Part shown: positions 1 through 64,000 of the stretch, piece after piece
Position numbering within the stretch: position 1 is the first letter of the stretch
Layout of the letters: the number at the start of each line of letters is the position of its first letter
DNA from: Streptomyces rubradiris
GTDB lineage: Bacteria > Actinomycetota > Actinomycetes > Streptomycetales > Streptomycetaceae
Direction: 5' to 3'
NCBI RefSeq assembly: GCF_016860525.1
Contig: NZ_BNEA01000015.1
Span: forward strand, 620,001-684,000
Length of the DNA stretch: 64,000 nucleotides
The notes under the pieces: generated by a model
Seen by the model: only the letters and a program-made list of their open reading frames with translations
Told to the model about the DNA's origin: nothing
Databases searched by the model: none
Translations under genes and position numbers: made by a program

Positions 1-49
1 CCCAGCCGACGAGCGGCACCCGGTCGCGGCCGCTGTCCTGGTCGGAGGA

Positions 50-138
50 TGGAGAACCGCGCGCGACAGGGAAGAGGGACATCGGCGGCCGTCCGGGACC
101 GCCCGTCTGGTGGAGAACCGCGCGCGACAGGGAAGAGG
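50..138. repeat. 28-bp direct repeat, two copies
   Basis: A 28-bp sequence beginning TGGAGAACCGCGCGCGACAG and ending GGAAGAGG occurs identically at 50-77 and 111-138, 61 bp apart start to start. It lies beyond the 3' end of the first gene. No gene was recognised in 1-242. Its function is unknown; it could be the edge of a longer repeat family continuing left of the window. Confidence 0.8.
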
Positions 139-242
139 ACCGCGAAGCCCGGCACCCGGTGCTTCGGGCGGATCACCCGAAGCACCGGCCCGGTCGTCCC
201 CGGCCTGCGGACCATCGCACCGACACGGCAGGCCGGGACAGG

Positions 243-1586
243 TCACGCGGTGGCGGGGCCGTCCGTCTCGCCGGTGCCGGTGTTCTGCTCCCCGGGAGCC
301 GGTGGGGTGGCCGTGTTCTCGGGTTCACCGTCGGCCGGGGTGCTGTTTTCGATGGCCGGGGTGTTCGGGCCGGGGGCGGCGCGGTCGTCGAGGGCGATGG
401 TGACCGGCTCACCGTCGGGGGCGAGGCCGGTCAGGCTGTTCTCGATCCGTTCGTACAAGGTGGCGGCGAGCTCTTGGTCACCGTCGCCACTGCCGGAGGT
501 GTGCTTGATGGCGTGGAGGCTGATCAGCAGGGCGATCAGGGAGCGGCCGGACAGTGCGGCGCGGATCCGCTCGCCGCCTTCGCCGGTGACGTGCGGCGGC
601 ACGCGGAAGTGCGGGTGCCGTCCGGCGTGGGCGGTGAGGAACTCCCAGATGTCGCGGTGGCACAGCAGGGAGGCCGTGGAGACGCGGGCGGCCGTCTTGA
701 GAAGGGTGCTGTGCTCCGTGCTCACCTCGGGAGTCGTGGTTGCGGAACTGGGGCCGGGCCGGGTCCGCAACTCCTCCACGGCACCGCGCAGACCGGCGAT
801 CTCCCGCTGCAGCGAGGCCAGGCCGGAGCGGGCTTCCTCCAGGGCGGTGCCGAGTTCCTGCTTGATCTCCCCGGCGGCTTCCTGCAGCGGGTCCGGGCCG
901 TCGTGCCGGTCATCGGCCAGGCTCTCGCCAGCGGTGCCGTCCGGGGCGGTGAGCGCGGCGAGCACGGGGGCGAGTTGCTCACCGAGGGCGTCACTGAGGG
1001 CCTCACTGAGGGCCTCGCGGACAGCACGGCGGACGGCGTCGACCGTCAGCGCCGGGCCGGGAGCGGGGCACGGGTCAACGGTGCGCTGCGCCGGGATCAC
1101 GCTGTGCAGGGTTTCTCCCGGCAGTTCGCCGGACTCCGTGATGGTGGTGACGGGTGCCGTCGCGGGGCTGGTGCGGTCCCGCTCGGTGCCGGGTGTCTCG
1201 TGGACCGTGGGGCCAGGATCAGGGGTCGGCGGGTCGGGGTGCTGTTGCGGCGGCGCGGGCGGCGTGAGATCCGCGAGCGCGGCGCGGACGTCCTCCAGTC
1301 CGGTGCGCAGTTGGGTGACGATGTCGTGGACTGTGCTGTTGAGCGATTCCCCGTTGGCGTTCAGCTTGGTGTAGACGTCGCCGAAGCCGGCGCGCATCCG
1401 GCCGAGTTCGTCGACGACCTCCTTCGTCCTGTCCTGGGCGGCCCGACCGGCCGACTCCAGCTTCTCCACGCTCTTGTCGAGCGCGTCCCGGATGTTCTTG
1501 TCCGTGTGCATGACGGCCGTGTGGAGCATGGCCAGGGAGTTGGAGAGATCCGGGTCCGGCTGGCTGGCCATCATCCCCCATTTCAT
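243..1586 (-). CDS. Hypothetical coiled-coil protein
   Basis: Unrecognised protein of about 447 residues. The first 100 residues are rich in heptad-like helical sequence (DKNIRDALDKSVEKLESAGR, then DELGRMRAGFGDVYTKL), suggesting a coiled coil. A Pro/Thr-rich linker follows, then a second helical stretch around residues 190-280 (EIKQELGTALEEARSGLASL), a compact segment with the only clear hydrophobic patch (ALSGRSLIALLISLHAI), and an acidic Pro/Thr-rich tail. No signal peptide or membrane segment is seen. The start is uncertain: ATG 1586 is given, but ATG 1574 or 1571 and GTG 1610 are in frame and none has a good ribosome-binding site. Codon bias supports that it is coding. A structural or scaffold role is only a guess. 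Confidence 0.7.
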   Translation of the reverse strand: MKWGMMASQPDPDLSNSLAMLHTAVMHTDKNIRDALDKSVEKLESAGRAAQDRTKEVVDELGRMRAGFGDVYTKLNANGESLNSTVHDIVTQLRTGLEDVRAALADLTPPAPPQQHPDPPTPDPGPTVHETPGTERDRTSPATAPVTTITESGELPGETLHSVIPAQRTVDPCPAPGPALTVDAVRRAVREALSEALSDALGEQLAPVLAALTAPDGTAGESLADDRHDGPDPLQEAAGEIKQELGTALEEARSGLASLQREIAGLRGAVEELRTRPGPSSATTTPEVSTEHSTLLKTAARVSTASLLCHRDIWEFLTAHAGRHPHFRVPPHVTGEGGERIRAALSGRSLIALLISLHAIKHTSGSGDGDQELAATLYERIENSLTGLAPDGEPVTIALDDRAAPGPNTPAIENSTPADGEPENTATPPAPGEQNTGTGETDGPATA

Positions 1587-2116
1587 TGCGTTACGTAGCT
1601 GATCGAGCACGCTTTGTATGCTGCCCCGGCCGAGGCGTCCGGTGCAGGGAGATCGGGTCAAGTGGCTGGAGAACGCCGGTTGTTCGGGCTGGAACCGGTT
1701 GGGTGGTGTACGCGCCGAAATGCGCCCCCTGGGAGCGGGGTGAGGACCCCCTGTTTGCCACTTGCGGCGACCCTCCGCAAGAGACGGACCCACAGCCGGT
1801 CATCACCGGCCGGCGGTCGGGCGCCCTGGCCCGCGCGCCCCTGACCGCGCCCACGACTCAAGGCCCGTCCCACGCCGAGCCGTTGGTCGGCATCCGAAGG
1901 GCACCGCTCCCTGTGGTCTCGCGGAAACAGGACGGCTCGGACGCCTTCTCCTACTCGGGGGAAGGCGTGCTGGAACGTCTGCTCCAGGCACAGGCGCACT
2001 TGCCGGACGGTCTGAGGTTTCAGCCGGCGCCTGCTACACCGGCGCCAGGCTGTCGCAGCGACAGGCAGTCCGCCCAGCTCCATCTCCCGCCCGGGACGCG
2101 ACCGCGCCGGACCGCC
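1587..2116. other. 530-bp stretch with no convincing gene
   Basis: Open frames exist here on both strands, but none has both a ribosome-binding site and typical Streptomyces codon bias. The segment separates the coiled-coil gene from the lipoprotein gene, both on the minus strand, so it should contain the promoter of the former. No clear -35/-10 pair could be assigned. Confidence 0.5.
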
Positions 2117-2590
2117 TCAGACGGTGTTGATCCGCCAAGCGATCATTCCGGTCGCACGGGCGTCACCTCTGACATCGATGCGCACGGACTTACCGGTTGT
2201 GAAGCGCTCGAAGACAACTGAGCGATCGCAGGGTACGGCCTTGCCCGGCGCCGTCCTGCTCGGGGTGAAGAAGAGCCACGCTTCTCCCGCACCGGCACAG
2301 ACCACCGTCAGTTCGTAGGAACGACCTGCCGGGAGGCCGGGCTGGGTGTGGACTCCGTCGGAGACGCGTTCCACACCCGACTCGACCATGGACGGGCCCT
2401 GGTCGGTGACCGCGTCCAACGCCGACTGCGCCTGCGCGGTGAGGTCGTCCTCCGCTAGGCGTTCCGCGCTCGCGCGAGGAGACGTTGCGGCAGCGCGATC
2501 GGGTGCGGGGACGTTGCCGGGCGTACACGCCGTCAGGCACAGCACCGGGGCCAGAGCGACGCCTGGCAGCCATACAGGCACCGGCCTCAT
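2117..2590 (-). CDS. Putative lipoprotein
   Basis: A 157-residue exported protein. The N-terminus has a short charged start, a hydrophobic core (VWLPGVALAPVLCL) and the lipobox LTAC with the lipidated Cys at residue 22, so a membrane-anchored lipoprotein is expected. The mature part contains two further Cys residues (VVCAGAG and VPCDRS) about 25 residues apart that could form a disulfide. No known enzyme motif is visible. Its ATG overlaps the stop of the small upstream gene by 4 bases (ATGA), so the two are probably cotranslated. Function unknown. Confidence 0.75.
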   Translation of the reverse strand: MRPVPVWLPGVALAPVLCLTACTPGNVPAPDRAAATSPRASAERLAEDDLTAQAQSALDAVTDQGPSMVESGVERVSDGVHTQPGLPAGRSYELTVVCAGAGEAWLFFTPSRTAPGKAVPCDRSVVFERFTTGKSVRIDVRGDARATGMIAWRINTV

Positions 2591-2745
2591 GAGGAGGTCT
2601 CCCCGTACTGGTGACGCTCACGGTCATGGTTCTCCCGGTCGGCCCGGCCCTTTATGCCGGTGACGACCCGCGCCGCTACGGTCCCCAGGCGGAGCCGCAG
2701 CGCGGTGCCGGATGCCATGGCCGCCGGGCGCGTACCGAGGCTCAT
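2587..2745 (-). CDS. Small basic hypothetical protein, coupled to lipoprotein
   Basis: A 52-residue protein starting MSLGTRPAAMASGTALRLRL. A strong purine-rich ribosome-binding site (AGAGGGGGG) lies six bases before the ATG, and its stop overlaps the lipoprotein start by four bases. These two facts are the evidence that it is real. The sequence is Arg-rich with a weakly hydrophobic first half and a charged tail (RADRENHDRERH). No family recognised. Confidence 0.55.
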   Translation of the reverse strand: MSLGTRPAAMASGTALRLRLGTVAARVVTGIKGRADRENHDRERHQYGETSS

Positions 2746-3098
2746 GTGTGCCCCCCTCTTCAGACACCCGCCTTGGTCACGGGCGGCAACCAGAACACTA
2801 TGGTCCGACCAGGACCGTATCCAGGAGATGTTCGTCTCTCTGAGCTGGACTTGAGCCACTTCTGGCGTCCGGCAGCGGTGAGCCCTGGGCCGCTGCCTCG
2901 TGGGCGCGGGCGTCCGCCTCGCGGTCCGTTCCGCAGGTCGAGCTGTCCTGACCGGCCGGTTCCGCCCCCGGTCGAGCTGTCCTGACCGGCGCGCTCGGGA
3001 TATCCCCACCCCGATCCGCCGGGAGCCTCCATGTCCCGCGACGGCCGTGCTCCGTAGCGTCGGGTCATCGGCTGGGAAAGATCGCGAGAGGACGGACC
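2746..3098. other. Divergent intergenic region before ABC exporter
   Basis: This 353-bp region separates the minus-strand small gene/lipoprotein pair from the plus-strand ABC exporter, so it should hold both promoters. It contains a 5-bp inverted repeat (GGTCC-N5-GGACC, 2802-2816) and, closer to the exporter, a two-copy direct repeat described separately. No unambiguous sigma-70 hexamers were identified. Confidence 0.5.
2936..2990. repeat. 21-bp direct repeat upstream of ABC exporter
   Basis: A 21-bp sequence containing GTCGAGCTGTCCTGACCGG is present twice without mismatch, at 2936-2956 and 2970-2990. The copies are 34 bp apart start to start, about three helical turns. They end 108 bp before the ABC ATPase start codon. 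The phased spacing suggests a binding site for a transcription factor acting on the exporter operon; this is inference. Confidence 0.65.
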
Positions 3099-3914
3099 AT
3101 GAGGCTGCGCGGCGGCAAGCGGCGGACGGCGGACGACCGGCTGGAGCCCCAGGGCACACCCGGGCTCGCCGTCGAACTGCGCGGGGTACGGCGGGAGTAC
3201 GGCCGCGGCTCCCGTACCGTGCACGCCCTCGCGGGCGTCGATCTCGCCCTGCCGCGCGGCACGTTCACCGCCGTCATGGGCCCGTCCGGGTCCGGCAAGT
3301 CCACCTTCCTGCAGTGCGCGGCCGGTCTCGACCGGCCGACGGCCGGCTCCGTGCGCCTGGGCGGTACGGAGATCACGGGCATGCGCGAGAACCAGCTCAC
3401 CGAGTTGCGGCGCAGCCGCCTCGGTTTCGTCTTCCAGGCCTTCAACCTGCTGCCCTCCCTCACCGTGGAGCAGAACGTGCTGCTCCCCATGCGGCTGGCC
3501 GGGCAGCGCCGGGACCGCCGGCGGGCGGAGGCGATGCTCGCGCGGGTCGGTCTCGCCGACAAGGCCGGGCGGCGTCCCGGCGAGTTGTCCGGCGGCCAGC
3601 AGCAGCGCGTGGCCGTCGCCCGCGCCCTGATCACCGACCCGGACGTGGTGTTCGCCGACGAGCCCACCGGCGCCCTGGACACGGTGACCGCCGCCGAGGT
3701 CCTCGGCCTGCTCCGGCAGGCGGTGGACACCCTCGGGGCGACCGTCGTCATGGTCACCCACGATCCGGCCGCCGCCGCATGGGCCGACCGCGTGCTGTTC
3801 CTCGCCGACGGCGTCTTCGCCGGCGGCCTCGACCGCGGCACGGCGGAACAGATCGCGGCGCGCATGGCCGCCCTCACCTCCCGTACGGGCGCTGCGGCGG
3901 TGGCCGCCGCGTGA
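3099..3914 (+). CDS. ABC transporter ATP-binding protein (MacB/LolD type)
   Basis: A 271-residue ATPase that would energise the permease encoded immediately downstream. Visible motifs in order: Walker A GPSGSGKST at 61-69, Q-loop VFQAFNLLPS near 111-120, ABC signature LSGGQQQR at 163-170, Walker B VVFADEP at 183-189 and a switch His in MVTHD. The QAFNLLPSLTVEQN motif is typical of the MacB/LolD/FtsE subfamily, which pairs with FtsX-like permeases. An N-terminal extension of about 20 basic residues precedes the domain. The stop overlaps the GTG of the permease gene (GTGA). Substrate unknown; such pairs export peptides, lipids or drugs. Confidence 0.93.
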   Translation: MRLRGGKRRTADDRLEPQGTPGLAVELRGVRREYGRGSRTVHALAGVDLALPRGTFTAVMGPSGSGKSTFLQCAAGLDRPTAGSVRLGGTEITGMRENQLTELRRSRLGFVFQAFNLLPSLTVEQNVLLPMRLAGQRRDRRRAEAMLARVGLADKAGRRPGELSGGQQQRVAVARALITDPDVVFADEPTGALDTVTAAEVLGLLRQAVDTLGATVVMVTHDPAAAAWADRVLFLADGVFAGGLDRGTAEQIAARMAALTSRTGAAAVAAA

Positions 3915-6397
3915 GGACCCTCGCCCCCAACGGCCTCGCCCGCGCGGCCGTACGCTTCAAGCCCGCCTCGTTCGCGGGCACCTTCGTGGCGCTGATGATG
4001 GCGTCGCTGATCGTCTCCGCCTGCGGCATCCTCCTGGAGACCGGCGTCCGCGCCTCGGTCCCGCCCGCGCGGTACGCGAAGGCGCCGGTCGTCGCGGCGG
4101 CCGACCAGTACGCCCACCTCGTCACGGGCAGCGGGGACAGCCGCTCCGAGGAGACGACCCCGCTGCCGGACACCGCCCGCGTGGACACCGCGCTGGCCGG
4201 CCGGGCGGCCCGCGTGCCCGGTGTCCGGGCGGCCGTCCCGGACTTCACGTTCCCCGTGCGCCAGGGCAACCGCGCGGTCACGGGCCATGGCTGGGGATCG
4301 CACGCCTTCACCGGCACCGCGCTCCGCTCCGGGGCCGCGCCGCGTGCCGGGGAGGTCGTCCTGGACGCCGCCGCCGCGCGGGCGGCGCGGGCCGGGGTGG
4401 GCGACACCGTCGTGCTGGAAACCGCCGCCGGACGCGCCGGTTTCCGCGTCTCGGGGCTGGCCCAGGCCGGGCCCGGCGACCTGGCCGGGGGGCCCGTGGG
4501 CTGGTTCGCCGACGCCCGGTCCCCCGTGCTCGCCGGGCATCCCGGCAAGGCCGACGCCATCGTCGTACTGGCGGACGGCGGGACGGAGACCGATGCCCTC
4601 GCCGCCGGTGTGCGCGAGGCGCTCGCCGGGTCCGGCGCCGGGGTGCGCACCGGTGACGACCGCGGCGCGGTGGAGAACCGCGGGCTCGGGTACGCGAAGG
4701 AGACGCTCACCGGGCTCGGCGGTTCCTTCGGCGGAATCGCCGCCATGGTCGCCGTCTTCACCGCCGCCGGCACGGTGGCCCTGTCCGTCGCCCAGCGCGC
4801 CCGGGAATTCGCGCTGCTGCGCGCCATCGGCGCCACGCCGCGGCAGATCCGCCGCGCGGTCGCCGCCGAGGGGCTGCTCGTCGCGCCCGTCGCCGGGCTC
4901 GCCGGCTGCCTGCCCGGGGTGGGGCTCGCGCACTGGTGGTTCGGGCAGTTGAAGGACCGCGGGGCCATTCCGGAACCCGTGCGCCTGCATGTCTCCTGGC
5001 TCCCGCTCGTCGTCGCCGTCGGCGCGGGGCTGCTGACCGCGCTCGCCGCCGGCTGGGCGGCCGGGCGCCGGCCCGCGCGGATCAAGCCGGGGCAGGCGCT
5101 CACCGAGGCGTCGGTGGAACGGCGGCGTCCGGGCGTGATCCGTACCGCACTGGGCCTGGGCGCCCTGGTCGGTGGCGGGTTCCTCACCGTGCTCGCGGCA
5201 CGTTCGGCCGGGGAGGACGCGGCCAACGCCGCCCTCGGCGTGGTCATGCTGTTCATGCTGGCGGTCGCGTTGCTCGGTCCGCTGGTGGCGCGGCTGTGCG
5301 CGGCCCTGTCCGGGCTGCCGCTGCGCGGTCTGGGCGCCGCGGCCTCGCTCGCCGCCGCCAACTCCCGTACGAACGCCCGCCGGCTGGCGTCCGCGCTCAC
5401 CCCGATCGTGCTGGCCATGGCCTTCGCCTCGACGCTCACCTTCCTGCACACGAGCGAAAGCCACGTCGCCGCTGAGCAGTCGCGCGCCGGCATCACCGCG
5501 GACCACGTCGTCACCCACCCCGCCGGGCTGTCCGCCGGTGCCGTCGAGCGCGCCGCCCGTGCTCCCGGCGTCCGGGCGGCCGTGGGCCTGCTGGACACCG
5601 AGGTGCTGGTGCCCGTCGGGTCGGGCGGCGGCCGCTGGTTGCAGGACGCGGCGGCCCAGGGTGTCTCCGGCTCCGGCGCCCGGCTCGCCGAGGTGCAGGA
5701 CCTCGATGTGCGCGACGGCGACCTGGACCGGCTCGGCGGGGACCGTATCGCCGTCGACACCACGCTCGCCGCGTCGGCCGGGGTCACGGTCGGCGACCGG
5801 CTGCCGCTGTACCTGCCGGACGGCACCCGGGCCCGCCCCGAGGTCGTCGCCGTCTACGGCCGTGGGCTCGGCCTGCCGGCCGTCACCATGGACCGCGCGT
5901 CGCTGGCCGCCCACGTCTCCTCGGGCTTCGACAGCACGTTGCTGGTACGCGGCGGAGACGCGCGGGACCTCGCCCCGCTGGGCCAGGTCGCCGACGGGTC
6001 CGGTTACGCGGTCGAGCGGAGCGCCGGTCGCGAGCTGAACGCCTGGGCGAACTACACGATGGCCGCGGTCCTGGGCGGCTTCGCCGCCGTGGCCGCCGTC
6101 AACACCCTGGTGATGACCGTCCTGGACCGCCGCCGGGAACTCGGCGTGCTGCGTCTCGTCGGCGCCACCCGGCGCCAGGTGATGGGCATGCTGCGCTGGG
6201 AGGGCCTGCTGGTGGCGGGGGCCGGCGTCGCCCTCGGCACGGCCATCGCCGCGGCCACCCTGATCCCGATGACCCGCGGCCTGACCGGCGAGGACCCGTA
6301 CGTGCCGCCGCTGGTGTACGCGGCCTTCGCCGGGGGCGCGGTGGGGCTCGGCCTGCTGGCGGTGACGCTGCCGGCCCGGGCGGCGCTACGGCGCTGA
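3911..6397 (+). CDS. ABC transporter permease, two FtsX domains
   Basis: An 828-residue membrane protein, the partner of the preceding ATPase. The GTG start is fixed by the 4-base GTGA overlap. An N-terminal membrane segment around residues 20-40 is followed by a large extracytoplasmic region. Then come an FtsX-type three-helix block (GGIAAMVAVFTAAGTVALSVAQRAREFALLRAIGATPRQI, roughly 270-325), further helices, a second extracytoplasmic domain, and a C-terminal FtsX block (NTLVMTVLDRRRELGVLRLVGATRRQVMGML, roughly 735-770). The duplicated REFALLRAIGAT / RELGVLRLVGAT motif marks the family. Full-length two-domain permeases of about 800-850 residues are usual in actinomycetes. Substrate is not inferable. 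Confidence 0.93.
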   Translation: MRTLAPNGLARAAVRFKPASFAGTFVALMMASLIVSACGILLETGVRASVPPARYAKAPVVAAADQYAHLVTGSGDSRSEETTPLPDTARVDTALAGRAARVPGVRAAVPDFTFPVRQGNRAVTGHGWGSHAFTGTALRSGAAPRAGEVVLDAAAARAARAGVGDTVVLETAAGRAGFRVSGLAQAGPGDLAGGPVGWFADARSPVLAGHPGKADAIVVLADGGTETDALAAGVREALAGSGAGVRTGDDRGAVENRGLGYAKETLTGLGGSFGGIAAMVAVFTAAGTVALSVAQRAREFALLRAIGATPRQIRRAVAAEGLLVAPVAGLAGCLPGVGLAHWWFGQLKDRGAIPEPVRLHVSWLPLVVAVGAGLLTALAAGWAAGRRPARIKPGQALTEASVERRRPGVIRTALGLGALVGGGFLTVLAARSAGEDAANAALGVVMLFMLAVALLGPLVARLCAALSGLPLRGLGAAASLAAANSRTNARRLASALTPIVLAMAFASTLTFLHTSESHVAAEQSRAGITADHVVTHPAGLSAGAVERAARAPGVRAAVGLLDTEVLVPVGSGGGRWLQDAAAQGVSGSGARLAEVQDLDVRDGDLDRLGGDRIAVDTTLAASAGVTVGDRLPLYLPDGTRARPEVVAVYGRGLGLPAVTMDRASLAAHVSSGFDSTLLVRGGDARDLAPLGQVADGSGYAVERSAGRELNAWANYTMAAVLGGFAAVAAVNTLVMTVLDRRRELGVLRLVGATRRQVMGMLRWEGLLVAGAGVALGTAIAAATLIPMTRGLTGEDPYVPPLVYAAFAGGAVGLGLLAVTLPARAALRR

Positions 6398-6440
6398 GCC
6401 CCGGCCTTCCGGGACAGCGGGTACGGACGGCCCCGGCCGC

Positions 6441-7019
6441 CTACCCCTCGGTCACGATGCGCTCGACCGCCGCCGCCACCAACCGCTCGCGCTCCGCCGG
6501 TGTGAAGACGTCCGGCAGGGTGAGCTGCTCGACGATCAGCCAGTTGAGCGTCAGCATCAGCAGCTTGACCGCGGTGGCGTCGCCGGGGAGGCCGGACGCC
6601 TCGTGGTAGGCGACGTTGGCGGCCATGTCGGCCCGGACCCGCTCGGTGAGGACCTCGCGGAGTCCGGGGCGGCGGGTCGCTTCAAGGCGCAGTTCGAGCA
6701 GCGCGAGGTAGCCGGTGCGGAAAGCGGCCACGCGGCCGACGAGTTCGCGCATCAGCTCCGCGTAGGTCTCCCGGTCGCGGCCGGCCGACCGCTGACGGCT
6801 GATCGTGGCCTCGTCGGGCTGGAGCCGCTCGTAGACCCGGGCGCCGGCCTGGGTGAGCAGGTCGTCGCGGTCGGCGAAGTAGTTGGAGGCGGTGCCGACG
6901 GGCACGGCGGCCTCCGTGTCCACCGCCCGGAACGTCAGGCCCCGCGCGCCGTCCCTGGCCAGCACCTCGATCGCCGCGTCCACGAGGGCGGCCCGGCGCT
7001 GGTCGTTCCGTCTCACCAT
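6441..7019 (-). CDS. TetR-family transcriptional regulator
   Basis: A 192-residue repressor-type protein starting MVRRNDQRRAALVDAAIEVL. The N-terminal helix-turn-helix covers about residues 8-55 (LTFRAVDTEAAVPVGTASNYFADRDDLL), the usual TetR arrangement with the recognition helix ending in NYF. The C-terminal 130 residues form the ligand/dimerisation domain. ATG 7019 was chosen because GGAG lies 8 bases upstream; upstream in-frame codons would run through the operator-like repeats. It is divergent from the reductase gene at 7090 across a 70-bp gap, so it probably represses that gene and itself. Confidence 0.9.
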   Translation of the reverse strand: MVRRNDQRRAALVDAAIEVLARDGARGLTFRAVDTEAAVPVGTASNYFADRDDLLTQAGARVYERLQPDEATISRQRSAGRDRETYAELMRELVGRVAAFRTGYLALLELRLEATRRPGLREVLTERVRADMAANVAYHEASGLPGDATAVKLLMLTLNWLIVEQLTLPDVFTPAERERLVAAAVERIVTEG

Positions 7020-7035
7020 TGACACCACTCCAGTT

Positions 7036-7075
7036 GTAGTACTACGTTCAAACCACTTCAACCAGAGTACTACGT
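7036..7075. promoter_or_regulatory. Repeated AGTACTACGT, probable TetR operator
   Basis: The 70-bp gap between the divergent TetR and reductase genes contains AGTACTACGT at 7038-7047 and again at 7066-7075. The first copy sits in a perfect 10-bp palindrome GTAGTACTAC (7036-7045). A related GTGTACTACGTC falls at 7102-7113 inside the reductase start. Placement between a divergent regulator and target, plus symmetry, suggests the TetR operator. Confidence 0.65.
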
Positions 7076-7089
7076 AGGGAGTTACCAGC

Positions 7090-7683
7090 TTGCGCAAGCT
7101 CGTGTACTACGTCGCCGTCTCGCTCGACGGCCGCATCGCCGGCCCCGGCGGCGAGTACGACTTCTTCCCGGCCGGCGACGAACGGCAGGCCGCCGCCTAC
7201 TCCGCCTGGACGGGCGCCCTGTATCCCGAGACGGTCCCGACGGCCCACCGCGCCGCCGCCGGCCTGGACGGCGCACCCGGCCGGCGCTTCGACACGGTCG
7301 TCATGGGCCTCGGCACCTACCGTCCCGCACTCGACGCGGGGATCACCCGTCCGTACGCGCACCTGCGCCAGTACGTGGTCTCCGGCACCCTCACGCCGGA
7401 CGTGGACCCGGCCGTCACCGTCGTCCCGGGCGACCCGCTCGGCCTGGTCCGCGCGCTCAAGCGGGAGGCGGGCACCGGGCTGGACATCTGGCTGTGCGGC
7501 GGCGGGAAGCTCGCGGGTGCCCTGCTGCCCGAGATCGACGAACTGGTGCTCAAGAGCTACCCGGTGGTGGCCGGTGCCGGGATACCGGCCTTCGACGGCA
7601 CGTTCGCCCCCACCGCGTTCGATGTCGCCGAGCGCACCGCCTTCCCCAACGGCGTCACCCTCACCCGCCTCACCAGGCGCTAG
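7090..7683 (+). CDS. Dihydrofolate reductase-like (RibD C-terminal) protein
   Basis: A 197-residue protein of the DHFR/RibD C-terminal superfamily. It begins MRKLVYYVAVSLDGRIAGP, the conserved first strand with SLDG, followed by FDTVVMGLGTYRPAL (equivalent of the MGRxTY motif) and IWLCGGGKLAGALLPEIDEL (the GGxxL nucleotide-binding turn). These proteins are NADPH-dependent reductases; most in actinomycetes have unknown substrates and are not the housekeeping DHFR. TTG 7090 is chosen because AGGGAG lies 8 bases upstream. Divergent from a TetR gene across an operator-like region, so inducible expression is likely. Confidence 0.88.
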   Translation: MRKLVYYVAVSLDGRIAGPGGEYDFFPAGDERQAAAYSAWTGALYPETVPTAHRAAAGLDGAPGRRFDTVVMGLGTYRPALDAGITRPYAHLRQYVVSGTLTPDVDPAVTVVPGDPLGLVRALKREAGTGLDIWLCGGGKLAGALLPEIDELVLKSYPVVAGAGIPAFDGTFAPTAFDVAERTAFPNGVTLTRLTRR

Positions 7684-7805
7684 CGACACGCGGCAGGAGC
7701 CGTTTCCCCAGGGGTGCTGTGGGTACGCTGACGTTTCAGGTTTCGCATTCCCGTCGGACATCGGTCTCACAGCGCTGGCGGTTGGGACACAGGAGGCCGG
7801 GCGCG

Positions 7806-8627
7806 ATGGCCATGAATCACGGCAAGACACGGACCCCGGGGGCCACGGACGCCGGCTCCGCGGGCTCCGGGTGCGGCGCACCGTGCTGGATCAGCCTGAC
7901 CAGCCACGGCCTTGAGGCGTCACAGCGGTTCTACGGGGCCGTGCTCGGCTGGCAGTGGCGCCCGGCCGAAGCAGATGATCACTTCCGTATCGCGCTGGCG
8001 GACTCGGCGCCGGTCGCCGGGATCGCCGTGCTGCCCGCCCTGCGGCAGACGGGGGTGGCCTGGACGCCGTACTTCGCCGTCCCCGACGCCGACCAGGCCG
8101 CGGCGCGGGCCCGGGAGCGGGGCGGCACGGCGGGCGTCGGCCCGCTGCGGCTGCCGCCCGGGCGCGTGGCACTCCTCTCCGACCGGCACGGGGCCACCTT
8201 CGGCATCTGGGAGGGGGAGCGGTTCGGCCGCTGGGAACCCTGGCGGCGCTCGGCACCCGCCTTCATCACCCTGCACACCCGCGACGCCTTCGACGCCGCC
8301 ATGTTCTACGGCGGTGTCCTCGACTGGGCCTCGGACCGCCCCGGCAGCTGTGAGGTCGAGTACGAGGCCGACGAGGTGCTGTTGCGCAGCCAGGGCCACG
8401 TCGTCGCGCGCCTCGAGTCGGGAGAGTCGGACACGGCGCCCGACCCCTCGGTACGGCCGCACTGGCAGGTCACCTTCCTGGTGGACGATGTGCCGGGGTG
8501 CGCGCGGGCCGCGCGGCGGCACGGCGGAGGCGTCCTGGAGGAGGGCGAGCACGAGGCCGTACTGCGCGACCCCGACGGCGCCCGGTTCACCGTGATCTCG
8601 GCGGCCGGGTCGCCGCCCGCCGGCTGA
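7806..8627 (+). CDS. Two-domain VOC (glyoxalase/bleomycin-resistance) protein
   Basis: A 273-residue cytoplasmic protein made of two vicinal-oxygen-chelate domains. Domain one runs from about residue 25 (CWISLTSHGLEASQRFYGAVLGW) to 140; domain two starts with FITLHTRDAFDAAMFYGGVLDW and ends with VLRDPDGARFTVISA. Each has the beta-alpha-beta-beta-beta signature with the F-Y-x-x-x-L-x-W pattern. Family members include dioxygenases, glyoxalases and antibiotic-binding proteins; the tandem form resembles actinomycete hydroxylase-like VOC proteins. AGGAGG lies 9 bases before ATG 7806. Substrate unknown. Confidence 0.88.
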   Translation: MAMNHGKTRTPGATDAGSAGSGCGAPCWISLTSHGLEASQRFYGAVLGWQWRPAEADDHFRIALADSAPVAGIAVLPALRQTGVAWTPYFAVPDADQAAARARERGGTAGVGPLRLPPGRVALLSDRHGATFGIWEGERFGRWEPWRRSAPAFITLHTRDAFDAAMFYGGVLDWASDRPGSCEVEYEADEVLLRSQGHVVARLESGESDTAPDPSVRPHWQVTFLVDDVPGCARAARRHGGGVLEEGEHEAVLRDPDGARFTVISAAGSPPAG

Positions 8628-8658
8628 GCGGGCGGCGGCCCGGCACCCTCCGGGAGCC

Positions 8659-9042
8659 TCACGAATCGCCGGGTGCCCCCGCCGTGGTGTCCCGGGACCG
8701 CTCAGCGGCGTCCGCGCCCAGCGGTGGCGCGGCATGGCGGTCGGTGCGGTGCTGCTCGCGGGTGGTGGTGAGCCGCTGCCGGGGCGTGCCGGCCGGGCCG
8801 GGCGGCACGGGGACGGGCCGGCGGGCGGTGAGACGGCCCACCCAGCGGCGACCGCAGAGCGGGCAGGGCGGAGCGCCTTGTGGCTCGTAGGGGGACGGCA
8901 CGCCGTCTCCGTCGCGGGTGAAGTACTCCCATTCAGCGCCGTTCTCGTCGCGGTAGTACTGCACGTCGTAATCGGCGCTCCAGGTGTGCCAGCAGTGGCC
9001 GCAGGTGAATTCCACGCGCTCGACAGCCAGTTCGGTGATCAT
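8659..9042 (-). CDS. Zinc-ribbon protein divergent from dnaK
   Basis: A 127-residue protein with two cysteine knuckles: CGHCWHTW near residues 14-21 and CPLCGRRW near 60-67, together a likely four-Cys zinc ribbon. An acidic YYRDENGAEWEYFTRDGDG segment lies between them. The last 55 residues are low-complexity, Arg/Pro-rich and probably disordered. GGAGG precedes ATG 9042. It is transcribed away from the dnaK gene 170 bp to the right, so the two may share control. Precise function unknown. Confidence 0.75.
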   Translation of the reverse strand: MITELAVERVEFTCGHCWHTWSADYDVQYYRDENGAEWEYFTRDGDGVPSPYEPQGAPPCPLCGRRWVGRLTARRPVPVPPGPAGTPRQRLTTTREQHRTDRHAAPPLGADAAERSRDTTAGAPGDS

Positions 9043-9096
9043 CGGCCTGCCTCCTTCCGGCCTGGTCCCGTCTCCACAGCTACCGTCCTTCGCAAA

Positions 9097-9136
9097 AGCT
9101 TGTAAAGAGGTGGAAACCTGGATTTCTTGACAAGCT
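9097..9136. promoter_or_regulatory. Inverted repeat in dnaK upstream region
   Basis: AGCTTGT (9097-9103) and ACAAGCT (9130-9136) form a perfect 7-bp inverted repeat with a 26-bp spacer, between the divergent zinc-ribbon and dnaK genes. A TTGACA hexamer (9127-9132) overlaps the right arm, but no good -10 is correctly spaced. It matches neither the HspR HAIR nor the HrcA CIRCE element. Confidence 0.4.
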
Positions 9137-9212
9137 GGCGTGGGGACTTCATCCAGACTCTCAGTGACGTGTGTCCGCTCCGGGGTCTGGGACACGGAGG
9201 GAGGAAAGGGCC

Positions 9213-11117
9213 ATGGCACGCGCGGTAGGAATCGACCTCGGCACGACGAACTCGGTGGTCTCGGTCCTGGAGGGCGGCGAGCCCACCGTCATCACCAACA
9301 CGGAGGGCGCCCGCACCACCCCGTCGGTCGTGGCGTTCGCCAAGAACGGCGAGGTGCTCGTCGGCGAGGTCGCCAAACGGCAGGCCGTCACCAACGTGGA
9401 GCGCACCGTGCGCTCGGTCAAGCGGCACATGGGTGACGCGCAGTGGAGGTTCCCGGAGACCGGGAGCGTCGACGGCAAGCGGTACACGGCGCAGGAGATC
9501 TCCGCGCGGGTGCTGCAGAAGCTGAAGCGGGACGCGGAGGCGTACCTCGGCGAGGACGTCACGGACGCGGTGATCACCGTACCGGCGTACTTCAACGACT
9601 CCCAGCGCACCGCGACCAAGGAGGCCGGGGAGATCGCCGGGCTGAAGGTGCTGCGGATCATCAACGAGCCCACGTCCGCCGCCCTGGCCTACGGCCTGGA
9701 CAAGGAGAACGACCAGACGGTCCTCGTGTTCGACCTCGGCGGCGGCACCTTCGACGTGTCGCTGCTGGAGATCGGCGACGGCGTGGTCGAGGTCAAGGCC
9801 ACCAACGGCGACACCCATCTGGGCGGCGACGACTGGGACCAGCGGATCGTCGACCACCTGGTCCAGCAGTTCAAGAACCACTACGGCGTCGACCTGGCCA
9901 AGGACAAGATGGCCGTGCAGCGGCTGCGGGAGGCGGCGGAGCGGGCGAAGATCGAGCTGTCGTCGTCCTCGGAGACCACGATCAACCTGCCCTACATCAC
10001 CGCGTCCGCCGAGGGCCCGCTGCACCTGGACGAGAAGCTCACCCGCGCCCAGTTCGAGCAGCTGACCAGCGATCTCCTCCAGCGGTGCAAGGGCCCGTTC
10101 GACAACGCGGTCAAGGACGCCGGGATCAAGGTGTCGGACATCGACCACGTCATCCTGGTCGGCGGCTCGACCCGGATGCCTGCGGTGACCGGCCTGGTGC
10201 GGGAGCTGACCGGCAAGGACCCGCACAAGGGCGTCAACCCGGACGAGGTCGTGGCCGTCGGCGCGGCCCTGCAGGCCGGTGTGCTCAAGGGCGAGGTCAA
10301 GGACGTCCTGCTGCTCGACGTCACCCCGCTGTCCCTCGGCATCGAGACCAAGGGCGGCATCATGACCAAGCTGATCGAGCGCAACACCACGATCCCGACC
10401 AAGCGCTCGGAGATCTTCACCACGGCCGAGGACAACCAGCCGTCGGTGCAGATCCAGGTCTTCCAGGGCGAGCGCGAGATCGCGGCGTACAACAAGAAGC
10501 TCGGCATGTTCGAGCTGACCGGTCTGCCGCCGGCGCCGCGCGGCGTCCCGCAGATCGAGGTCTCCTTCGACATCGACGCCAACGGCATCATGCACGTCAC
10601 GGCGAAGGACCTCGGCACCGGCAGGGAACAGAAGATGACCGTCACCGGCGGCTCCTCGCTCCCCAAGGACGACATCGACCGCATGATGCGGGAGGCGGAG
10701 CAGCACGCCGAGGAGGACCGGAACCGGCGCGAGACCGCCGAGACCCGCAACCGTGCCGAGCAGGTCGCCTACCAGACCGAGAGGCTCCTGAGCGACAACG
10801 CCGACAAGATCCCCGCCGACATCAGAAGCGAGGTCGACACGGCTCTGGCCGAGCTGAAGCAGGCGCTGAAGGCGGAGCCGGCGGACACGGCGGTCCTGCG
10901 GCAGGCCACGGACAAGGTCACCGCCGCCGCCCAGAAGGTGGGCACCGCCATGTACGCCCAGGCGCAGCAGGCACAGGGCGCGCAGGCGGCCGGTGGCGGT
11001 GCGGGCGGGGGCGCGTCCGGTACGGACGGTGGCGCGTCCGGTGCGGGCGGGGCGGACGAGGACGTGGTGGACGCCGAGATCGTCGACGAGGACAAGCGGC
11101 AGGACGGTGCCGGATGA
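9213..11117 (+). CDS. dnaK: Molecular chaperone DnaK
   Basis: A 634-residue Hsp70. The N-terminal ATPase domain begins [20 protein letters not shown], with the phosphate motifs [16 protein letters not shown] near residue 170 and [12 protein letters not shown] near 315. The linker [15 protein letters not shown] leads to the substrate-binding domain, and the C-terminal lid ends in a Gly/Ala/Ser-rich stretch and the acidic [10 protein letters not shown] motif. The start has GGAGG/GAGG repeats just upstream. It is followed by grpE with an ATGA overlap, but no dnaJ, hspR or clpB is near. This looks like a second dnaK-grpE pair rather than the main heat-shock operon (inference). Confidence 0.97.
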
Positions 11118-11704
11118 CCGGTCCGAGCGGCACCGGCCGCCGTGGCAGGCCCGCGCTGTCGGTCGTCGGGGCCACCCGGCGGCGGGAACCGGGAAACAGC
11201 CTGGAGCCCCGCCGCCGTGGCGATGTCGAACCCGCCCGGCAGCCGGCCCGGACCGCCGGCGAGCCCGCCGAGGCCGCCGTGCTGCGCGCGCGGCTGCGCG
11301 AGTGCACGGCGGACCTGCGGCGCGTGCGGGCCGAGTACGACACCTACCGCGAACGGGTCGGCCGCGACCGTCTGGCGGTCCGCGAGATAGCGGTGGCCAA
11401 TGTGCTCACCGGCCTCCTGCCCGTCCTGGACGCCATCGACCAGGCCCACAAGCAGGGCGAGGTCACGGGCGGCTTCCGGCGGGTGACCGAGGTCCTGGAG
11501 AGCGAGCTCGCGGCCCTGGGGCTGCGGTCGTTCGGCACGGCGGGCGACCCGTTCGACCCGGCCGTGCACGAGGCCGTCTCCTGCACGTTCACCGCCGACG
11601 TCCGGCAGTCCACCTGTGCCGTCGTCCTCCGCCCCGGCTACCGGGTGGGCGACCAGCTGCTGCGGCCGGCCCAGGTGGAGGTGGCGGAACCCGTCCGGAC
11701 ATGA
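11114..11704 (+). CDS. grpE: GrpE nucleotide exchange factor
   Basis: A 196-residue GrpE that exchanges ADP for ATP on the adjacent DnaK. The first 60 residues are basic and disordered. A coiled-coil helix follows ([32 protein letters not shown]), then the head domain with [21 protein letters not shown] (matching the conserved FDPxxHEAV) and the terminal [21 protein letters not shown] overlaps the dnaK stop by four bases, giving translational coupling. Length is normal for actinobacterial GrpE. Confidence 0.95.
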
Positions 11705-11734
11705 GCCGCCTGCCGTGAGGAAGGAGTTGTCGCA

Positions 11735-11965
11735 GTGCTGTCCGCCGTCGTGATCCCCGCGATACTGCTCGCCGTCGTCCTCGCGCCCGGGGTGTACGAG
11801 GAATGGAAGGCCTACGTCCGGCAGACGCGGCTGCCGCTGCCCCCGGCACGGCGCTCCGTGCGCACCCGGCTGGTCCACGGCAGGCGGGTCGCGTCCCTCC
11901 GGAGGCGGGTCGCGTCCCTCCGGAGGTGGGTCTGCCGTCGTTCCCCGGGTCGACGGGCGGACTGA
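11735..11965 (+). CDS. Small membrane-anchored basic protein after grpE
   Basis: A 76-residue protein starting at GTG 11735, with AAGGAG about 8 bases upstream. The N-terminus (MLSAVVIPAILLAVVLAPGVY) is a single membrane segment or uncleaved signal anchor; the rest is strongly Arg-rich. A 21-bp tandem duplication encodes RVASLRR twice. It lies 30 bp after grpE on the same strand and may belong to the operon. No family recognised. Confidence 0.5.
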   Translation: MLSAVVIPAILLAVVLAPGVYEEWKAYVRQTRLPLPPARRSVRTRLVHGRRVASLRRRVASLRRWVCRRSPGRRAD

Positions 11966-11980
11966 CACCTGCGGGGCCGG

Positions 11981-12694
11981 TCAGCCGTCGGCGTCGCTCA
12001 CGCCGGTCGTCCCGGCGACGAGCGCGCGGAACGCCTCCGGGTCGCCGATGACCTCTTCCCTGCGGTCCGGCTGCCGGTAGAGGCGCCAGTAGCGGGCGCC
12101 GATGGCGTCGGGGCCGGTCACCGGGTCGCCGGGGACGATGCGGGAGGCGATGGTCACCGTCGCCGCGTGGATTCCCTGGGGGCCCAGTTCGGCGTGCAGC
12201 GCGTGCGCCCAGTTGCGCAGGCCGGCCATGGCGAGGCCCACATTGCCCAGGAAGGGCGCGGCGATCGTCGCGGAAACCCCCGTGGTCAGCAGCAACGTCC
12301 CCGCGCCACGGGCGAGCATGTGCGGCAGGACCTGCCCGACCGCCGTGACCGCGCCCAGCACATGCAGCTCGAACTGCTCGGTGGCGGAGGCGGCCGTGGT
12401 CCGCGCGGCGCTGGTGATGGCGCCGGTCGGGCTCGGGCTGTACTCCAGCACGTCGACCGGCCCCAGCCGCTCCCCGACTCCGGCGAGGGCACCGGCCAGC
12501 GCCTCGCGGTCCCGGATGTCGGCGGGGAAGGCCGCCGCCGTGACGCCCGACCGGGTCAGCTCGTCCACCAGACGGCCCAGGGTGTCCTGGTTCCGGGCGA
12601 TCAGCCCCACCCGGAAACCGTGGCTGCCGAAAGCCCGGGCCACGCCCATCCCGAGTCCCGGGCCTGCCCCGACCACAGCGAGCGTCTTCGTCAC
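11981..12694 (-). CDS. Short-chain dehydrogenase/reductase family protein
   Basis: A 237-residue Rossmann-fold protein. The dinucleotide-binding motif GAGPGLGMG lies near residues 9-17, and an NAG-like position reads EYSPSP. The region that should hold the catalytic YxxxK reads VGLAMAGLRNWAHALHAEL and has neither residue. It is therefore a non-classical SDR whose catalytic activity is doubtful. GTG 12694 is used because AAGGGG lies 7 bases upstream and an overlapping ATG frame stops at once. It is divergent from an HxlR regulator at 12847 that probably controls it. Confidence 0.85.
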   Translation of the reverse strand: MTKTLAVVGAGPGLGMGVARAFGSHGFRVGLIARNQDTLGRLVDELTRSGVTAAAFPADIRDREALAGALAGVGERLGPVDVLEYSPSPTGAITSAARTTAASATEQFELHVLGAVTAVGQVLPHMLARGAGTLLLTTGVSATIAAPFLGNVGLAMAGLRNWAHALHAELGPQGIHAATVTIASRIVPGDPVTGPDAIGARYWRLYRQPDRREEVIGDPEAFRALVAGTTGVSDADG

Positions 12695-12846
12695 CGCATT
12701 GCCCCTTCCGGCCACGGCGGACGGTCGGACGCGGCCGCGACCTGCCCGCCGGATGGTTACTGTTTGTTCGCAGCAGCATCCTTTGTCACCGGCCTGCCGG
12801 GGACAAGACGGCACATTCATGTCGGTGACGCACAAGGAGGTAACCC

Positions 12847-13287
12847 ATGACGGCCCGCGGGAACAGCTCACCGGCCCTACGGCACCGCGATGCCGGGTCC
12901 GGGCCGCCGGCGGCCGCGGGCGGTGGCGAGACGGACGACGAGGTGTGCCGGCAAGTGCTGCGCATCCTGGCCCTGATCGGCGACAAGTGGAGCATCCTGG
13001 TCGTCGGGCAACTGCGCGACCGGACCCTGCGCTTCAGCGAACTGCACCGCGCGGTGCGGGGAATCTCGCAGCGGATGCTCACCCTGACCCTGCGCCAGCT
13101 GGAGCGCGACGGACTGCTCACCCGGACCGTGCACCCCAGCGTGCCGCCGCGCGTCGACTACGCGCTCACCCCGCTCGGCACCACCCTGCTGGACTCCATG
13201 ACCGCCCTCGCCGACTGGGCCGTCACCCACCGGCACGAGGTCGACGACAACCGCCGCCGCTACGACGCCGCCCACCCGCCGCGGTGA
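12847..13287 (+). CDS. HxlR-family winged-helix regulator
   Basis: A 146-residue DNA-binding protein. The HxlR domain covers about residues 33-130: CRQVLRILALIGDKWSILVVGQL, then LRFSELHRAVRGISQRMLTLTLRQLERDGLL (recognition helix) and the wing VPPRVDYALTPLG. A conserved N-terminal Cys (in EVCRQV) is present, a position used for thiol or electrophile sensing in some relatives. The ribosome-binding site AAGGAGGTAACCC is near-ideal. It is divergent from the SDR gene across a 152-bp gap, the usual arrangement of HxlR regulators and their targets. Confidence 0.9.
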   Translation: MTARGNSSPALRHRDAGSGPPAAAGGGETDDEVCRQVLRILALIGDKWSILVVGQLRDRTLRFSELHRAVRGISQRMLTLTLRQLERDGLLTRTVHPSVPPRVDYALTPLGTTLLDSMTALADWAVTHRHEVDDNRRRYDAAHPPR

Positions 13288-13343
13288 CGTGAACCATCCT
13301 CGTCCGGGGCGTCCGGGGCGTCCGGGGCATGCGGAGGTGTGTC

Positions 13344-13706
13344 CTACGCGGGTTCCGGGCCGTCGAGGAACCCGAGCAGGACGTCGGCCTCCGCGCGGAG
13401 CCGGGCGGCCCGGTCCGCGTGGGCCGGTGCGGTCAACCGCGCGGCGGCTTCGAGCCGTTCGCCGGCTTCGGCGCGTACGACGTGGATCACTTCACGCTCG
13501 CTCAGCTCACGCCGCGCGGCTTCGGTGGTGCCGGCGCCGGCCGGTGACAGTTCGAGGGCGACCCCGCGGAGTTCGGCCTCGCTCACCGGCACCGCCTCGG
13601 CGTTGTCCAGCGCGGCCAGGGTCGAGCGCAGGGCGCTCACGGCGGCCTTGTCGCGGGCACGCATCGCTTCCGGCAGTGCCTGGCGCATACGAAGACGTAG
13701 AGACAT
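13344..13706 (-). CDS. GatB/YqeY-domain-like protein
   Basis: A 120-residue helical protein beginning MSLRLRMRQALPEAMRARDK and continuing AAVSALRSTLAALDNAEAV, the characteristic YqeY opening. It ends DRAARLRAEADVLLGFL. YqeY proteins resemble the tRNA-binding tail of GatB; their cellular role is poorly defined. ATG 13706 follows AAGGTCAC. The gene converges on the HxlR gene; the 56-bp gap contains a 9-bp GTCCGGGGC sequence three times in tandem (13302-13328). Confidence 0.75.
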   Translation of the reverse strand: MSLRLRMRQALPEAMRARDKAAVSALRSTLAALDNAEAVPVSEAELRGVALELSPAGAGTTEAARRELSEREVIHVVRAEAGERLEAAARLTAPAHADRAARLRAEADVLLGFLDGPEPA

Positions 13707-13866
13707 GCCGGTGACCTTATGTCCGCGCTCCCCCGCCCTCAACGCGATAAACCGCCGTCACCGCGACATGGGCGCCGGAGCCGCCGCCGTGCCGCGTGTG
13801 CGCGCCGGGTGTCCGGGTACCCGGGCGCTCGTCGCAGCCCGGCCGTGCCGACGAGAGGAGCCGAAG

Positions 13867-14898
13867 GTGAGCAGCTCAGCGGGCAGCAGGGTGGTCGTGA
13901 CCGGCGCCACCGGCAATGTCGGTACCAGTGTGGTGCGCCTGCTCTCCGAGGACCCCGAGGTGGCCGAGGTGCGCGGGCTGGCCCGGCGGACGCCGCAGTG
14001 GTCGCCGCCGAAGACCGAGTGGTCCGCCGTGGACCTGGGTTCGGACGAGGAGAACCTCGCCGAGCGGTTCGAGGGCGCGGACGCGGTGATCCACCTCGCC
14101 TGGGCGTTCCAGCCGACGCACGACCCGGCCCGGACCTGGCGGACCAATGTGCTGGGCGGTATCCGGGTCTTCGAGGCGGTCGCGGCGGCCCGGGTGCCGG
14201 TGCTGGTGCACGCCTCCTCCGTCGGCGCCTACTCACCCGGGCCGAAGGACCGCGCGGTGGACGAGTCCTGGCCGACACACGGCTGGCCGGACGCGGCGTA
14301 CTGCCGGGAGAAGGCCTATCTGGAGCGCACGCTGGACGTGTTCGAACGCGATCACCCCGAGGTGCGGGTGGTGCGCATGCGGCCGGCGTTCCTGTTCAAG
14401 TGGCAGTCGGCGAGCGAGCAGCGGCGGATCTTCGGCGGGCGGTTCCTGCCCGGTCCGCTGGCCCGGCCGGAGCTGCTGCGGTTCCTGCCGGACATCCCGG
14501 GGCTGCGGGTGCAGGCGCTGCACACCGACGACGCGGCCGAGGCCTACCGGCTCGCGGTGCGCTCGGACAACGCCCGGGGCCCCTTCAACCTGGCCGCCGA
14601 TCCTCCGCTGGACGCCGCCGTCCTGGCCGAGCTGCTGGGCTCCCGGCCCGTCCGGCTGCCGCGTACGGCGGCCCGCTCGGCGATCGCCGCCGCCTGGGGG
14701 CTGCACCTGCTGCCCGCGTCTCCGCACCTGTTCGACGCCGTGCTGCGGTTGCCGCTGATGGACTGCGCGCGGGCCCGCACCGAACTGGGCTGGCGTCCCC
14801 GGCGTACGGCGACCGAGGTGATCCAGGAGTTCCTGGAGGGCCTGCGGCAGGGCGGCGGAATGGAGACCGAGCCCATGCGGGGACGGAAGGTCGGCTGA
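13867..14898 (+). CDS. NAD-dependent epimerase/dehydratase
   Basis: A 343-residue extended-SDR protein. The NAD-binding motif GATGNVG is at 13-19, a Ser at the catalytic position lies in HASSVGAY, and YCREK supplies the Tyr-Lys pair (YxxxK). The C-terminal third is the substrate domain. Members act on nucleotide sugars or related carbonyl compounds; the substrate is not inferable here. GTG 13867 follows GAGAGGAG at 6 bases. The small acidic gene at 14937 follows 38 bp later on the same strand. Confidence 0.88.
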   Translation: MSSSAGSRVVVTGATGNVGTSVVRLLSEDPEVAEVRGLARRTPQWSPPKTEWSAVDLGSDEENLAERFEGADAVIHLAWAFQPTHDPARTWRTNVLGGIRVFEAVAAARVPVLVHASSVGAYSPGPKDRAVDESWPTHGWPDAAYCREKAYLERTLDVFERDHPEVRVVRMRPAFLFKWQSASEQRRIFGGRFLPGPLARPELLRFLPDIPGLRVQALHTDDAAEAYRLAVRSDNARGPFNLAADPPLDAAVLAELLGSRPVRLPRTAARSAIAAAWGLHLLPASPHLFDAVLRLPLMDCARARTELGWRPRRTATEVIQEFLEGLRQGGGMETEPMRGRKVG

Positions 14899-14936
14899 GC
14901 GGGCCCCGAGGCCCGACGGAGGAGCGGAGAGACGCC

Positions 14937-15188
14937 ATGGCAGTGCGGGAACCCGGGTCCGGCGGCGAGGAGCGGCCGGTGCCCAGGGACATGCCCGACC
15001 AGCAGGTCGGTGCCGGGGAGGACCGGTGGGACGTCACCGCCCCGGGGCGGCCCGCCGAGGACGGGCGGGGCGAGGACGGCGAGGACACCGCGCCGGACAC
15101 GGACGAGGCCGGCACCGGCCCGCGCGGCGCGCCCCGGACAGGCACGGTGCACCCGGAACACCCGGGTCCGGACGAGTCACCGGCGTAG
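14937..15188 (+). CDS. Small acidic hypothetical protein
   Basis: An 83-residue, strongly acidic Gly/Pro-rich protein (for example EDGRGEDGEDTAPDTDEAG) with no hydrophobic segment; it is probably disordered. A GGAGGAG ribosome-binding site lies about 10 bases before ATG 14937, and it follows the epimerase gene closely. No family recognised. Confidence 0.5.
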   Translation: MAVREPGSGGEERPVPRDMPDQQVGAGEDRWDVTAPGRPAEDGRGEDGEDTAPDTDEAGTGPRGAPRTGTVHPEHPGPDESPA

Positions 15189-15257
15189 GCCCGCGTGGGG
15201 GGTGTCTGCCGGCGGCCGGCCCGCCGGACCGCACGCGCCGGCGGGGCGCGGCCGGGG

Positions 15258-16547
15258 TCAGTGCGGCGCCCTCTCCTTGAGGGCCGTGTGCCAGGTGGGG
15301 AGCGGAGTCTCGCCGGCCGGTTCCGGGCGGCGGCCGCCGGCGGCGAAGAAGTCGGCCAGGGGAAGGATCGCGGCGCCGACGGTGACCGCGTCCGGGCCGA
15401 GCCGGCCGAGCTCGATGGTCACCTGGTCGCCCGGATGGCGCAGGGCGTACGTCGCCGCGTGCCGGCGGACGGCGGGCAGGAAGCGGGTGCCCAGCTGGAG
15501 GCCCGCCCAGCCGCCGATGAGGATGCGCTCGGGCTGGAAGAGGTTGATCAGGTCGGACAGGCCGGCGCCGAGGTACTCGGCGGTCTCCTCCAGGACGGCC
15601 AGCGCGACCGGGTCCGGCGCGGTGCCCTCGGGCGGGTACGCGGCGGCGAGCATCGCGGTGAGCGCGGTCTCCTCGTCCGTGTCCTCGGGCGGCCGGCCGC
15701 CCTCCTCGCGCCAGCGGGCGAGCAGCGACTCGGCGCCGGCGTACGCCTCCAGGCAGCCGGGGGCACCGCAGCGGCAGCGTCGGCCGCGCACCCGTACCGT
15801 CAGGTGCCCCCACTCCACGGCCCGCCCGTGCTCCACCTCGGGCGTGACCAGGCAGGCGCCGACGCCGGAGCCGAACAGCACGACCACGGCGTTGCGGGCG
15901 CCGCGCCCGGCGCCGAACCACATCTCGGCCTGGCCGAGGGTCTTGGCGCCGTTGTCGATGAGGTACGGCACCCCGTCGGGGAGCGGGGAGGCGGAGCGCA
16001 GCAGCCGCTCCAGCGGGACGGCGTCCCAGCCGATGGTCTGCCCGTGGACGACGGCGCCCTGGTCCGGGGTGTGTTCGACGATGCCCGGGACGCCGACGCC
16101 GACGCCCAGCAGCCGGCCGGGGGCGGCCTGTGCGGCGGTGAGGACCTCGGCGACGCCGTCGCGGATGTGACCGGCGATGACGTCGACGTCGTAGCCCTGC
16201 GGGGTCAACGGCCGTTCCACCCGGGCCAGTTCGGTCAGGGCCAGGTCGAACAGCTCGACGCGGACGCGGGTTTCGCCGACGTCGACGCCGATCATCTGTC
16301 CGCTGTGCGGGGCGACGCGCAGCAGGGTGCGGGGCCGGCCGCCGTCGGAGTCGACGCTGCCGGCCTCCTCGACCAGGCCGTCCGCGATCAGGTCCGCGAC
16401 CACGTTGCTGACCGAGCCGGAGCTGAGTCCGGTGGCCGGGCCCAGCTCGAAGCGGCTGAGCGGGCCGTCGAAGTACAGTCGCTGGAGCACCGCCGTGCGG
16501 TTGCCTCGTCTCAGGTCGCGTACCGTGCGCCCGTTGCGCCCCGCCAT
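15258..16547 (-). CDS. ROK-family transcriptional regulator
   Basis: A 429-residue protein. An N-terminal winged helix-turn-helix (residues about 8-65, including FELGPATGLSSGSVSNVVADLIADGLV) precedes a ROK sugar-kinase fold. That fold has the phosphate loop MIGVDVGETRVRVELFD and the ROK zinc motif CRCGAPGCLEAY. Such proteins repress sugar-uptake or polysaccharide genes and respond to sugars or sugar phosphates. GGGAG lies 4-5 bases before the ATG. No sugar transporter is adjacent, so it may be purely autoregulatory or act elsewhere. An inverted repeat lies 76 bp upstream of the start codon. Confidence 0.92.
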   Translation of the reverse strand: MAGRNGRTVRDLRRGNRTAVLQRLYFDGPLSRFELGPATGLSSGSVSNVVADLIADGLVEEAGSVDSDGGRPRTLLRVAPHSGQMIGVDVGETRVRVELFDLALTELARVERPLTPQGYDVDVIAGHIRDGVAEVLTAAQAAPGRLLGVGVGVPGIVEHTPDQGAVVHGQTIGWDAVPLERLLRSASPLPDGVPYLIDNGAKTLGQAEMWFGAGRGARNAVVVLFGSGVGACLVTPEVEHGRAVEWGHLTVRVRGRRCRCGAPGCLEAYAGAESLLARWREEGGRPPEDTDEETALTAMLAAAYPPEGTAPDPVALAVLEETAEYLGAGLSDLINLFQPERILIGGWAGLQLGTRFLPAVRRHAATYALRHPGDQVTIELGRLGPDAVTVGAAILPLADFFAAGGRRPEPAGETPLPTWHTALKERAPH

Positions 16548-16622
16548 GTGGCTCCCTTCACGAACCGTGCCCGACCTGCAACATACTCCTTCGGGCAGCG
16601 GGACGCGACATTACCCCACGCC

Positions 16623-16643
16623 TTAGTTCACGCTGTGAGCTAA
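16623..16643. promoter_or_regulatory. Inverted repeat, candidate ROK operator
   Basis: TTAGTTCAC-GCT-GTGAGCTAA: 9-base arms with one mismatch around a 3-base centre, 76 bp upstream of the ROK gene start. It is AT-rich relative to its surroundings. Length and position fit an autoregulatory operator; binding by this ROK protein is inference. Confidence 0.55.
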
Positions 16644-16860
16644 GCGGAACGCGTGCTGTCGCCCAGCGGGCCGGGGAGACGGGCGGCGGTACGCCCGCCT
16701 CCGCCGGCGCCCGCCGGGCCCGCCCCACCGATTCCGCACGACCCCGGGCCGCCGGGTCGCCCGGTGTCCGCTCCGCCGGTTCCGCGCGAGCCCGGTCCGC
16801 CGGGTGCCCCGGCGTGCGTTCCGCGGGGTCTCCCACCGGGCCCCTCCCCCGCGGCCCGGC
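16644..16860. other. GC-rich intergenic region, no gene seen
   Basis: Together with the ROK promoter region this makes a 313-bp gap (16548-16860). It has many short overlapping GGC/GCC inverted repeats, which may terminate transcription of the ROK-facing or CYP102 genes. An open frame here lacks a ribosome-binding site and has repeat-like composition, so it was not called. Confidence 0.5.
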
Positions 16861-19800
16861 TCACCCGGCCGCGTACACGTCCTCCACGTAACGTCCGTCC
16901 GCCACCAGCGAGTCGAGCCACCGCTCGGCCTGCGCGGCGTCGGCGTCCGGGGTGTGCTTCCGGTACAGGGTACGGAACGCCTCGCGGACGCCGGGTGCCA
17001 TGCGGGCGCCGTCGCCGCACACGTACACCCGCGCCCCGGCGGTCAGCAGCCGCCACACCTCATCGGCCTCGGCGGCGATGCGGTGCTGGACGAAGGCGGC
17101 GCCGTTCACGGGGGCGGCGCTGAAGGCCGGGCGCAGCGCGACGGCGCCGGCCCGCTCGGCGGCCCGCAGCTCGTCGGCGTGCAGATAGTCGGCGTCGGGC
17201 GCGTCACAGCCGAAGTACAGCAGGGCGGGCGGGAGTCCGGCGCCCGAGCGGAGGGCGGCCAGCCGGTCGGCGACGACTCCCCGGAACGGCGCCAGACCGG
17301 TGCCGGCGGCGACCATCACCACCGGCGCCGAGCCGTCGACGCGGAACGCCTCACGGCAGGGCTGGACGCGGGCGTACACGGTGTCGCCGGGCCGCAGGGA
17401 GGCGAGGTGACCGGAGCCGGTGCCCCGGTAGCGGCCCTTGCCGGAGCGAGCCGGGGCGTCGAGCACGGAGACCATGAGGTCGGCGTGGCGGGCGTCGGTC
17501 GCGGGCGCGGAGGAGATCGAGTAGTGGCGGGGGCGCAGCGGGGTGAGCAGGTCGAGCAGGACCGGCCAGTCGAGGGCGCCGCGCAGCGCGGGGTGGTCCT
17601 CGGCCAGCTCCACCAGGGTGCGCGGGTCGTCGCCGGGCAGGGCGGCGAGGGCGGCGCGCTCGGGCGGGCAGGGGTTGGCCGCGGCGAGCAGGGCCCGCTG
17701 CCGGTCGGTCGGGCGCTCCTGCAACTCCACATGGTGGGTGAGGAGTTCGCGTACCGTCAGCGGCCGGTCGACGGCAAGGCTGTCGCGGCGCGGGCGGGTG
17801 GCCCGGATGTCCAGGACGGCGTCGGCGTCGAGACCGAACGCGGCGAGTGCCCGGTCCACCAGTTCCGGGGCGTTGGCGGGCAGCACGGTCAGGTGGTCGG
17901 CGGTGCGGTAGGTGACGCCGTCGGGCAGGGCGATGCGCAGGAACCGCTTGGTGCGGGGGTGGCCGGGCGCGGTGAGGTCGCGGGCCTCGGTGACGGTCAT
18001 CGGGACCAGGCCGTGCCGAGCGGCGAGGGCGTCCAGCGGGCCGCCGGTCAGGGTGCGTACCTCGTAGGCGTGGGCGGGCTCCTCCTCCGGGGTGCCGGGC
18101 CCGGCGTCCGGGTCGCCGTACCGCGCGAGCAGCGCGGTGCGCAGGCGGTCCGTGAACTCCCGTACGGTGCCGGCGAGATCGCCGGAGGCGTCGGCGGCGG
18201 CGCGCCCGGTGAGCCGGGTGGCGCCGAGTTCGGCGAGGCGGGCGTCGATCCGGGCGGGGACCTGCTGGTAGGTGGCGGCCCAGTTGCGGTCGCCGACGCC
18301 CAGGACGGCGTAGGTGACGCCGGTCAGGTCGGGGGTGCCGTCGAGCCAGGCGGCGAAGGCGGTGGCGTCGTCGGTGGGGCGGCCGTTGTAGGAGGCGGCG
18401 GTGATGATCACGGGCCGGTCGGTGGGCAGGCCGTCCGCGTAGGCGTCCAGCGCGGCGACCTCGGTGGCGCAGCCCACGGCGGCGGCCTCGTCGGCGAGCC
18501 GGGCGGCGAAGTCGCGGCAGGTGCCGTAGTTGCTGCCGTGCAGGAACAGGGCGCGGGTGCCGGTGCGGACCCGGGCCGGGAGGGTGTCCGGGGCCGGGGT
18601 GTCCTGGGCGGGCGCGGGGGCGGTGCCGGGCAGCGGGGCGTGCGCGCGGTCGGCGGCGGTGCGCGGGGTGAGCGTGAGGGTGAAGCCCTCGGGCTTGAGG
18701 GTGAGGGTCTCCTTCACGGTGAGCCGGTAGCCGGTGTGGTCGTGCAGCCGGTAGCGGTGGACCAGCAGGGCGAGCAGCATGGTCGCCTCGTGCAGCGCGA
18801 ACTGCCGTCCGATGCAGGCGCGTTCGCCGGTGCCGAACGGCTTGTAGGCGTGCACCGGGCGGGCCGCCTCGGCCTCGGGGGTGAACCGCTCGGGGTCGAA
18901 CAGCTCCGGGTTGTCGCCCCACACGCTCTGGCGGTGCAGCATCGGCGTGAGCACGGTGACGGCCTGGCCGGCGCGCAGCGGGATCCGGCCGCCGAGCAGG
19001 GTGTCCTCGCGGGCGTGCCGGCTGAACGCGGCGGCCGTCGGCCACAGCCGCAGCGCCTCGTTCAGGACCTGGCGGGTGTAGGTGAGCCGGCCGATGTCGT
19101 CGTACGTCGGCTCGGGGTCGGGGGCGCTGCCCCACAGCGCGTCGGCCTCGCGCTGGACGAGCCGGAGCACGGCGGGGTGCTTGGCGAGGTAGTACAGGGC
19201 GAAGGACATGGCGCCGGAGGTAGTCTCGTGGCCGGCGATCAGGAAGGTGATGACCTGGTTGCGGATGTTGGCCGGGTCCAGGGTGGTGCCGTCGGCGGGG
19301 TGCGGGGCGCTGAGCATCAGCCCGAGCAGGTCCTTGGCGCCGCTCTGGTCGGTGCCGGTGCGGGCGGCGATGACGTCATCCACGACCCGGGCGAGGTAGT
19401 CGGCGTCGGCCCGGAAGGCGGCGTCGGCGGCCGCGTGGTCCCCGTCGGGGGTGCGGGCCAGACGGGTCATGCTCCACTCCAGGCAGCGGACCATCGACTC
19501 CACGAAGGGGTGCGGTTCGGCGCGTTCGAAGGACCCGAAGTCGTAGTCGAATCCGGCCAGTCCGATGGTGTCGAGCGTCATGCGGGTCATGTCGTCGGGC
19601 ACGTCGACGGGCCGGCCGTCCCGGGCGGCCCGGTCCCAGGAGTCGATGAGGCGGCGGGCCACCTTCAGCATCACCGGGTGGTAGGTGCGCATCGAGCCGA
19701 GCGCGAAGGCGGGCATCAGGATGTCGTGCGCCTTGGCCCAGTTGGGCTCGTCGTTGTACGCGGTGAACAGGCCGTCGGCGGCGAATTCGCGGACGTTCTC

Positions 19801-20043
19801 CAGGGCGGGTCCGACGTGCTTGGCGAACCGCCCCTCGTCGGCGAGGTCGGCGACCAGGTCCGTGTCGGCGACGAACATCGCGTCCCGGCCGTGCAGCCGG
19901 CGCACCAGCACCGGGCCGTGCTCGCGCATCAGCCGCATCACCTGCTGGATGGGGGTGCGGCCGGGGCCGGTGGCGGTGATGTCGACGACGGGCACGCCGG
20001 GCAGGGTGGCGGCGGGCTCGGGGTGCAGTGTGGTGGGGGGCAT
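16861..20043 (-). CDS. Self-sufficient cytochrome P450/NADPH reductase (CYP102, P450-BM3 type)
   Basis: A 1060-residue fusion expected to hydroxylate fatty acids or similar lipophilic substrates with NADPH and O2. The heme domain (about 1-460) has the oxygen-activation motif AGHETTSG at 270-277, ExxR at 329-332 (EALR) and the heme-ligand loop FGTGERACIGRQF with Cys410. A linker leads to the flavodoxin-like FMN domain (from LFLHGSNYGTC, about 495-640) and the FAD/NADPH reductase domain (RHYSISSAPA for FAD, AAGTGLAPFRG and YVCGDGARMAPGV for NADPH). Length matches P450-BM3. ATG 20043 is the only in-frame ATG at the right N-terminal position, though its ribosome-binding site (AAAGG) is distant. 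A perfect palindrome lies 80 bp upstream, and a PAS-LuxR gene is divergent. Confidence 0.96.
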   Translation of the reverse strand: MPPTTLHPEPAATLPGVPVVDITATGPGRTPIQQVMRLMREHGPVLVRRLHGRDAMFVADTDLVADLADEGRFAKHVGPALENVREFAADGLFTAYNDEPNWAKAHDILMPAFALGSMRTYHPVMLKVARRLIDSWDRAARDGRPVDVPDDMTRMTLDTIGLAGFDYDFGSFERAEPHPFVESMVRCLEWSMTRLARTPDGDHAAADAAFRADADYLARVVDDVIAARTGTDQSGAKDLLGLMLSAPHPADGTTLDPANIRNQVITFLIAGHETTSGAMSFALYYLAKHPAVLRLVQREADALWGSAPDPEPTYDDIGRLTYTRQVLNEALRLWPTAAAFSRHAREDTLLGGRIPLRAGQAVTVLTPMLHRQSVWGDNPELFDPERFTPEAEAARPVHAYKPFGTGERACIGRQFALHEATMLLALLVHRYRLHDHTGYRLTVKETLTLKPEGFTLTLTPRTAADRAHAPLPGTAPAPAQDTPAPDTLPARVRTGTRALFLHGSNYGTCRDFAARLADEAAAVGCATEVAALDAYADGLPTDRPVIITAASYNGRPTDDATAFAAWLDGTPDLTGVTYAVLGVGDRNWAATYQQVPARIDARLAELGATRLTGRAAADASGDLAGTVREFTDRLRTALLARYGDPDAGPGTPEEEPAHAYEVRTLTGGPLDALAARHGLVPMTVTEARDLTAPGHPRTKRFLRIALPDGVTYRTADHLTVLPANAPELVDRALAAFGLDADAVLDIRATRPRRDSLAVDRPLTVRELLTHHVELQERPTDRQRALLAAANPCPPERAALAALPGDDPRTLVELAEDHPALRGALDWPVLLDLLTPLRPRHYSISSAPATDARHADLMVSVLDAPARSGKGRYRGTGSGHLASLRPGDTVYARVQPCREAFRVDGSAPVVMVAAGTGLAPFRGVVADRLAALRSGAGLPPALLYFGCDAPDADYLHADELRAAERAGAVALRPAFSAAPVNGAAFVQHRIAAEADEVWRLLTAGARVYVCGDGARMAPGVREAFRTLYRKHTPDADAAQAERWLDSLVADGRYVEDVYAAG

Positions 20044-20122
20044 GCGCGACAACTGCCTTTCGCGGGAACGGACTCCTGCGCTCCAGGGTGGTCGACGGGC
20101 GGGCCGGACCGGCGCCAGGGCA

Positions 20123-20138
20123 CTACACGATCGTGTAG
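20123..20138. promoter_or_regulatory. Perfect 16-bp palindrome between CYP102 and PAS-LuxR genes
   Basis: CTACACGATCGTGTAG is fully self-complementary and sits 80 bp upstream of the CYP102 start codon in the divergent promoter region. This size and symmetry are typical of TetR-family operators, as in regulation of P450-BM3 by Bm3R1. The cognate regulator is not obvious in the window. Confidence 0.7.
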
Positions 20139-20308
20139 GGGAAAGTCGGTGACGGCTCTTGCGCGCCCGCGGGTGACCGGGCAGCGCCACCCGGTGCCCG
20201 GTCATGCGCGGGCACGGCCGGCCCGGGGCCGTGTCCGCCTCCCTCGAGTTGCCGCTGACCTGCCTTTTCCTCTTTGATGGGCGGGCGGCCGGCGGACCGG
20301 GAGGTGCG

Positions 20309-20950
20309 ATGGAGGCGGGACGGGCCGACGCGGTGACCTGGCGCAACCGCGCGCTGCTGGTGTTCGACCGGGTGTCGGTACCGGTGGCGGTGTGCGATGT
20401 GTACGGCCAGGTGGTGCTGGCGAACCCGGCGATGGCCACGGAGTGCGGTACCACCCCGGGCCGGCTGCGCGGCCGGCAGGTGCTGGAGCTGTTCCGGCCG
20501 CAGGAGGCCGGTCAGGTGGAGCGGATCGCCGAGGCGCTGCGGCTGCGGCACCGCTCCCGCTACCAGGTGTCGGTGTGCTGGCGGGCGCCCGGCGGGGCGG
20601 AGCGGTACGGGGAGCTGACCGCGGATCCGGTGAGCGACAGCGCCGAGGAGACACCGGCGCTGCTGGTGATGCTGCGGGTGCTGGGCGAGCGCGCCGCGCC
20701 CGGGCCCGGGCCGGCGCCCACCACGGAGGTGGAGCGGCAGGTGCTGGCACTGCTGGCCGGCGGGGCCACCACCGCCCGCGCCGCCCGTGAGCTGGGTCTC
20801 AGCAGGGACGGCGTCACCTATCACCTGCGGCGGCTGTCGGCGCGCTGGGGTGCCGCCAACCGCACCGAACTGGTCGCCCGCGCCTACGCCTTGGGTGTGC
20901 TGCTGCCCGGGGTCTGGCCCCCGCGGGCGCGGCCCGGGGAGTCCGAGTAG
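20309..20950 (+). CDS. PAS domain-containing LuxR-type regulator
   Basis: A 213-residue regulator. A PAS-like domain occupies about residues 15-120 (VFDRVSVPVAVCDVYGQVVLANPAMATECG opens it). A LuxR-type helix-turn-helix follows at about 145-195 (TEVERQVLALLAGGATTARAARELGLSRDGVTYHLRRLSARWG). The size and order match small PAS-LuxR activators of secondary-metabolism clusters such as PimM. ATG 20309 follows GGGAGG by 4 bases. It is divergent from the CYP102 gene and may control it; this is inferred only from position. Confidence 0.85.
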   Translation: MEAGRADAVTWRNRALLVFDRVSVPVAVCDVYGQVVLANPAMATECGTTPGRLRGRQVLELFRPQEAGQVERIAEALRLRHRSRYQVSVCWRAPGGAERYGELTADPVSDSAEETPALLVMLRVLGERAAPGPGPAPTTEVERQVLALLAGGATTARAARELGLSRDGVTYHLRRLSARWGAANRTELVARAYALGVLLPGVWPPRARPGESE

Positions 20951-21002
20951 CCCTGCCGGAAAACCATTGGCCCACTCCTGCCGGGCTAAATACGATAGCC
21001 GC

Positions 21003-21023
21003 CTGCCTAGGATCTCTAGGCAG
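21003..21023. promoter_or_regulatory. Inverted repeat upstream of FBP gene
   Basis: CTGCCTAG-GATCT-CTAGGCAG, perfect 8-base arms with a 5-base centre, ends 27 bp before the FBP gene start. A second small inverted repeat GGCTA-N7-TAGCC (20984-21000) precedes it and contains a TACGAT hexamer resembling a -10. The repeat could be an operator just downstream of the start point or an mRNA leader hairpin. Confidence 0.6.
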
Positions 21024-21050
21024 CGTGCCGTCACATCCGGAAGGACCCCC

Positions 21051-21545
21051 ATGAGACCGCTCACCGAGCAGGACATCCGCGCCTCCTTCGTCAACTGCTC
21101 CAAGGGCGAGGCCAAGCGTCTGGCCGTGCCGCGGGATCTCGGGGACCGTCCTTGGGACGATCTGGACTTCCTCGGCTGGCGCGACCCCGGCGCGCCGGAC
21201 CGCAGCTATCTGGTCACCGAGCGCGACGGCCGTCTCGCCGGTGTGGCCCTGCGCTACCCGGCCTCGCAGCGCGGCTTCCTGCACCGCAGCCTGTGCTCGG
21301 TGTGCCTGACCACGCACCCCGGCGGCGGGGTGTCGCTGATGACCGCGCGGAAGGCGGGCACGGCCGGCCGGGAGGGGAACTCGGTCGGGCTGTACATGTG
21401 CACCGACCTGGCGTGTTCGCTGTACGTGCGCGGCAGGAAGGCGCCGGAGTCCGGGGGGCGGTTCGAGGAGAGCCTGACCCTGGAGGAGCAGATCGCCCGG
21501 ACCCGGAACAACCTCTTCGCCTTCCTGGACAAGCTGTACACCTGA
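21051..21545 (+). CDS. FBP (elongation factor G-binding) domain protein
   Basis: A 164-residue protein resembling the C-terminal treble-clef zinc finger of FusB/Fbp-type EF-G-binding proteins. The signature cysteines are in CSVCLTTHPGGGVSLMTARKAG and LYMCTDLACSLYVRG. The N-terminal half (EQDIRASFVNCSKGEAKRLAVP, DLDFLGWRDP) matches the typical actinomycete FBP-domain protein. FusB relatives rescue stalled EF-G on ribosomes and give fusidic-acid tolerance; whether this short form does so is not known. ATG 21051 follows GGAAGGA. An inverted repeat lies in the leader. Confidence 0.85.
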   Translation: MRPLTEQDIRASFVNCSKGEAKRLAVPRDLGDRPWDDLDFLGWRDPGAPDRSYLVTERDGRLAGVALRYPASQRGFLHRSLCSVCLTTHPGGGVSLMTARKAGTAGREGNSVGLYMCTDLACSLYVRGRKAPESGGRFEESLTLEEQIARTRNNLFAFLDKLYT

Positions 21546-21638
21546 GAGCCGTCCGGCCCGCGCCGTGGCGGGCGTGGCCGGGAACAGCCCGCGAACGGCC
21601 AGGTTCGACCTGCCCGAGGAACGGGAACAGGCCAAAGG

Positions 21639-22889
21639 ATGATCAACGTACGGAAGTGGACCTCGGGACTGCAGCGGGTGCTGAGGCGTCGCCGGGAGCC
21701 GGCGGTCGTCCAGACGCTGCGGTCGGCCGGGGCCGCGTCGGTCGCCTATGTCATCGCGCTCCGGCTGAGCCCGGAGCCGGCCCCGCTCACCGCGCCGCTG
21801 ACCGCGCTGCTGGTCGTCCAGGTGACGTTCTACGCCACGCTGACCAACGGCATCCGCCGGGTGAACTCGGTGGTCGCCGGTGTGCTGGTCGCCATCGCGT
21901 TCAGCGTGCTGGTGGGTCTGACCTGGTGGAGCCTGGCGCTGCTCATCGTCGCCGCGCTGGCCGTGGGCCGGCTGGTACGGGTGGACGAGTACACGGCCGA
22001 GGTGGCGATCAGCGCCATGCTGGTGCTCGGTGCCACGGTCGGGTACACCGCGTGGGCCCGGATCGTGGAGACGCTGATCGGCGCGGCCGTCGGTACCGCC
22101 TGCAATCTGCTGCTGCCACCGCCCGTGTGGGTGGACGAGGCCGGCCGGTCCATCGAGGGCCTGGCCCGGCGGGTGCGGCAGCTGATGCTGCGGATGGGCG
22201 AGGAGGCCGCGGGCCGGGTCCCCTGGCAGCGGGCGGCCGAGCGGCTGCACGAGGCGCGCCGGCTCGACCACGACATCACGGGGGTGGACGCGGCGCTGCG
22301 GCAGGCGGAGGACAGTCTGCGGCTCAATCCGCGGGTGAAGGAGGGGCTGCTGCACCGGGTGGTGCTGCGCACCGGTCTGGACACGCTGGAGATCTGCACG
22401 GTGGTGCTGCGGGTGCTGGCCCGCTCGTTCACCGACCTGGCGAAGGCCCGCGGTTCGCAGGACCTGTTCCCGCCCCGGGTGGGGGCGACGGTGGAGCAGT
22501 TGCTGTCGGAGATCGCCGACGCGGTGGTCAGCTTCGCGGTGCTGGTGACCACGCATCTGAGCCAGGACGCCGAGTCGGCCGAGGCCCGGCTGTCGGCCGA
22601 GCTGCACACGGCGGCCGGCACCCGGGACCGGCTGGCGGAGCTGCTCCGGGAGGAGATCGCCGAGGACTGGACGGACTGGCAGCTGCTGGGTGCCGTGCTG
22701 ACCGAGACGACCAGGATCATCGATGAGCTGAACACCGAGCACCGCACCCGGCGGCTGCTGGAGGAATTGGACCGGGTCTCCCGCGAGCACCGGACCAAGC
22801 TGCCCCGGCTGGCCCGGCTGCGCGACTGGCTCGGGGTCCAGGAGGAGCTGTGGCGCAATCGCGCGGGCCTCGGCAACCGTTCCCGGTGA
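21639..22889 (+). CDS. Aromatic acid exporter / FUSC-like membrane protein
   Basis: A 416-residue protein. Four to five membrane helices occupy residues about 28-165 (SAGAASVAYVIALRL, APLTALLVVQVTFYATL, VVAGVLVAIAFSVLVGLTWWSLALLIVAALAV, AAVGTACNLLLPPP). A long cytoplasmic alpha-helical region follows, with heptad-like segments up to ELWRNRAGL. This is the half-size FUSC/ArAE architecture common in actinomycetes. Substrate unknown. ATG 21639 follows AAAGG directly. It is 93 bp after the FBP gene. Confidence 0.85.
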   Translation: MINVRKWTSGLQRVLRRRREPAVVQTLRSAGAASVAYVIALRLSPEPAPLTAPLTALLVVQVTFYATLTNGIRRVNSVVAGVLVAIAFSVLVGLTWWSLALLIVAALAVGRLVRVDEYTAEVAISAMLVLGATVGYTAWARIVETLIGAAVGTACNLLLPPPVWVDEAGRSIEGLARRVRQLMLRMGEEAAGRVPWQRAAERLHEARRLDHDITGVDAALRQAEDSLRLNPRVKEGLLHRVVLRTGLDTLEICTVVLRVLARSFTDLAKARGSQDLFPPRVGATVEQLLSEIADAVVSFAVLVTTHLSQDAESAEARLSAELHTAAGTRDRLAELLREEIAEDWTDWQLLGAVLTETTRIIDELNTEHRTRRLLEELDRVSREHRTKLPRLARLRDWLGVQEELWRNRAGLGNRSR

Positions 22890-22992
22890 GGTGCGCCGGG
22901 GCCGCCCGGGCGCGGCACGGGTTGCCCCTGGCGGCGGGTGCGGGCCAAGGTGTCCTGTCAGGAGCGGGCCGGCCGACGACCTGAGGTGGGGC

Positions 22993-24210
22993 ATGGAGAC
23001 GGAGTCACGGGCATCCGCACGGAGCCGGGAGCACGGGAGCGGGTGGACCAGGCGCCGGTTCGTCGGGGCGGTGGCGGGCACGGCGGCCCTCACCGCGTGC
23101 ACGGCCCGGGTGACCCCGTCGGCGCACGCTCCGGCGACCCGGGGCACCCCGGAGCCCTCCGGGCCGTCCCGGGGGCCGTCGGGACCGCGCCCGCTGTACG
23201 TGGGCACCTACACCTCGGTGGCGGGCGGCGGCACCGGCATCGGCATCGCCGCGTACGACCCCCGGTCGGGCCGGATCACCGGGGAGGGCACGCTGACCGG
23301 GGTGTCCGACCCGTCGTATCTGGCCGTGCACCCGGACGGCCGGACGCTGTACGCGGTGGCCGAGCGGCAGGACGGCGCGGTGACGGCCGTGCGCCTGGCC
23401 GACCGGCGGGTCCTCGGCACCCGGAGCACCGGCGGCGCGGGTCCCTGCCACTTGTCGGTGCATCCCAGCGGTCGCTGGCTGCTGAGCGCCGACTACGGCT
23501 CGGGCAGCGTCTCGGTGCACCCGATCGACGCCTCGGGGGCCCTGGGCGAGCGCACCGACCGGGTCACGCACACCTCCCCGCCGCCCGGTCCCGGCCAACA
23601 GGGGCCGCACGCCCACCAGTTCGTCACCAGCCCCGACGGACGGCACGTGCTCGCCGTGGACCTGGGCACCGACACCGTCTACACCTACCGCCTGGATCCG
23701 GTGCGGGGCACGCTCACGGAGGTCGCCCGCGCGCGCACCCGGCCCGGCGCGGGCCCGCGCCACCTGACCTTCCACCCCGGTGGCCGGTACGCCTACCTGG
23801 CCAACGAGGTGGACGACACCGTGACCGTCTGCGCCTACGACCCGCGCTCCGGGCGACTGAGCGTCGGCGCGCCGCAGCCGACGGGCTCGGACGGTGGCAC
23901 CAACTATCCGGCGCAGCTCCTGGTGACGGCGGACGGCCGGTTCGCGTTCCTGGCCAACCGGGGCCACAACAGCCTCGCCCGGTACGCCGTGGAGGCCGCC
24001 GGGGCCCGGCTGCGGCTGCTGGGGACGGTGCCGGTGGGCGGGGACTTCCCGCGGCAGATCGCGTTCTCCCCGGACGGCCGGCTGCTGTTCGCGGCGAACC
24101 AGCGCTCCGGCACGGTCACCGTCTTCCACGTCGACGCGGGCAGGGGGCGGCTGAGCCCGGCCGGCGAGCCGTTCGCGTCACCCGTCGCCGTCTGCGCGTT
24201 GCCGCTGTAG
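22993..24210 (+). CDS. Exported lactonase-family beta-propeller protein
   Basis: A 405-residue protein. The N-terminus carries a twin-arginine motif (TRRRF) before a hydrophobic stretch ending in the lipobox-like LTAC, so it is probably a Tat-exported lipoprotein. After a Ser/Pro-rich linker, a seven-bladed propeller of the 6-phosphogluconolactonase (YbhE-type) family begins at PLYVGTYTSVAGGGTGIG. It has repeated HPDGRTLYAV / HPSGRWLLSADYGSGSV / HPGGRYAYLANE blades. An extracytoplasmic location makes the pentose-phosphate reaction unlikely; the substrate is unknown. GAGGTGGGG precedes the ATG. The 3' end overlaps the convergent DUF2470 gene by 33 bp. Confidence 0.88.
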   Translation: METESRASARSREHGSGWTRRRFVGAVAGTAALTACTARVTPSAHAPATRGTPEPSGPSRGPSGPRPLYVGTYTSVAGGGTGIGIAAYDPRSGRITGEGTLTGVSDPSYLAVHPDGRTLYAVAERQDGAVTAVRLADRRVLGTRSTGGAGPCHLSVHPSGRWLLSADYGSGSVSVHPIDASGALGERTDRVTHTSPPPGPGQQGPHAHQFVTSPDGRHVLAVDLGTDTVYTYRLDPVRGTLTEVARARTRPGAGPRHLTFHPGGRYAYLANEVDDTVTVCAYDPRSGRLSVGAPQPTGSDGGTNYPAQLLVTADGRFAFLANRGHNSLARYAVEAAGARLRLLGTVPVGGDFPRQIAFSPDGRLLFAANQRSGTVTVFHVDAGRGRLSPAGEPFASPVAVCALPL

Positions 24211-24903
24211 CGCCCGGGGGCAGCCCGCGGCGGCGGCCTGGGCCAGCAGGGCGTGCACGCGCTCGGTGAGCTGGGGCAGGTCGTCGGCGGGCGTGTGGAA
24301 GGGCAGTCGTACGTCGCCGTGGGCGCGGGTGCGTTCGATCCGCAGGGTCAGTCCGTGCCGGTCGACGGCGAGCGGCACCACCCGGGTCGCGGCGTGCAGG
24401 CTCTCCGGCCGCACCAGGCGGCTGAGCCGCTCGACGGCGTCCGGGTGGGCGTCGGCGAGGTGGGTGAGCAGCCGGGCCTCGGCCTCGGCGAGGGGGTCGG
24501 GCCGGGCGGCGGCGAACTCGTCGAGGTCGACGACGACGGGCCCGGATGCCTGCCGGAGCACGACCCGGGTGGGGCGGAAGAGCAGGGCGCCCTCGGACGG
24601 CTCCAGCCGGCCGGAGAGGTAGAGCCGGGCCCGGACGCGGTTGCGCACCGGTACGGGGGCGACGTCGGCGAACTCCAGCAGGGCGGAGGGTTCCTGGCGC
24701 GGGGCGCACAGGAACGCGGCGAACAGGCCGCTGTCGTCGGGCACGGTCAGCCGCACCAGGCCGTCCTCGGTCACGGTGTGCGCTCCGGCGTACTCCTCGC
24801 GCACGCCGTCCGCGGTCACCGCGCACGACCACGCCACGGACAGCACCGTGCGTGCCCGTTCCGCCGCGCCGGGGGCGGCCGTCCAGTCCTGCGTGTCACC
24901 CAT
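24178..24903 (-). CDS. DUF2470 domain-containing protein
   Basis: A 241-residue cytoplasmic protein. The N-terminal half resembles the split-barrel part of HugZ-like heme-utilisation proteins. The C-terminal DUF2470 segment begins PLAEAEARLLTHLADAHPDAVERLSRLV and continues to VPLAVDRHGLTLRIERTRAHGDVRLPFHTPADDLPQL. Related proteins bind or degrade heme. ATG 24903 follows a perfect AGGAGG. A sequence very close to the DmdR1/IdeR iron box lies 12 bp upstream, so iron repression is likely and supports a role in heme-iron use. Confidence 0.88.
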   Translation of the reverse strand: MGDTQDWTAAPGAAERARTVLSVAWSCAVTADGVREEYAGAHTVTEDGLVRLTVPDDSGLFAAFLCAPRQEPSALLEFADVAPVPVRNRVRARLYLSGRLEPSEGALLFRPTRVVLRQASGPVVVDLDEFAAARPDPLAEAEARLLTHLADAHPDAVERLSRLVRPESLHAATRVVPLAVDRHGLTLRIERTRAHGDVRLPFHTPADDLPQLTERVHALLAQAAAAGCPRALQRQRADGDG

Positions 24904-24914
24904 CCGAGACCTCC

Positions 24915-24933
24915 TTAGGTAAGCCTTGCCTAA
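24915..24933. promoter_or_regulatory. DmdR1/IdeR-type iron box
   Basis: TTAGGTAAGCCTTGCCTAA (19 bp); its complement TTAGGCAAGGCTTACCTAA matches the known Streptomyces iron-box consensus TTAGGTTAGGCTCACCTAA at 16 of 19 positions. It lies immediately upstream of the ribosome-binding site of the DUF2470 gene, so iron-loaded DmdR1 would block transcription. Confidence 0.85.
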
Positions 24934-24993
24934 CCTATCGGAGTTCGGGGCCCGCGCCAACCACGCCGCACCGGCGGACGGAGTCGTTCCGGG

Positions 24994-25602
24994 TTACGCG
25001 AGGACGCCCAGCAGCGCGCGGGCACACAGGTCGCGCACCCGCTCGCGACCCGACTCGCCCTGCCCGCCGAGCCATTCCAGACACACGGCGGTGGTGAAGG
25101 CGAGCCAGCCGCGCACCGCCAGACGCACCTCGGGGGCGCTCTCGACGACCGGCCCGAACTCGGGGTCGGCGGCGAACGCGGCCAGGATCTGCCGCTCCTG
25201 CGCGGCCAGCGCCCGCTGGTAGACGCGGCGCACGACGGGGTCGCCGGCCGCGGCGGCGCGGTGGAAGGCGCGGAACCCGTGCGCGTGGGCCTCGACATAG
25301 CCGAGATACGCGTCGAGGCCGGCGGCCAGCTGCTCGCGCACCGGCACCCCGGGCACGGCCGCCGTCATCCGCAGCATCCGCTCGCTCTCGCGCTCCACGA
25401 CCGCGGCGAAGAACTCCCGCTTGGTGGGGAAGTAGTGGTACAGCAGCCCCCGCGACACCCCGGCGATCTCGGCGACCCGCTCCACCCACACATCGTCGTA
25501 GGCGCTCTCGGAGAACAGCTTCGCGCCGACCGACAGCAACTGCTCACGGCGCTCTTCGGTACTGAGCCGGCGCCGGGCGCGCTCCCCCTCGTTCGCGGGC
25601 AT
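24994..25602 (-). CDS. TetR-family transcriptional regulator
   Basis: A 202-residue repressor-type protein. The helix-turn-helix spans about residues 14-60 (RREQLLSVGAKLFSESAYDDVWVERVAEIAGVSRGLLYHYFPTKREFF), a textbook TetR N-domain. The C-terminal part is the ligand pocket/dimer interface. It is divergent from the P450 gene at 25720 across 117 bp, the classical arrangement for a repressor of the P450. The relatively AT-rich gap holds GAAACGCGTTATTG (with palindrome AACGCGTT) and CCGAATCTAATACGG as candidate sites. Confidence 0.92.
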   Translation of the reverse strand: MPANEGERARRRLSTEERREQLLSVGAKLFSESAYDDVWVERVAEIAGVSRGLLYHYFPTKREFFAAVVERESERMLRMTAAVPGVPVREQLAAGLDAYLGYVEAHAHGFRAFHRAAAAGDPVVRRVYQRALAAQERQILAAFAADPEFGPVVESAPEVRLAVRGWLAFTTAVCLEWLGGQGESGRERVRDLCARALLGVLA

Positions 25603-25719
25603 GCCGTCACTCTACTTGACGCCGAATCTAATACGGCACCACACTGAAACGCGTTATTGAACCCACGTCCAACACGCGGGGGCGGCGTCAACCATCCGCT
25701 GGATCAAGGGGGATCACGC

Positions 25720-27288
25720 ATGGCGGAGACGACGAAGACCAAGGGGAACCGGCCGCCGAAGGGCTTCCGGAGCGCCGAGCACGGCTGGCCGGAACTGCAT
25801 CGCATACCGCACCCGCGGCACCGGCTGCCGCTGCTCGGCGATGTGCTAGGCGCCGACCGGCACCGCCCGCTCCAGGACTCCCTGCGCCACGCCCGCGAGC
25901 TGGGCCCGATCTTCCGGCGCCGGGCCTTCGGCAACGAGTTCGTGCTGGTGTGGGGGGCACGGCTGGTCGCCGACCTCGCCGACGAGTCACGGTTCGCCAA
26001 GCACGTCGGGCTGGGCGTCGCCAACCTGCGGCCGGTGGCCGGGGACGGCCTGTTCACCGCCTACAACCACGAGCCCAACTGGCAGCTGGCGCACGACGTC
26101 CTCGCGCCCGGGTTCAGCCGGGAGGCCATGGAGGGCTACCACGGCATGATGCTGTCCGTGGCCGGCCGGCTCACCGACCACTGGGACCGGCGGCTGGCGG
26201 CCGGGCGCACGGTGGACGTGCCCGGTGACATGACCCGGCTGACCCTGGAGACCATCGCGCGGACCGGCTTCGGGCACGACTTCGGCTCCTTCGAACGCGA
26301 CCGGCCGCACCCGTTCGTCACCGCGATGATCGGCACCCTCGGCTACGCCCAGCGCCTCAACACCGTTCCCGTCCCGCTGGCCCCGCTGCTGCTGCGCACC
26401 GCGACCCGGCGCAACGCGGCCGACATGGCCTACCTGAACCGCACGGTGGACGAACTCGTGGCGGCCCGGCGCCGGTCCGGGGGCGGCAAGGGGGACCTGC
26501 TGGACCGCATGCTGGCCACCGCGCACCCGGAGACCGGGGAGCGGCTGTCCCCGCAGAACGTCCGCAAGCAGGTCATCACGTTCCTGGTGGCGGGCCACGA
26601 GACCACCTCGGGCGCGCTCTCCTTCGCCCTGTACTACCTCGCCCGGCACCCGGAGATCGCCGCCCGGGCCCGGGCCGAGGTGGACCGCGTCTGGGGCGAC
26701 ACCCCGCACCCCCGCTACGACCAGGTCGCCCGGCTGCGCTACGTGCGCCGGGTGCTGGACGAGTCGCTCAGGCTGTGGCCGACCGCGCCCGCCTTCGCCC
26801 GCGAGGCCCGCCAGGACACCGTCCTGGCCGGGGAGCATCCGATGCGCCGGGGCGCGTGGGCCCTGGTGCTGACGCCGATGCTGCACCGCGCGCCGGAGGT
26901 GTGGGGCCCGGACCCCGAGCGGTTCGACCCGGACCGCTTCACCCCGCAGGCCGTGCGCGCCCGTCCGCCGCACACCTTCAAGCCGTTCGGCACCGGGGCC
27001 CGGGCCTGCATCGGCCGGCAGTTCGCCCTGCACGAGGCGATCCTGGTCCTCGGCCTGCTGCTGCGCCGCTACGAGCTGCACACCGACCCCGGCTACCGCC
27101 TGACCGTCACCGAACGCCTGACACTCATGCCGGAGGGGCTGCGGCTACGGCTGGAACGACGACGCCGGCACCCCGAAGAGGCGCGGCGTACGGTCCCCCC
27201 GGACCAGGACGAACCCGCCGCACCCCGGCGGCATCAGCCACAGCCCCGGTCAGCGAGCCGCTGTCCAGTGCGCGGGGCGGGTGACTGA
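25720..27288 (+). CDS. BM3-like cytochrome P450 heme protein without reductase domain
   Basis: A 522-residue P450 closely resembling the heme domain of the CYP102 fusion 5.7 kb away. Both share the GDGLFTAYN-x-EPNW block, VITFL(V/I)AGHETTSG (here 291-298), ESLR as ExxR (348-351) and FGTGARACIGRQFALHEA with heme Cys430. The protein ends about 50 residues after the P450 fold in a Pro/Arg-rich tail, with no FMN or FAD domain, so it needs separate redox partners. ATG 25720 follows AAGGGGG. The tail overlaps the 3' end of the convergent pentapeptide-repeat gene by 39 bp. Divergent from a TetR gene. Confidence 0.93.
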   Translation: MAETTKTKGNRPPKGFRSAEHGWPELHRIPHPRHRLPLLGDVLGADRHRPLQDSLRHARELGPIFRRRAFGNEFVLVWGARLVADLADESRFAKHVGLGVANLRPVAGDGLFTAYNHEPNWQLAHDVLAPGFSREAMEGYHGMMLSVAGRLTDHWDRRLAAGRTVDVPGDMTRLTLETIARTGFGHDFGSFERDRPHPFVTAMIGTLGYAQRLNTVPVPLAPLLLRTATRRNAADMAYLNRTVDELVAARRRSGGGKGDLLDRMLATAHPETGERLSPQNVRKQVITFLVAGHETTSGALSFALYYLARHPEIAARARAEVDRVWGDTPHPRYDQVARLRYVRRVLDESLRLWPTAPAFAREARQDTVLAGEHPMRRGAWALVLTPMLHRAPEVWGPDPERFDPDRFTPQAVRARPPHTFKPFGTGARACIGRQFALHEAILVLGLLLRRYELHTDPGYRLTVTERLTLMPEGLRLRLERRRRHPEEARRTVPPDQDEPAAPRRHQPQPRSASRCPVRGAGD

Positions 27289-28098
27289 CCCCGGCAGACG
27301 CGTACCGGCGCCGCCCCGCGCGGCGTTCACCTGCGGCTGGGTGAGGAAGAAGGCCCCGGTCAGGTCCGCGTCGGTGAGATCGGCGTCCCGCAGGTCCGCG
27401 CCGATCAGATCCGCGTCGCGCAGGTCGGCCCCGGTGAGGTCGGCGGCGATGAGGTAGGCACCGCGCAGGCTCGCCCCGCGCAGATCGGCGCCCCTGAGCC
27501 GGGCGCCGATCAGGTCCGCGCCCCGCCGGTCCTTGCCCTTCGCCTTCCCCCTGCCCTTGCCGGTGGCACCGGCCCGGACCAGCTCGCTGGTGCGCAGCAG
27601 GAGCACGTTGACCTCCTGCCGGTGCGCGGCCACGTCCAGCGCGGCCAGCTCCTCGGGGCCCTGCCGGGTGAGCCGCTCGGTGTGCTCCAGGGCCGTGCGC
27701 AGCTCGGGGTGGACGGGTGCGGCGGCGGGCAGTCCCAGCGCCTCCGTCAGGTACCACAGCAGCTCGTGCAGCTGCCGGACGACCGGGAAGACGTCGAACA
27801 TGCGGCGCGCGTGCTCCTTCGGCCCGCCGCGCCAGTCCCGTCCGCCGAAGGTGACCTGGGACACCTTCTGCCCGGCGCCGAAGCAGTCGTAGACCGTGCA
27901 GCCGGTGAAGCCCTGCTGCCGCAGGCGGGCGTGGATGCCGCAGCGGTGGTCGTCCCGGAGGTTGGAGCAGGGGGTGCCCGCGGGCTTGTCCACCGCGAAG
28001 TCGGCGGAGCGGGCGAAGGGCAGGGCGACGCAGCACAGTCCGAAGCACTGTGCGCACTCGCCCCGCAGGTCGGCGGGGACGGTTGTCTTCTCCGGCAT
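27250..28098 (-). CDS. Cys-cluster/pentapeptide-repeat fusion protein
   Basis: A 282-residue protein with an unusual two-part layout. Residues 14-75 carry a cysteine cluster CAQCFGLCCVALPF...CSNLRDDHRCGIH...GCTVYDC, like the YkgJ-type CxxCxxCC metal-binding domain. A helical middle region follows (PVVRQLHELLWYLTEAL, HRQEVNVLLLRTSEL). Residues about 193-253 are tandem A(D/S)L pentapeptide repeats (RGADLIGARLRGADLRGASL onward), forming a right-handed quadrilateral helix. Pentapeptide-repeat proteins include DNA mimics that protect gyrase, but many have unknown roles. The ribosome-binding site is weak. Confidence 0.85.
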   Translation of the reverse strand: MPEKTTVPADLRGECAQCFGLCCVALPFARSADFAVDKPAGTPCSNLRDDHRCGIHARLRQQGFTGCTVYDCFGAGQKVSQVTFGGRDWRGGPKEHARRMFDVFPVVRQLHELLWYLTEALGLPAAAPVHPELRTALEHTERLTRQGPEELAALDVAAHRQEVNVLLLRTSELVRAGATGKGRGKAKGKDRRGADLIGARLRGADLRGASLRGAYLIAADLTGADLRDADLIGADLRDADLTDADLTGAFFLTQPQVNAARGGAGTRLPGSVTRPAHWTAAR

Positions 28099-28108
28099 GA
28101 CAACCAGC

Positions 28109-29353
28109 CTACTGACCTGCGAAAGCTCCCTGTCCGTCGCGTCGCCCGGCCACCCGCTCGACGGCGGCCCGCACCCGGTCCGCGCCGTCCTCCAGGGCCA
28201 TGTGGCGGGCGGCCCGCGCGGCGGCGGCCGCGTACGTCTGCCGGCCCGTCACCTCGGTGAGTGCCGCGGCGAGCCGTTCCACGGTGAGGCCGCGCAGCGG
28301 GACCGGGGCCGCGGCGGCGCCGAGCGCGGCGAGCCTGGCGGCCCAGAACGGCTGGTCGGCCGCGGCGGGTACGGCGACCGAGGGCACGGCGGCGCGCAGC
28401 GCGGCGGCGGTGGTGCCCGCCCCGGCGTGGTGGACGACGGCGGCCAGCCGCGGGAACAGCAGGGCGTGCGGCACCTCGCCGACGGTGAGCAGGTCGTCCC
28501 CGTCGGCGGCGAGCCCGGCCGCGCCCGACTGGAGGATGCCGCGCAGCCCCGCCCGGCGCAGCGCCGCCACGGCGATCTCGCTGAGCCGCTCGCCCTGCCC
28601 GGCGGCCATGCTGCCGAAGCCGACGAGGACCGGCCGGGGTCCGGCCCGCAGGAAGTCCTCCAGCGCGGCGGGCAGGCGTTCGCCGGTGCCCAGGTGGGGC
28701 TGGAAGGTGCCGGCGACCTCCAGGCCGGGCCGCCAGTCGGCGGGCCGGGGGACGAGGGCCGTGCTGAAGCCGTGCAGCACCGGCCAGTGCGCCCGTTCCC
28801 GGCGGCGGCGCATCGCGGCGGCGGTGAGCGGGGGCAGCCCGAGCCGCCGGCGCAGTTCGGCCACCGCCGGAGCGTAGATCCGGTCGGTCATGCGCAGCGC
28901 CAGCCGGCCGGCCGCCCGGTTGCCGGCCCGGCCCAGCGACCGGGCGCCCGCGACCACGGGCGGGAAGTCACCGGTGGGCGCGGTCGGCTGGAGGTACAGG
29001 CCGATACTGGGCAGGCCGGTGGCCTCGGCGAGATGCCAGCCGAGCGGGGCCGTGGTGGCCGACAACAGGAGCAGCTCGGTGTCGTCGGTGACCGCGTCGG
29101 CGAACCCCCGGCCGAGTTCCGTGACGAAGGCGGCGGCCGTGCGCATGAGGTCCCGTCGGCTCCCGGCCCCGCCGTGCGCCCGTGGATCGGCGGGCAGCGG
29201 CCGGAAACCCAGCCCGGCACCGCGGGCGAGGCCGGCGAAGCCGTCGGTGGCGGCCAGCGTCACCTGGTGCCCGGCGCGGGTCAGTGCGGCGCCCACGCCG
29301 GTGTAGGGCGCGACGTCACCGCGCGATCCGGCCGTGGCGATCAGGATTCTCAT
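28109..29353 (-). CDS. MGT/GT1-family glycosyltransferase
   Basis: A 414-residue GT-B glycosyltransferase. The N-terminal domain opens MRILIATAGSRGDVAPYTGVGAALTRAGH, the typical family-1 motif. The nucleotide-sugar domain has PVLVGFGSMAAG and the donor-binding block LLTVGEVPHALLFPRLAAVVHHAGAGTTAAAL followed by PAAADQPFWAARLAALG. Such enzymes glycosylate macrolides, flavonoids, sterols or other hydrophobic acceptors. ATG overlaps the stop of the TipAS-type MerR gene (ATGA), so both form one operon. A drug-inactivation role is plausible but unproven. Confidence 0.93.
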   Translation of the reverse strand: MRILIATAGSRGDVAPYTGVGAALTRAGHQVTLAATDGFAGLARGAGLGFRPLPADPRAHGGAGSRRDLMRTAAAFVTELGRGFADAVTDDTELLLLSATTAPLGWHLAEATGLPSIGLYLQPTAPTGDFPPVVAGARSLGRAGNRAAGRLALRMTDRIYAPAVAELRRRLGLPPLTAAAMRRRRERAHWPVLHGFSTALVPRPADWRPGLEVAGTFQPHLGTGERLPAALEDFLRAGPRPVLVGFGSMAAGQGERLSEIAVAALRRAGLRGILQSGAAGLAADGDDLLTVGEVPHALLFPRLAAVVHHAGAGTTAAALRAAVPSVAVPAAADQPFWAARLAALGAAAAPVPLRGLTVERLAAALTEVTGRQTYAAAAARAARHMALEDGADRVRAAVERVAGRRDGQGAFAGQ

Positions 29354-30150
29354 GGCTGCTCCTCGGGTTCCGGGCCGGCGGCTTCGCGGCGGGCGGCGTT
29401 GGCGTGGATCGCCTTGCTCACGTACGCGGCGAGGCCGGGCCGTTGCTGTGACGGCGGGACGAGGAGGGCGAAGGCGCGCGGGTCGGCGGCCAGGTCGTCG
29501 GCGACGCGCCGGTGGGTGTCCGGCGGGCAGGGGGTGAACCAGCGGGCCAGATGGCGGCGGTGTTCCTCGGCGAGGTCCATGGCCCGCTCTCCGTCGGCGG
29601 GTTCACCGGCGTCGAAGGCGGCGAGCAGGTCGGCCCGCCAGGCCGCGGCCTCGGCCATCAGCCGCCGCCAGTCCTCCTTGCTGTGGCCGGCCGCCCGTGC
29701 CATCGCCTCCCGGTACGCGGCCGAGTCCCGCCACTTCAGCTGCGCCTCGGTGGCGTAGCTGAGGTCGAAGGAGATCTCCCCGAAGACCTCGAAGCGCTCC
29801 TCGGGGCTGAGCCGCACCCCGGTGCGCTGCACTTCGATGGCCTGCTCGGCCACCTCCGCGAGCCGTTCGAGCCGGGCGATCTCCTCGCGCAGCAGGCGCT
29901 GGCGTTCCCTCAGATGGCCGAGTGCGTCGGCGTGCGGGTCGCGCAGGATGGCGGCGATCTCGTCGAGCGGGAAGCCCAGTTCCCGGTAGAAGAGGATCTG
30001 CTGGAGCCGGGCCAGGTCGGCGTCGCCGTAGCGGCGGTAGCCGGCGGGGCTGCGCTCGCCGGGCGAGAGCAGCCCCGTCCTGTCGTAGTGGTGCAGCGTC
30101 CGCACGGTCACCCCGGCGAACGCCGCGACCTGGCCCACCGAGTAGCCCAT
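29350..30150 (-). CDS. MerR-family regulator with TipAS drug-binding domain
   Basis: A 266-residue protein like TipAL. The MerR winged helix is at residues 1-70 (MGYSVGQVAAFAGVTVRTLHHYDRTGLLSPGERSPAGYRRYGDADL), with a dimerising helix to about 110. The C-terminal TipAS-like domain follows (SYATEAQLKWRDSAAYREAMARAAGHSKEDW, ARWFTPCPPDTHRRVADDLAADPRAFAL). TipAS domains bind thiopeptides and other ligands and convert the MerR part into an activator. The conserved YATEAQLKW segment is partly kept (SYATEAQLKW). ATG 30150 follows AAAGGGCGGG. Its operon partner is a glycosyltransferase. Confidence 0.93.
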   Translation of the reverse strand: MGYSVGQVAAFAGVTVRTLHHYDRTGLLSPGERSPAGYRRYGDADLARLQQILFYRELGFPLDEIAAILRDPHADALGHLRERQRLLREEIARLERLAEVAEQAIEVQRTGVRLSPEERFEVFGEISFDLSYATEAQLKWRDSAAYREAMARAAGHSKEDWRRLMAEAAAWRADLLAAFDAGEPADGERAMDLAEEHRRHLARWFTPCPPDTHRRVADDLAADPRAFALLVPPSQQRPGLAAYVSKAIHANAARREAAGPEPEEQP

Positions 30151-30185
30151 GTGCCCGCCCTTTCGTCCGGTCACAGGCTGCGGCC

Positions 30186-30204
30186 TGACGTAGGGGGAGG
30201 GTCA
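30186..30204. promoter_or_regulatory. Candidate MerR-type operator
   Basis: TGAC-N11-GTCA lies 36 bp upstream of the TipAS-type gene. On the minus strand the left arm is part of TTGACC, a -35-like hexamer, as in MerR-family promoters where the regulator binds inside an over-long spacer. No confident -10 was found at 19-bp spacing, so this is tentative. Confidence 0.4.
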
Positions 30205-30223
30205 AGCCGGTGCGGCCCGCCCG

Positions 30224-31522
30224 TCATGCCTCGTCGCGGACCAGGGACAGCAGCCGGTCCAGGACCCGGGGTGCCGTGCGCAGGCCGTCGTGCTCGTACT
30301 CGTTGGTGACCCAGGGGCGCAGGCCGCGGATGGCGGCGGCGGTCTCCAGGGAGTGGGTGGCGTCCACGAACATGTCGTCGTGGTAGACGGCGGCGGCGAC
30401 GGGGACCTCGTTGGCGGCGAGGCGGGCCGGGTCGTACAGCGGGCGCCAGTCGGTGCGGGCGGCGAGCAGGTCGGCGGTCTCGCGCAGGGGCCGCAGGGCG
30501 GGGTCGGCCTCGAACATCCAGGGGTGGACGGTCTCGCCGGTGAAGAGCACCGGGCCGTCCCCGGTGAGCGCCTTGGCAGCGTCGAACCGCGGGAACTCGG
30601 CGCGGACGCGTTCGGCGGCCCAGGCCGTGGGGCGGGCGTCCTGGCCGTAGATCGACTCGTGGACGAGGGCGTAGAGCGGGTGGGCGGCGTACGACAGCAG
30701 GGTCTGCGCCTGTTCCTGGAAGGCGTCGGACAGCTCGTGGCCGGCAGGAGTGCGCACGAAGGCGTCCTCCAGCAGCAGGTGCAGCCGGTGGCTGCCGTCG
30801 GTCGTGCCGAGCATCAGGCCGAGGGACTGGAACGCCTCCACGGTGAAGCGGTAGCCGTTCGGCAGGACCACGTCGTGGGTGAGGAGGTGGTCGGCGATCC
30901 GGCGGGCCCGTCGCACGTCCTCGGGATAGCGGTCGTAGTGGGCGGCGACCTTGCGCTCGATGCGCGGGTAGGCCGCCCGGTAGACGTCGTCGGCGTGGGC
31001 GTGCAGGGACGGCAGGCCGCCGGTGATCAGTGCGGTGTGCACGCCCTCGGGGGCGAGGGAGAGGTACGACACGGTGCAGAAGCCGCCGTAGCTCTGGCCG
31101 AGCACGGTCCACGGGGCGCCGCCGGTGAGGCGGGGGCGGATGGCCTCGCAGTCGCGGACGATGGAGTCGGCGCGGAAGTGGGTGAGGTAGTCGGCCTGGG
31201 CGGCGGGGCCGCCGCGCAGCGGGAGCGTCTGCCGGGTGGCGGGGGTGGAGCGGCCGGTGCCGCGCTGGTCGAGCAGCAGGACGCGGTACTCCTCCAGGGC
31301 CCGGTCGAGCCAGGACTGACGTCCGACGAAACGATTCGCCCCGAAGCCGGGGCCACCCGTGAGATACACCAGCCAGGGCAGGTCCTGCCCGGCCTTGCCG
31401 CTCGCCACCGCCTCGCGGGCGTACAGCTCGATGGTCTCGCCCCCCGGGTCGGCGTGGTCGAGGGGCACGGTGAAGTGGTGGTCGGTGAGGACGACGCCGG
31501 GCTGGCGGTAGCTGTGGCTCAA
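30224..31522 (-). CDS. Alpha/beta hydrolase, proline iminopeptidase-like
   Basis: A 432-residue hydrolase of the peptidase S33 type. Key elements: oxyanion-hole motif YLTGGPGFGANRFV, LLDQRGTGRSTP, nucleophile elbow GQSYGGF, a helical cap region, and a C-terminal His in NEYEHDGLR. GGPG and DQRGxGRS are standard for proline iminopeptidases. No signal peptide, so cytoplasmic. Start TTG 31522 is chosen because GGGAG lies 6 bases upstream and homologues begin near SHSYRQPGVVLTDHHF; an in-frame GTG at 31588 is the alternative. It runs toward the TipAS-type regulator gene (also minus strand). Confidence 0.85.
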   Translation of the reverse strand: MSHSYRQPGVVLTDHHFTVPLDHADPGGETIELYAREAVASGKAGQDLPWLVYLTGGPGFGANRFVGRQSWLDRALEEYRVLLLDQRGTGRSTPATRQTLPLRGGPAAQADYLTHFRADSIVRDCEAIRPRLTGGAPWTVLGQSYGGFCTVSYLSLAPEGVHTALITGGLPSLHAHADDVYRAAYPRIERKVAAHYDRYPEDVRRARRIADHLLTHDVVLPNGYRFTVEAFQSLGLMLGTTDGSHRLHLLLEDAFVRTPAGHELSDAFQEQAQTLLSYAAHPLYALVHESIYGQDARPTAWAAERVRAEFPRFDAAKALTGDGPVLFTGETVHPWMFEADPALRPLRETADLLAARTDWRPLYDPARLAANEVPVAAAVYHDDMFVDATHSLETAAAIRGLRPWVTNEYEHDGLRTAPRVLDRLLSLVRDEA

Positions 31523-31621
31523 CGGGTCTCCCGGAACGGGCGGTACGGACGCGTCCCAGTTCAGCACATGAGCGCGCGCGGGCCGCACCCCGGGATCACC
31601 GTTCGGACACCGGACGGGCGG

Positions 31622-32641
31622 TCAGCGCGCGACCAGGCTGGAGCGGCGCACCACCAGCTCCGGCTGGAGCACCACCCGGCGGTGCTCGTGGGCCCGCTCG
31701 CCCCGCTCGGTCTCCTCCAGCAGCAGTTCGGCGGCGAGGGTGCCCAGGGTGACGGCGGGCTGGCGTACGGAGGTGAGCGGGACGGCCGCCGCGGCGGCGA
31801 ACTCGATGTCGTCGTAGCCGACGATCGCCAGTTCGTCGGGGACGGCGACGCCCGCCGCGTACATGGCCTGGAGCAGGCCGAGGGCGAGCAGGTCGTTGGC
31901 GCAGAAGACGGCGGTGGGGCGGTCGGCGAGGCCGAGCAGCCGGGCGCCCGCGTCCCGGCCCGCGGCCACGTCGAGGCGTTCGGTGGGCAGTTCGCGCAGC
32001 GCCTCGGGCCCGAGCCCGGCCTCGGCGAGCGCGGACAGCGCGCCGGTGCGCCGGTCGCGGACCTGGTTCAGCCCGGGCGGCCCGCTGACGTAGGCGATGG
32101 AGCGGTGCCCGGCGTCCACCAGGTGGCGCACCGCGAGCGCGCCGCCCGCGATGTCGTCCACCGACACCGAGCACTCGGTGGTGCCCTCGGCGACCCGGTC
32201 GACCAGCACGAACGGGATGCCGTGCCGGCGGAAGGCGGCGATGTTGCGGCCGGTGGCGTCGGCCGGGGTCAGCAGCACGCCCCGCACCCGCTGTTCGGCG
32301 AAGAGCGAGAGGTACTCGGCCTCCTCGGCCGCGTCCTGGGCGCTGTTGCACACCATCACGCCCAGCCCGGCGTTCCGGGCGGCCCGTTCGGCGCCGCGGG
32401 CCACGTCCACGAAGAACGGGTTGCCCATGTCGAGCACGAGCAGCCCCATGATCCGGCTGCGGCCCGCCCGTAGCTGGCGCGCCGACTCGCTGCGGACGTA
32501 GCCGAGCCGGTCGATCGCGGACAGCACCCGGGCCCGGGTCTCGCTCGCCACGGTGTCCGGGCGGTTGATGACGTTGGACACCGTGCCCACGGACACTCCG
32601 GCGGCGCGGGCGACGTCCTTGATACCCACCGACTGGGCCAT
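31622..32641 (-). CDS. LacI-family regulator of the rhamnose cluster
   Basis: A 339-residue repressor. The LacI headpiece is at residues 6-50 (IKDVARAAGVSVGTVSNVINRPDTV) with the hinge region ESARQLRAGRSR. The periplasmic-binding-protein-like sugar domain follows (LGLLVLDMGNPFF-type opening, then IVGYDDIEF). It is the last gene of the minus-strand rhamnose operon, 54 bp after the BNR gene. Two LacI-type palindromes lie in the rhamnose divergent promoter region, so it very probably represses both arms and is released by L-rhamnose or a pathway intermediate. GGAGG lies 11 bases before the ATG. Confidence 0.93.
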   Translation of the reverse strand: MAQSVGIKDVARAAGVSVGTVSNVINRPDTVASETRARVLSAIDRLGYVRSESARQLRAGRSRIMGLLVLDMGNPFFVDVARGAERAARNAGLGVMVCNSAQDAAEEAEYLSLFAEQRVRGVLLTPADATGRNIAAFRRHGIPFVLVDRVAEGTTECSVSVDDIAGGALAVRHLVDAGHRSIAYVSGPPGLNQVRDRRTGALSALAEAGLGPEALRELPTERLDVAAGRDAGARLLGLADRPTAVFCANDLLALGLLQAMYAAGVAVPDELAIVGYDDIEFAAAAAVPLTSVRQPAVTLGTLAAELLLEETERGERAHEHRRVVLQPELVVRRSSLVAR

Positions 32642-32695
32642 CGGGTTTCGGACCTCCAGGGGACGGGATGCGGCGGGACGAGCCTCACATTACCG

Positions 32696-34033
32696 TCACG
32701 CGGGCAGGGCGAAGTCGGCCACGTACAGCGGTGAGGGCGTCGTACCGGCGGACTTCTCCTGGTACATGAACGACAGGACGCCGTCCGCCGCGATCCGGGT
32801 CTCGTCCACCACCACCTCGCCGAACGCGTTCAGCCCGGCGCCGTCGAACAGCAGCGCCCAGTCGGTGTACCCACGGGCCGCCGAGGCGGCGGCGATCCGG
32901 CCGCGGGGCAGCACGGCGTAGGCGTTGTCGTGGCGGTCCAGGACCAGCCTGGTGCGCTGGCTGGAGCGCAGCGGGACGGGGATCTCGGTCTTCAGCCAGG
33001 TGCCGGCGGCGGTCTTGCGCAGATGGTGGGCGCGGGCGTGGGCGGTGCGGGCCGCGGCGTAGCCGCCGGGCCGCGGGCCGAGGCGGACGGGGAGGTGGCT
33101 GACGACTCCGTGCGGCAGGCCGGCCGAGTCGGTGCACTGACTCTCCTGGTTCATCAGGCAGTGGTCCGGGCCCAGCGGGTCGACGACCAGGCCGGGGTCG
33201 GTGACGCGGACCCGGTCCGGCCCGCCGGTGGTGCCCACCACGGTGCCCGCGTCGTCGCGCCAGGTCCGGCCGCGGTCGTCGGACGTGACGTAGCCGGTGT
33301 CGTGGTTGGTCAGTCCGCCGCCGTCGGCGAGGACGGCCGGGTCCCGCTCCCGCCAGGTGAACAGGGCGTGCAGCCGGCCGCGCCGGTCGTAGTCGAGGCC
33401 GTGCAGGTACATGCTGCGGGCGGTGCTGGAGCCGTGCGCGCTGGTGTACGTGCCGGTGGCGCCGGACCACTCCCCCAGCGCGGTCCACCGGGAACCGTCG
33501 TACTCCGCGAGGGCGTTGCGGCCGTTCCCGGAGACGCCGGCCCGGTAGGACAGCTGGAGCCGGCCCTCGGGGGTGGTGAGGAACTGCGGGTAGGTGAACC
33601 GCTCGGTGAGCGGCAGGCCGTCCAGGGTGGTCCGTACGGCACCGAAGGCGGACGGGCCCCAGGCGGTGCCGGAGGGATCGTCAAGGAGTCCGGCGACGGA
33701 CTTGACGTAGTGGAAGCCGTCGCTGTGGGAGTCGAGGTTCAGGTGCAGGCGGCCGTCCACCGGGGAGACGCCCATGCAGATGACGTTGTGGGAGTCGTCG
33801 GCCTTCAGCCGGTGGGGCAGGGTGACGGCCGTCCAGGCGGCGGTGCCGAGCGCGCGGCGGGCCACGACCGCCTCGCGGCTCGCCGTGTACCAGACGGCGT
33901 ACTGGTGGCCGCCGTGGGTCAGCAGGCCGTGTTTCTGGAAGGAGTTGGTGTTGACCAGGCCGTCGTAGGAGACGAAGTACAGGGCGCGGGCGTCCAGTCG
34001 GGTGCGGGCCGGTCCGGTCAGCGAGGGTCTCAT
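32696..34033 (-). CDS. BNR_4-type beta-propeller protein in rhamnose operon
   Basis: A 445-residue protein of the BNR-repeat (BNR_4) family. Conserved stretches include QKHGLLTHGGHQYAVWYT, DDSHNVICMGVSPVDGRLHL, SHSDGFHYVKS, TYPQFLTTPEGRLQLSYRAG and YLHGLDYDRRGRLHALFTWRE. Known relatives are seven-bladed propellers acting on rhamnose-containing polymers (ulvan lyases, rhamnosidases or lyases cleaving Rha-GlcA linkages). No signal peptide is present, so it would act in the cytoplasm on imported oligosaccharides. GGGAG precedes ATG 34033 by 8 bases. It follows rhaM by 18 bp in the same operon. A rhamnosidase/rhamnose-releasing lyase role is inferred. Confidence 0.82.
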   Translation of the reverse strand: MRPSLTGPARTRLDARALYFVSYDGLVNTNSFQKHGLLTHGGHQYAVWYTASREAVVARRALGTAAWTAVTLPHRLKADDSHNVICMGVSPVDGRLHLNLDSHSDGFHYVKSVAGLLDDPSGTAWGPSAFGAVRTTLDGLPLTERFTYPQFLTTPEGRLQLSYRAGVSGNGRNALAEYDGSRWTALGEWSGATGTYTSAHGSSTARSMYLHGLDYDRRGRLHALFTWRERDPAVLADGGGLTNHDTGYVTSDDRGRTWRDDAGTVVGTTGGPDRVRVTDPGLVVDPLGPDHCLMNQESQCTDSAGLPHGVVSHLPVRLGPRPGGYAAARTAHARAHHLRKTAAGTWLKTEIPVPLRSSQRTRLVLDRHDNAYAVLPRGRIAAASAARGYTDWALLFDGAGLNAFGEVVVDETRIAADGVLSFMYQEKSAGTTPSPLYVADFALPA

Positions 34034-34051
34034 CCGCGTGGCTCCCGGACT

Positions 34052-34372
34052 TCAGGCGAGGTGGAACACTTCGGTGAGCGGTCGCATGGCCTCGTCGGGC
34101 CGGGTGCCGTCCAGGGATTCGAAGAAGGGCGCCATCTCCCGCTGCCAGCGGGCGTTGACCTCGGTGGCGGCCATGCCGGCCTGGGCGGCGGCGAAGTCCT
34201 CGGTCTCCAGGTAGCCGACGAGCAGGCCGTCCTCGCGCAGGAACAGCGAGTAGTTGTGCCAGCCGGCCGCCTTCAGGGCGTCGAGCATCTCCGGCCAGAC
34301 GGCCGCGTGCCGCGCCCGGTACTCCGCGAGCCGGTCCGTCCTGACCTTCAGCAGGAAGCACACGCGCTGCAT
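34052..34372 (-). CDS. rhaM: L-rhamnose mutarotase
   Basis: A 106-residue protein of the RhaM family, which interconverts alpha- and beta-L-rhamnopyranose to feed the isomerase. The sequence is nearly textbook: MQRVCFLLKVRTDRLAEYRARHAAVWPEMLDALKAAGWHNYSLFL, with the conserved His in RHAAVWPEM and the Trp-His-Asn-Tyr motif, plus GYLETEDF. The length matches the 104-residue E. coli protein. GGAG lies 7 bases upstream of the ATG. It sits 17 bp after the binding-protein gene. Confidence 0.95.
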   Translation of the reverse strand: MQRVCFLLKVRTDRLAEYRARHAAVWPEMLDALKAAGWHNYSLFLREDGLLVGYLETEDFAAAQAGMAATEVNARWQREMAPFFESLDGTRPDEAMRPLTEVFHLA

Positions 34373-34389
34373 GAACAGTCTCCGTCCTC

Positions 34390-35469
34390 TCAGAAGTGGT
34401 ACCGGTCGATGGTGCGGGCGTCGAACACGGTCGGCTCGCCGAGGTCGATCACGCCGTTCTCGCCGAGGGTGTACGTCGTCCCGCCGGACCGGAAGGTCTC
34501 GCCCCGCCTGCCGCTGATCTGCCCGGAGGCCAGCGCGACGGCGGTGCGGGCCGCGAGCGCGCCGAGCCTGTCCGGGTCCCACAGCGCGAAGGCCTCGACG
34601 GTGCCGTTCTTGACGTACCGGCGCAGGTCGTTCGGGGTGCCGAGGCCGGTCAGCCGGACCTTGCCCCGGTACTTGGACCCGGACAGGTACCGGGCGGCGG
34701 CCTTGATGCCGACGGTGGTCGGGGAGATGATCCCCTTCAGGTCCGGGTGTTCCTGGAGCAGGCCCTGGGTCTGCTGGAAGGACTGCTGGGCGTCGTCGTT
34801 GCCGTAGGCGATGCCGACGAGCCGGATGTCCTTGTACTTCGGGTCCTTCAGCTCGTCCTTCATATGGCCGATCCAGGTGTTCTGGTTGGTCGCGGTCTGC
34901 GCGGCGGACAGGATCGCGATCTCGCCCTTGTAGCCGATCTGCCGGGCGAGCAGCCGCACTTGGACACGGCCCAGGTCCTCCGCACCGGCCGGCGAGACGA
35001 AGGCGTTGCGGCAGCCGGGGGTGGTGTCGGAGTCGTAGGTGACGACCTTGATGCCGCCCCGCATGGCCTGCCTCAGCGCGGTGCACAGGGCGCCGGGGTC
35101 CTGCGCGGACACGGCGATGGCGTCCACCCGCTGCTGGGTGAGGGTGTTGACGTAACTCACCTGCCCGGCGGTGTCGGTGGCGCTGCCCGGACCGACCTCC
35201 TTGTAGTGCGAGCCGAGTTCGGCGAGGGCCCGCTCGCCGCCCTTGCCGGCGGTGGTGAAGTAGGGGTTGTTGACCTGCTTGGGCAGGAATCCGACGGTCA
35301 GGTCCTTCTTGGTCGCGGCGCCCGGGTCGGCCGGGCCGGCGGGCGCGGGGGCGGCGTAGTCCGCCTTGACGTCGTCCTTGGTGGTGCCGCCGCAGGCGGT
35401 GAGCGCGAGGGCGAGCCCGGTGCCGGCGGCGAGCAGCACGCGGGCGCGGCGCGGGGAGGGGTGCGGCAT
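34390..35469 (-). CDS. rhaS: Rhamnose ABC transporter substrate-binding lipoprotein
   Basis: A 359-residue exported binding protein. The signal peptide ends in the lipobox LTAC at residues 23-26, giving a lipoprotein. The mature part is a type-1 periplasmic-binding fold: LTVGFLPKQVNNPYFTTAGKGGERAL opens it, with VDAIAVSAQDPGALCTALRQA and KVVTYDSDTTPGCRNAFVSPA. It resembles RhaS proteins of the rhamnose uptake systems found in rhizobia and actinomycetes. It lies between permease and mutarotase genes of the same operon. ATG 35469 follows AAGGA. Confidence 0.92.
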   Translation of the reverse strand: MPHPSPRRARVLLAAGTGLALALTACGGTTKDDVKADYAAPAPAGPADPGAATKKDLTVGFLPKQVNNPYFTTAGKGGERALAELGSHYKEVGPGSATDTAGQVSYVNTLTQQRVDAIAVSAQDPGALCTALRQAMRGGIKVVTYDSDTTPGCRNAFVSPAGAEDLGRVQVRLLARQIGYKGEIAILSAAQTATNQNTWIGHMKDELKDPKYKDIRLVGIAYGNDDAQQSFQQTQGLLQEHPDLKGIISPTTVGIKAAARYLSGSKYRGKVRLTGLGTPNDLRRYVKNGTVEAFALWDPDRLGALAARTAVALASGQISGRRGETFRSGGTTYTLGENGVIDLGEPTVFDARTIDRYHF

Positions 35470-35500
35470 CGTAGGCGTCCTTCGTCCGGGGAAAAGGGGT

Positions 35501-36466
35501 CTAGGCCGGCCGTCGTGCCACGGCGAACCGCCGGGCCAGCCGGGGCCCGAGCACGGACACCACGAGCAGCACACCGGTCACCACGGTCTGCGACTGGGCC
35601 GAGACGTCGAGCAGGCTCATCACGTTCTGCAGCGCGCCCAGCAGGAAGACCCCGGCGAGGGCGCCGCCGATCGTGCCCCGGCCCCCGTCGAAGTCGATTC
35701 CGCCGAGCAACACGGCGGCCACGACGGACAGTTCGAGCCCGGTGGCGTTGTCGTAGCGGGCGCTGGCGTAGTGCAGCGCCCAGAACACCCCGGTGAGCGC
35801 GGACATGAACCCGGTGGCGACGAACAGCACGAGCTTGGTCCGCCTGACCCGGATGCCGGCGAACCGCGCCGCCTCCTCCCCGGCCCCGATCGCGTACAGC
35901 GAGCGGCCGAACGGGGTGGCGTGCAGCACCACCGCGGCGAGGGCGAGCAGCACCAGGAAGAGGGGGAAGGCGCGCGGCAGGAAGGAGTCGCCGATGCGGC
36001 CGGCCGCGAAGTCCAGGTACTGCGGCGGGAAGTCGGTCACCGTGTCGGAGCCCAGCACGATCTGCGCGATCCCCCGGTACGCGGCGAGCGTGCCGATGGT
36101 GACCGCGAGCGAGGGCAGCCCGAGCCGGGTCACCAGCAGGCCGTTGACGAGCCCGCACGCCACGCCCAGCAGCAGGCACAGCGGGATAATCGTCTGGATG
36201 GCCAGGCCCTCGTTCCACAGCCGGCCCAGCACCGCGCCGGACAGGCCCGCGGTGGACGCCACGGACAGGTCGACGTCACCGGAGACCACCAGGAGCGTCA
36301 TCGGCAGGGCGATCAGCGCGATCGGGAGCGTGTTGCCGAGCAGGAACGACAGGTTGAGCGCGTTGCCGAAGCCGTCGACGCAGCCGAACGACAGCAGCGA
36401 CAGCACGATCAGCAGCGCGCCGACGACCGTGTCCCAGCGGACCGCGCGGGTGAGCGGCTCAGGCAC
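35501..36466 (-). CDS. Rhamnose ABC transporter permease (second)
   Basis: A 321-residue membrane protein with about 8-10 helices of the RbsC/branched-chain family. The diagnostic loop LLVVSGDVDLSVASTAGLSGAVLGRLW corresponds to the (D/G)xDLSVG motif, and AAVLLGGIDFDGGRGTIGGALAGVFLLGALQN is the conserved C-terminal loop. GTG 36466 is preceded by AAGGAGG at the correct distance. The first bases GTGCCTGA overlap the stop of the short repeat-coded ORF upstream exactly as that ORF overlaps the first permease gene. Partner of the first permease, ATPase and binding protein for L-rhamnose uptake. Confidence 0.92.
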   Translation of the reverse strand: MPEPLTRAVRWDTVVGALLIVLSLLSFGCVDGFGNALNLSFLLGNTLPIALIALPMTLLVVSGDVDLSVASTAGLSGAVLGRLWNEGLAIQTIIPLCLLLGVACGLVNGLLVTRLGLPSLAVTIGTLAAYRGIAQIVLGSDTVTDFPPQYLDFAAGRIGDSFLPRAFPLFLVLLALAAVVLHATPFGRSLYAIGAGEEAARFAGIRVRRTKLVLFVATGFMSALTGVFWALHYASARYDNATGLELSVVAAVLLGGIDFDGGRGTIGGALAGVFLLGALQNVMSLLDVSAQSQTVVTGVLLVVSVLGPRLARRFAVARRPA

Positions 36467-36656
36467 GGGTGCCCTCCTTCGCGGCTTCGGACATCCGCGT
36501 TCCCCTGCGCGGCTCAGGCACCGGTGTTCCCTTCCGTGACCCCCGCACCGGCGTTCCCGTTCGTGACCCCCGCACCGGCGTTCCCGTTCGTGACCCACGC
36601 ACCGGCGTCGCCCTCCGCGACTCACGCACCGGCGTTCCCGTTCGTGACTCAGGCAC
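36459..36656 (-). CDS. 65-codon repeat-coded linker ORF between permease genes
   Basis: A small ORF made almost wholly of 9-residue repeats (TPVRGSRTG, several copies), very basic and low-complexity. Its GTG start lies in GTGCCTGA, where TGA is the first permease stop; its own stop lies in the GTGCCTGA that starts the second permease. Both starts have good ribosome-binding sites (AAGGGG and AAGGAGG). The underlying DNA is a tandem array of 27-bp repeats, so the frame stays open by virtue of the repeat length. Whether the peptide is functional or translation merely bridges the two genes is unknown. Confidence 0.45.
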   Translation of the reverse strand: MPESRTGTPVRESRRATPVRGSRTGTPVRGSRTGTPVRGSRKGTPVPEPRRGTRMSEAAKEGTRA

Positions 36657-36657
36657 C
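36496..36657. repeat. Six tandem copies of a 27-bp repeat
   Basis: Contiguous copies at 36496-36522, 36523-36549, 36550-36576, 36577-36603, 36604-36630 and 36631-36657. The most regular form contains GGCGTTCCCGTTCGTGAC and ends CGCACC; copies 3 and 4 differ by one base. Outer copies are more diverged. The unit length is a multiple of three. The array fills the gap between the two rhamnose permease genes and is absent elsewhere in the window. No spacers, so it is not a CRISPR. Confidence 0.95.
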
Positions 36658-37719
36658 GGCGTTCCCCTTCGCCATGGCGGGCCTCCTCGGGCCCGGACTC
36701 TTCTTCAGGGCGGTGGCCACCCGCAGCGCGACGACCCGGTCCACGGCGATGGCGAGCAGCAGGAGGGCGCCGTCGATGGCGAGCACCCACACGGAGCTGA
36801 CGCCGAGCGCGGGCAGCACGCTGCCCACGGAGGTGAGCAGCAGGGCGCCGAGCGCGGCGCCGTACACGCTGCCGGACCCGCCGGTGAAGGCGACGCCGCC
36901 GACCACCACCGCGCTGACCACGGTGAGTTCGTAGCCGCTGCCGGTGCCGGAGTCGACGTTGCCGAACCGCGCCAGGTACAGCGCTCCGGCCAGTCCGGCG
37001 AGGGCGCCGCAGCACGTGTAGGCGGCCAGTATCCGGCGGCGCACGGGGATGCCGGCCAGCCGGGCCGCCTCGGGGCTGGAGCCGAGCGCGTACAGTTCCC
37101 GGCCGCCGGGGTAGTGCTTGAGGTAGTACGCCGTGGCCACCAGCACCGCCAGCGCGATCAGCGCGAGCCAGGGCACCGCGAGGATGCCGCCGGAGCCGAA
37201 GTCGGCGAAGCCTGCGGGCAGATCGGCGGCGGTGATCTGGCGGGCGCCCACCCAGAGGGAGTCGGCGCCCCGCACGACGTAGAGGGTGCCGAGGGTGACG
37301 ACGAGGGCCGGAACCCGGCCGAGGCTGACGAGCAGGCCGTTGAGCAGCCCGCAGCAGACGCCGAGCAGGACCGCGACGAGCACCGCGACGACCGCGTTCC
37401 CGCCCCCGTGCAGCCAGGTGCCGGCGGCGAAGGCGCTGATCCCGAGCGTGGAGCCGACGGACAGGTCGACGTTGCGGGTGAGGACGACCAGCGACTGTCC
37501 GGTGGCGACCAGCACCAGGACGGCCGCGTTCAGCAGCAGGTCCTTCACGCCCTGCTCGGACAGGAACCGGCTGTTGCCCGCCTGGGTGACCGCGATCATC
37601 ACCAGGAAGACGGCGAGGACGGCGAGTTCGCGCATCCTGAGGACGCGCTCCAGGAGCCGGGCGCCGCCGGAGGGGGGTGTCCCGGCGGCGGAGGGCTCGT
37701 CCGTGGTGGTCACCGTCAT
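36649..37719 (-). CDS. Rhamnose ABC transporter permease (first)
   Basis: A 356-residue inner-membrane permease of the RbsC type. After a 25-residue hydrophilic N-terminus there are about 9-10 membrane helices. The substrate-channel signature LVVLTRNVDLSVGSTLGISAFAAGTW is clear, and the C-terminal loop SAVVVGGVAFTGGSGSVYGAALGALLLTSVGSVL is conserved. ATG 37719 overlaps the ATPase stop by four bases. The last codons (AKGNAGA) run into the first copy of the 27-bp repeat, and the stop overlaps the start of the linker ORF. Confidence 0.92.
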   Translation of the reverse strand: MTVTTTDEPSAAGTPPSGGARLLERVLRMRELAVLAVFLVMIAVTQAGNSRFLSEQGVKDLLLNAAVLVLVATGQSLVVLTRNVDLSVGSTLGISAFAAGTWLHGGGNAVVAVLVAVLLGVCCGLLNGLLVSLGRVPALVVTLGTLYVVRGADSLWVGARQITAADLPAGFADFGSGGILAVPWLALIALAVLVATAYYLKHYPGGRELYALGSSPEAARLAGIPVRRRILAAYTCCGALAGLAGALYLARFGNVDSGTGSGYELTVVSAVVVGGVAFTGGSGSVYGAALGALLLTSVGSVLPALGVSSVWVLAIDGALLLLAIAVDRVVALRVATALKKSPGPRRPAMAKGNAGA

Positions 37720-39233
37720 GCGGCGGCCCTCCCGGTGGCGGCGGCCAGCACGGTCTCCTCGGTGGCGGCGGCGCGCGGGAGGTCGGCGGTGATCCGGCCC
37801 TCGTGCATCACCAGGACCCGGTCGGCCATGCCGAGGATCTCCGGCAGATCGGAGGAGATCATCAGGACGGCCACCCCGTCGGCGGCCAGCTCCCCCAGCA
37901 GGCGGTGCACTTCGGCCTTGGTGCCGACGTCGATGCCCCGGGTCGGCTCGTCCACGACGAGTACCTTCGGGGCGGTGGCGAGCCACTTGGCGAGGACGAC
38001 CTTCTGCTGGTTGCCGCCGGACAGGGTGGAGACGGCGTCCGCGATCCGGGCGTACTTCACCTGGAGCCGCACCGCCCAGTCCAGGGACCGGCGGCGTTCG
38101 GCGCGCCGGTGCACCAGGCCGGCGCGGGCGGTCGTGCGCAGGCCGGTCAGGCCGATGTTCCGTTCGACGGACAGGTTCATCACCAGGCCCTGGGCCCGCC
38201 GGTCCTCGGGGACGAGGGCCAGTCCGGCGGCCATCGCGGCCGACGGCGCGCCGTTGGGAAGCGGCCGGCCGGCGACCTCCACCTCGCCCGCGTCCCGGCG
38301 GTCGACGCCGAACACGGCCCGGGCGACCTCGGTGCGGCCGGCCCCCACCAGCCCGGCGAGGCCGACGATCTCGCCGCGCCGCACGTCGAAGGAGACGTCG
38401 GTGAAGACGCCCTCGCGGGTCAGCCGGCGCACGCTGAGGGCGACGTCGCCGGCGCGGACGTGCCGCTTCGGGTACAGCTCGGCCAGGTCGCGGCCGACCA
38501 TGCGGCGGATCAGGTCGTCCTCGGTCATTCCCGCGAGGGGCTCGGTGGCGATCCGGGTGCCGTCGCGCAGGGTGGTCACCTTCTGGCAGATTTCGAGGAT
38601 CTCCTGAAGCCGGTGGGAGACGAACAGCACGGCGGCGCCCTGCTCGCGCAGGGTGCGCACGACGCCGAAGAGCCGGGCGGCCTCGCTGCCGGTGAGGGCG
38701 GCGGTCGGCTCGTCCATGATCAGGACCCGGGCGTCGAAGGAGAGCGCTTTGGCGATCTCCACCAGCTGCTGGTCGGCGATGGACAGTCCGCGGGCGGGCC
38801 GCCCGGGGTCGAGACCGACGCCGAGCCGCCGCATCAGCGCGGCCGTCGCCGCGCGGGTGGCCTTGTGGTCGATCCGGCCGAGGGCACGGGTGGGCCCGCG
38901 GCCCATGAAGATGTTCTCGGCGACCGACAGGTCCGGGAACAGGGTGGGTTCCTGGTGGATGACGGCGATGCCGACGGCACGGGCGTCGCCGGGGCCGTGG
39001 AGGACGACGGGTCCGCCGTCGAGCAGCACCTGCCCGGTGTCCGGGCGGTGCACCCCGGCGAGGATCTTGATCAGCGTCGACTTGCCCGCGCCGTTCTCGC
39101 CGGCCAGGGCGTGCGCCTCACCGGGCAGCAGCTCCAGGGAGACGTCCCGCAGGGCGCGTACGGCGCCGAAGGACTTGGAGACGCCCTTCAGCGCGAGCAC
39201 CGGGAGAGGTCCCGGGCCGGGCGGATGGGTCAT
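37716..39233 (-). CDS. rhaT: Rhamnose ABC transporter ATP-binding protein
   Basis: A 505-residue double-ATPase of the RbsA/monosaccharide type. The first domain has Walker A GENGAGKST, a degenerate signature LSIADQQLVEIAKAL and Walker B VLIMDEPTAAL. The second has GLVGAGRTE (degenerate Walker A), LSGGNQQKVVLAKWLA and VLVVDEPTRGIDVG. This asymmetry is normal for sugar importers. ATG 39233 follows GAGGAG closely and leads the minus-strand operon ATPase-permease-permease-binding protein-rhaM-BNR-LacI. The symbol follows usage for rhamnose uptake systems. Confidence 0.93.
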   Translation of the reverse strand: MTHPPGPGPLPVLALKGVSKSFGAVRALRDVSLELLPGEAHALAGENGAGKSTLIKILAGVHRPDTGQVLLDGGPVVLHGPGDARAVGIAVIHQEPTLFPDLSVAENIFMGRGPTRALGRIDHKATRAATAALMRRLGVGLDPGRPARGLSIADQQLVEIAKALSFDARVLIMDEPTAALTGSEAARLFGVVRTLREQGAAVLFVSHRLQEILEICQKVTTLRDGTRIATEPLAGMTEDDLIRRMVGRDLAELYPKRHVRAGDVALSVRRLTREGVFTDVSFDVRRGEIVGLAGLVGAGRTEVARAVFGVDRRDAGEVEVAGRPLPNGAPSAAMAAGLALVPEDRRAQGLVMNLSVERNIGLTGLRTTARAGLVHRRAERRRSLDWAVRLQVKYARIADAVSTLSGGNQQKVVLAKWLATAPKVLVVDEPTRGIDVGTKAEVHRLLGELAADGVAVLMISSDLPEILGMADRVLVMHEGRITADLPRAAATEETVLAAATGRAAA

Positions 39234-39285
39234 GGGGCTCCTCGACGGCACCGGCGCGGGGGCCGCGGAGCCGCCCACAATGCCG

Positions 39286-39297
39286 TGAAAGGTTTCA
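39286..39297. promoter_or_regulatory. LacI-type operator, transporter side
   Basis: TGAAAGGTTTCA: arms TGAAA/TTTCA around a GG centre, about 53 bp upstream of the transporter ATPase start and just downstream of its predicted start point. It closely resembles the palindrome 155 bp away before rhaI. Confidence 0.75.
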
Positions 39298-39311
39298 AGT
39301 GGATTGCCGGG

Positions 39312-39341
39312 ACCGTAGACACCGTGCCCCTGTCACGTCAA
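39312..39341 (-). promoter_or_regulatory. Sigma-70 promoter of the transporter operon
   Basis: On the minus strand TTGACG (39341-39336) and TACGGT (39317-39312) are separated by 18 bp, a good housekeeping match. The predicted start point near 39305 lies a few bases before the LacI palindrome, so bound repressor would block initiation or escape. Confidence 0.7.
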
Positions 39342-39415
39342 TGGGCCCGGATCGAAAAACTTTCGAGCATCGCTCGGGTATGGCACGGTCGCGGTGACCG
39401 GGTTGGCCGGAGTGC

Positions 39416-39444
39416 TTGACACCCCTGGTGACGGCCCCTAGCTT
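39416..39444 (+). promoter_or_regulatory. Sigma-70 promoter of rhaI
   Basis: TTGACA (39416-39421), 17-bp spacer, TAGCTT (39439-39444): a strong HrdB-type promoter. The expected start point near 39451 is immediately before the LacI palindrome at 39452. Confidence 0.8.
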
Positions 39445-39451
39445 GCCGTTC

Positions 39452-39463
39452 TGAATCGTTTCA
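39452..39463. promoter_or_regulatory. LacI-type operator, rhaI side
   Basis: TGAATCGTTTCA has the typical LacI-family CG centre with TGAA/TTCA arms and covers the first transcribed bases of rhaI, 45 bp before its start codon. Confidence 0.8.
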
Positions 39464-39507
39464 TACACTCGGTCCGTCGTCCGCCCGATATCCACAGGAG
39501 CCCTGAA

Positions 39508-40668
39508 GTGACCGACCTCGCCGCGGTGAAGGCCGCGCTCAAGACCCAGGCCGTCGAGACGCCGTCGTGGGCGTACGGGAACTCGGGCACCCGGTTCAAG
39601 GTGTTCGCGCAGGCCGGGGTGCCGCGCTCGCCCTGGGAGAAGATCCAGGACGCGGCGCGGGTGCACGCGTTCACCGGGGTCGCGCCGTCGGTCGCCCTGC
39701 ACATCCCCTGGGACACCGTGGAGGACTACGCCGCGCTCGCGAAGTACGCCGAGGACCAGGGGGTGCGGCTGGGCACGATCAACTCCAACACCTTCCAGGA
39801 CGACGCCTACAAGCTGGGCAGCGTCTGCCACCCGGACGCGGCGGTACGGCGCAAGGCCGTGGACCACCTGCTGCGCTGCGTCGACATCATGGACGCCACC
39901 GGCTCCCGGGACCTGAAGCTGTGGTTCGCGGACGGCACCAACTACCCCGGGCAGGACGATGTGCGCGCCCGCCAGGACCGGCTGGCCGAGGGGCTGGCCG
40001 AGGTGTACGCGCGGCTCGGTGAGGAACAGCGGATGCTGCTGGAGTACAAGCTCTTCGAGCCCGCGTTCTACACCACGGACGTGCCCGACTGGGGGACCGC
40101 ATACGCCCACTGCCTGGGACTCGGCGACAAGGCGCGGGTGGTGGTGGACACCGGGCACCACGCGCCGGGCACCAACATCGAGTTCATCGTCGCCACACTG
40201 CTGCGGGAGGACAAGCTCGGCGGGTTCGACTTCAACTCGCGGTTCTACGCCGACGACGACCTGATGGCGGGGGCGGCCGATCCCTTCCAGCTGTTCCGGA
40301 TCATGTACGAGGTGGTGCGCGGCGGGGGGTTCACCTCCGAGGTCGCGTTCATGCTCGACCAGTGCCACAACATCGAGCCGAAGATCCCGGCGATCATCCG
40401 CTCCGTGATGAACGTTCAGGAGGCCACGGCGAAGGCGCTGTTGGTCGACAGGGACGCGTTGGCGAAGGCGCAGGCCGCGGGGGACGTGCTGGGGGCCAAC
40501 GCCGTGCTGATGGACGCGTACGACACGGATGTGCGGCCGTTGCTCCGTGCGGTCCGGGAGGAGATGGGGGTGGACCCCGATCCGATGGCCGCGTATGCCC
40601 GGTCCGGGTGGGCCGAGAAGATCGTCGCCGAGCGGGTCGGTGGGGAGCAGGCGGGCTGGGGGGCGTGA
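39508..40668 (+). CDS. rhaI: L-rhamnose isomerase
   Basis: A 386-residue metal-dependent isomerase converting L-rhamnose to L-rhamnulose, of the RhaI type (Pseudomonas stutzeri-like) rather than E. coli RhaA. Conserved segments include SGTRFKVFAQAGVPRSPWEKIQDAARVHAFTGVAPSVALHIPWD, KLWFADGTNYPGQ, LLEYKLFEPAFYTTDVPDWG (metal-binding Glu), VVVDTGHHAPGTNIEFIVA and GFDFNSRFYADDDLMAGAADPFQLF. GTG 39508 follows AGGAG. First gene of the plus-strand rhamnose operon, behind a sigma-70 promoter with a LacI site. Confidence 0.96.
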   Translation: MTDLAAVKAALKTQAVETPSWAYGNSGTRFKVFAQAGVPRSPWEKIQDAARVHAFTGVAPSVALHIPWDTVEDYAALAKYAEDQGVRLGTINSNTFQDDAYKLGSVCHPDAAVRRKAVDHLLRCVDIMDATGSRDLKLWFADGTNYPGQDDVRARQDRLAEGLAEVYARLGEEQRMLLEYKLFEPAFYTTDVPDWGTAYAHCLGLGDKARVVVDTGHHAPGTNIEFIVATLLREDKLGGFDFNSRFYADDDLMAGAADPFQLFRIMYEVVRGGGFTSEVAFMLDQCHNIEPKIPAIIRSVMNVQEATAKALLVDRDALAKAQAAGDVLGANAVLMDAYDTDVRPLLRAVREEMGVDPDPMAAYARSGWAEKIVAERVGGEQAGWGA

Positions 40669-40717
40669 GCGTCTGCCGGGTCGCTGTTCCGTCGCGGGGT
40701 GCGGGCCGTCTTCGGCC

Positions 40718-40742
40718 GGTCACGCAGTTCCCCGCGCCCCTT
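40718..40742. repeat. Common Streptomyces intergenic sequence
   Basis: GGTCACGCAGTTCCCCGCGC and the bases that follow match the short GC-rich element (in reverse, GGGGCGCGGGGAACTGCGTG) found near gene ends in many Streptomyces genomes. Here it lies in the 109-bp gap between rhaI and the aldolase/dehydrogenase gene, within a region of weak inverted symmetry. Role unknown; perhaps an mRNA-stability or attenuation element. Confidence 0.6.
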
Positions 40743-40777
40743 CGTAACGTTCCCTCTCCTGGAAAGAACCGACAGCC

Positions 40778-42817
40778 ATGACCACCCATCCCCAAGTAGC
40801 CGCTCTCCTCTCCCGCTCCCACCGTCTCGGCTCCGACCCCCGCAACACCAACTACGCCGGCGGGAACGCCTCCGCCAAGGGCACCGCCACCGATCCCGTG
40901 ACCGGGGGTGATGTGGAGCTGATGTGGGTCAAGGGGTCCGGGGGCGACCTCGGCACGCTCACCGACGCCGGGCTGGCCGTGCTGCGGCTGGACCGGGTGC
41001 GGGCCCTGACCGGGGTGTACCCCGGTGTGGAGCGCGAGGACGAGATGGTCGGGGCCTTCGACTACTGCCTGCACGGCAAGGGCGGGGCCGCGCCCTCCAT
41101 CGACACCGCCATGCACGCCCTGGTCGACGCCCCGCACGTGGACCATCTGCACCCGGACTCCGGTATCGCGCTCGCCTGCGCGGCCGACGGGGAGAAGCTG
41201 ACCGCCGAGTGCTTCGGGGACCGCGTGGTGTGGGTGCCGTGGCGGCGGCCCGGGTTCCAGCTCGGGCTGGACATCGCCGCGATCAAGCGGGACAACCCGC
41301 GGGCGGTCGGCTGCGTCCTCGGCGGGCACGGCATCACCGCCTGGGGCGAGACGTCGGAGGAGTGCGAGCGCAACTCGCTGTACATCATCCGCACCGCCGA
41401 GGCGTTCCTCGCCGAGCGGGGCAGGGCGGAGCCGTTCGGGCCGGTCGTCGCCGGGTACGAGGCGCTGCCCGAGGCGGAGCGGCGGGAGCGGGCCGCCGCG
41501 CTCGCGCCGTACGTCCGGGGCCTCGCGTCACAGGACCGGCCGCAGGTGGGGCACTTCGACGACTCCGACGTGGTCCTGGACTTCCTGGCCCGCGCCGAGC
41601 ACCCCCGGTTGGCCGCCCTCGGCACCTCCTGCCCGGACCACTTCCTGCGCACCAAGGTGCGGCCGCTCGTGCTGGACCTGCCGCCGGCCGCCCCGCTCGT
41701 GGACGCCGTCGCCCGGCTGAGGGAACTGCACGCCGCCTACCGGGAGGAGTACGCCGCCTACTACCGGCGGCACGCCCGGCCCGACTCCCCCGCCATGCGC
41801 GGCGCCGACCCGGCCGTCGTGCTGATCCCGGGCGTCGGCATGTTCAGCTTCGGCAAGGACAAGCAGACCGCCCGGGTGGCCGGCGAGTTCTACGTCAACG
41901 CGATCAATGTGATGCGGGGCGCCGAGGCCGTCTCGTCGTACGCGCCGATCGAGGAGGCGGAGAAGTTCCGCATCGAGTACTGGGCGCTGGAGGAGGCCAA
42001 GCTCCGGCGGATGCCCGCGCCCAAGCCGCTCGCCACGCGTGTGGCGCTGGTGACGGGGGCGGGCAGCGGGATCGGCAGGGCCATCGCGCACCGGCTGGCC
42101 GCGGAGGGGGCGTGTGTCGTCGTCGCCGACCTGAACGCCGAGGGCGCGGCGCGGGTCGCCGAGGAACTGGGCGGGCCGGACCAGGCCGTCGCCGTCACCG
42201 TGGACGTCACCTCCGAGGAGCAGATCACCGCCGCGTTCCGGTCGGCGGCGCTCGCCTTCGGCGGGGTCGACCTGGTCGTCAACAACGCCGGGATCTCCGT
42301 GTCCAAGCCGCTGCTGGAGACCACCGCCCGGGACTGGGACCTCCAGCACGACATCATGGCCCGCGGCTCGTTCCTGGTGTCCCGGGAGGCGGCGCGGGTG
42401 ATGACGGCGCAGGGACTCGGTGGCGACCTCGTGTACATCGTCTCCAAGAACGGCGTCTTCGCCGGGCCGAACAACATCGCCTACTCCGCCACCAAGGCCG
42501 ACCAGGCCCACCAAGTGCGGCTGCTGGCGGCCGAGCTGGGCGAGCACGGCATCCGGGTGAACGGGGTCAACCCGGACGGTGTGGTGCGCGGCTCCGGCAT
42601 CTTCGCCGGGGGCTGGGGGGCTCGGCGGGCCGCGGTCTACGGGGTGCCGGAGGAGAAGCTGGGCGAGTTCTACGCGCAGCGGACCCTGCTCAAGCGCGAG
42701 GTGCTGCCCGAGCACGTGGCGAACGCGGTGTTCGCGCTGACGGGCGGGGACCTCACGCACACCACCGGGCTGCACATCCCGGTCGACGCGGGTGTGGCGG
42801 CCGCGTTCCTGCGATGA
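40778..42817 (+). CDS. rhaEW: Bifunctional rhamnulose-1-phosphate aldolase/lactaldehyde dehydrogenase
   Basis: A 679-residue fusion. The N-terminal class-II aldolase (about 1-410) has zinc-ligand motifs VDAPHVDHLHPDSGIAL and GGHGITAWG and splits L-rhamnulose-1-phosphate to DHAP and L-lactaldehyde. The C-terminal SDR (about 425-679) has TGAGSGIGRAIA for NAD, NNAGIS and a YSATK catalytic pair; in characterised relatives it oxidises L-lactaldehyde to L-lactate. The architecture equals RhaEW of Bacillus and Chloroflexus. The stop overlaps the kinase start (ATGA). It links directly in function to the downstream lactate-oxidising lut genes. Confidence 0.95.
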   Translation: MTTHPQVAALLSRSHRLGSDPRNTNYAGGNASAKGTATDPVTGGDVELMWVKGSGGDLGTLTDAGLAVLRLDRVRALTGVYPGVEREDEMVGAFDYCLHGKGGAAPSIDTAMHALVDAPHVDHLHPDSGIALACAADGEKLTAECFGDRVVWVPWRRPGFQLGLDIAAIKRDNPRAVGCVLGGHGITAWGETSEECERNSLYIIRTAEAFLAERGRAEPFGPVVAGYEALPEAERRERAAALAPYVRGLASQDRPQVGHFDDSDVVLDFLARAEHPRLAALGTSCPDHFLRTKVRPLVLDLPPAAPLVDAVARLRELHAAYREEYAAYYRRHARPDSPAMRGADPAVVLIPGVGMFSFGKDKQTARVAGEFYVNAINVMRGAEAVSSYAPIEEAEKFRIEYWALEEAKLRRMPAPKPLATRVALVTGAGSGIGRAIAHRLAAEGACVVVADLNAEGAARVAEELGGPDQAVAVTVDVTSEEQITAAFRSAALAFGGVDLVVNNAGISVSKPLLETTARDWDLQHDIMARGSFLVSREAARVMTAQGLGGDLVYIVSKNGVFAGPNNIAYSATKADQAHQVRLLAAELGEHGIRVNGVNPDGVVRGSGIFAGGWGARRAAVYGVPEEKLGEFYAQRTLLKREVLPEHVANAVFALTGGDLTHTTGLHIPVDAGVAAAFLR

Positions 42818-44277
42818 GCGCGGGCGTGAAGGCGTACGCGGCCGTCGACCTGGGCGCGTCCAGCGGGCGGGTCATGGTGGGCCGGGTGGGCCCGGACTCC
42901 GTGGAGCTGACCGAGGCGCACCGGTTCCCGAACCGGCCGCTGCGGCTCCCGGAGGGCCTGCGCTGGGACATCCTCGCGCTCTACGGCGGTGTCCTGGACG
43001 GGCTGCGGGCGGCGGGCGCCCGCGGCGGTGGCCGGCTCGCCTCGGTCGGCATCGACAGCTGGGCGGTCGACTACGGCCTGCTGGACGGCGCGGGGGCGCT
43101 GCTCGGCAACCCGGTCCACTATCGCGACGCCCGCACCGAGGGGGTCGCGGAGAAGGTGTGGGCGACCGTGCCGGCGGCGGAGCTGTACGCGGCGACCGGC
43201 ATCCAGTACGCGCCGTTCAACACGCTGTACCAGCTCACGGCGGACCGCTCGACCGCCCGGTTCGCCCTCGCGGCACGGGTGTTGCTCGTCCCGGACCTGC
43301 TGACGTACTGGCTCACCGGCGAACAGGGCACCGAGCTGACCAATGCCTCCACCACCCAGCTCGTCGACCCCCGGACCCGTACCTGGGCGCACGGCGTCGC
43401 CGACCGGCTGGGCATCGACCTCGGCCTGTTCGCGCCGCTGCGGCAGCCCGGCGACCCGGCCGGGACGCTGCGGCCCGAGGTGCTGGCGGAGACCGGGCTG
43501 CGCGGCCCGGTGCCGGTGACGGCGGTCGGCTCGCACGACACCGCGTCGGCGGTGGTGGCGGTCCCGGCGACGCACGAGCGGTTCGCCTACATCTGCACCG
43601 GCACCTGGTCCCTGGCCGGCCTGGAGCTGACCGCGCCGGTGCTGACCGAGGAGAGCCGGGCGGCGAACTTCACCAACGAGCTGGGGCTGGACGGCACGGT
43701 CCGCTACCTGCGCAACATCATGGGGCTGTGGCTGCTCCAGGAGTGCGTACGGGCCTGGGGGGAGCCGGACCTGGGGCTGCTGCTGCGGCAGGCGGCGGCC
43801 GTGCCGACGCTGCGTTCGGTGGTGGACGCCGGGGACGCGGCGTTCCTCGCGCCGGGCCGGATGCCGGAGCGGATCGCCGAGGCGTGCCGGGCGTCGGGGC
43901 AGCCGGTGCCGGTGACCCCGGCCGAGGTGACCCGGTGCATCCTGGACTCGCTGGCCCTCGCGCACCGGCGGGCCGTGCTGGACGCGGCCCGGCTGGCCGA
44001 CCATCCGGTGGACGTGGTGCACCTCGTCGGCGGCGGCACCCGCAACGCGCTGCTGTGCCAGCTGACGGCCGACGCCTGCGGGCTGCCGGTCGTCGCGGGC
44101 GCCACCGAGGCGGCGGCCCTGGGCAATGTGCTGGTGCAGGCCCGCGCGCACGGACTCGCCGGCGATCTGCCCGCGCTGCGCCGGCTGCTGACCCGTACCC
44201 AGCCGCTCACCCGGTACTCACCCCGGGGGGACACCGGCCGGTGGCGGGCGGCCGAGGAGCGGCTCGCCGCGCGGTGA
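42814..44277 (+). CDS. rhaB: L-rhamnulokinase
   Basis: A 487-residue FGGY-family kinase that phosphorylates L-rhamnulose at C1. N-terminal AAVDLGASSGRVMVGRV is the phosphate-1 motif, IDSWAVDYGLLD the catalytic-region Asp, GSHDTASAVVAVPA the central motif, YICTGTWSLAGLE follows, and VVHLVGGGTRNALLCQLTADACGLPVVAG is the adenosine/phosphate-2 motif. ATGA overlap with the aldolase gene gives coupling. The operon order isomerase-aldolase/dehydrogenase-kinase encodes the whole catabolic route. After the stop a GCCGCG/CGCGGC hairpin could end part of the transcripts. Confidence 0.95.
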   Translation: MSAGVKAYAAVDLGASSGRVMVGRVGPDSVELTEAHRFPNRPLRLPEGLRWDILALYGGVLDGLRAAGARGGGRLASVGIDSWAVDYGLLDGAGALLGNPVHYRDARTEGVAEKVWATVPAAELYAATGIQYAPFNTLYQLTADRSTARFALAARVLLVPDLLTYWLTGEQGTELTNASTTQLVDPRTRTWAHGVADRLGIDLGLFAPLRQPGDPAGTLRPEVLAETGLRGPVPVTAVGSHDTASAVVAVPATHERFAYICTGTWSLAGLELTAPVLTEESRAANFTNELGLDGTVRYLRNIMGLWLLQECVRAWGEPDLGLLLRQAAAVPTLRSVVDAGDAAFLAPGRMPERIAEACRASGQPVPVTPAEVTRCILDSLALAHRRAVLDAARLADHPVDVVHLVGGGTRNALLCQLTADACGLPVVAGATEAAALGNVLVQARAHGLAGDLPALRRLLTRTQPLTRYSPRGDTGRWRAAEERLAAR

Positions 44278-44310
44278 GCCGCGTTCTCCCCGCGGCCGGA
44301 CCCCGCCGAC

Positions 44311-44332
44311 TACCCTGCAATCGTCCGATGAT
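44311..44332. promoter_or_regulatory. Candidate -10 and GntR/FCD operator before lutA
   Basis: TACCCT (44311-44316) fits TANNNT and is followed by ATCGTC-C-GATGAT (44320-44332), which fits the ATCRTC-N-GAYGAT pattern of FCD-type GntR regulators such as LldR/LutR. It lies in the 93-bp gap before the lut genes, suggesting separate lactate control; no such regulator is in the window. Confidence 0.55.
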
Positions 44333-44370
44333 CCGATCGACCCGTCCGACGACCGACACCGAGGAGCCCG

Positions 44371-45126
44371 ATGCGTGTCGCCCTGTTCCTGACCTGTGTC
44401 AACGACACGCTGTATCCGGACACCGGCCGGGCCGTGGTGAAGCTGCTGACCAGACTGGGTGTCGACGTCGACTTCCCGATGGACCAGACCTGCTGCGGGC
44501 AGGCGCACTACAACACCGGCTACCGGCACGAGGCCGAGCCGCTGGCCTGGCACTTCTCCGATGTCTTCCGCGACTACGAGGCGATCGTGACCCCGTCCGG
44601 GTCGTGCGGGGCGATGGTGCGGGAGCTGTATCCGCGGCTGGGCGAGCGGGCCCGGGCCGAGGGGCGCGGGGACGGGCTCGCCCGGGCGCTGGCGCCGGTG
44701 GTGCCGAAGACGTACGAGCTGACGGAGTTTCTGGTGGACGTGCTCGGGGTGACGGACGTGGGCGCCTACTACCCGCACAGGGTCACCTACCACCCGACCT
44801 GTCACGGGCTGCGCGGACTCGGGCTCGGGGACCGGCCGCGCCGACTGCTGGAGGCGGTGAAGGGGCTGGAGCTGGCCGAGCTGCCGGGGGCCGCGGAGTG
44901 CTGCGGGTTCGGCGGCACATTCGCGGTGAAGAACGCCGCGGTGTCGGCGGCGATGGGCGTGGACAAGGTGCGCGACGCGGAGTCGACGGGCGCCGAGGTG
45001 CTGTGCGCGGCCGACAACTCCTGCCTCATGCACATCGGCGGCACGATGAGCCGGCTGGGCAGCGGCATGCGGCCGGTACACCTCGCGGAGATCCTGGCGA
45101 GCACGGAGGAGGAACCGGCGCTGTGA
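44371..45126 (+). CDS. lutA: L-lactate utilisation protein LutA (Fe-S binding)
   Basis: A 251-residue protein with two CCG domains, each able to bind iron-sulfur: DQTCCGQAHYNTG near residue 40 and AAECCGFGGTFAVKN near 180, with further Cys residues in TYHPTCHGLRG and DNSCLMHIGG. LutA works with LutB and LutC to oxidise L-lactate to pyruvate. GGAG lies 6 bases upstream of the ATG. It overlaps lutB by GTGA. Placement behind the rhamnose genes lets it consume L-lactate from lactaldehyde. Confidence 0.95.
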   Translation: MRVALFLTCVNDTLYPDTGRAVVKLLTRLGVDVDFPMDQTCCGQAHYNTGYRHEAEPLAWHFSDVFRDYEAIVTPSGSCGAMVRELYPRLGERARAEGRGDGLARALAPVVPKTYELTEFLVDVLGVTDVGAYYPHRVTYHPTCHGLRGLGLGDRPRRLLEAVKGLELAELPGAAECCGFGGTFAVKNAAVSAAMGVDKVRDAESTGAEVLCAADNSCLMHIGGTMSRLGSGMRPVHLAEILASTEEEPAL

Positions 45127-46601
45127 GCGGCACGTTCGTCGGCATGCCCGCGTTTCCGGAGGCCGCGCGGGAGGCCGTCCGCAACCCCACCCTGCGCGGC
45201 AACCTGCGCCACGCCACCCACACCATCCGCGCCAAACGGGCCCGTGCCGTCGGCGAGTTGGCCGACTGGGCGGAACTGCGCGAGGCGGGCCGCCGGATCA
45301 AGGACCACACCCTGCGCCATCTCGACCGGTACCTGGAGCAGTTGGAGGAGTCGGTCACCGCGGCCGGCGGTACGGTGCACTGGGCGGCCGACGCCGCGGA
45401 GGCCAACCGGATCGTCACCGAACTGGTCAGGGCCACCGGCGAGTCGGAGGTCGTCAAGGTCAAGTCGATGGCCACGCAGGAGATCGAGCTGAACGAGGCC
45501 CTCGCGGCGGCGGGCATCCGCGCCTACGAGACCGATCTCGCCGAGCTGATCGTGCAGTTGGGCAAGGACCGCCCCTCGCACATCCTCGTCCCCGCCATCC
45601 ACCGCAACCGGGGCGAGATCCGGGACATCTTCGCGCACGAGATGGGCGAGTGGGGCCGGCCGGCGCCCGAGGACCTGACGGACACGCCCGCCGACCTCGC
45701 CGAGGCGGCCCGGCTGCACCTGCGGGAGAAGTTCCTGCGGGCGAAGGTCGGCATCTCCGGCGCCAACTTCATGGTCGCCGAGACCGGCACCCTCGTGGTC
45801 GTCGAGTCCGAGGGCAACGGCCGGATGTGCCTGACCCTGCCCGAGACACTGATCTCGGTCGTCGGCATCGAGAAGACCGTGCCCACCTGGCGGGACCTGG
45901 AGGTCTTCCTGCAGACCCTGCCCCGCTCCTCGACCGCCGAGCGCATGAACCCGTACACCAGCATGTGGACCGGCACCACGGACGAGGACGGCCCGCGCGC
46001 CTTCCACCTGGTGCTGCTCGACAACGGCCGCACCGACACCCTCGCCGACACCGTGGGCCGCCAGGCGCTGCGCTGCATCCGCTGCTCGGCCTGCCTGAAC
46101 GTGTGCCCGGTGTACGAGCGGGCGGGCGGGCACGCCTACGGCTCGGTCTACCCGGGCCCCATCGGCGCCATCCTCAGCCCCCAGCTGCGGGGCACGGGCA
46201 GCGAGATCGACGCCTCCCTGCCGTACGCCTCGTCGCTGTGCGGGGCCTGCTACGAGGTGTGCCCGGTCGCCATCGACATCCCCGAGGTGCTGGTGCACCT
46301 GAGGGAGCGGGTGGTGGAAGGCGGCCCGGCCGTGCGCCGGGGCAACAAGGTGCTGCTGAAACCGGCGAAGGGGCACGCGGCCGAGCGGGCGGCGATGCGG
46401 GCGGCACGCTGGGCGTTCGCCCACCCCGGCGCCCTGCGCGCGGGCCAGCGGCTGGCCTCCCGGACGCGCCGGCTGCATCCGCGCACCCTGCCGGGTCCTG
46501 GCCGGGCGTGGAGCGGCGCGCGGGATCTGCCTGCCGTGCCCCCGGAGCCCTTCCGGGACTGGTGGCAGCGCACCCGCGGCGGGAAGGACGGCGACAGGTG
46601 A
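45123..46601 (+). CDS. lutB: L-lactate utilisation protein LutB (Fe-S oxidoreductase)
   Basis: A 492-residue protein. The N-terminal LUD domain (about 60-300) includes VKVKSMATQEIELNEAL and ISGANFMVAETGTLVVVESEGNGRM. Two 4Fe-4S clusters follow in CIRCSACLNVCPVY near residue 318 and CGACYEVCPVAIDIP near 370. The C-terminal basic region is typical. It transfers electrons from lactate oxidation within the LutABC complex. The GTG start overlaps lutA, and the stop overlaps lutC (GTGA). Confidence 0.95.
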   Translation: MSGTFVGMPAFPEAAREAVRNPTLRGNLRHATHTIRAKRARAVGELADWAELREAGRRIKDHTLRHLDRYLEQLEESVTAAGGTVHWAADAAEANRIVTELVRATGESEVVKVKSMATQEIELNEALAAAGIRAYETDLAELIVQLGKDRPSHILVPAIHRNRGEIRDIFAHEMGEWGRPAPEDLTDTPADLAEAARLHLREKFLRAKVGISGANFMVAETGTLVVVESEGNGRMCLTLPETLISVVGIEKTVPTWRDLEVFLQTLPRSSTAERMNPYTSMWTGTTDEDGPRAFHLVLLDNGRTDTLADTVGRQALRCIRCSACLNVCPVYERAGGHAYGSVYPGPIGAILSPQLRGTGSEIDASLPYASSLCGACYEVCPVAIDIPEVLVHLRERVVEGGPAVRRGNKVLLKPAKGHAAERAAMRAARWAFAHPGALRAGQRLASRTRRLHPRTLPGPGRAWSGARDLPAVPPEPFRDWWQRTRGGKDGDR

Positions 46602-47239
46602 ACAGCAGGGAGCGGATTCTGGGGCGGGTGCGGCGGGCCCTCGCGGACGTCACCCCGGACCAGCGGCCGTACGAGGAGGCCGTGCCCCGGGACTACCTGC
46701 GCGCGCACGGGGAGCGCACCGTCGCGGAGACGGTGGAGCTGCTGGCGGAGAACCTGGCGGACTACCGGGCGATCGTGCACCGCACGGACGCGGAGGAACT
46801 GCCGACGGTTGTCATGCGGCTGCTCGCCGAGCGCGGTTCCCGGGAGGTGCTGGTGCCGCCGGGGCTGCCGCCCGGGTGGCTGGCCGAGGCCGATCCTGTG
46901 CGGGTCCACGACCGGGCGGCACTCACCGCCGCGCGGCTGGACCGGGTGGACAGCGTGGTGACCGGCTGTGCCGTGGCGATCGCGGAGACCGGCACCCTCG
47001 TGCTCGACGGCTCCCCGGACCAGGGCCGGCGCCGCGTGTCGCTGATCCCGGACCACCACATCTGTGTCGTCCGCGTCCCGGACCAGGTCGTCTCCTCCGT
47101 CCCGCAGGCCCTCGAACGCCTCGACCCGGCGCGCCCCTTGACCTGGATCTCGGGTCCGTCGGCCACCAGCGACATCGAACTGGACCGGGTGGAGGGCGTG
47201 CACGGCCCCCGCACGCTGGAGGTGATCCTGCTCGGATGA
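46598..47239 (+). CDS. lutC: L-lactate utilisation protein LutC
   Basis: A 213-residue LUD-domain protein, third subunit of the lactate-oxidising complex. Conserved parts: NSRERILGRVRRAL at the start, VDSVVTGCAVAIAETGTLVLDGSPDQGRR and the ending TWISGPSATSDIELDRVEGVHGPRTLEVILLG. GTG 46598 overlaps the lutB stop. Probable end of the operon: the next gene is an unrelated transporter 75 bp on. Confidence 0.95.
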   Translation: MNSRERILGRVRRALADVTPDQRPYEEAVPRDYLRAHGERTVAETVELLAENLADYRAIVHRTDAEELPTVVMRLLAERGSREVLVPPGLPPGWLAEADPVRVHDRAALTAARLDRVDSVVTGCAVAIAETGTLVLDGSPDQGRRRVSLIPDHHICVVRVPDQVVSSVPQALERLDPARPLTWISGPSATSDIELDRVEGVHGPRTLEVILLG

Positions 47240-47314
47240 CCCCTCGGCGGGCGCGGTCCGCCGGTCGGGGCACGGCGGGATGAGGGGCCGGGCCGGCTGC
47301 CGTAGCGTGGGGGA

Positions 47315-48469
47315 ATGATCCGGTTCGAGCAGGTCACCAAGCGGTATCCGGACGGTACGACGGCCGTGGACGGCCTCTCCTTCGAGGTCGCCGAGGGCGA
47401 ACTGGTGACGCTCGTCGGGCCGTCCGGGTGCGGCAAGACGACGACCATGATGATGGTGAACCGGCTCATCGAACCGACCTCCGGCCGGATCCTCGTCGAC
47501 GGCCGGGACATCGCCGGCGTCGACCCGGTGCGGCTGCGCCGCCGCATCGGGTACGTCATCCAGCAGGTGGGCCTCTTCCCGCACCGCACCGTCCTGGACA
47601 ACACCGCGACCGTGCCCGCGCTGCTCGGCTGGAAGCGGGCGCGGGCCCGGGCCCGGGCGGCCGAGCTGCTGGACCTGGTGGGCCTGGACCCGAAGACGTA
47701 CGGGCCGCGCTATCCCCACCAGCTGTCCGGCGGGCAGCGGCAGCGGGTCGGGGTGGCCCGCGCGCTGGCCGCCGATCCGCCGGTGCTGCTGATGGACGAG
47801 CCGTTCGGCGCGGTCGACCCGGTGGTGCGCGAGCAGTTGCAGGACGAGTTCCTGCGCATGCAGGCCGAGGTGCGCAAGACGGTGCTGCTGGTCACGCACG
47901 ACATCGAGGAGGCCGTCCGGCTCGGTGACCGCATCGCCGTGTACGGGCAGGGCCGCATCGAGCAGTTCGACACGCCCGGCGCGGTCCTCGGGGCGCCCGC
48001 CACGCCGTACGTCGCCTCCTTCGTGGGCGCCGACCGGGGGCTGAAGCGGTTGTCGGTCACCGCGATCGAGCCGGACGACCTGGAGCAGCCGCCGGTGGCC
48101 CGCCCGGACGAGTCCGCCGCGCGGGCCCGGCAGCGGCTGCTCGGTCAGGGCGCCCGGTGGGCGGTGGTCCTGGACGCGGACGGTGACCTGCACGGCTGGG
48201 TCGGCGTCGGGGAACTGGCGGCGGGCGGCACGGTCGGGGACCGGGCCCACCGGATGACCGCCTGGGTGCCGGTCGGGGCGCCGCTGAAGCAGGCGTTCGG
48301 GGTGATGCTCCAGCACGACGCCGGGTGGGTGGCCGTGCTGGACGGGGCGCGGTTCCTCGGCGTGCTGACCCCGGCGAAGCTGCACGAGGCGCTGCGCCGC
48401 TCGGTGGACGCGGACGCGCGCGGGGTGACGCGGGGGCAGGTGCCGTTCGACTCGGTGGCGGACGCCTGA
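47315..48469 (+). CDS. Osmoprotectant ABC transporter ATP-binding protein (OpuCA-like)
   Basis: A 384-residue ATPase. Walker A GPSGCGKTTT, Q-loop YVIQQVGLFPHRTV, signature LSGGQRQRVGVARAL and Walker B VLLMDEPFGAVD lie in the first 240 residues. The C-terminal 130 residues form a CBS-like regulatory region (ARWAVVLDADGDLHGWVG, DAGWVAVLDGARFLGVLTP). This layout is that of OpuCA/ProV quaternary-amine importers. The matching permease and binding-protein genes lie on the opposite strand and converge on it, with a 6-bp gap to the binding-protein stop. The ATG lacks a strong ribosome-binding site. Confidence 0.92.
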   Translation: MIRFEQVTKRYPDGTTAVDGLSFEVAEGELVTLVGPSGCGKTTTMMMVNRLIEPTSGRILVDGRDIAGVDPVRLRRRIGYVIQQVGLFPHRTVLDNTATVPALLGWKRARARARAAELLDLVGLDPKTYGPRYPHQLSGGQRQRVGVARALAADPPVLLMDEPFGAVDPVVREQLQDEFLRMQAEVRKTVLLVTHDIEEAVRLGDRIAVYGQGRIEQFDTPGAVLGAPATPYVASFVGADRGLKRLSVTAIEPDDLEQPPVARPDESAARARQRLLGQGARWAVVLDADGDLHGWVGVGELAAGGTVGDRAHRMTAWVPVGAPLKQAFGVMLQHDAGWVAVLDGARFLGVLTPAKLHEALRRSVDADARGVTRGQVPFDSVADA

Positions 48470-48475
48470 GGCGGC

Positions 48476-49423
48476 CTACCCGGTCAGCCCCTTGTCCTCC
48501 AGATAGGCGCGGGCCACGTCGGCGGGCAGCCGGCGCGCGGAGTCGACCTGCCGGTTCAGGGCGGCGAGGTCGGCGGTGGTGAGCACGTCGCCCAGCCGGC
48601 CCAGGGCCTTCGCCGCCCGGGGGCCGCCGGCGCGGGCACGGTTGACGACCGGGACGACGTGGTCGGCGTTCTGCAGCCGCTTGTCGTCGGCGAGCAGGAC
48701 CAGGCCGAAGGAGTCGAGGGTGGCGTCGGTGGTGGTGGTCAGCACCATCTGGTCCCGGCCCTGCTGCACGGCCCGTTTCGCCTGGGTGGTGCCGACGCCC
48801 TTGGGGTCGATTGCGGTGATGTCGATGCCGTACACCTTCCGCAGGCCCGGGGCGCAGTACGGCCGCCGTACGCACTCGTCGCCCGCCGCGAGCCGTACCG
48901 GAAGTTTCCTGGCGCCGAGGTCGCTGAGGGTCTTCAGGCGGTGCCGGCGGGCGTAGCCGGCGCTCACCGCGAAGGCGTTCTGGTCGACGGCCCGGCCCGG
49001 CGCGAGGACGGTCAGGCCCCGGGGGGCGGCGAGGGCGCGCAGGGCCTTCATCGTGGCGCCGAGGTCCGGCGAGCCGACGGGTTTCGCGTCGGCGCCGTGC
49101 GTCTTGGCGTTCAGCCAGTCGGCGAAGGTGGCCGCGTACTCGGGTACGACGTCGATCCGGCCGGACTCCAGGGCCGGTTCGTACAGTTCCCGGTTGGCGA
49201 CCGTGAGGACGGAGGTCCGGTATCCGGCGTCGCCCAGCAGCCGGGCGTACAGCTGGGCGAGCAGGTCGCTCTCGGTGAAACCGGCCGAGCCGATGGTCAG
49301 CCGGCGGCTGTCACCGGGCGCGGCGGTGACCTGGCCGCGGTCCTCCAGCGCGGGGCCGGCGGCACAGGCGGCGAGGAGGAACAGGGCGAGGAGGGCCAGG
49401 CCGGGTGTCCTGGGGTTTGTCAT
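48476..49423 (-). CDS. Osmoprotectant-binding lipoprotein (OpuCC/ProX-like)
   Basis: A 315-residue exported protein. The signal peptide LALLALFLLAAC ends in a lipobox (Cys at residue 20). The mature domain is OpuAC-type: LTIGSAGFTESDLLAQLYARLLGDAGYRTSV, DVVPEYAATFADWLN and QMVLTTTTDATLDSFGLVLLADDKRLQNADHVVPVVN. Such proteins bind glycine betaine, choline or related compounds. ATG overlaps the preceding permease (ATGA). It belongs to the minus-strand permease-permease-binding-protein operon. Confidence 0.92.
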   Translation of the reverse strand: MTNPRTPGLALLALFLLAACAAGPALEDRGQVTAAPGDSRRLTIGSAGFTESDLLAQLYARLLGDAGYRTSVLTVANRELYEPALESGRIDVVPEYAATFADWLNAKTHGADAKPVGSPDLGATMKALRALAAPRGLTVLAPGRAVDQNAFAVSAGYARRHRLKTLSDLGARKLPVRLAAGDECVRRPYCAPGLRKVYGIDITAIDPKGVGTTQAKRAVQQGRDQMVLTTTTDATLDSFGLVLLADDKRLQNADHVVPVVNRARAGGPRAAKALGRLGDVLTTADLAALNRQVDSARRLPADVARAYLEDKGLTG

Positions 49424-50094
49424 GGCCGGCCGCCCCTCGCCCGGGCCGGCGCCAGTCGCTCGGCGAGTTCGAAGACGGCCTCCACGGCGAGGGCGAGGGC
49501 GGCGACGAGGAACGCGCCCGCGACCACCTGGGGCGTGCTGGCCAGGTTGAACCCGGCCGTGATGATGCGGCCGAGGCCGCCGCCGCCCGCGAGCGCGGCG
49601 ATGGTGGCGGTGGCCACGAGCTGGACCGCGGCGATCCGGACCCCGTTCAGCAGGAGGGGGAGCGCGAGGGGCAGTTCCACGTGGAACAGCAGCTGGCGGC
49701 CGGTCATCCCCATGCCCCGGGCGGCCTGTACGACACCGCGGTCGACCTCGCGCATGCCGACGTAGGCGTTGGTGAGCAGCGGTGGTACGGCGAACAGCAC
49801 CAGGGCGACCACGGTGGGGCCGTCGTCCCAGCGGCCGACGGGGGTGAGCAGCAGCAGGACCAGGACGGCGAAGGTGGGCACGGCCCGGCCCGCGTTGGAG
49901 AGGTTCACGGCGAGCGCGCCGCCCTTGCCGAGGTGGCCGAGGACCAGCGCGACGGGCAGGGCGAGCGCACAGCTCAGCAGCAGGCAGACGGCGGTGAGCA
50001 GCAGGTGCTGGAGCAGCCGGTGCCGGATGCCGTCCTCGCCCGGCCAGTGCGCGGGGTCGGTGAGCCAGTCCCAGGCGGCGGCGAGGGTGCTCAT
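49420..50094 (-). CDS. Osmoprotectant ABC transporter permease (ProW-like)
   Basis: A 224-residue inner-membrane protein with about five to six helices. The coupling (EAA) loop GMREVDRGVVQAARGMGMTGRQLLFHVELPLALPLLLNGVR is clear, and ATIAALAGGGGLGRIITAGF is the conserved post-loop segment. It is coupled by ATGA overlaps to the permease before and the binding protein after. Half-size permease of the OpuC type. Confidence 0.92.
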   Translation of the reverse strand: MSTLAAAWDWLTDPAHWPGEDGIRHRLLQHLLLTAVCLLLSCALALPVALVLGHLGKGGALAVNLSNAGRAVPTFAVLVLLLLTPVGRWDDGPTVVALVLFAVPPLLTNAYVGMREVDRGVVQAARGMGMTGRQLLFHVELPLALPLLLNGVRIAAVQLVATATIAALAGGGGLGRIITAGFNLASTPQVVAGAFLVAALALAVEAVFELAERLAPARARGGRP

Positions 50095-50771
50095 GCGCGG
50101 GCCGTCCTGGTCCAGGGGGTGACCAGCCGCTGCACGCCCAGCAGGAGCAGGTCGGCGGCGACGGCGATCAGCACGCACAGCACGGACGCGGTGAGCACCT
50201 GGGCCTTGAAGTAGCTGTTCATGCCCGCGTAGATGAGGTTGCCGAGGCCGCCGTAGCCGACGATCGCGCCGACCGTGGCCAGGGAGACCGCCGAGACGGT
50301 GGCGATGCGCAGGCCCGCCATCGCGGCGGGCAGGGCGAGCGGCAGCTCCACGGCGAGGAGCAGGCGGACGGGTCCGTAGCCGAGGCCGCGCGCGGCCTGC
50401 CGGGTCTCCTCCGGGACGGCGCGCAGGCCCGCGAGGATGTTCCGTACGAGCACGGTGAGCGAGTACAGCGCCAGCCCGGCGACGACGAGGGCGGCGGACA
50501 GGCCGTACAGGGGCAGCAGGAGGGAGTACATGGCCAGCGACGGGATGGTGTACAGGATCGTCGTCACGGCCAGCACCGGGCCGGCCGCCCAGCCCCAGCG
50601 CCGGGCCAGCACCGCGAGCGGCACCGCGACGACCAGGCCGAGCAGCACCGACAGGGAGGTCAGCTGGAGATGCTGGACGACCGCGTCGAGCAGGATCTGC
50701 CGACGGGTGCTCAGGTAGATCCCACAGATCCACTCGTTGCGCGTCAGGCAGTCGTCGGGGAGCGGTGCCAC
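50091..50771 (-). CDS. Osmoprotectant ABC transporter permease (OpuCB-like)
   Basis: A 226-residue permease, paralogous to the next one. EAA loop GLRAVPEETRQAARGLGYGPVRLLLAVELPLALPAAMAGLRIA, followed by ATVGAIVGYGGLGNLIYAGMN. About five membrane helices from VVQHLQLTSLSVLLGLVVAVPLAVLA onward. Start uncertain: GTG 50771 (VAPLPDDCLTRNEW) fits the usual N-terminus, while TTG 50801 is the longest frame; neither has a strong ribosome-binding site. First gene of the minus-strand operon. Confidence 0.88.
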   Translation of the reverse strand: MAPLPDDCLTRNEWICGIYLSTRRQILLDAVVQHLQLTSLSVLLGLVVAVPLAVLARRWGWAAGPVLAVTTILYTIPSLAMYSLLLPLYGLSAALVVAGLALYSLTVLVRNILAGLRAVPEETRQAARGLGYGPVRLLLAVELPLALPAAMAGLRIATVSAVSLATVGAIVGYGGLGNLIYAGMNSYFKAQVLTASVLCVLIAVAADLLLLGVQRLVTPWTRTARA

Positions 50772-51069
50772 GGGTCCATTGCAGCGGGCGGGGGCGGGCA
50801 AAGGCGCGTTGGGGTGGGCTGGATGGGGGTCTGGGCCCTTGCTGAGCGGGGGTGTGGCCGTCGCTGGGCAGGGGTGCGGGCCCGTGCTGGACGGGGCTCG
50901 CGGTGCTCGCCGGACACGGCTGATCGGCGCGGACCGTGGCGCTCACCGGGCGTGGCCGGCCGGAGGGAACCGTGGCGCGGGAACTGAACAAGCGCTTAGA
51001 TAGAAGCCGGAACGTTCCCCTGGGGCCCGCTCCAGGACCGCACTGCTCCCGACCCGCCGGAGGCCCCCG

Positions 51070-51923
<854 letters not shown>

Positions 51924-51927
<4 letters not shown>

Positions 51928-53285
51928 CCGCCGTCGCCGACCGGATCACCGGCCTGGTCGGGGCGCTGCGCGCGCACGGGGTGCGGATCGGCACCGGGGA
52001 GACCGTGGACGCGGCGCGGGCGGTGGCGGCGCTGGGCCTCGCGGACCGGGAGCTGCTGCGCGAGGGCCTGGCCGCGACCCTGCTGCACGGTCCGGGCCAA
52101 CGGGCCCTGTTCGACTCGGTCTTCGACCTGTACTTCCCGCGCGGCGTCGGCGCTCCGCGGAGCGCTTCCGGGGACCGGGACGACCTGCGCGACCGGCTCG
52201 TCGGGGCGCTGGCCGCCGACGACCGGGCGCTGCTCGCCCGGTTGGCGGCCGAGGCGGTCGACGGGCTGGGCGGGTACGGGAGTTCACCCGGCTCGGACGG
52301 CTGGTCGGCGTACCAGACCCTGGAACGGCTGCGGCCGCAGACCCTGTTGGCCCGGGTACGGGCCGGAATGCGGGACCCGGGCGGAAGCGGCGCGGGCGGG
52401 GCTGACTTCGCGGACCGGCTGCTGGACGACGAGATCCGGCGCCGCATCGAGGAGTTCCGGCGGATGGTCGGGACGGAGGCGCGGCGCCGGGTGGCGGAGC
52501 GGCGCGGACGCGACGAGATCGCCCGGCGGGGCGTCAGCCCGACCGCCGACCGGGTCGACTTCCTGTACGCCGGCCGGGACCAGCTCGCCGAACTGCGCCG
52601 GACCGTCCAGCCGCTCGCGCGCAAGCTGGCCACCCGGCTGGCCGCGCGCCGCCGCCGGGCCGCGCGCGGCACGATCGACCTGCGCCGCACCCTGCGCACC
52701 TCGCTGTCCACGGGCGGGGTGCCGATGCGGCCGGTACTGCGCCGGCGCCGACCGGTCCGCCCCGAACTGGTGCTGCTGTGCGATGTGTCCGGCTCGGTGT
52801 CCGGGTTCTCCGACTTCACCATGCTCCTCGTCCAGGCGCTGCACGAGGAGTTCACCAAGGTGCGCGTGTTCGCCTTCGTCAACCGGCTGGACGAGGTCAC
52901 CGGCCTGCTCGGCCACGGCCGAGCCGACCCGGACGGGCTCGGCGCCCGCATCCGCGCCGAGGCCACGCTCACCGGCTGGCACGGCGGCAGCGACTACGGC
53001 ATGGCACTGGGCGAGTTCGCCGAACGGTACGGCGGCGCGGTCGGCCCGCGTACGACGGTGTTCGTCCTCGGTGACGCCCGGACGAACATGAGCGACCCGA
53101 ACCTCGCCGCCGTACGGGACATCGCCCGCCGGGCCCGGCGCGTCCACTGGCTGAACCCCGAGCCGCGCGACCTCTGGGGCACCGGCGACTCGGCGGCGCC
53201 CGCGTACGCCGGCCTGGTGGAGATGCACGAGTGCCGCACGGCCCGGCAACTCGGCGCGCTGACAGCCCGGTTGCTGCCGGTGTGA
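51924..53285 (+). CDS. VWA-domain protein (CoxE-like), partner of MoxR
   Basis: A 453-residue cytoplasmic protein. A helical, Arg-rich N-terminal half precedes a C-terminal von Willebrand A fold with a complete metal site: DVSGS at 287-291, the later Thr region GGSDYGMALGEF and the Asp in LGDARTN. This is the CoxE/MadC-type VWA that pairs with MoxR ATPases to load metal cofactors or mature oxidoreductases. It is translationally coupled to the ATPase gene. Confidence 0.92.
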
Positions 53286-53394
53286 GGCGGACCCGGGGCG
53301 CGTCCGCCGGCGTGGGTGACGGCCGGCCGCCCACCGTGATCGACTGGGCGCGGCGGCACCCCCGCCCGCCGAACACCGAACCGAGGACACCGCG

Positions 53395-54372
53395 ATGAGC
53401 CAGCACCCGCCCGTGCCGCTGGGCACCTTCCCCACCCCCGTCGAACCGGCGCCCCGGCTCGCCACCGCGCTTGGACTCGGGCCGGACGACCTGTGGGTGA
53501 AGCGGGACGACCTGACCGGACTCGGCGGCGGCGGGAACAAGGTCCGCAAACTGCAGTGGACTCTCGGCGCGGCCCTCGCCGAGGGCGCGGACACCCTCGT
53601 GACGACCGGTGCCCCGCAGAGCAACCACGCCCGGCTGACCGCCGCCGCGGGCGCCCGGCTGGGGCTGGACGTGGTCCTCGTCCTGCGCGGCTCCCCGGGC
53701 GGCTCGCACTCCGGAAACCTCGCCCTGGACGGGCTGTTCGGAGCACGGATCGCCTGGGCCGGCGAGGCGGACCGGGCCGGGCTGGACGCGGCGGCCGACG
53801 AGGTCCGCGCGCGGCTGCGGGCCGCCGGCGCCCGTCCGGCGCTGATCCCGTTCGGCGGCTCCAGCACCCTGTCGGCCAGGGGCTACGCGGACTGCGGGGC
53901 GGAACTGCGCGAACAGGTGCCCCGGCTGCGCACGGTGGTGGTCGCGCTCGGCTCGGGCGGCACCATGGCGGGGCTGGTCGCGGCCCTGGGCAGCGACTCG
54001 GTGCTCGGTGTCGACGTGGGCGCGCTGGCCGAACCGGCCGCCGCGGTGGCGGAGTTCGCCGCGCCGCTCACGGACGAGGAGGTCGCACCGGAGGGGCTGC
54101 GGGTGCGCCGGGACCAGGTGGGCGCCGGGTACGCGGCCCTGACCGGCCCGGTGACGCAGGCGCTCCGGCTCGCCGCCCGCACCGAGGGCCTGGTCCTGGA
54201 CCCGACCTACACGGGCCGGGCCCTGGCCGGCCTCCACGCGGCCGTGCGGGACGGTGACATCCGCCCGGGCGAGAAGACGGTCTTCCTGCACACCGGCGGC
54301 CTGCCGGGCCTCTTCGGCCATCCGGCGGCGCTGACCTTCGCGGAGGAGGGCGCGGCGGCCTTCGAGGCGTGA
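53395..54372 (+). CDS. PLP-dependent D-cysteine desulfhydrase / ACC deaminase family
   Basis: A 325-residue fold-type II PLP enzyme. The Schiff-base Lys is in GGGGNKVRKLQ (Lys49), the substrate/cofactor loop is TGAPQSNHARLTAAAGARLGL, and the phosphate-binding Gly loop is VALGSGGTMAGLVAAL. The ending DPTYTGRALAGLH...FLHTGGLPGLFGH matches the D-cysteine desulfhydrase (DcyD)/ACC deaminase family. D-cysteine desulfhydrase (pyruvate, H2S and NH3 as products) is the commoner annotation; ACC deaminase cannot be excluded from sequence alone. Confidence 0.9.
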   Translation: MSQHPPVPLGTFPTPVEPAPRLATALGLGPDDLWVKRDDLTGLGGGGNKVRKLQWTLGAALAEGADTLVTTGAPQSNHARLTAAAGARLGLDVVLVLRGSPGGSHSGNLALDGLFGARIAWAGEADRAGLDAAADEVRARLRAAGARPALIPFGGSSTLSARGYADCGAELREQVPRLRTVVVALGSGGTMAGLVAALGSDSVLGVDVGALAEPAAAVAEFAAPLTDEEVAPEGLRVRRDQVGAGYAALTGPVTQALRLAARTEGLVLDPTYTGRALAGLHAAVRDGDIRPGEKTVFLHTGGLPGLFGHPAALTFAEEGAAAFEA

Positions 54373-54494
54373 CCGCCAACAGGGGCCGGACGGTGGCCGG
54401 AGCCCCCTGAAACACCAGGTCGGGCGCCGGCCATAGGCTGGCCACCGAATGCCCACCGGATACCCCCTGTCCTCCGACGACCCGAAGGTGACCC

Positions 54495-55061
54495 ATGTTC
54501 GCGCTCTCTCTCGGTGACGACGGCGCCGAGCTGTGCCCGCTCCAGCCCTGGCAGGCCGAGGAGTTCCTCGCCCATGTGGACCGGGGCCGGGAGTTCATCG
54601 GCCGGTTCAACGGACTGCCGGACGCGGTCACGGACCCGGAGTCCAGCCGGGCGTTCCTGGAGGCGTACGCCCGCAAGGAGGCGGCCGACGCGGGACTGAT
54701 CCGGGCGATCCGCCTCGACGGCACCCTGGTGGGCGCGGTGATCCTGCGCCGGCTGGACGTCCCGCAGGGCACGGCGGAGGCGGGCTGCTGGCTGGAGCCG
54801 GACGCGGTGGGCCGGGGTCTGGTGACCCGGGCGGCGCGGCACCTGATCGACTGGGCGATCCGGGAGCGTGGCGTGCACCGGGTGGAGTGGTGGGTGTCGG
54901 CCGGCAACGCGCCCAGCATCGCCGTCGCCCGCCGGCTCGGCATGCGCAAGGAGGCGGTCCTGCGGCAGAGCCACCTCCACCGGGGCGAGCGGCACGACGA
55001 GGAGATCTGGGCGGTGCTGGCCCCCGAGTGGACGGCCGGCCCTGCGGCTGACGCTGCCTGA
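54495..55061 (+). CDS. GNAT-family N-acetyltransferase (RimL/RimJ-like)
   Basis: A 188-residue acetyl-CoA-dependent acetyltransferase. The GNAT core shows VGAVILRRLDVPQGTAEAGCWLEPDAVGRGLVTRAARHLIDWAI (acetyl-CoA pyrophosphate loop region V-G-R-G-L-V-T) and RVEWWVSAGNAPSIAVARRLGMRKEAVLR, the RimJ/RimL type that modifies protein N-termini. GAAGGTGA precedes the ATG. No operon partners are evident. Confidence 0.9.
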   Translation: MFALSLGDDGAELCPLQPWQAEEFLAHVDRGREFIGRFNGLPDAVTDPESSRAFLEAYARKEAADAGLIRAIRLDGTLVGAVILRRLDVPQGTAEAGCWLEPDAVGRGLVTRAARHLIDWAIRERGVHRVEWWVSAGNAPSIAVARRLGMRKEAVLRQSHLHRGERHDEEIWAVLAPEWTAGPAADAA

Positions 55062-55155
55062 CGGCGGTCCGCCGGACGCGGGTCACGTCCGGGGGCCGGC
55101 AGCGCGCTGAAGCCGCTGGGCCGAGACGCCCGGACCTGCCTGCGCCGGCGGCGCG

Positions 55156-55179
55156 GGAACGTGGCGGAGAAAATTCGTC
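55156..55179 (+). promoter_or_regulatory. Candidate ECF-sigma promoter
   Basis: GGAAC (55156-55160), 15-bp spacer, CGTC (55176-55179) resembles ECF promoters (AAC at -35, CGTC at -10). A second candidate, GCAAC-N16-CGTC (55191-55215), overlaps the hairpin below. Both precede a gene set that encodes two ECF sigma factors, so autoregulation is plausible. Confidence 0.45.
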
Positions 55180-55207
55180 GGCCGGGACCTGCAACCTCGT
55201 CCGGGGC

Positions 55208-55251
55208 CGGACGTCTGTCGGGGTGGAGGCCTCCACTTCGACAGACGTCCG
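55208..55251 (+). promoter_or_regulatory. 44-nt near-perfect hairpin in leader of secreted-protein gene
   Basis: The sequence folds into a 22-bp stem (20 Watson-Crick pairs and two G-U pairs) centred at 55229/55230, including the palindrome GTGGAGGCCTCCAC. It ends 22 bases before the start codon and a few bases before the ribosome-binding site GAAGGA. There is no T-run, so a simple terminator is unlikely. It may be an mRNA control element or a large operator. Confidence 0.9.
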
Positions 55252-55273
55252 ACCCGAGCGACCGAAGGAACAC

Positions 55274-55831
55274 ATGTCCGCACACCGTGCCCCACGCCAG
55301 CACCGTACGCACCGGCTGCGCGCCGCCCTGGGGGTCTCCGCCGTAGGCGCCGCCCTGACCGTCGCCGGCGCCATGACCGCGCAGGCGGCCCAGGACAGCG
55401 GGCCCGCCAAGGCCGACCGCTCGTCCGCGGCCCCCACCCAGGCCCACCAGGCCACCGCCCCGGCCCCGGCCCCGGCGGACGACCAGGTATCCACCCCGGC
55501 TCCGGTACCGCCGGCCCACACGGCGACCCCGTCCCCGGCCCCAGCCCCGCCGACCCACACCGCCACCCCGGCCCCGGCCCCGGTCCCACCGACCCACACC
55601 GCCACCCCGGCCCCGGTGCCGTCGCCGGTCCGCACGGGAACCCCCGCCCCGGTACCGCCGACGGGTACGGCGACCCCCGCGCCGGCACCGGCCACGGCCG
55701 TCCCCTCCCCCGTCCCCGCTCCGGCCACGGCGACCCCGGCCCCGGCCCCGGAGGCGGACCGCCCGGTGCCCGTCCCGCACCACCACCGCCACGCCGCACC
55801 GGCGCCGGTTCCGGTTCCGCGGCAGCACTGA
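55274..55831 (+). CDS. Pro/Ala-rich secreted protein
   Basis: A 185-residue exported protein. A Sec signal peptide (basic start, then LGVSAVGAALTVAGAMTAQAAQ) ends at about residue 38. The mature chain is almost all PAP/PTHTATPAPAPVP repeats, low in charge, ending in the His-rich VPHHHRHAAPAPVPVPRQH. Such sequences are extended, possibly O-glycosylated, cell-wall or extracellular spacers. No enzymatic domain. It lies directly before an ECF sigma gene and shares Pro/Thr-rich composition with the tail of the anti-sigma-like protein in the same group. Confidence 0.75.
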   Translation: MSAHRAPRQHRTHRLRAALGVSAVGAALTVAGAMTAQAAQDSGPAKADRSSAAPTQAHQATAPAPAPADDQVSTPAPVPPAHTATPSPAPAPPTHTATPAPAPVPPTHTATPAPVPSPVRTGTPAPVPPTGTATPAPAPATAVPSPVPAPATATPAPAPEADRPVPVPHHHRHAAPAPVPVPRQH

Positions 55832-55898
55832 GGCAGGTCCGGTGCGGGGAGCCGTCGCGCGGCGGCTCCCCGCACCGGGACCAGGCACCGGGAGACCC

Positions 55899-56573
55899 AT
55901 GACGACAGCGACACCACCGGCCACGGCCCTGCCCTGGGCACGCGCCGGCGCCCCGAAGCCCTCCGCGTCCTGGCCGCGGCGGCTCACCCACGTGCTCCGC
56001 GTCCGCGTCCTCGCCCGCACCCACGCGGGTACGACACCGGCCGCGCCCCGCACCGGTGCCCCGGCCGGCGCGGTCGCGGCCGGAACGCCGCCGGGCATCG
56101 AGGAGTTGTACCACCACCGCAGGCTGTCCCTGGTGCGCCTCGCGGTGCTGCTGGTGGACGATCTGCCCACGGCCGAGGACGTCGTCCAGGACGCGTTCAC
56201 CGCGCTGTTCCGGCGGCACGGCCACCGGCTCGCCGCGCTGGACGACCCGGAGGCGTATCTGCGGACCAGCGTCGTCAACGGGGCCCGCTCGGTGCTGCGT
56301 CGCCGCAGGACCGTACGGGCGCACGTTCCCGCGCCCGAGGAGCACGCGCCCGCCCCGGAGGAGGACGTGCTGCTGCACGAGGACCACCGGGAGGTGCTGG
56401 CCGCGCTGCGCACGCTGACCCGGCGGCAGCGGGAGGTGCTGGTGCTGCGGTACTGGTCGCATCTGACCGAGGCCGAGATCGCGGCGACGCTCGGCCTGTC
56501 GCGCGGTGCCGTCAAGTCCACGGCCAGCAGGGCCCTGGACGCTCTGGGCCGGCGTCTGGAGGGGCTGCGATGA
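55899..56573 (+). CDS. ECF sigma factor, SigE-like family
   Basis: A 224-residue RNA polymerase sigma factor. An unusual 60-residue basic/Pro-rich N-terminal extension is followed by sigma-2 (LYHHRRLSLVRLAVLLVDDLPTAEDVVQDAFTALFRR) and sigma-4 (LTRRQREVLVLRYWSHLTEAEIAATLGLSRGAVKSTASRALDAL). It belongs to the actinomycete SigE-like group of small ECFs. ATG 55899 follows GGGAG; the stop overlaps the next gene (ATGA), whose product is likely its anti-sigma factor. Confidence 0.93.
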   Translation: MTTATPPATALPWARAGAPKPSASWPRRLTHVLRVRVLARTHAGTTPAAPRTGAPAGAVAAGTPPGIEELYHHRRLSLVRLAVLLVDDLPTAEDVVQDAFTALFRRHGHRLAALDDPEAYLRTSVVNGARSVLRRRRTVRAHVPAPEEHAPAPEEDVLLHEDHREVLAALRTLTRRQREVLVLRYWSHLTEAEIAATLGLSRGAVKSTASRALDALGRRLEGLR

Positions 56574-56932
56574 ACGAGTACGGTACAGGGAGCGGGGCGG
56601 CGCCCGTCGAGGAGCGCCTGCGGGCCGCGCTGGCCGCGCGGGCGCACGCCGTCGGTCCGGCCGACCTGCGGCCCCTGTCACCGCCCGCCCCGCCGGTGCG
56701 GTCGCGGCGCACGCGGGCGCGCCGGATGGTGGTGGGCGCGATGGCCCTGGCCGCCGTCGCCGCGCTGGTGTTCCTCACGCTGGTGCTCTCCACGACGCAC
56801 GACGGGCACCCGGCCCCGGCCCCTCCGGCCCGCTCACCGCACCCGCGGACCGGAACCCCGTCCCCGGCGCCCACCCCGGCCACCCCGAGCCCGGTCACGG
56901 CGACGCCCACCCCGCGGGCGGCACACCCCTGA
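56570..56932 (+). CDS. Probable membrane anti-sigma factor with Pro/Thr-rich tail
   Basis: A 120-residue protein: a cytoplasmic N-terminus (VEERLRAALAARAHAVGPADL), basic RTRARR, one membrane helix (MVVGAMALAAVAALVFLTLVL, about 53-73) and a short extracellular Pro/Thr-rich tail. This topology and the ATGA overlap with the preceding ECF gene suggest a single-pass anti-sigma factor, although a recognisable zinc-binding anti-sigma domain is absent. Confidence 0.7.
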   Translation: MNEYGTGSGAAPVEERLRAALAARAHAVGPADLRPLSPPAPPVRSRRTRARRMVVGAMALAAVAALVFLTLVLSTTHDGHPAPAPPARSPHPRTGTPSPAPTPATPSPVTATPTPRAAHP

Positions 56933-57037
56933 GCGGGGCGTGCCCGTATCCGCCGCCCCGTGCCGCAACCTACCGTCCGGCCCAGCGCACTTGAGGGGTG
57001 AGACGGTCCGCGTCCGCGGGCCGGGAAGGGGGACGGG

Positions 57038-57547
57038 ATGAAGCGCGGTGAGGACGCGCTGCACGATTTCGTCCGGGACAGACGCCTGGCGCTCTTCAGG
57101 AGCGCGTATCTGATCTGCGGCAACCGCGACGACGCGGAGGACCTGGTCCAGACGACGCTGGTCAAGGTGGTCCTCGGCTGGCGGCGGTGGCAGCGGCTGG
57201 ACAACATCGAGGCGTACGCCCGCAAGACGCTGTACCACACCTTCATCGCCGGGCGGCGACGGTTCTGGCGGCGCGAGTACGCGTACGGGGAGCTGCCCGA
57301 CCGGGCCGTGCCCGAGCCGGACGCGGAGACCGGGATGGCCGTACGGGCGGCCCTGGCCGGGCTCACGCCGAAGCAACGCGCCGTGCTGGTCCTGCGGTTC
57401 TGGGAGGACCAGAGCGTCGAGGCGACGGCCGCGGTGCTCGGCATGCGGGAGAACACGGTGAAGAGTCACACCGCTCGCGGCCTGGCCGTGCTGCGCGCCC
57501 GCATGGAGCGGGAGACCGAGAGGGAAAGGGAAGGGGAACGCGTATGA
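57038..57547 (+). CDS. ECF sigma factor, SigE-like family (second)
   Basis: A 169-residue sigma factor. Sigma-2: LHDFVRDRRLALFRSAYLICGNRDDAEDLVQTTLVKVVLGWRRW; sigma-4: LTPKQRAVLVLRFWEDQSVEATAAVLGMRENTVKSHTARGLAVL. It is more compact than the first sigma factor, with no N-terminal extension. GGAAGGGG lies before the ATG, and the stop overlaps the downstream anti-sigma-like gene (ATGA). Two ECF/anti-sigma pairs in tandem are thus present. Confidence 0.94.
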   Translation: MKRGEDALHDFVRDRRLALFRSAYLICGNRDDAEDLVQTTLVKVVLGWRRWQRLDNIEAYARKTLYHTFIAGRRRFWRREYAYGELPDRAVPEPDAETGMAVRAALAGLTPKQRAVLVLRFWEDQSVEATAAVLGMRENTVKSHTARGLAVLRARMERETEREREGERV

Positions 57548-58329
57548 ACGACGGCACGCACGAGGTGCGGGAGCTGCTGGGGCGGGCCGTCGAGGGGGTC
57601 ACCGGTCCCTCCACCGACCCGGCCGCGGTCTTCGGCGCGGCGTCCCGGATCCGCCGCCGGCGCCGGGCGGTGGTCGGGGGGACGGGGCTGGCCCTGGTCG
57701 CCGCCGCCGTGATCGCCGGGCCGGGCCTGGCATCCGGCGGGACGGAACGGGCGGTGACGGCCACCGCCCCCACGCAGCTGACCGCCGGCACCGGACGGCA
57801 GGAGAAGCTCGCCGCGCTGTTGCCGTCCGGGGTCGGGAAGGTGGAGGAGGTCTCCTGGCCGGTGCTGATCAAGGGCGCCGACCCGGCGGCCGGCACCGAT
57901 ACCGGGACGGGGGGCCCGCTGGACGGCGAGTACGCCGTACGACGGGACGGCGGCGTCGGCTTCCTGCACATCAGTGTCCGCAGCGCGAAGGAGGTCGCCG
58001 GGAAGCATCCCGGCGGGGACCCGGCGGCCGACCTGTGCGCACCGGACGCCGACACCGGCGACCGCCGCGCCGACTGCGTACGGGAGGAGTTGCCCGACGG
58101 CCGGGTGCTGACGATCTGGCGGCAGCCGGCCCGGCACGACGAGGGCACCCCGGTGTGGGGGGAGGAACTCACCGGCCGCCTGCTGCTGCCCGACGGGCGG
58201 GCCCTGTCGGTGCGGGACAGTACCGGCTATGACGGTGACGGCCGGCTCGGTCCCCTGCTGAGCAGCCCGCCGCTGACCCGCGACCAGCTGCGCACGCTGA
58301 TGCTGCGTCCGGTGCTGGTGGCCGGCTGA
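57544..58329 (+). CDS. Probable membrane anti-sigma protein
   Basis: A 261-residue protein. A cytoplasmic N-terminal segment (HEVRELLGRAVEGVTGPSTDPAAVFGAASRIRRRRR), one membrane helix (AVVGGTGLALVAAAVIAGPGLA, about 41-62) and a 200-residue extracellular domain with two Cys residues (DLCAPD, ADCVREEL) that could form a disulfide. The architecture is common in genes coupled to SigE-like ECFs, where it senses envelope state. The ATGA overlap supports cotranslation with the sigma gene. Confidence 0.82.
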   Translation: MNDGTHEVRELLGRAVEGVTGPSTDPAAVFGAASRIRRRRRAVVGGTGLALVAAAVIAGPGLASGGTERAVTATAPTQLTAGTGRQEKLAALLPSGVGKVEEVSWPVLIKGADPAAGTDTGTGGPLDGEYAVRRDGGVGFLHISVRSAKEVAGKHPGGDPAADLCAPDADTGDRRADCVREELPDGRVLTIWRQPARHDEGTPVWGEELTGRLLLPDGRALSVRDSTGYDGDGRLGPLLSSPPLTRDQLRTLMLRPVLVAG

Positions 58330-58357
58330 CGGCGGCCCGGCGCCACCGGGAGGGCAC

Positions 58358-58789
58358 TCACCCCGTGTTCTCCCGGATGCGGGCCAGCAGGGCCCGCAGC
58401 CGCTCGCGGTCGGCCGCGTCCAGCGTCGCCGTGGCCTCGGCGAGGGCGAGGCGGTCGGTCTCCTCCGCCTCGCGGTGGCAGCGCAGCCCGTCCTCGGTGA
58501 GGCGCAGCAGGAACGCGCGCCGGTCCGTGGGGTGGCGTACCCGCTCCACCAGGCCGTCGCGTTCCAGGCTGTCCACGATCGTGGTGGTGGTGCGGGCGGC
58601 GATCCCGGCCAGCTCGCCGAGGTCCCGCATCCGCAGTGGTTCCGGCGACCTGGCCAGCATGCGCAGGGCGCGCAGCCGGGCCACCGAGGCCCCCTTCTCC
58701 CGCAGCCGGGCCTCCACGAACTGCCGTAGCCGGTTGGTCGTCTCGTACAGCTCGTCGATGAGGATGTCGCTGCTGCCGTGCACTGCCAT
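58358..58789 (-). CDS. MarR-family transcriptional regulator
   Basis: A 143-residue winged-helix repressor starting MAVHGSSDILIDELYETTNRL. The DNA-binding part is LRALRMLARSPEPLRMRDLGELAGIAARTTTTIVDSLERDGLVERVRHPTDRRAFLLRLTEDG, including the MarR wing DRRAFLLRLTxxG. ATG 58789 is used (GGAGAG 10 bases upstream) in place of longer frames that would extend into Pro/Gly-rich sequence. It is divergent from the MFS gene and probably represses it; a CTGAGCA/TGCTCAG inverted repeat lies in between. Confidence 0.9.
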   Translation of the reverse strand: MAVHGSSDILIDELYETTNRLRQFVEARLREKGASVARLRALRMLARSPEPLRMRDLGELAGIAARTTTTIVDSLERDGLVERVRHPTDRRAFLLRLTEDGLRCHREAEETDRLALAEATATLDAADRERLRALLARIRENTG

Positions 58790-58912
58790 GGTGCCCAGTC
58801 TCTCCTGTCCCGCACGGCCGGGACCATCGAGCCCGGCCGTCGGCCCGGCCGGCCCGGTCCGCTTACTGCCCGTCAGGCCCCGTCCCGCATCGGGCACGCC
58901 GAAAGCCATGTA

Positions 58913-58945
58913 CTGAGCAACAACATAGTGCGTATGCTCAGCATA
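58913..58945. promoter_or_regulatory. MarR operator and MFS promoter region
   Basis: CTGAGCA (58913-58919) and TGCTCAG (58935-58941) form a perfect inverted repeat with a 15-bp spacer; inside it TATGCT-C-AGCATA (58933-58945) is a second perfect one. TATGCT is also a good -10 hexamer 6 bp before the MFS ATG, suggesting a leaderless mRNA. The MarR protein bound here would cover the -10. Confidence 0.6.
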
Positions 58946-60423
58946 TGCGCCGTCGTCCCTCCGTGCCGTTCGCCCTGCCGTCGCTCAGTCAGCGTCTGGT
59001 CGTCCCCGTCATCTGCGTCAGCGTGACGTTCATCGCGATCGTCGACGGAGCGATCACCACCGTGGCCCTGCCCTCGATCGCCCGTCAGTTCCACCTGACG
59101 ACCGCCGCGCTGGACGGCGTCGTCGTCGCCTACCCGGTCTGCCTGGCCATGGCCATCCCGGCCTCCGCCTGGCTGGTCGAGCGGTTCGGCGGCAAACGCG
59201 TGCTGCTGGCCGCCCTGGCCGGCTTCCTCGGCTCCTCGCTGCTGTGCGGGGCGGCGGCCGGGCTCGGTCAGCTCGTCGCCTATCGCGCGGTGCAGGGACT
59301 GTCGGCCGGCGTCCTCTTCCCGGCCTCCGCCGCGCTGCTGTTCGGCACCTTCACCCCCGCCGAACAAGTGCGCGTCTCCCGTTACATGATCATTCCGCAG
59401 CAGATCGCCCCGGCCGCGGCCCCCGTCCTGGGCGGGCTGCTGGTGGACCACCTGTCCTGGCGGTGGGTGTTCTACGTCAACCTGCCCGTGGGACTCCCGG
59501 CCGTGCTGTTCGGCGCGCTGTTCCTGGCCGGCGACCGCGGCGGCCGGCCCGGCCGGTTCGACGTGCCCGGCCTGCTGCTGAGCGCGGGGGCGCTGGGCAC
59601 CGTGATGTTCGGCGTCTGCGAGGGACCCAACCGCGGCTGGTCCTCCCCCGCCGTCGTCGGCTGCCTGGTCCTGGGCGCGGTGCTGCTGGCCGCCGCCGTC
59701 GCCGTCGAGCTGCGCACGGCCCACCCCCTGCTGCGGCTGCGCCTGTTCACCGACCGGCTCTTCCGCGACACCAACCTGATCAACCTGGTCGGCCTGATAC
59801 CCATCATGGGCGCCCTGTACCTGGGGCCCCTCTTCCTCCAGCAGGCGCAGGGCCGTACCGCGCTGGAGTCGGGCCTGACCACCTTCCCCGAGGCGTTCGG
59901 CGTCCTGCTGACCGTGCAGATCACCGGCGCGCTGTACGCCCGGGTCGGTCCGCGCCTGATCGTCGGCGTGGGACTGGCCGGGGTCAGCGCGACCCTGGTG
60001 CTGCTCGCCGGCTGCGACGCCGGCACCGGCCTGTGGACGGTCCGCTGCTACATGTTCCTGTTCGGCGCCGCGATCGGCTGCTTCTTCATCCCCACGACGG
60101 TCGCCTCGCTGGCCACCGTCGACCGGGCCGACCTGGCCCAGGCCACGATGCTGAACACCGTGGTGCGCCAGACCGGCGGCGCGCTCGCGCCGGCGGCGGT
60201 GACCACGGCCCTGGTCCTCGGCACCCCGTCGGGCGCCGCCGCGGCCCCGCCCGTCGCCGCGTACCAGCACGCCTTCCTCGCCCTCGCCGCGATCGCGGCG
60301 GCCACGGCGGTCTTCACCTTCACGATGCCCGACGGCCCCGCCCGCGCCGCCGCCCGCGGCGGCACCGCCGCGCCCGGCCGCTCCGCCCTGCTCCGGCGCC
60401 GACGGCACCGGGTCGACGCCTGA
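58945..60423 (+). CDS. MFS drug-type exporter (DHA2, 14-helix)
   Basis: A 492-residue proton-driven exporter of the EmrB/QacA family, with about 14 membrane helices. Motif A is near VVAYPVCLAMAIPASAWLVERFGGKRVLLAAL, motif C (VLGGLLVDHLSWRWVFYVNLPVGLPAVLFGALFLAGDRGGR) is clear, and the FTDRLFRDTNLINLVGLIPIMGALYLGPLFLQQAQG segment is typical. The first ATG (58945) has no ribosome-binding site; leaderless translation is likely. Divergent from a MarR gene, the classic inducible efflux arrangement. Substrate unknown. Confidence 0.93.
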   Translation: MRRRPSVPFALPSLSQRLVVPVICVSVTFIAIVDGAITTVALPSIARQFHLTTAALDGVVVAYPVCLAMAIPASAWLVERFGGKRVLLAALAGFLGSSLLCGAAAGLGQLVAYRAVQGLSAGVLFPASAALLFGTFTPAEQVRVSRYMIIPQQIAPAAAPVLGGLLVDHLSWRWVFYVNLPVGLPAVLFGALFLAGDRGGRPGRFDVPGLLLSAGALGTVMFGVCEGPNRGWSSPAVVGCLVLGAVLLAAAVAVELRTAHPLLRLRLFTDRLFRDTNLINLVGLIPIMGALYLGPLFLQQAQGRTALESGLTTFPEAFGVLLTVQITGALYARVGPRLIVGVGLAGVSATLVLLAGCDAGTGLWTVRCYMFLFGAAIGCFFIPTTVASLATVDRADLAQATMLNTVVRQTGGALAPAAVTTALVLGTPSGAAAAPPVAAYQHAFLALAAIAAATAVFTFTMPDGPARAAARGGTAAPGRSALLRRRRHRVDA

Positions 60424-60731
60424 GCCCGCCGGGCCGACGCCCGCGACCCGACGCCCGCGACCCGACGCCCGCGACCCGACGCCGAGCCCGCGGGGCCGAT
60501 GTCCGCGACCCGCCCGCGCCACCCGCGTCTGTCGTGCGAAGCCCGTCGACCTCCCGCATATTGGGGAAGTGACTCTCCCGGGGACGAGGCGACGCCTCGG
60601 AGCCGTACGAGCCACGAATGCCCGGCCGGCCGTACACCTGCCGGCCGTACTCCGGTCGGCGGCGCCCTCACCGGCAAACGCGCCCGGCCGCATGCGAGGA
60701 GCGCGCCCGGCGGCGCACAAAGGAGGCTGTG
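60424..60731. other. 308-bp intergenic region with 14-bp tandem repeats
   Basis: CGACGCCCGCGACC is repeated three times head to tail at 60435-60476, just after the MFS stop, followed by partial copies. The rest contains the promoter of the P450 gene, including a TTGACG-free but AT-richer segment near 60560. No gene was found. Confidence 0.6.
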
Positions 60732-61946
60732 ATGTCGTTCCAGGAACCGACAGTGCTCGAATGCCCCTTCGACTTCGCTGAGGCGCTGGACTTCGACCCG
60801 GAGCTGGACGCGCTGGCCCGGCGCGGCCCGGTCAGCCGGATCCGGCTCCCCTACGGCGAGGCCGAGGCGTGGCTCGTGACCAGCTTCGCCGGCGTGCGTC
60901 AGGTGACGTGCGACCCCCGGTTCAGCCGGGCGGCGATCGTCGGGCGCGACTACCCGAGGATGACGCCCGAGCCCATCGTGTCGCCGGAGTCCATCAACGT
61001 GACGGACCCGCCGCACGCCACCCGGCTGCGGCACGTGGCGGCCCAGGCGTTCACCCGGGACCGGGTGGCGGCCATGCGGCCGGCGGTGGACCGGGTGGTG
61101 GCCGGCCTGCTCACGGCGATGGCCGAGACGGGCCCGCCCGCCGACCTGGTGACCCATCTGTCGGTGCCGCTGCCGCACCTGACGATCTGCGAGCTGCTCG
61201 CCGTGCCCGAGGCCGACCGTGACGAGCTGCGGGACCGCACCATGCGGCTGCTGGCCACCTCCGCCGACGCCCGGCAGACCGCGGCCGAGGCCAAGGCGTC
61301 CCTGCGGGCGTACTTCGCCGGGCTGGTCCCGGAGCGGCGGCGGGCGCCGGGCGAGGACCTGCTCAGCACGCTGGCCACGGCCCCGGTGCCGGAGGGCGAG
61401 GAGCCGCTGAGCGACGACGAGCTTGCGGTGCTGGCCGTGACGCTCATCCTCAGCGGCAACGACACCGCGACCTGCCAGATCAGCGACATCGCCTACGTGC
61501 TGCTGACCCATCCCGAGCAGCGTGCCGCGCTCGCCCGCGACCCCGGCCGGTTCCCCGGCGCGCTGGAGGAGCTGCTGCGGTTCATCCCGTTCCGCAAGGG
61601 CGTGGGCATCCCCCGGATCGCCCTGGAGGACGCGGAGGTCGAGGGCACCCTCATCAGCGCCGGCGACTACGTCCACGTGTCGTACCTGGCGGCCAACCGG
61701 GACCCGGCCGTCTTCCCCGACCCGCACCGGCTGGACCTGGAGCGACCGGTGCGCCCGCACATGACGTTCGGCTGGGGCGGACACCACTGCCTGGCGGCGC
61801 CGCTCGCCCGGGCGGAGCTGGACAGCGCGGTCACCGGCCTGCTGACCCGCTTCCCCACGCTGCGGCTCGCCGTGGCCCCCGAGGACATCGAGTGGGACAC
61901 CGGCACCATCCGCCGCTTCCCGGTGCGGCTGCCGGTCACCTGGTGA
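60732..61946 (+). CDS. Cytochrome P450 (bacterial class I type)
   Basis: A 404-residue soluble P450 typical of secondary metabolism (CYP105/107-like size), needing ferredoxin and reductase partners. I-helix motif LSGNDTA (240-246), ExxR EELLR (E280, R283), heme loop FGWGGHHCLAAPLAR with Cys353. The heme loop has Ala in place of the usual Gly two residues after the Cys. ATG 60732 follows AGGAGG by 5 bases. No ferredoxin gene is next to it. Neighbours are an MFS gene and an ECF41 sigma gene, both on the same strand. Confidence 0.92.
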   Translation: MSFQEPTVLECPFDFAEALDFDPELDALARRGPVSRIRLPYGEAEAWLVTSFAGVRQVTCDPRFSRAAIVGRDYPRMTPEPIVSPESINVTDPPHATRLRHVAAQAFTRDRVAAMRPAVDRVVAGLLTAMAETGPPADLVTHLSVPLPHLTICELLAVPEADRDELRDRTMRLLATSADARQTAAEAKASLRAYFAGLVPERRRAPGEDLLSTLATAPVPEGEEPLSDDELAVLAVTLILSGNDTATCQISDIAYVLLTHPEQRAALARDPGRFPGALEELLRFIPFRKGVGIPRIALEDAEVEGTLISAGDYVHVSYLAANRDPAVFPDPHRLDLERPVRPHMTFGWGGHHCLAAPLARAELDSAVTGLLTRFPTLRLAVAPEDIEWDTGTIRRFPVRLPVTW

Positions 61947-61986
61947 GGCCCCGCTCGCCCCTGTGAGGCACGTCACCGGCCGCGGA

Positions 61987-62013
61987 TGTCACACGGCGGC
62001 GCCCGCCGGCATC
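61987..62013 (+). promoter_or_regulatory. ECF41-type promoter
   Basis: TGTCACA (61987-61993), 16-bp spacer, CATC (62010-62013): this matches the ECF41 promoter pattern TGTCACA-N16-CGTC except for one base in the -10. It lies 38 bp before the ECF41 gene, indicating autoregulation. Confidence 0.7.
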
Positions 62014-62050
62014 TCGTGGGTGTGACGAGGGCGGACCGGCGGGAGCGGAC

Positions 62051-62992
62051 ATGAGCGGGCGCAGCACGGGAGTGGGTACGGGTACGGGCACGGGCACCGC
62101 GGAACCCCGGGTGCCGGGCGTGGACTTGGCCACCCGGGCGTTCGTCGCCCACCGCAACCTGCTGTTCACCGTCGCCTACGAGATGCTCGGCTCGGCCGCC
62201 GACGCCGAGGACGTCCTCCAGGAGACCTGGCTGCGCTGGGCGGACGTCGACCCGGGGACCGTGCGCAACCCGCGGGCGTACCTGGTCCGGATCGCCACCC
62301 GCCAGGCGCTGGCCCGGCTGCGGACGCTCGCCCGGCGCAAGGAGTCCTACGTCGGTCCCTGGCTGCCCGAGCCGCTGCTGACCGCGCCCGACGTGGCGGA
62401 GGACGCCGAACTGGCCGACAGCGTCTCGATGGCGATGCTGCTGGTGCTGGAGACGCTCACCCCCACCGAACGGGCGGTGTTCGTGCTCCGCGAGGTGTTC
62501 GCGGTGGAGTACGACGAGATAGCCGGGGCCGTCGGCAAGAGCCCGGCCGCGGTCCGTCAGATCACCCACCGGGCCCGCGCCCATGTCGCCGCCCGCCGGC
62601 CGCGCGGAACGGTCTCCGCCGCCGAGACGCACGCCGCGCTGGAGGCGTTCCGGCGCGCCGTCGACACCGGCGACCTGCGGGGGCTGCTCGACATCCTGGC
62701 GCCGGACGTCGTCTTCCTGGGCGACGGCGGTGGAATCGTCCGGGCCGCGCCGGAGCCGGTCGTGGGCGCCGAGCGGGTCGCCCCGCTGGCCGCCGGGTTG
62801 CGCAGGTTCGGCGCGGCGGCGCTGCGCCCGGCCCTGGTCAACGGCTGCCCGGCACTGGTCCTCCGGCTCGACGGCAAGGTGGACACCGTGCTCGCCCTGC
62901 GCATCGCCGACGGCCGTGTCACCGGCCTGTACGCCGTGCGCAACCCCGAGAAGCTGTCCCGGATGGACCAGGAGGTCGTCCTGCGCCGCTGA
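62051..62992 (+). CDS. ECF41-family sigma factor (SigJ-like) with SnoaL-type C-terminal domain
   Basis: A 313-residue sigma factor. Sigma-2 starts FVAHRNLLFTVAYEMLGSAADAEDVLQETWLRW; the ECF41 linker motif WLPEPLL is present. Sigma-4 is LTPTERAVFVLREVFAVEYDEIAGAVGKSPAAVRQITHRARAHV. The C-terminal 110-residue SnoaL-like domain carries the family motifs DGGG (residues about 227-230) and NPEKL (variant of NPDKL), which regulate the sigma factor instead of a separate anti-sigma. The usual ECF41 partner genes (carboxymuconolactone decarboxylase-type) are not adjacent. Confidence 0.93.
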   Translation: MSGRSTGVGTGTGTGTAEPRVPGVDLATRAFVAHRNLLFTVAYEMLGSAADAEDVLQETWLRWADVDPGTVRNPRAYLVRIATRQALARLRTLARRKESYVGPWLPEPLLTAPDVAEDAELADSVSMAMLLVLETLTPTERAVFVLREVFAVEYDEIAGAVGKSPAAVRQITHRARAHVAARRPRGTVSAAETHAALEAFRRAVDTGDLRGLLDILAPDVVFLGDGGGIVRAAPEPVVGAERVAPLAAGLRRFGAAALRPALVNGCPALVLRLDGKVDTVLALRIADGRVTGLYAVRNPEKLSRMDQEVVLRR

Positions 62993-63095
62993 GCCCGCAC
63001 CGGCCGCGGTCGTGCGGCCGGCCCCGCCGGGGCGGATCCGGCGTGGCGGGCAGCGGGAGGCCGCCCCCTCCCGGAGTCGGAGGGGGCGGCCGGGG

Positions 63096-63800
63096 TCAGC
63101 GCCCGGTCCCCGGCCGGAAGCGCCGGTAGAGCACGGTCCCGCCCGCCAGCGACGCCAGGCTCGCGGCGGCGGCCGTCCAGGTGCCGTCCGTTCCGGTGCG
63201 GGCCAGGGTGCCGGGCGTGCGCTGCCGTACGACGCTGGACGCCGGGTGCGGCGCCGGGCGGGTGGGGGTCGCGGGGTGCGACGGCTCGTGCGGCTCGTGG
63301 CGCGGCGGCGGGGTGTGCCGCACGGGCGGTGTGGGCCGCTCGGGGGTGTCGGGACGGGTGCCGGAGGTGTTCACGGACTGGTTCCCGAAGACGGGGTTGC
63401 CGATCCCCACCACGTCCACGGTGTTGCCGCTGACGTTCACCGGCAGGTCGACCGGGAGCTGGAGGCCGTTGCCGGAGATCACCCCGGGCGAGCCCTGCTC
63501 CTTGCCCACGGCGGTGGCCCCGCCCGAGGTCGCGGCGCCCTCCTTGCCCCCGGTCCGGTCACCCTGGTTGGCGCAGCGGTTGCCCATGGCGGGGTTCAGC
63601 AGCCCCACCACGTTCACGGTGTTCCCGCACGCGTTCACCGGAACGTGTACCGGCAACTGGATGCCGTTGCCGGAGATCAGCCCGGGCGAGCCGCCCGCGT
63701 GACCGCCCGCGGCGGAGTCGGCGTGCGCCGGCCCGGCCACTGCCATCGCGCCCGAGGCGGCGGCGACGGCGATGACACTGTTTCGGGTAACCCGTTTCAT
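63096..63800 (-). CDS. Long chaplin with LAxTG sortase signal
   Basis: A 234-residue cell-surface protein. A Sec signal peptide ends at AHA (residue 27). Chaplin domain 1 (about 38-80) has Cys58 and Cys76 (VNACGNTVNVV, GNRCAN); domain 2 (about 104-145) has Ser at both positions (VNVSGNTVDVV, GNQSVN). A Pro/His/Thr-rich wall-spanning region leads to LARTG (199-203), a membrane helix and a basic tail, the signal for sortase E anchoring. Long chaplins (ChpA-C type) coat aerial hyphae. ATG 63800 follows AGGGAA. The two-domain layout matches long chaplins. Confidence 0.93.
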   Translation of the reverse strand: MKRVTRNSVIAVAAASGAMAVAGPAHADSAAGGHAGGSPGLISGNGIQLPVHVPVNACGNTVNVVGLLNPAMGNRCANQGDRTGGKEGAATSGGATAVGKEQGSPGVISGNGLQLPVDLPVNVSGNTVDVVGIGNPVFGNQSVNTSGTRPDTPERPTPPVRHTPPPRHEPHEPSHPATPTRPAPHPASSVVRQRTPGTLARTGTDGTWTAAAASLASLAGGTVLYRRFRPGTGR

Positions 63801-64000
63801 CGGTTCCCTGTCCTTCCAGATACGGTCGCGGGCACTTGCCCGCACCCGGTGAAACGCGGCTGAAAGCGTGCAAGTTATGGCTTATCAATCTTTCGCCGGG
63901 TACCGGATACGGACGCGCGCGCCCCGCGGGCGTCCCCGGGCCGTCGGAAGTCGGCCGTCCCGCAGGGCCGCGCAGATGGCCGAGCCTGCGGCAGCGGTGG

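Follow-up and report, generated by a model that had tools for sequence, protein, structure and literature searches.

A tandem-repeat ORF between two permease genes of a Streptomyces rhamnose transporter operon as a candidate ribosome relay

The rhamnose operon and its repeat array

The window (the whole stretch of 64,000 nucleotides that was analysed) comes, judging by its relatives, from a Streptomyces genome, and its minus strand carries a rhamnose ABC transporter operon composed of an ATPase, permease 1, permease 2, a RhaS-type binding protein and a rhamnose mutarotase. The sugar ABC transporter ATPase (37716..39215, minus strand; NCBIfam and Pfam matches) lies upstream of permease 1 (36649..37719, minus strand), a rhamnose-type ABC transporter protein of 356 aa with the BPD_transp_2 domain (PF02653) and a TGA stop at 36651..36649. 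Permease 2 (35501..36466, minus strand; 321 aa) also matches BPD_transp_2, and the operon continues with the rhamnose substrate-binding protein RhaS (34393..35469, minus strand; TIGR02637 above cut-off) and the L-rhamnose mutarotase RhaM (34055..34390, minus strand; PF05336 above and TIGR02625 below cut-off). The gene for L-rhamnose isomerase (39508..40665, plus strand; TIGR02635 above cut-off) is divergent from the operon, and an ORF with a BNR_4 domain (PF15892) is found downstream of the operon, on the operon's strand, at 32696-34033.

The two permeases are joined through a small ORF. At junction A (36649..36656, minus strand) the stop of permease 1 overlaps the GTG of this ORF by 8 nt, and at junction B (36459..36466, minus strand) the stop of the ORF overlaps the GTG of permease 2, again by 8 nt; both overlaps read GTGCCTGA. 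The bridging ORF (36459..36656, minus strand), recognised from the ORF call and these two overlaps, is the candidate relay. A preliminary description of this DNA had proposed a GTG mini-ORF of 65 codons sharing 8 nt with each permease. The presence of GTGCCTGA at 36656..36649 and 36466..36459 bears this out, and the length of the ORF also stands; its upper coordinate is 36656 and not 36657.

Tandem-repeat detection and unit alignment define an array of 190 nt (36467..36656, minus strand), formed by six units of 27 nt (36630-36656, 36603-36629, 36576-36602, 36549-36575, 36522-36548 and 36495-36521, minus strand) and a unit of 28 nt (36467..36494, minus strand), the most diverged of all. Each 27-nt unit begins with GTG and the 28-nt unit with ATG, and the distance from the first to the last GTG, 190 nt, equals 1 modulo 3. 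The six contiguous 27-bp repeats described previously do exist, but the additional unit means that the total is not a multiple of three. In order, the 27-nt units translate as VPESRTGTP, VRESRRATP, VRGSRTGTP, VRGSRTGTP, VRGSRKGTP and VPEPRRGTR, and their mean nucleotide identity is 0.80, so that the earlier peptide formula, (TPVRGSRTG)n, is only approximate. The 28-nt unit translates as MSEAAKEGT and, together with the GTGCCTGA that follows, reads MSEAAKEGTRA and a stop, which resembles the start of permease 2 joined to the tail of permease 1. Its gapped identity to the other six units is 0.50-0.61, as against 0.67-0.96 among these six, and two adjacent copies of the start site are identical across the 26 nt compared.

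The array obtained the highest score in the window with Tandem Repeats Finder (240, versus 183 for the next array, in 47 rows). Its unit consensus, which was drawn from the same data, gave 6 matches where 0.30 were expected, a number reached in none of 100 shuffles. Other tandem arrays of the window are located at 55494-55616 (39 bp x 3.2) and at 60434-60483 (14 bp x 3.6, perfect).

The permease ends that flank the array are intact. Permease 1 ends in MAKGNAGA, and a protein of Streptomyces sp. CSDS2 that is 95% identical to it ends in MAKGNSGA. Permease 2 continues after its start codon with PEPLTRAVRW, and two related proteins begin with MPEPLTRAVRW (P0001, 97% identical) and MPEPLTRAIRW (P0003, 95%); the same start residue is shared by the three nearest public relatives of permease 2, all of 321 aa and 94-97% identical to it. 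Both neighbours being complete genes, the array reads as something added between them.

The permease junction in relatives

An in-frame start codon stands exactly 8 nt before the end of the permease-1 stop in 247 of 249 distinct regions (219 ATG, 27 GTG and 1 TTG), a count that establishes that a start exists there rather than that it is used, as the script takes the in-frame start nearest to -8. The window and one other region, L069, are the only exceptions, which leaves 247 of 248 regions when the window's own is set aside. These 249 regions, the window's included, result from collapsing 319 of the locus rows L001-L328 by identical 250-nt junction sequence. Nine rows had been left out beforehand: two repeats of the window's own locus (L001, L036), one place elsewhere in its genome (L002) and six unrelated loci (L037, L041, L042, L044, L046, L047). 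The relatives were chosen by best similarity; Streptomyces predominates, another genus of the family contributes six genomes, and distant relatives are under-represented in the sample.

The ancestral state supported by this comparison is the direct 8-nt overlap of the two permeases, of the NTGNNTGA type, in agreement with the overlapped gene pair postulated in the preliminary description. Among the 247 regions, the distance between the permease-1 stop and a conserved point in permease 2 varies from 43 to 199 nt. That the overlap stays in place while this distance varies speaks for a constraint on the overlap itself.

With the array as query, 12 of 392 genomes of the genus (one genome per species), the window's own among them, gave a match at E <= 1e-5. 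Five of these matches are a single copy of 40-45 nt at the permease junction (G016, G020, G111, G255 and G326) and six correspond to unrelated loci; the surrounding sequence was inspected at five of these six, the other, L046, lying at a contig end. The array itself was found in none of the other genomes sampled, neither among the 392 of the genus nor in the other 248 distinct regions. For the strains nearest to the window's (Streptomyces sp. CSDS2, SudanB182_2057 and S. achromogenes) the comparison covered proteins, and in CSDS2 neither the permease-1 tail nor the permease-2 head would reveal whether an array is present.

The second exception, L069, belongs to Streptomyces olivochromogenes A53 (NZ_JADDRL010000006.1), where a 10-bp array (L069:4442-4500; unit GAAGCCCTGA, about 4.5 copies) occupies the same permease junction. 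Here the 8-nt overlap is gone and 47 nt separate the permease-1 stop from the start of permease 2; this spacer is devoid of ATG, GTG and TTG and contains a Shine-Dalgarno-like stretch before permease 2, which is retained, with a match that spans residues 1-313. A relative whose array breaks the frame without loss of the second gene had been named beforehand as evidence against the relay, and this strain goes part of the way, its 10-bp array having broken the overlap.

Several relatives carry other repeats in the vicinity. Tandem repeats of 15 bp are found in permease-1 tails, upstream of the overlap (L010, L061, L101 and L218), and protein P0122 has a repeated permease-1 tail, MAKEKTGAKETTGA. 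A unit of 18 bp is repeated about 5.6 times in the permease-2 head of L280 (G523, from another genus of the family), just past an intact 8-nt overlap, and a 21-bp tandem repeat lies near the overlap in L278. All these 15-, 18- and 21-bp repeats lie no further than about 100 nt from the overlap, and permease 1 has 24-bp pairs further up. Duplication is thus not rare around the overlap, which suggests that the gene ends on both sides of it grow in this manner.

Origin of the array and translation across it

An alignment of the copies on their start codons extends from about -13 to +14 and includes the Shine-Dalgarno region, the start, the stop and the first codons. On this comparison the array is a tandem duplication of the local junction, and nothing points to a mobile element. 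The earlier proposal that a tandem duplication split the gene pair holds as far as the split is concerned; the segment duplicated is the junction, at the start of permease 2. Had all units measured 27 nt, the result would have been an in-frame N-terminal extension of permease 2. The small ORF opens in the ancestral frame of permease 2 and closes on permease 2 only owing to the 28-nt length of the last unit.

We infer the following order of events from divergence only. An early duplication of 28 nt would have created an ORF of 11 codons (MSEAAKEGTRA) running from the old permease-2 start to the old permease-1 stop, and later in-frame duplications of 27 nt would have extended it to 65 codons, leaving both 8-nt overlaps unbroken. 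Ribosomes that finish permease 1 would then restart on the small ORF, finish there and restart on permease 2, and the insertion would be tolerated by virtue of this relay; permease 2 is probably also able to initiate in part from its own strong Shine-Dalgarno sequence. The complete reading (duplication of the junction in 28-nt and then 27-nt steps, ribosome relay and by-product peptide) is given a probability of roughly 0.55.

The spacing of the genes bears directly on the relay. In a termination-reinitiation pair the downstream product depends on translation of the upstream gene. Overlaps of 8 nt are an enriched coupling layout (PMC12548453), and the range associated with coupled pairs, -8 to +10 nt (PMC10666635), includes each of the window's junctions by way of the small ORF and, directly, the junctions of 247 of the 248 other distinct regions; the distance from permease 1 to permease 2, 182 nt, falls outside it. 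In six pairs tested in E. coli and Haloferax, gaps of approximately 20 nt nearly abolished coupling (PMC10666635), and coupling over 182 nt would therefore be unlikely, on that evidence, without the ORF. The balance leans somewhat towards translation of the small ORF as a relay. The idea, also put forward in the preliminary description, that copy number tunes the coupling of the permeases finds no support, no second genome with the array having been found.

The main competitor, which we regard as possible though the odds are against it, is that replication slippage duplicated the junction, coupling was lost and permease 2 became independent, the array being a neutral spacer whose ORF owes its openness to chance and is translated little or not at all. 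The Shine-Dalgarno sequence of permease 2 (AAGGAGG, 36473..36479, minus strand, 6 nt before the GTG) has a predicted duplex energy of -13.0 kcal/mol, and the pairing is weaker in 160 of 167 relatives (all these ranks refer to an earlier, smaller sample), which suggests that permease 2 may have no need of a relay. The junction of L069, where the genes are separated, permease 2 persists and GAAGGGGG precedes its start, also fits an independent start. Against this, the start site at the first GTG, that of the small ORF, is laid out as in the ancestor, and its predicted duplex of -8.7 kcal/mol exceeds in strength that of 120 of the 167 relatives, so that some initiation there would be hard to avoid; furthermore, both 8-nt overlaps are intact. 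Against the relay, in turn, three of the inner copies of the start have a predicted pairing of -5.7 kcal/mol, weaker than in every one of the 167.

The coding statistics of the small ORF are those of non-coding DNA, as a neutral spacer would have them. Third-position GC is 0.70, whereas the two permeases have 0.96 and 0.98, and the codon score is 0.30 versus a minimum of 0.66 among 2000 sampled 65-codon windows of the operon genes. The protein has no database match at E <= 0.01 (among 755 candidates, required to share exact 5-residue words) and searches for NCBIfam and Pfam families gave nothing at E <= 0.001. A conserved small protein gene was rejected on these two grounds, the lack of homologues and a codon usage that is not gene-like; most probably the peptide as such is a by-product.

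The openness of the frame likewise agrees with chance. Simulated arrays of six mutated 27-nt units remained open in 0.36 (flat model) or 0.43 (transition-biased model) of cases after 20 substitutions and in 0.20 or 0.25, respectively, after 40; in random 189-mers the frame was open in 0.31. With a chance openness of 20-43% in the simulations, and a codon usage unlike that of the operon genes, selection on the open frame cannot be claimed, and the suggestion that selection had maintained it is not upheld. Within the six 27-nt units there are 1, 5 and 5 variable columns at codon positions 1, 2 and 3, too few changes to be informative, and the mean amino-acid identity between units in the three frames, 0.68, 0.53 and 0.67, rests on equally few.

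It is very improbable that the 28-nt unit is a sequencing or assembly error for one of 27 nt, in which case permease 2 would have a repetitive N-terminal extension of 63 residues beginning at 36656. The other six units measure 27 nt, and removing one base would indeed put the ORF in frame with permease 2, but the extra base lies outside any long homopolymer (GAAGCC, compared with GAGCC in the preceding unit), and the unit is diverged throughout rather than at a single base. Moreover, in the three closest public permease-2 proteins, from strains compared by protein sequence, the first residue corresponds to the final start codon and the extension is absent.

Mycobacterial interspersed repetitive units (MIRUs) were reportedly described by Supply and colleagues in 1997. 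The ORFs of MIRUs overlap the upstream stop as well, and at some loci the number of MIRU copies differs between strains. According to the source used here, MIRUs come to lie at the start of a gene, with an internal ORF coupled to that gene, and their insertion is perhaps of little effect (PMC12548453); these ORFs constitute the proposed precedent for a ribosome relay (PMC12548453). The window array resembles them in that its repeats lie at a gene start and its internal ORF ends in GTGCCTGA over the start of permease 2 (PMC12548453). It differs in unit size (27 and 28 nt, against 40-100 bp; PMC2734929), in the spacing of the coupled start (-8 nt at both ends, against -4 nt; PMC12548453) and in dispersal: MIRUs are scattered over 41 places in H37Rv and are seemingly mobile, as these accounts have it, while the window array is a single locus made of copies of its local junction, its own genome having yielded no second array of these units. 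By the published descriptions consulted, the array would thus work in the way proposed for MIRUs and yet is not a member of the group.

An insertion from a mobile, dispersed family of this type in Streptomyces is hardly to be expected. The layout of the small ORF, coupled to the next gene like those of MIRUs (PMC12548453), would suit such a family, as would a 27-bp array at an unrelated Streptomyces locus (L037, from G186; 95 nt at 77% identity) and the six matches that a 19-nt core finds outside the array in the window's own genome at <=2 mismatches, compared with none for a reversed control. The units are nevertheless copies of the local junction, and elsewhere in that genome there are only one partial match of 36 nt and one of 24 nt at 3 mismatches. 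A search with the L037 array matched, apart from G186 and the window's own genome, 10 genomes (E 4e-9 to 4e-7), and at the one place examined in each a 27-bp period was present in 2 of the 10. The genes on either side of the L037 array (L037:1490-1628, G186:C15) apparently run in the same direction, and the downstream one has an SBP_bac_3 domain; the core of the array is nearly identical to that of the window (GAACGGGAANGCCGGTGCG), by convergence of GC-rich repeats or through something shared.

Direct repeats can serve as binding sites, and this general consideration would favour a regulatory element at the RNA or DNA level (structured RNA, terminator, promoter or operator array), the least probable explanation of all: the array RNA folds worse than 199 of 200 shuffles (z +2.25), a scan of 36300-36800 restricted to sigma-70-type promoters detected no promoter-like site, which led to the rejection of a structured RNA and of a promoter of that type, and the one terminator-like site in the same interval is on the other strand.

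Known junctions and the meaning of the array

Apart from MIRUs, three kinds of junction are comparable to that of the window. The first are the termination-reinitiation pairs of the NTGNNTGA type (-8 nt), a description that suits the ancestral junction and both present ones, which, like those pairs, concern subunits of one transporter (PMC12548453, PMC10666635). Unlike an ordinary pair of this class, as those sources portray it, the window junction has been multiplied and an extra ORF stands between the genes.

In rnc-fpg1 of the M. tuberculosis complex repeats also enlarge the gap between co-directional genes (PMC2734929): it measures 1-54 bp in other mycobacteria and 279-358 bp, with repeats, in the complex (PMC2734929). 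The length of the repeats there varies between isolates, longer arrays being accompanied by a higher mRNA level (PMC2734929). This system differs in having a measured effect on mRNA, and no relay ORF figures in the portion of that account used here (PMC2734929).

The third comparison is with short upstream ORFs and bicistronic designs, in which translation of a short ORF brings the ribosome to the next start (PMC12548453). As presented in that source these are leaders or engineered elements, while the window ORF follows another gene within an operon, where a duplication would have given rise to it. No case of a repeat relay ORF in Streptomyces was recognised in the titles and abstract openings of the open-licence literature.

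The mechanism, tandem duplication, is ordinary; the case is unusual and instructive. It amounts to a natural experiment on translational coupling, in which an 8-nt overlap nearly universal among the junctions sampled has been pushed 182 nt apart and an ORF re-creates the overlap at both ends, and it shows a route by which a MIRU-like relay could originate through local duplication, with no mobile element involved. A broader proposal, decidedly speculative, is that stop/start junctions of the NTGNNTGA type are self-healing: a single duplication of 1 modulo 3 would restore both overlaps, and subsequent ones of 3n would keep the ORF closed. If this were true, such a junction could grow into a relay of variable length, and the losses of ribosomes during the passage would set the ratio of the two permeases.
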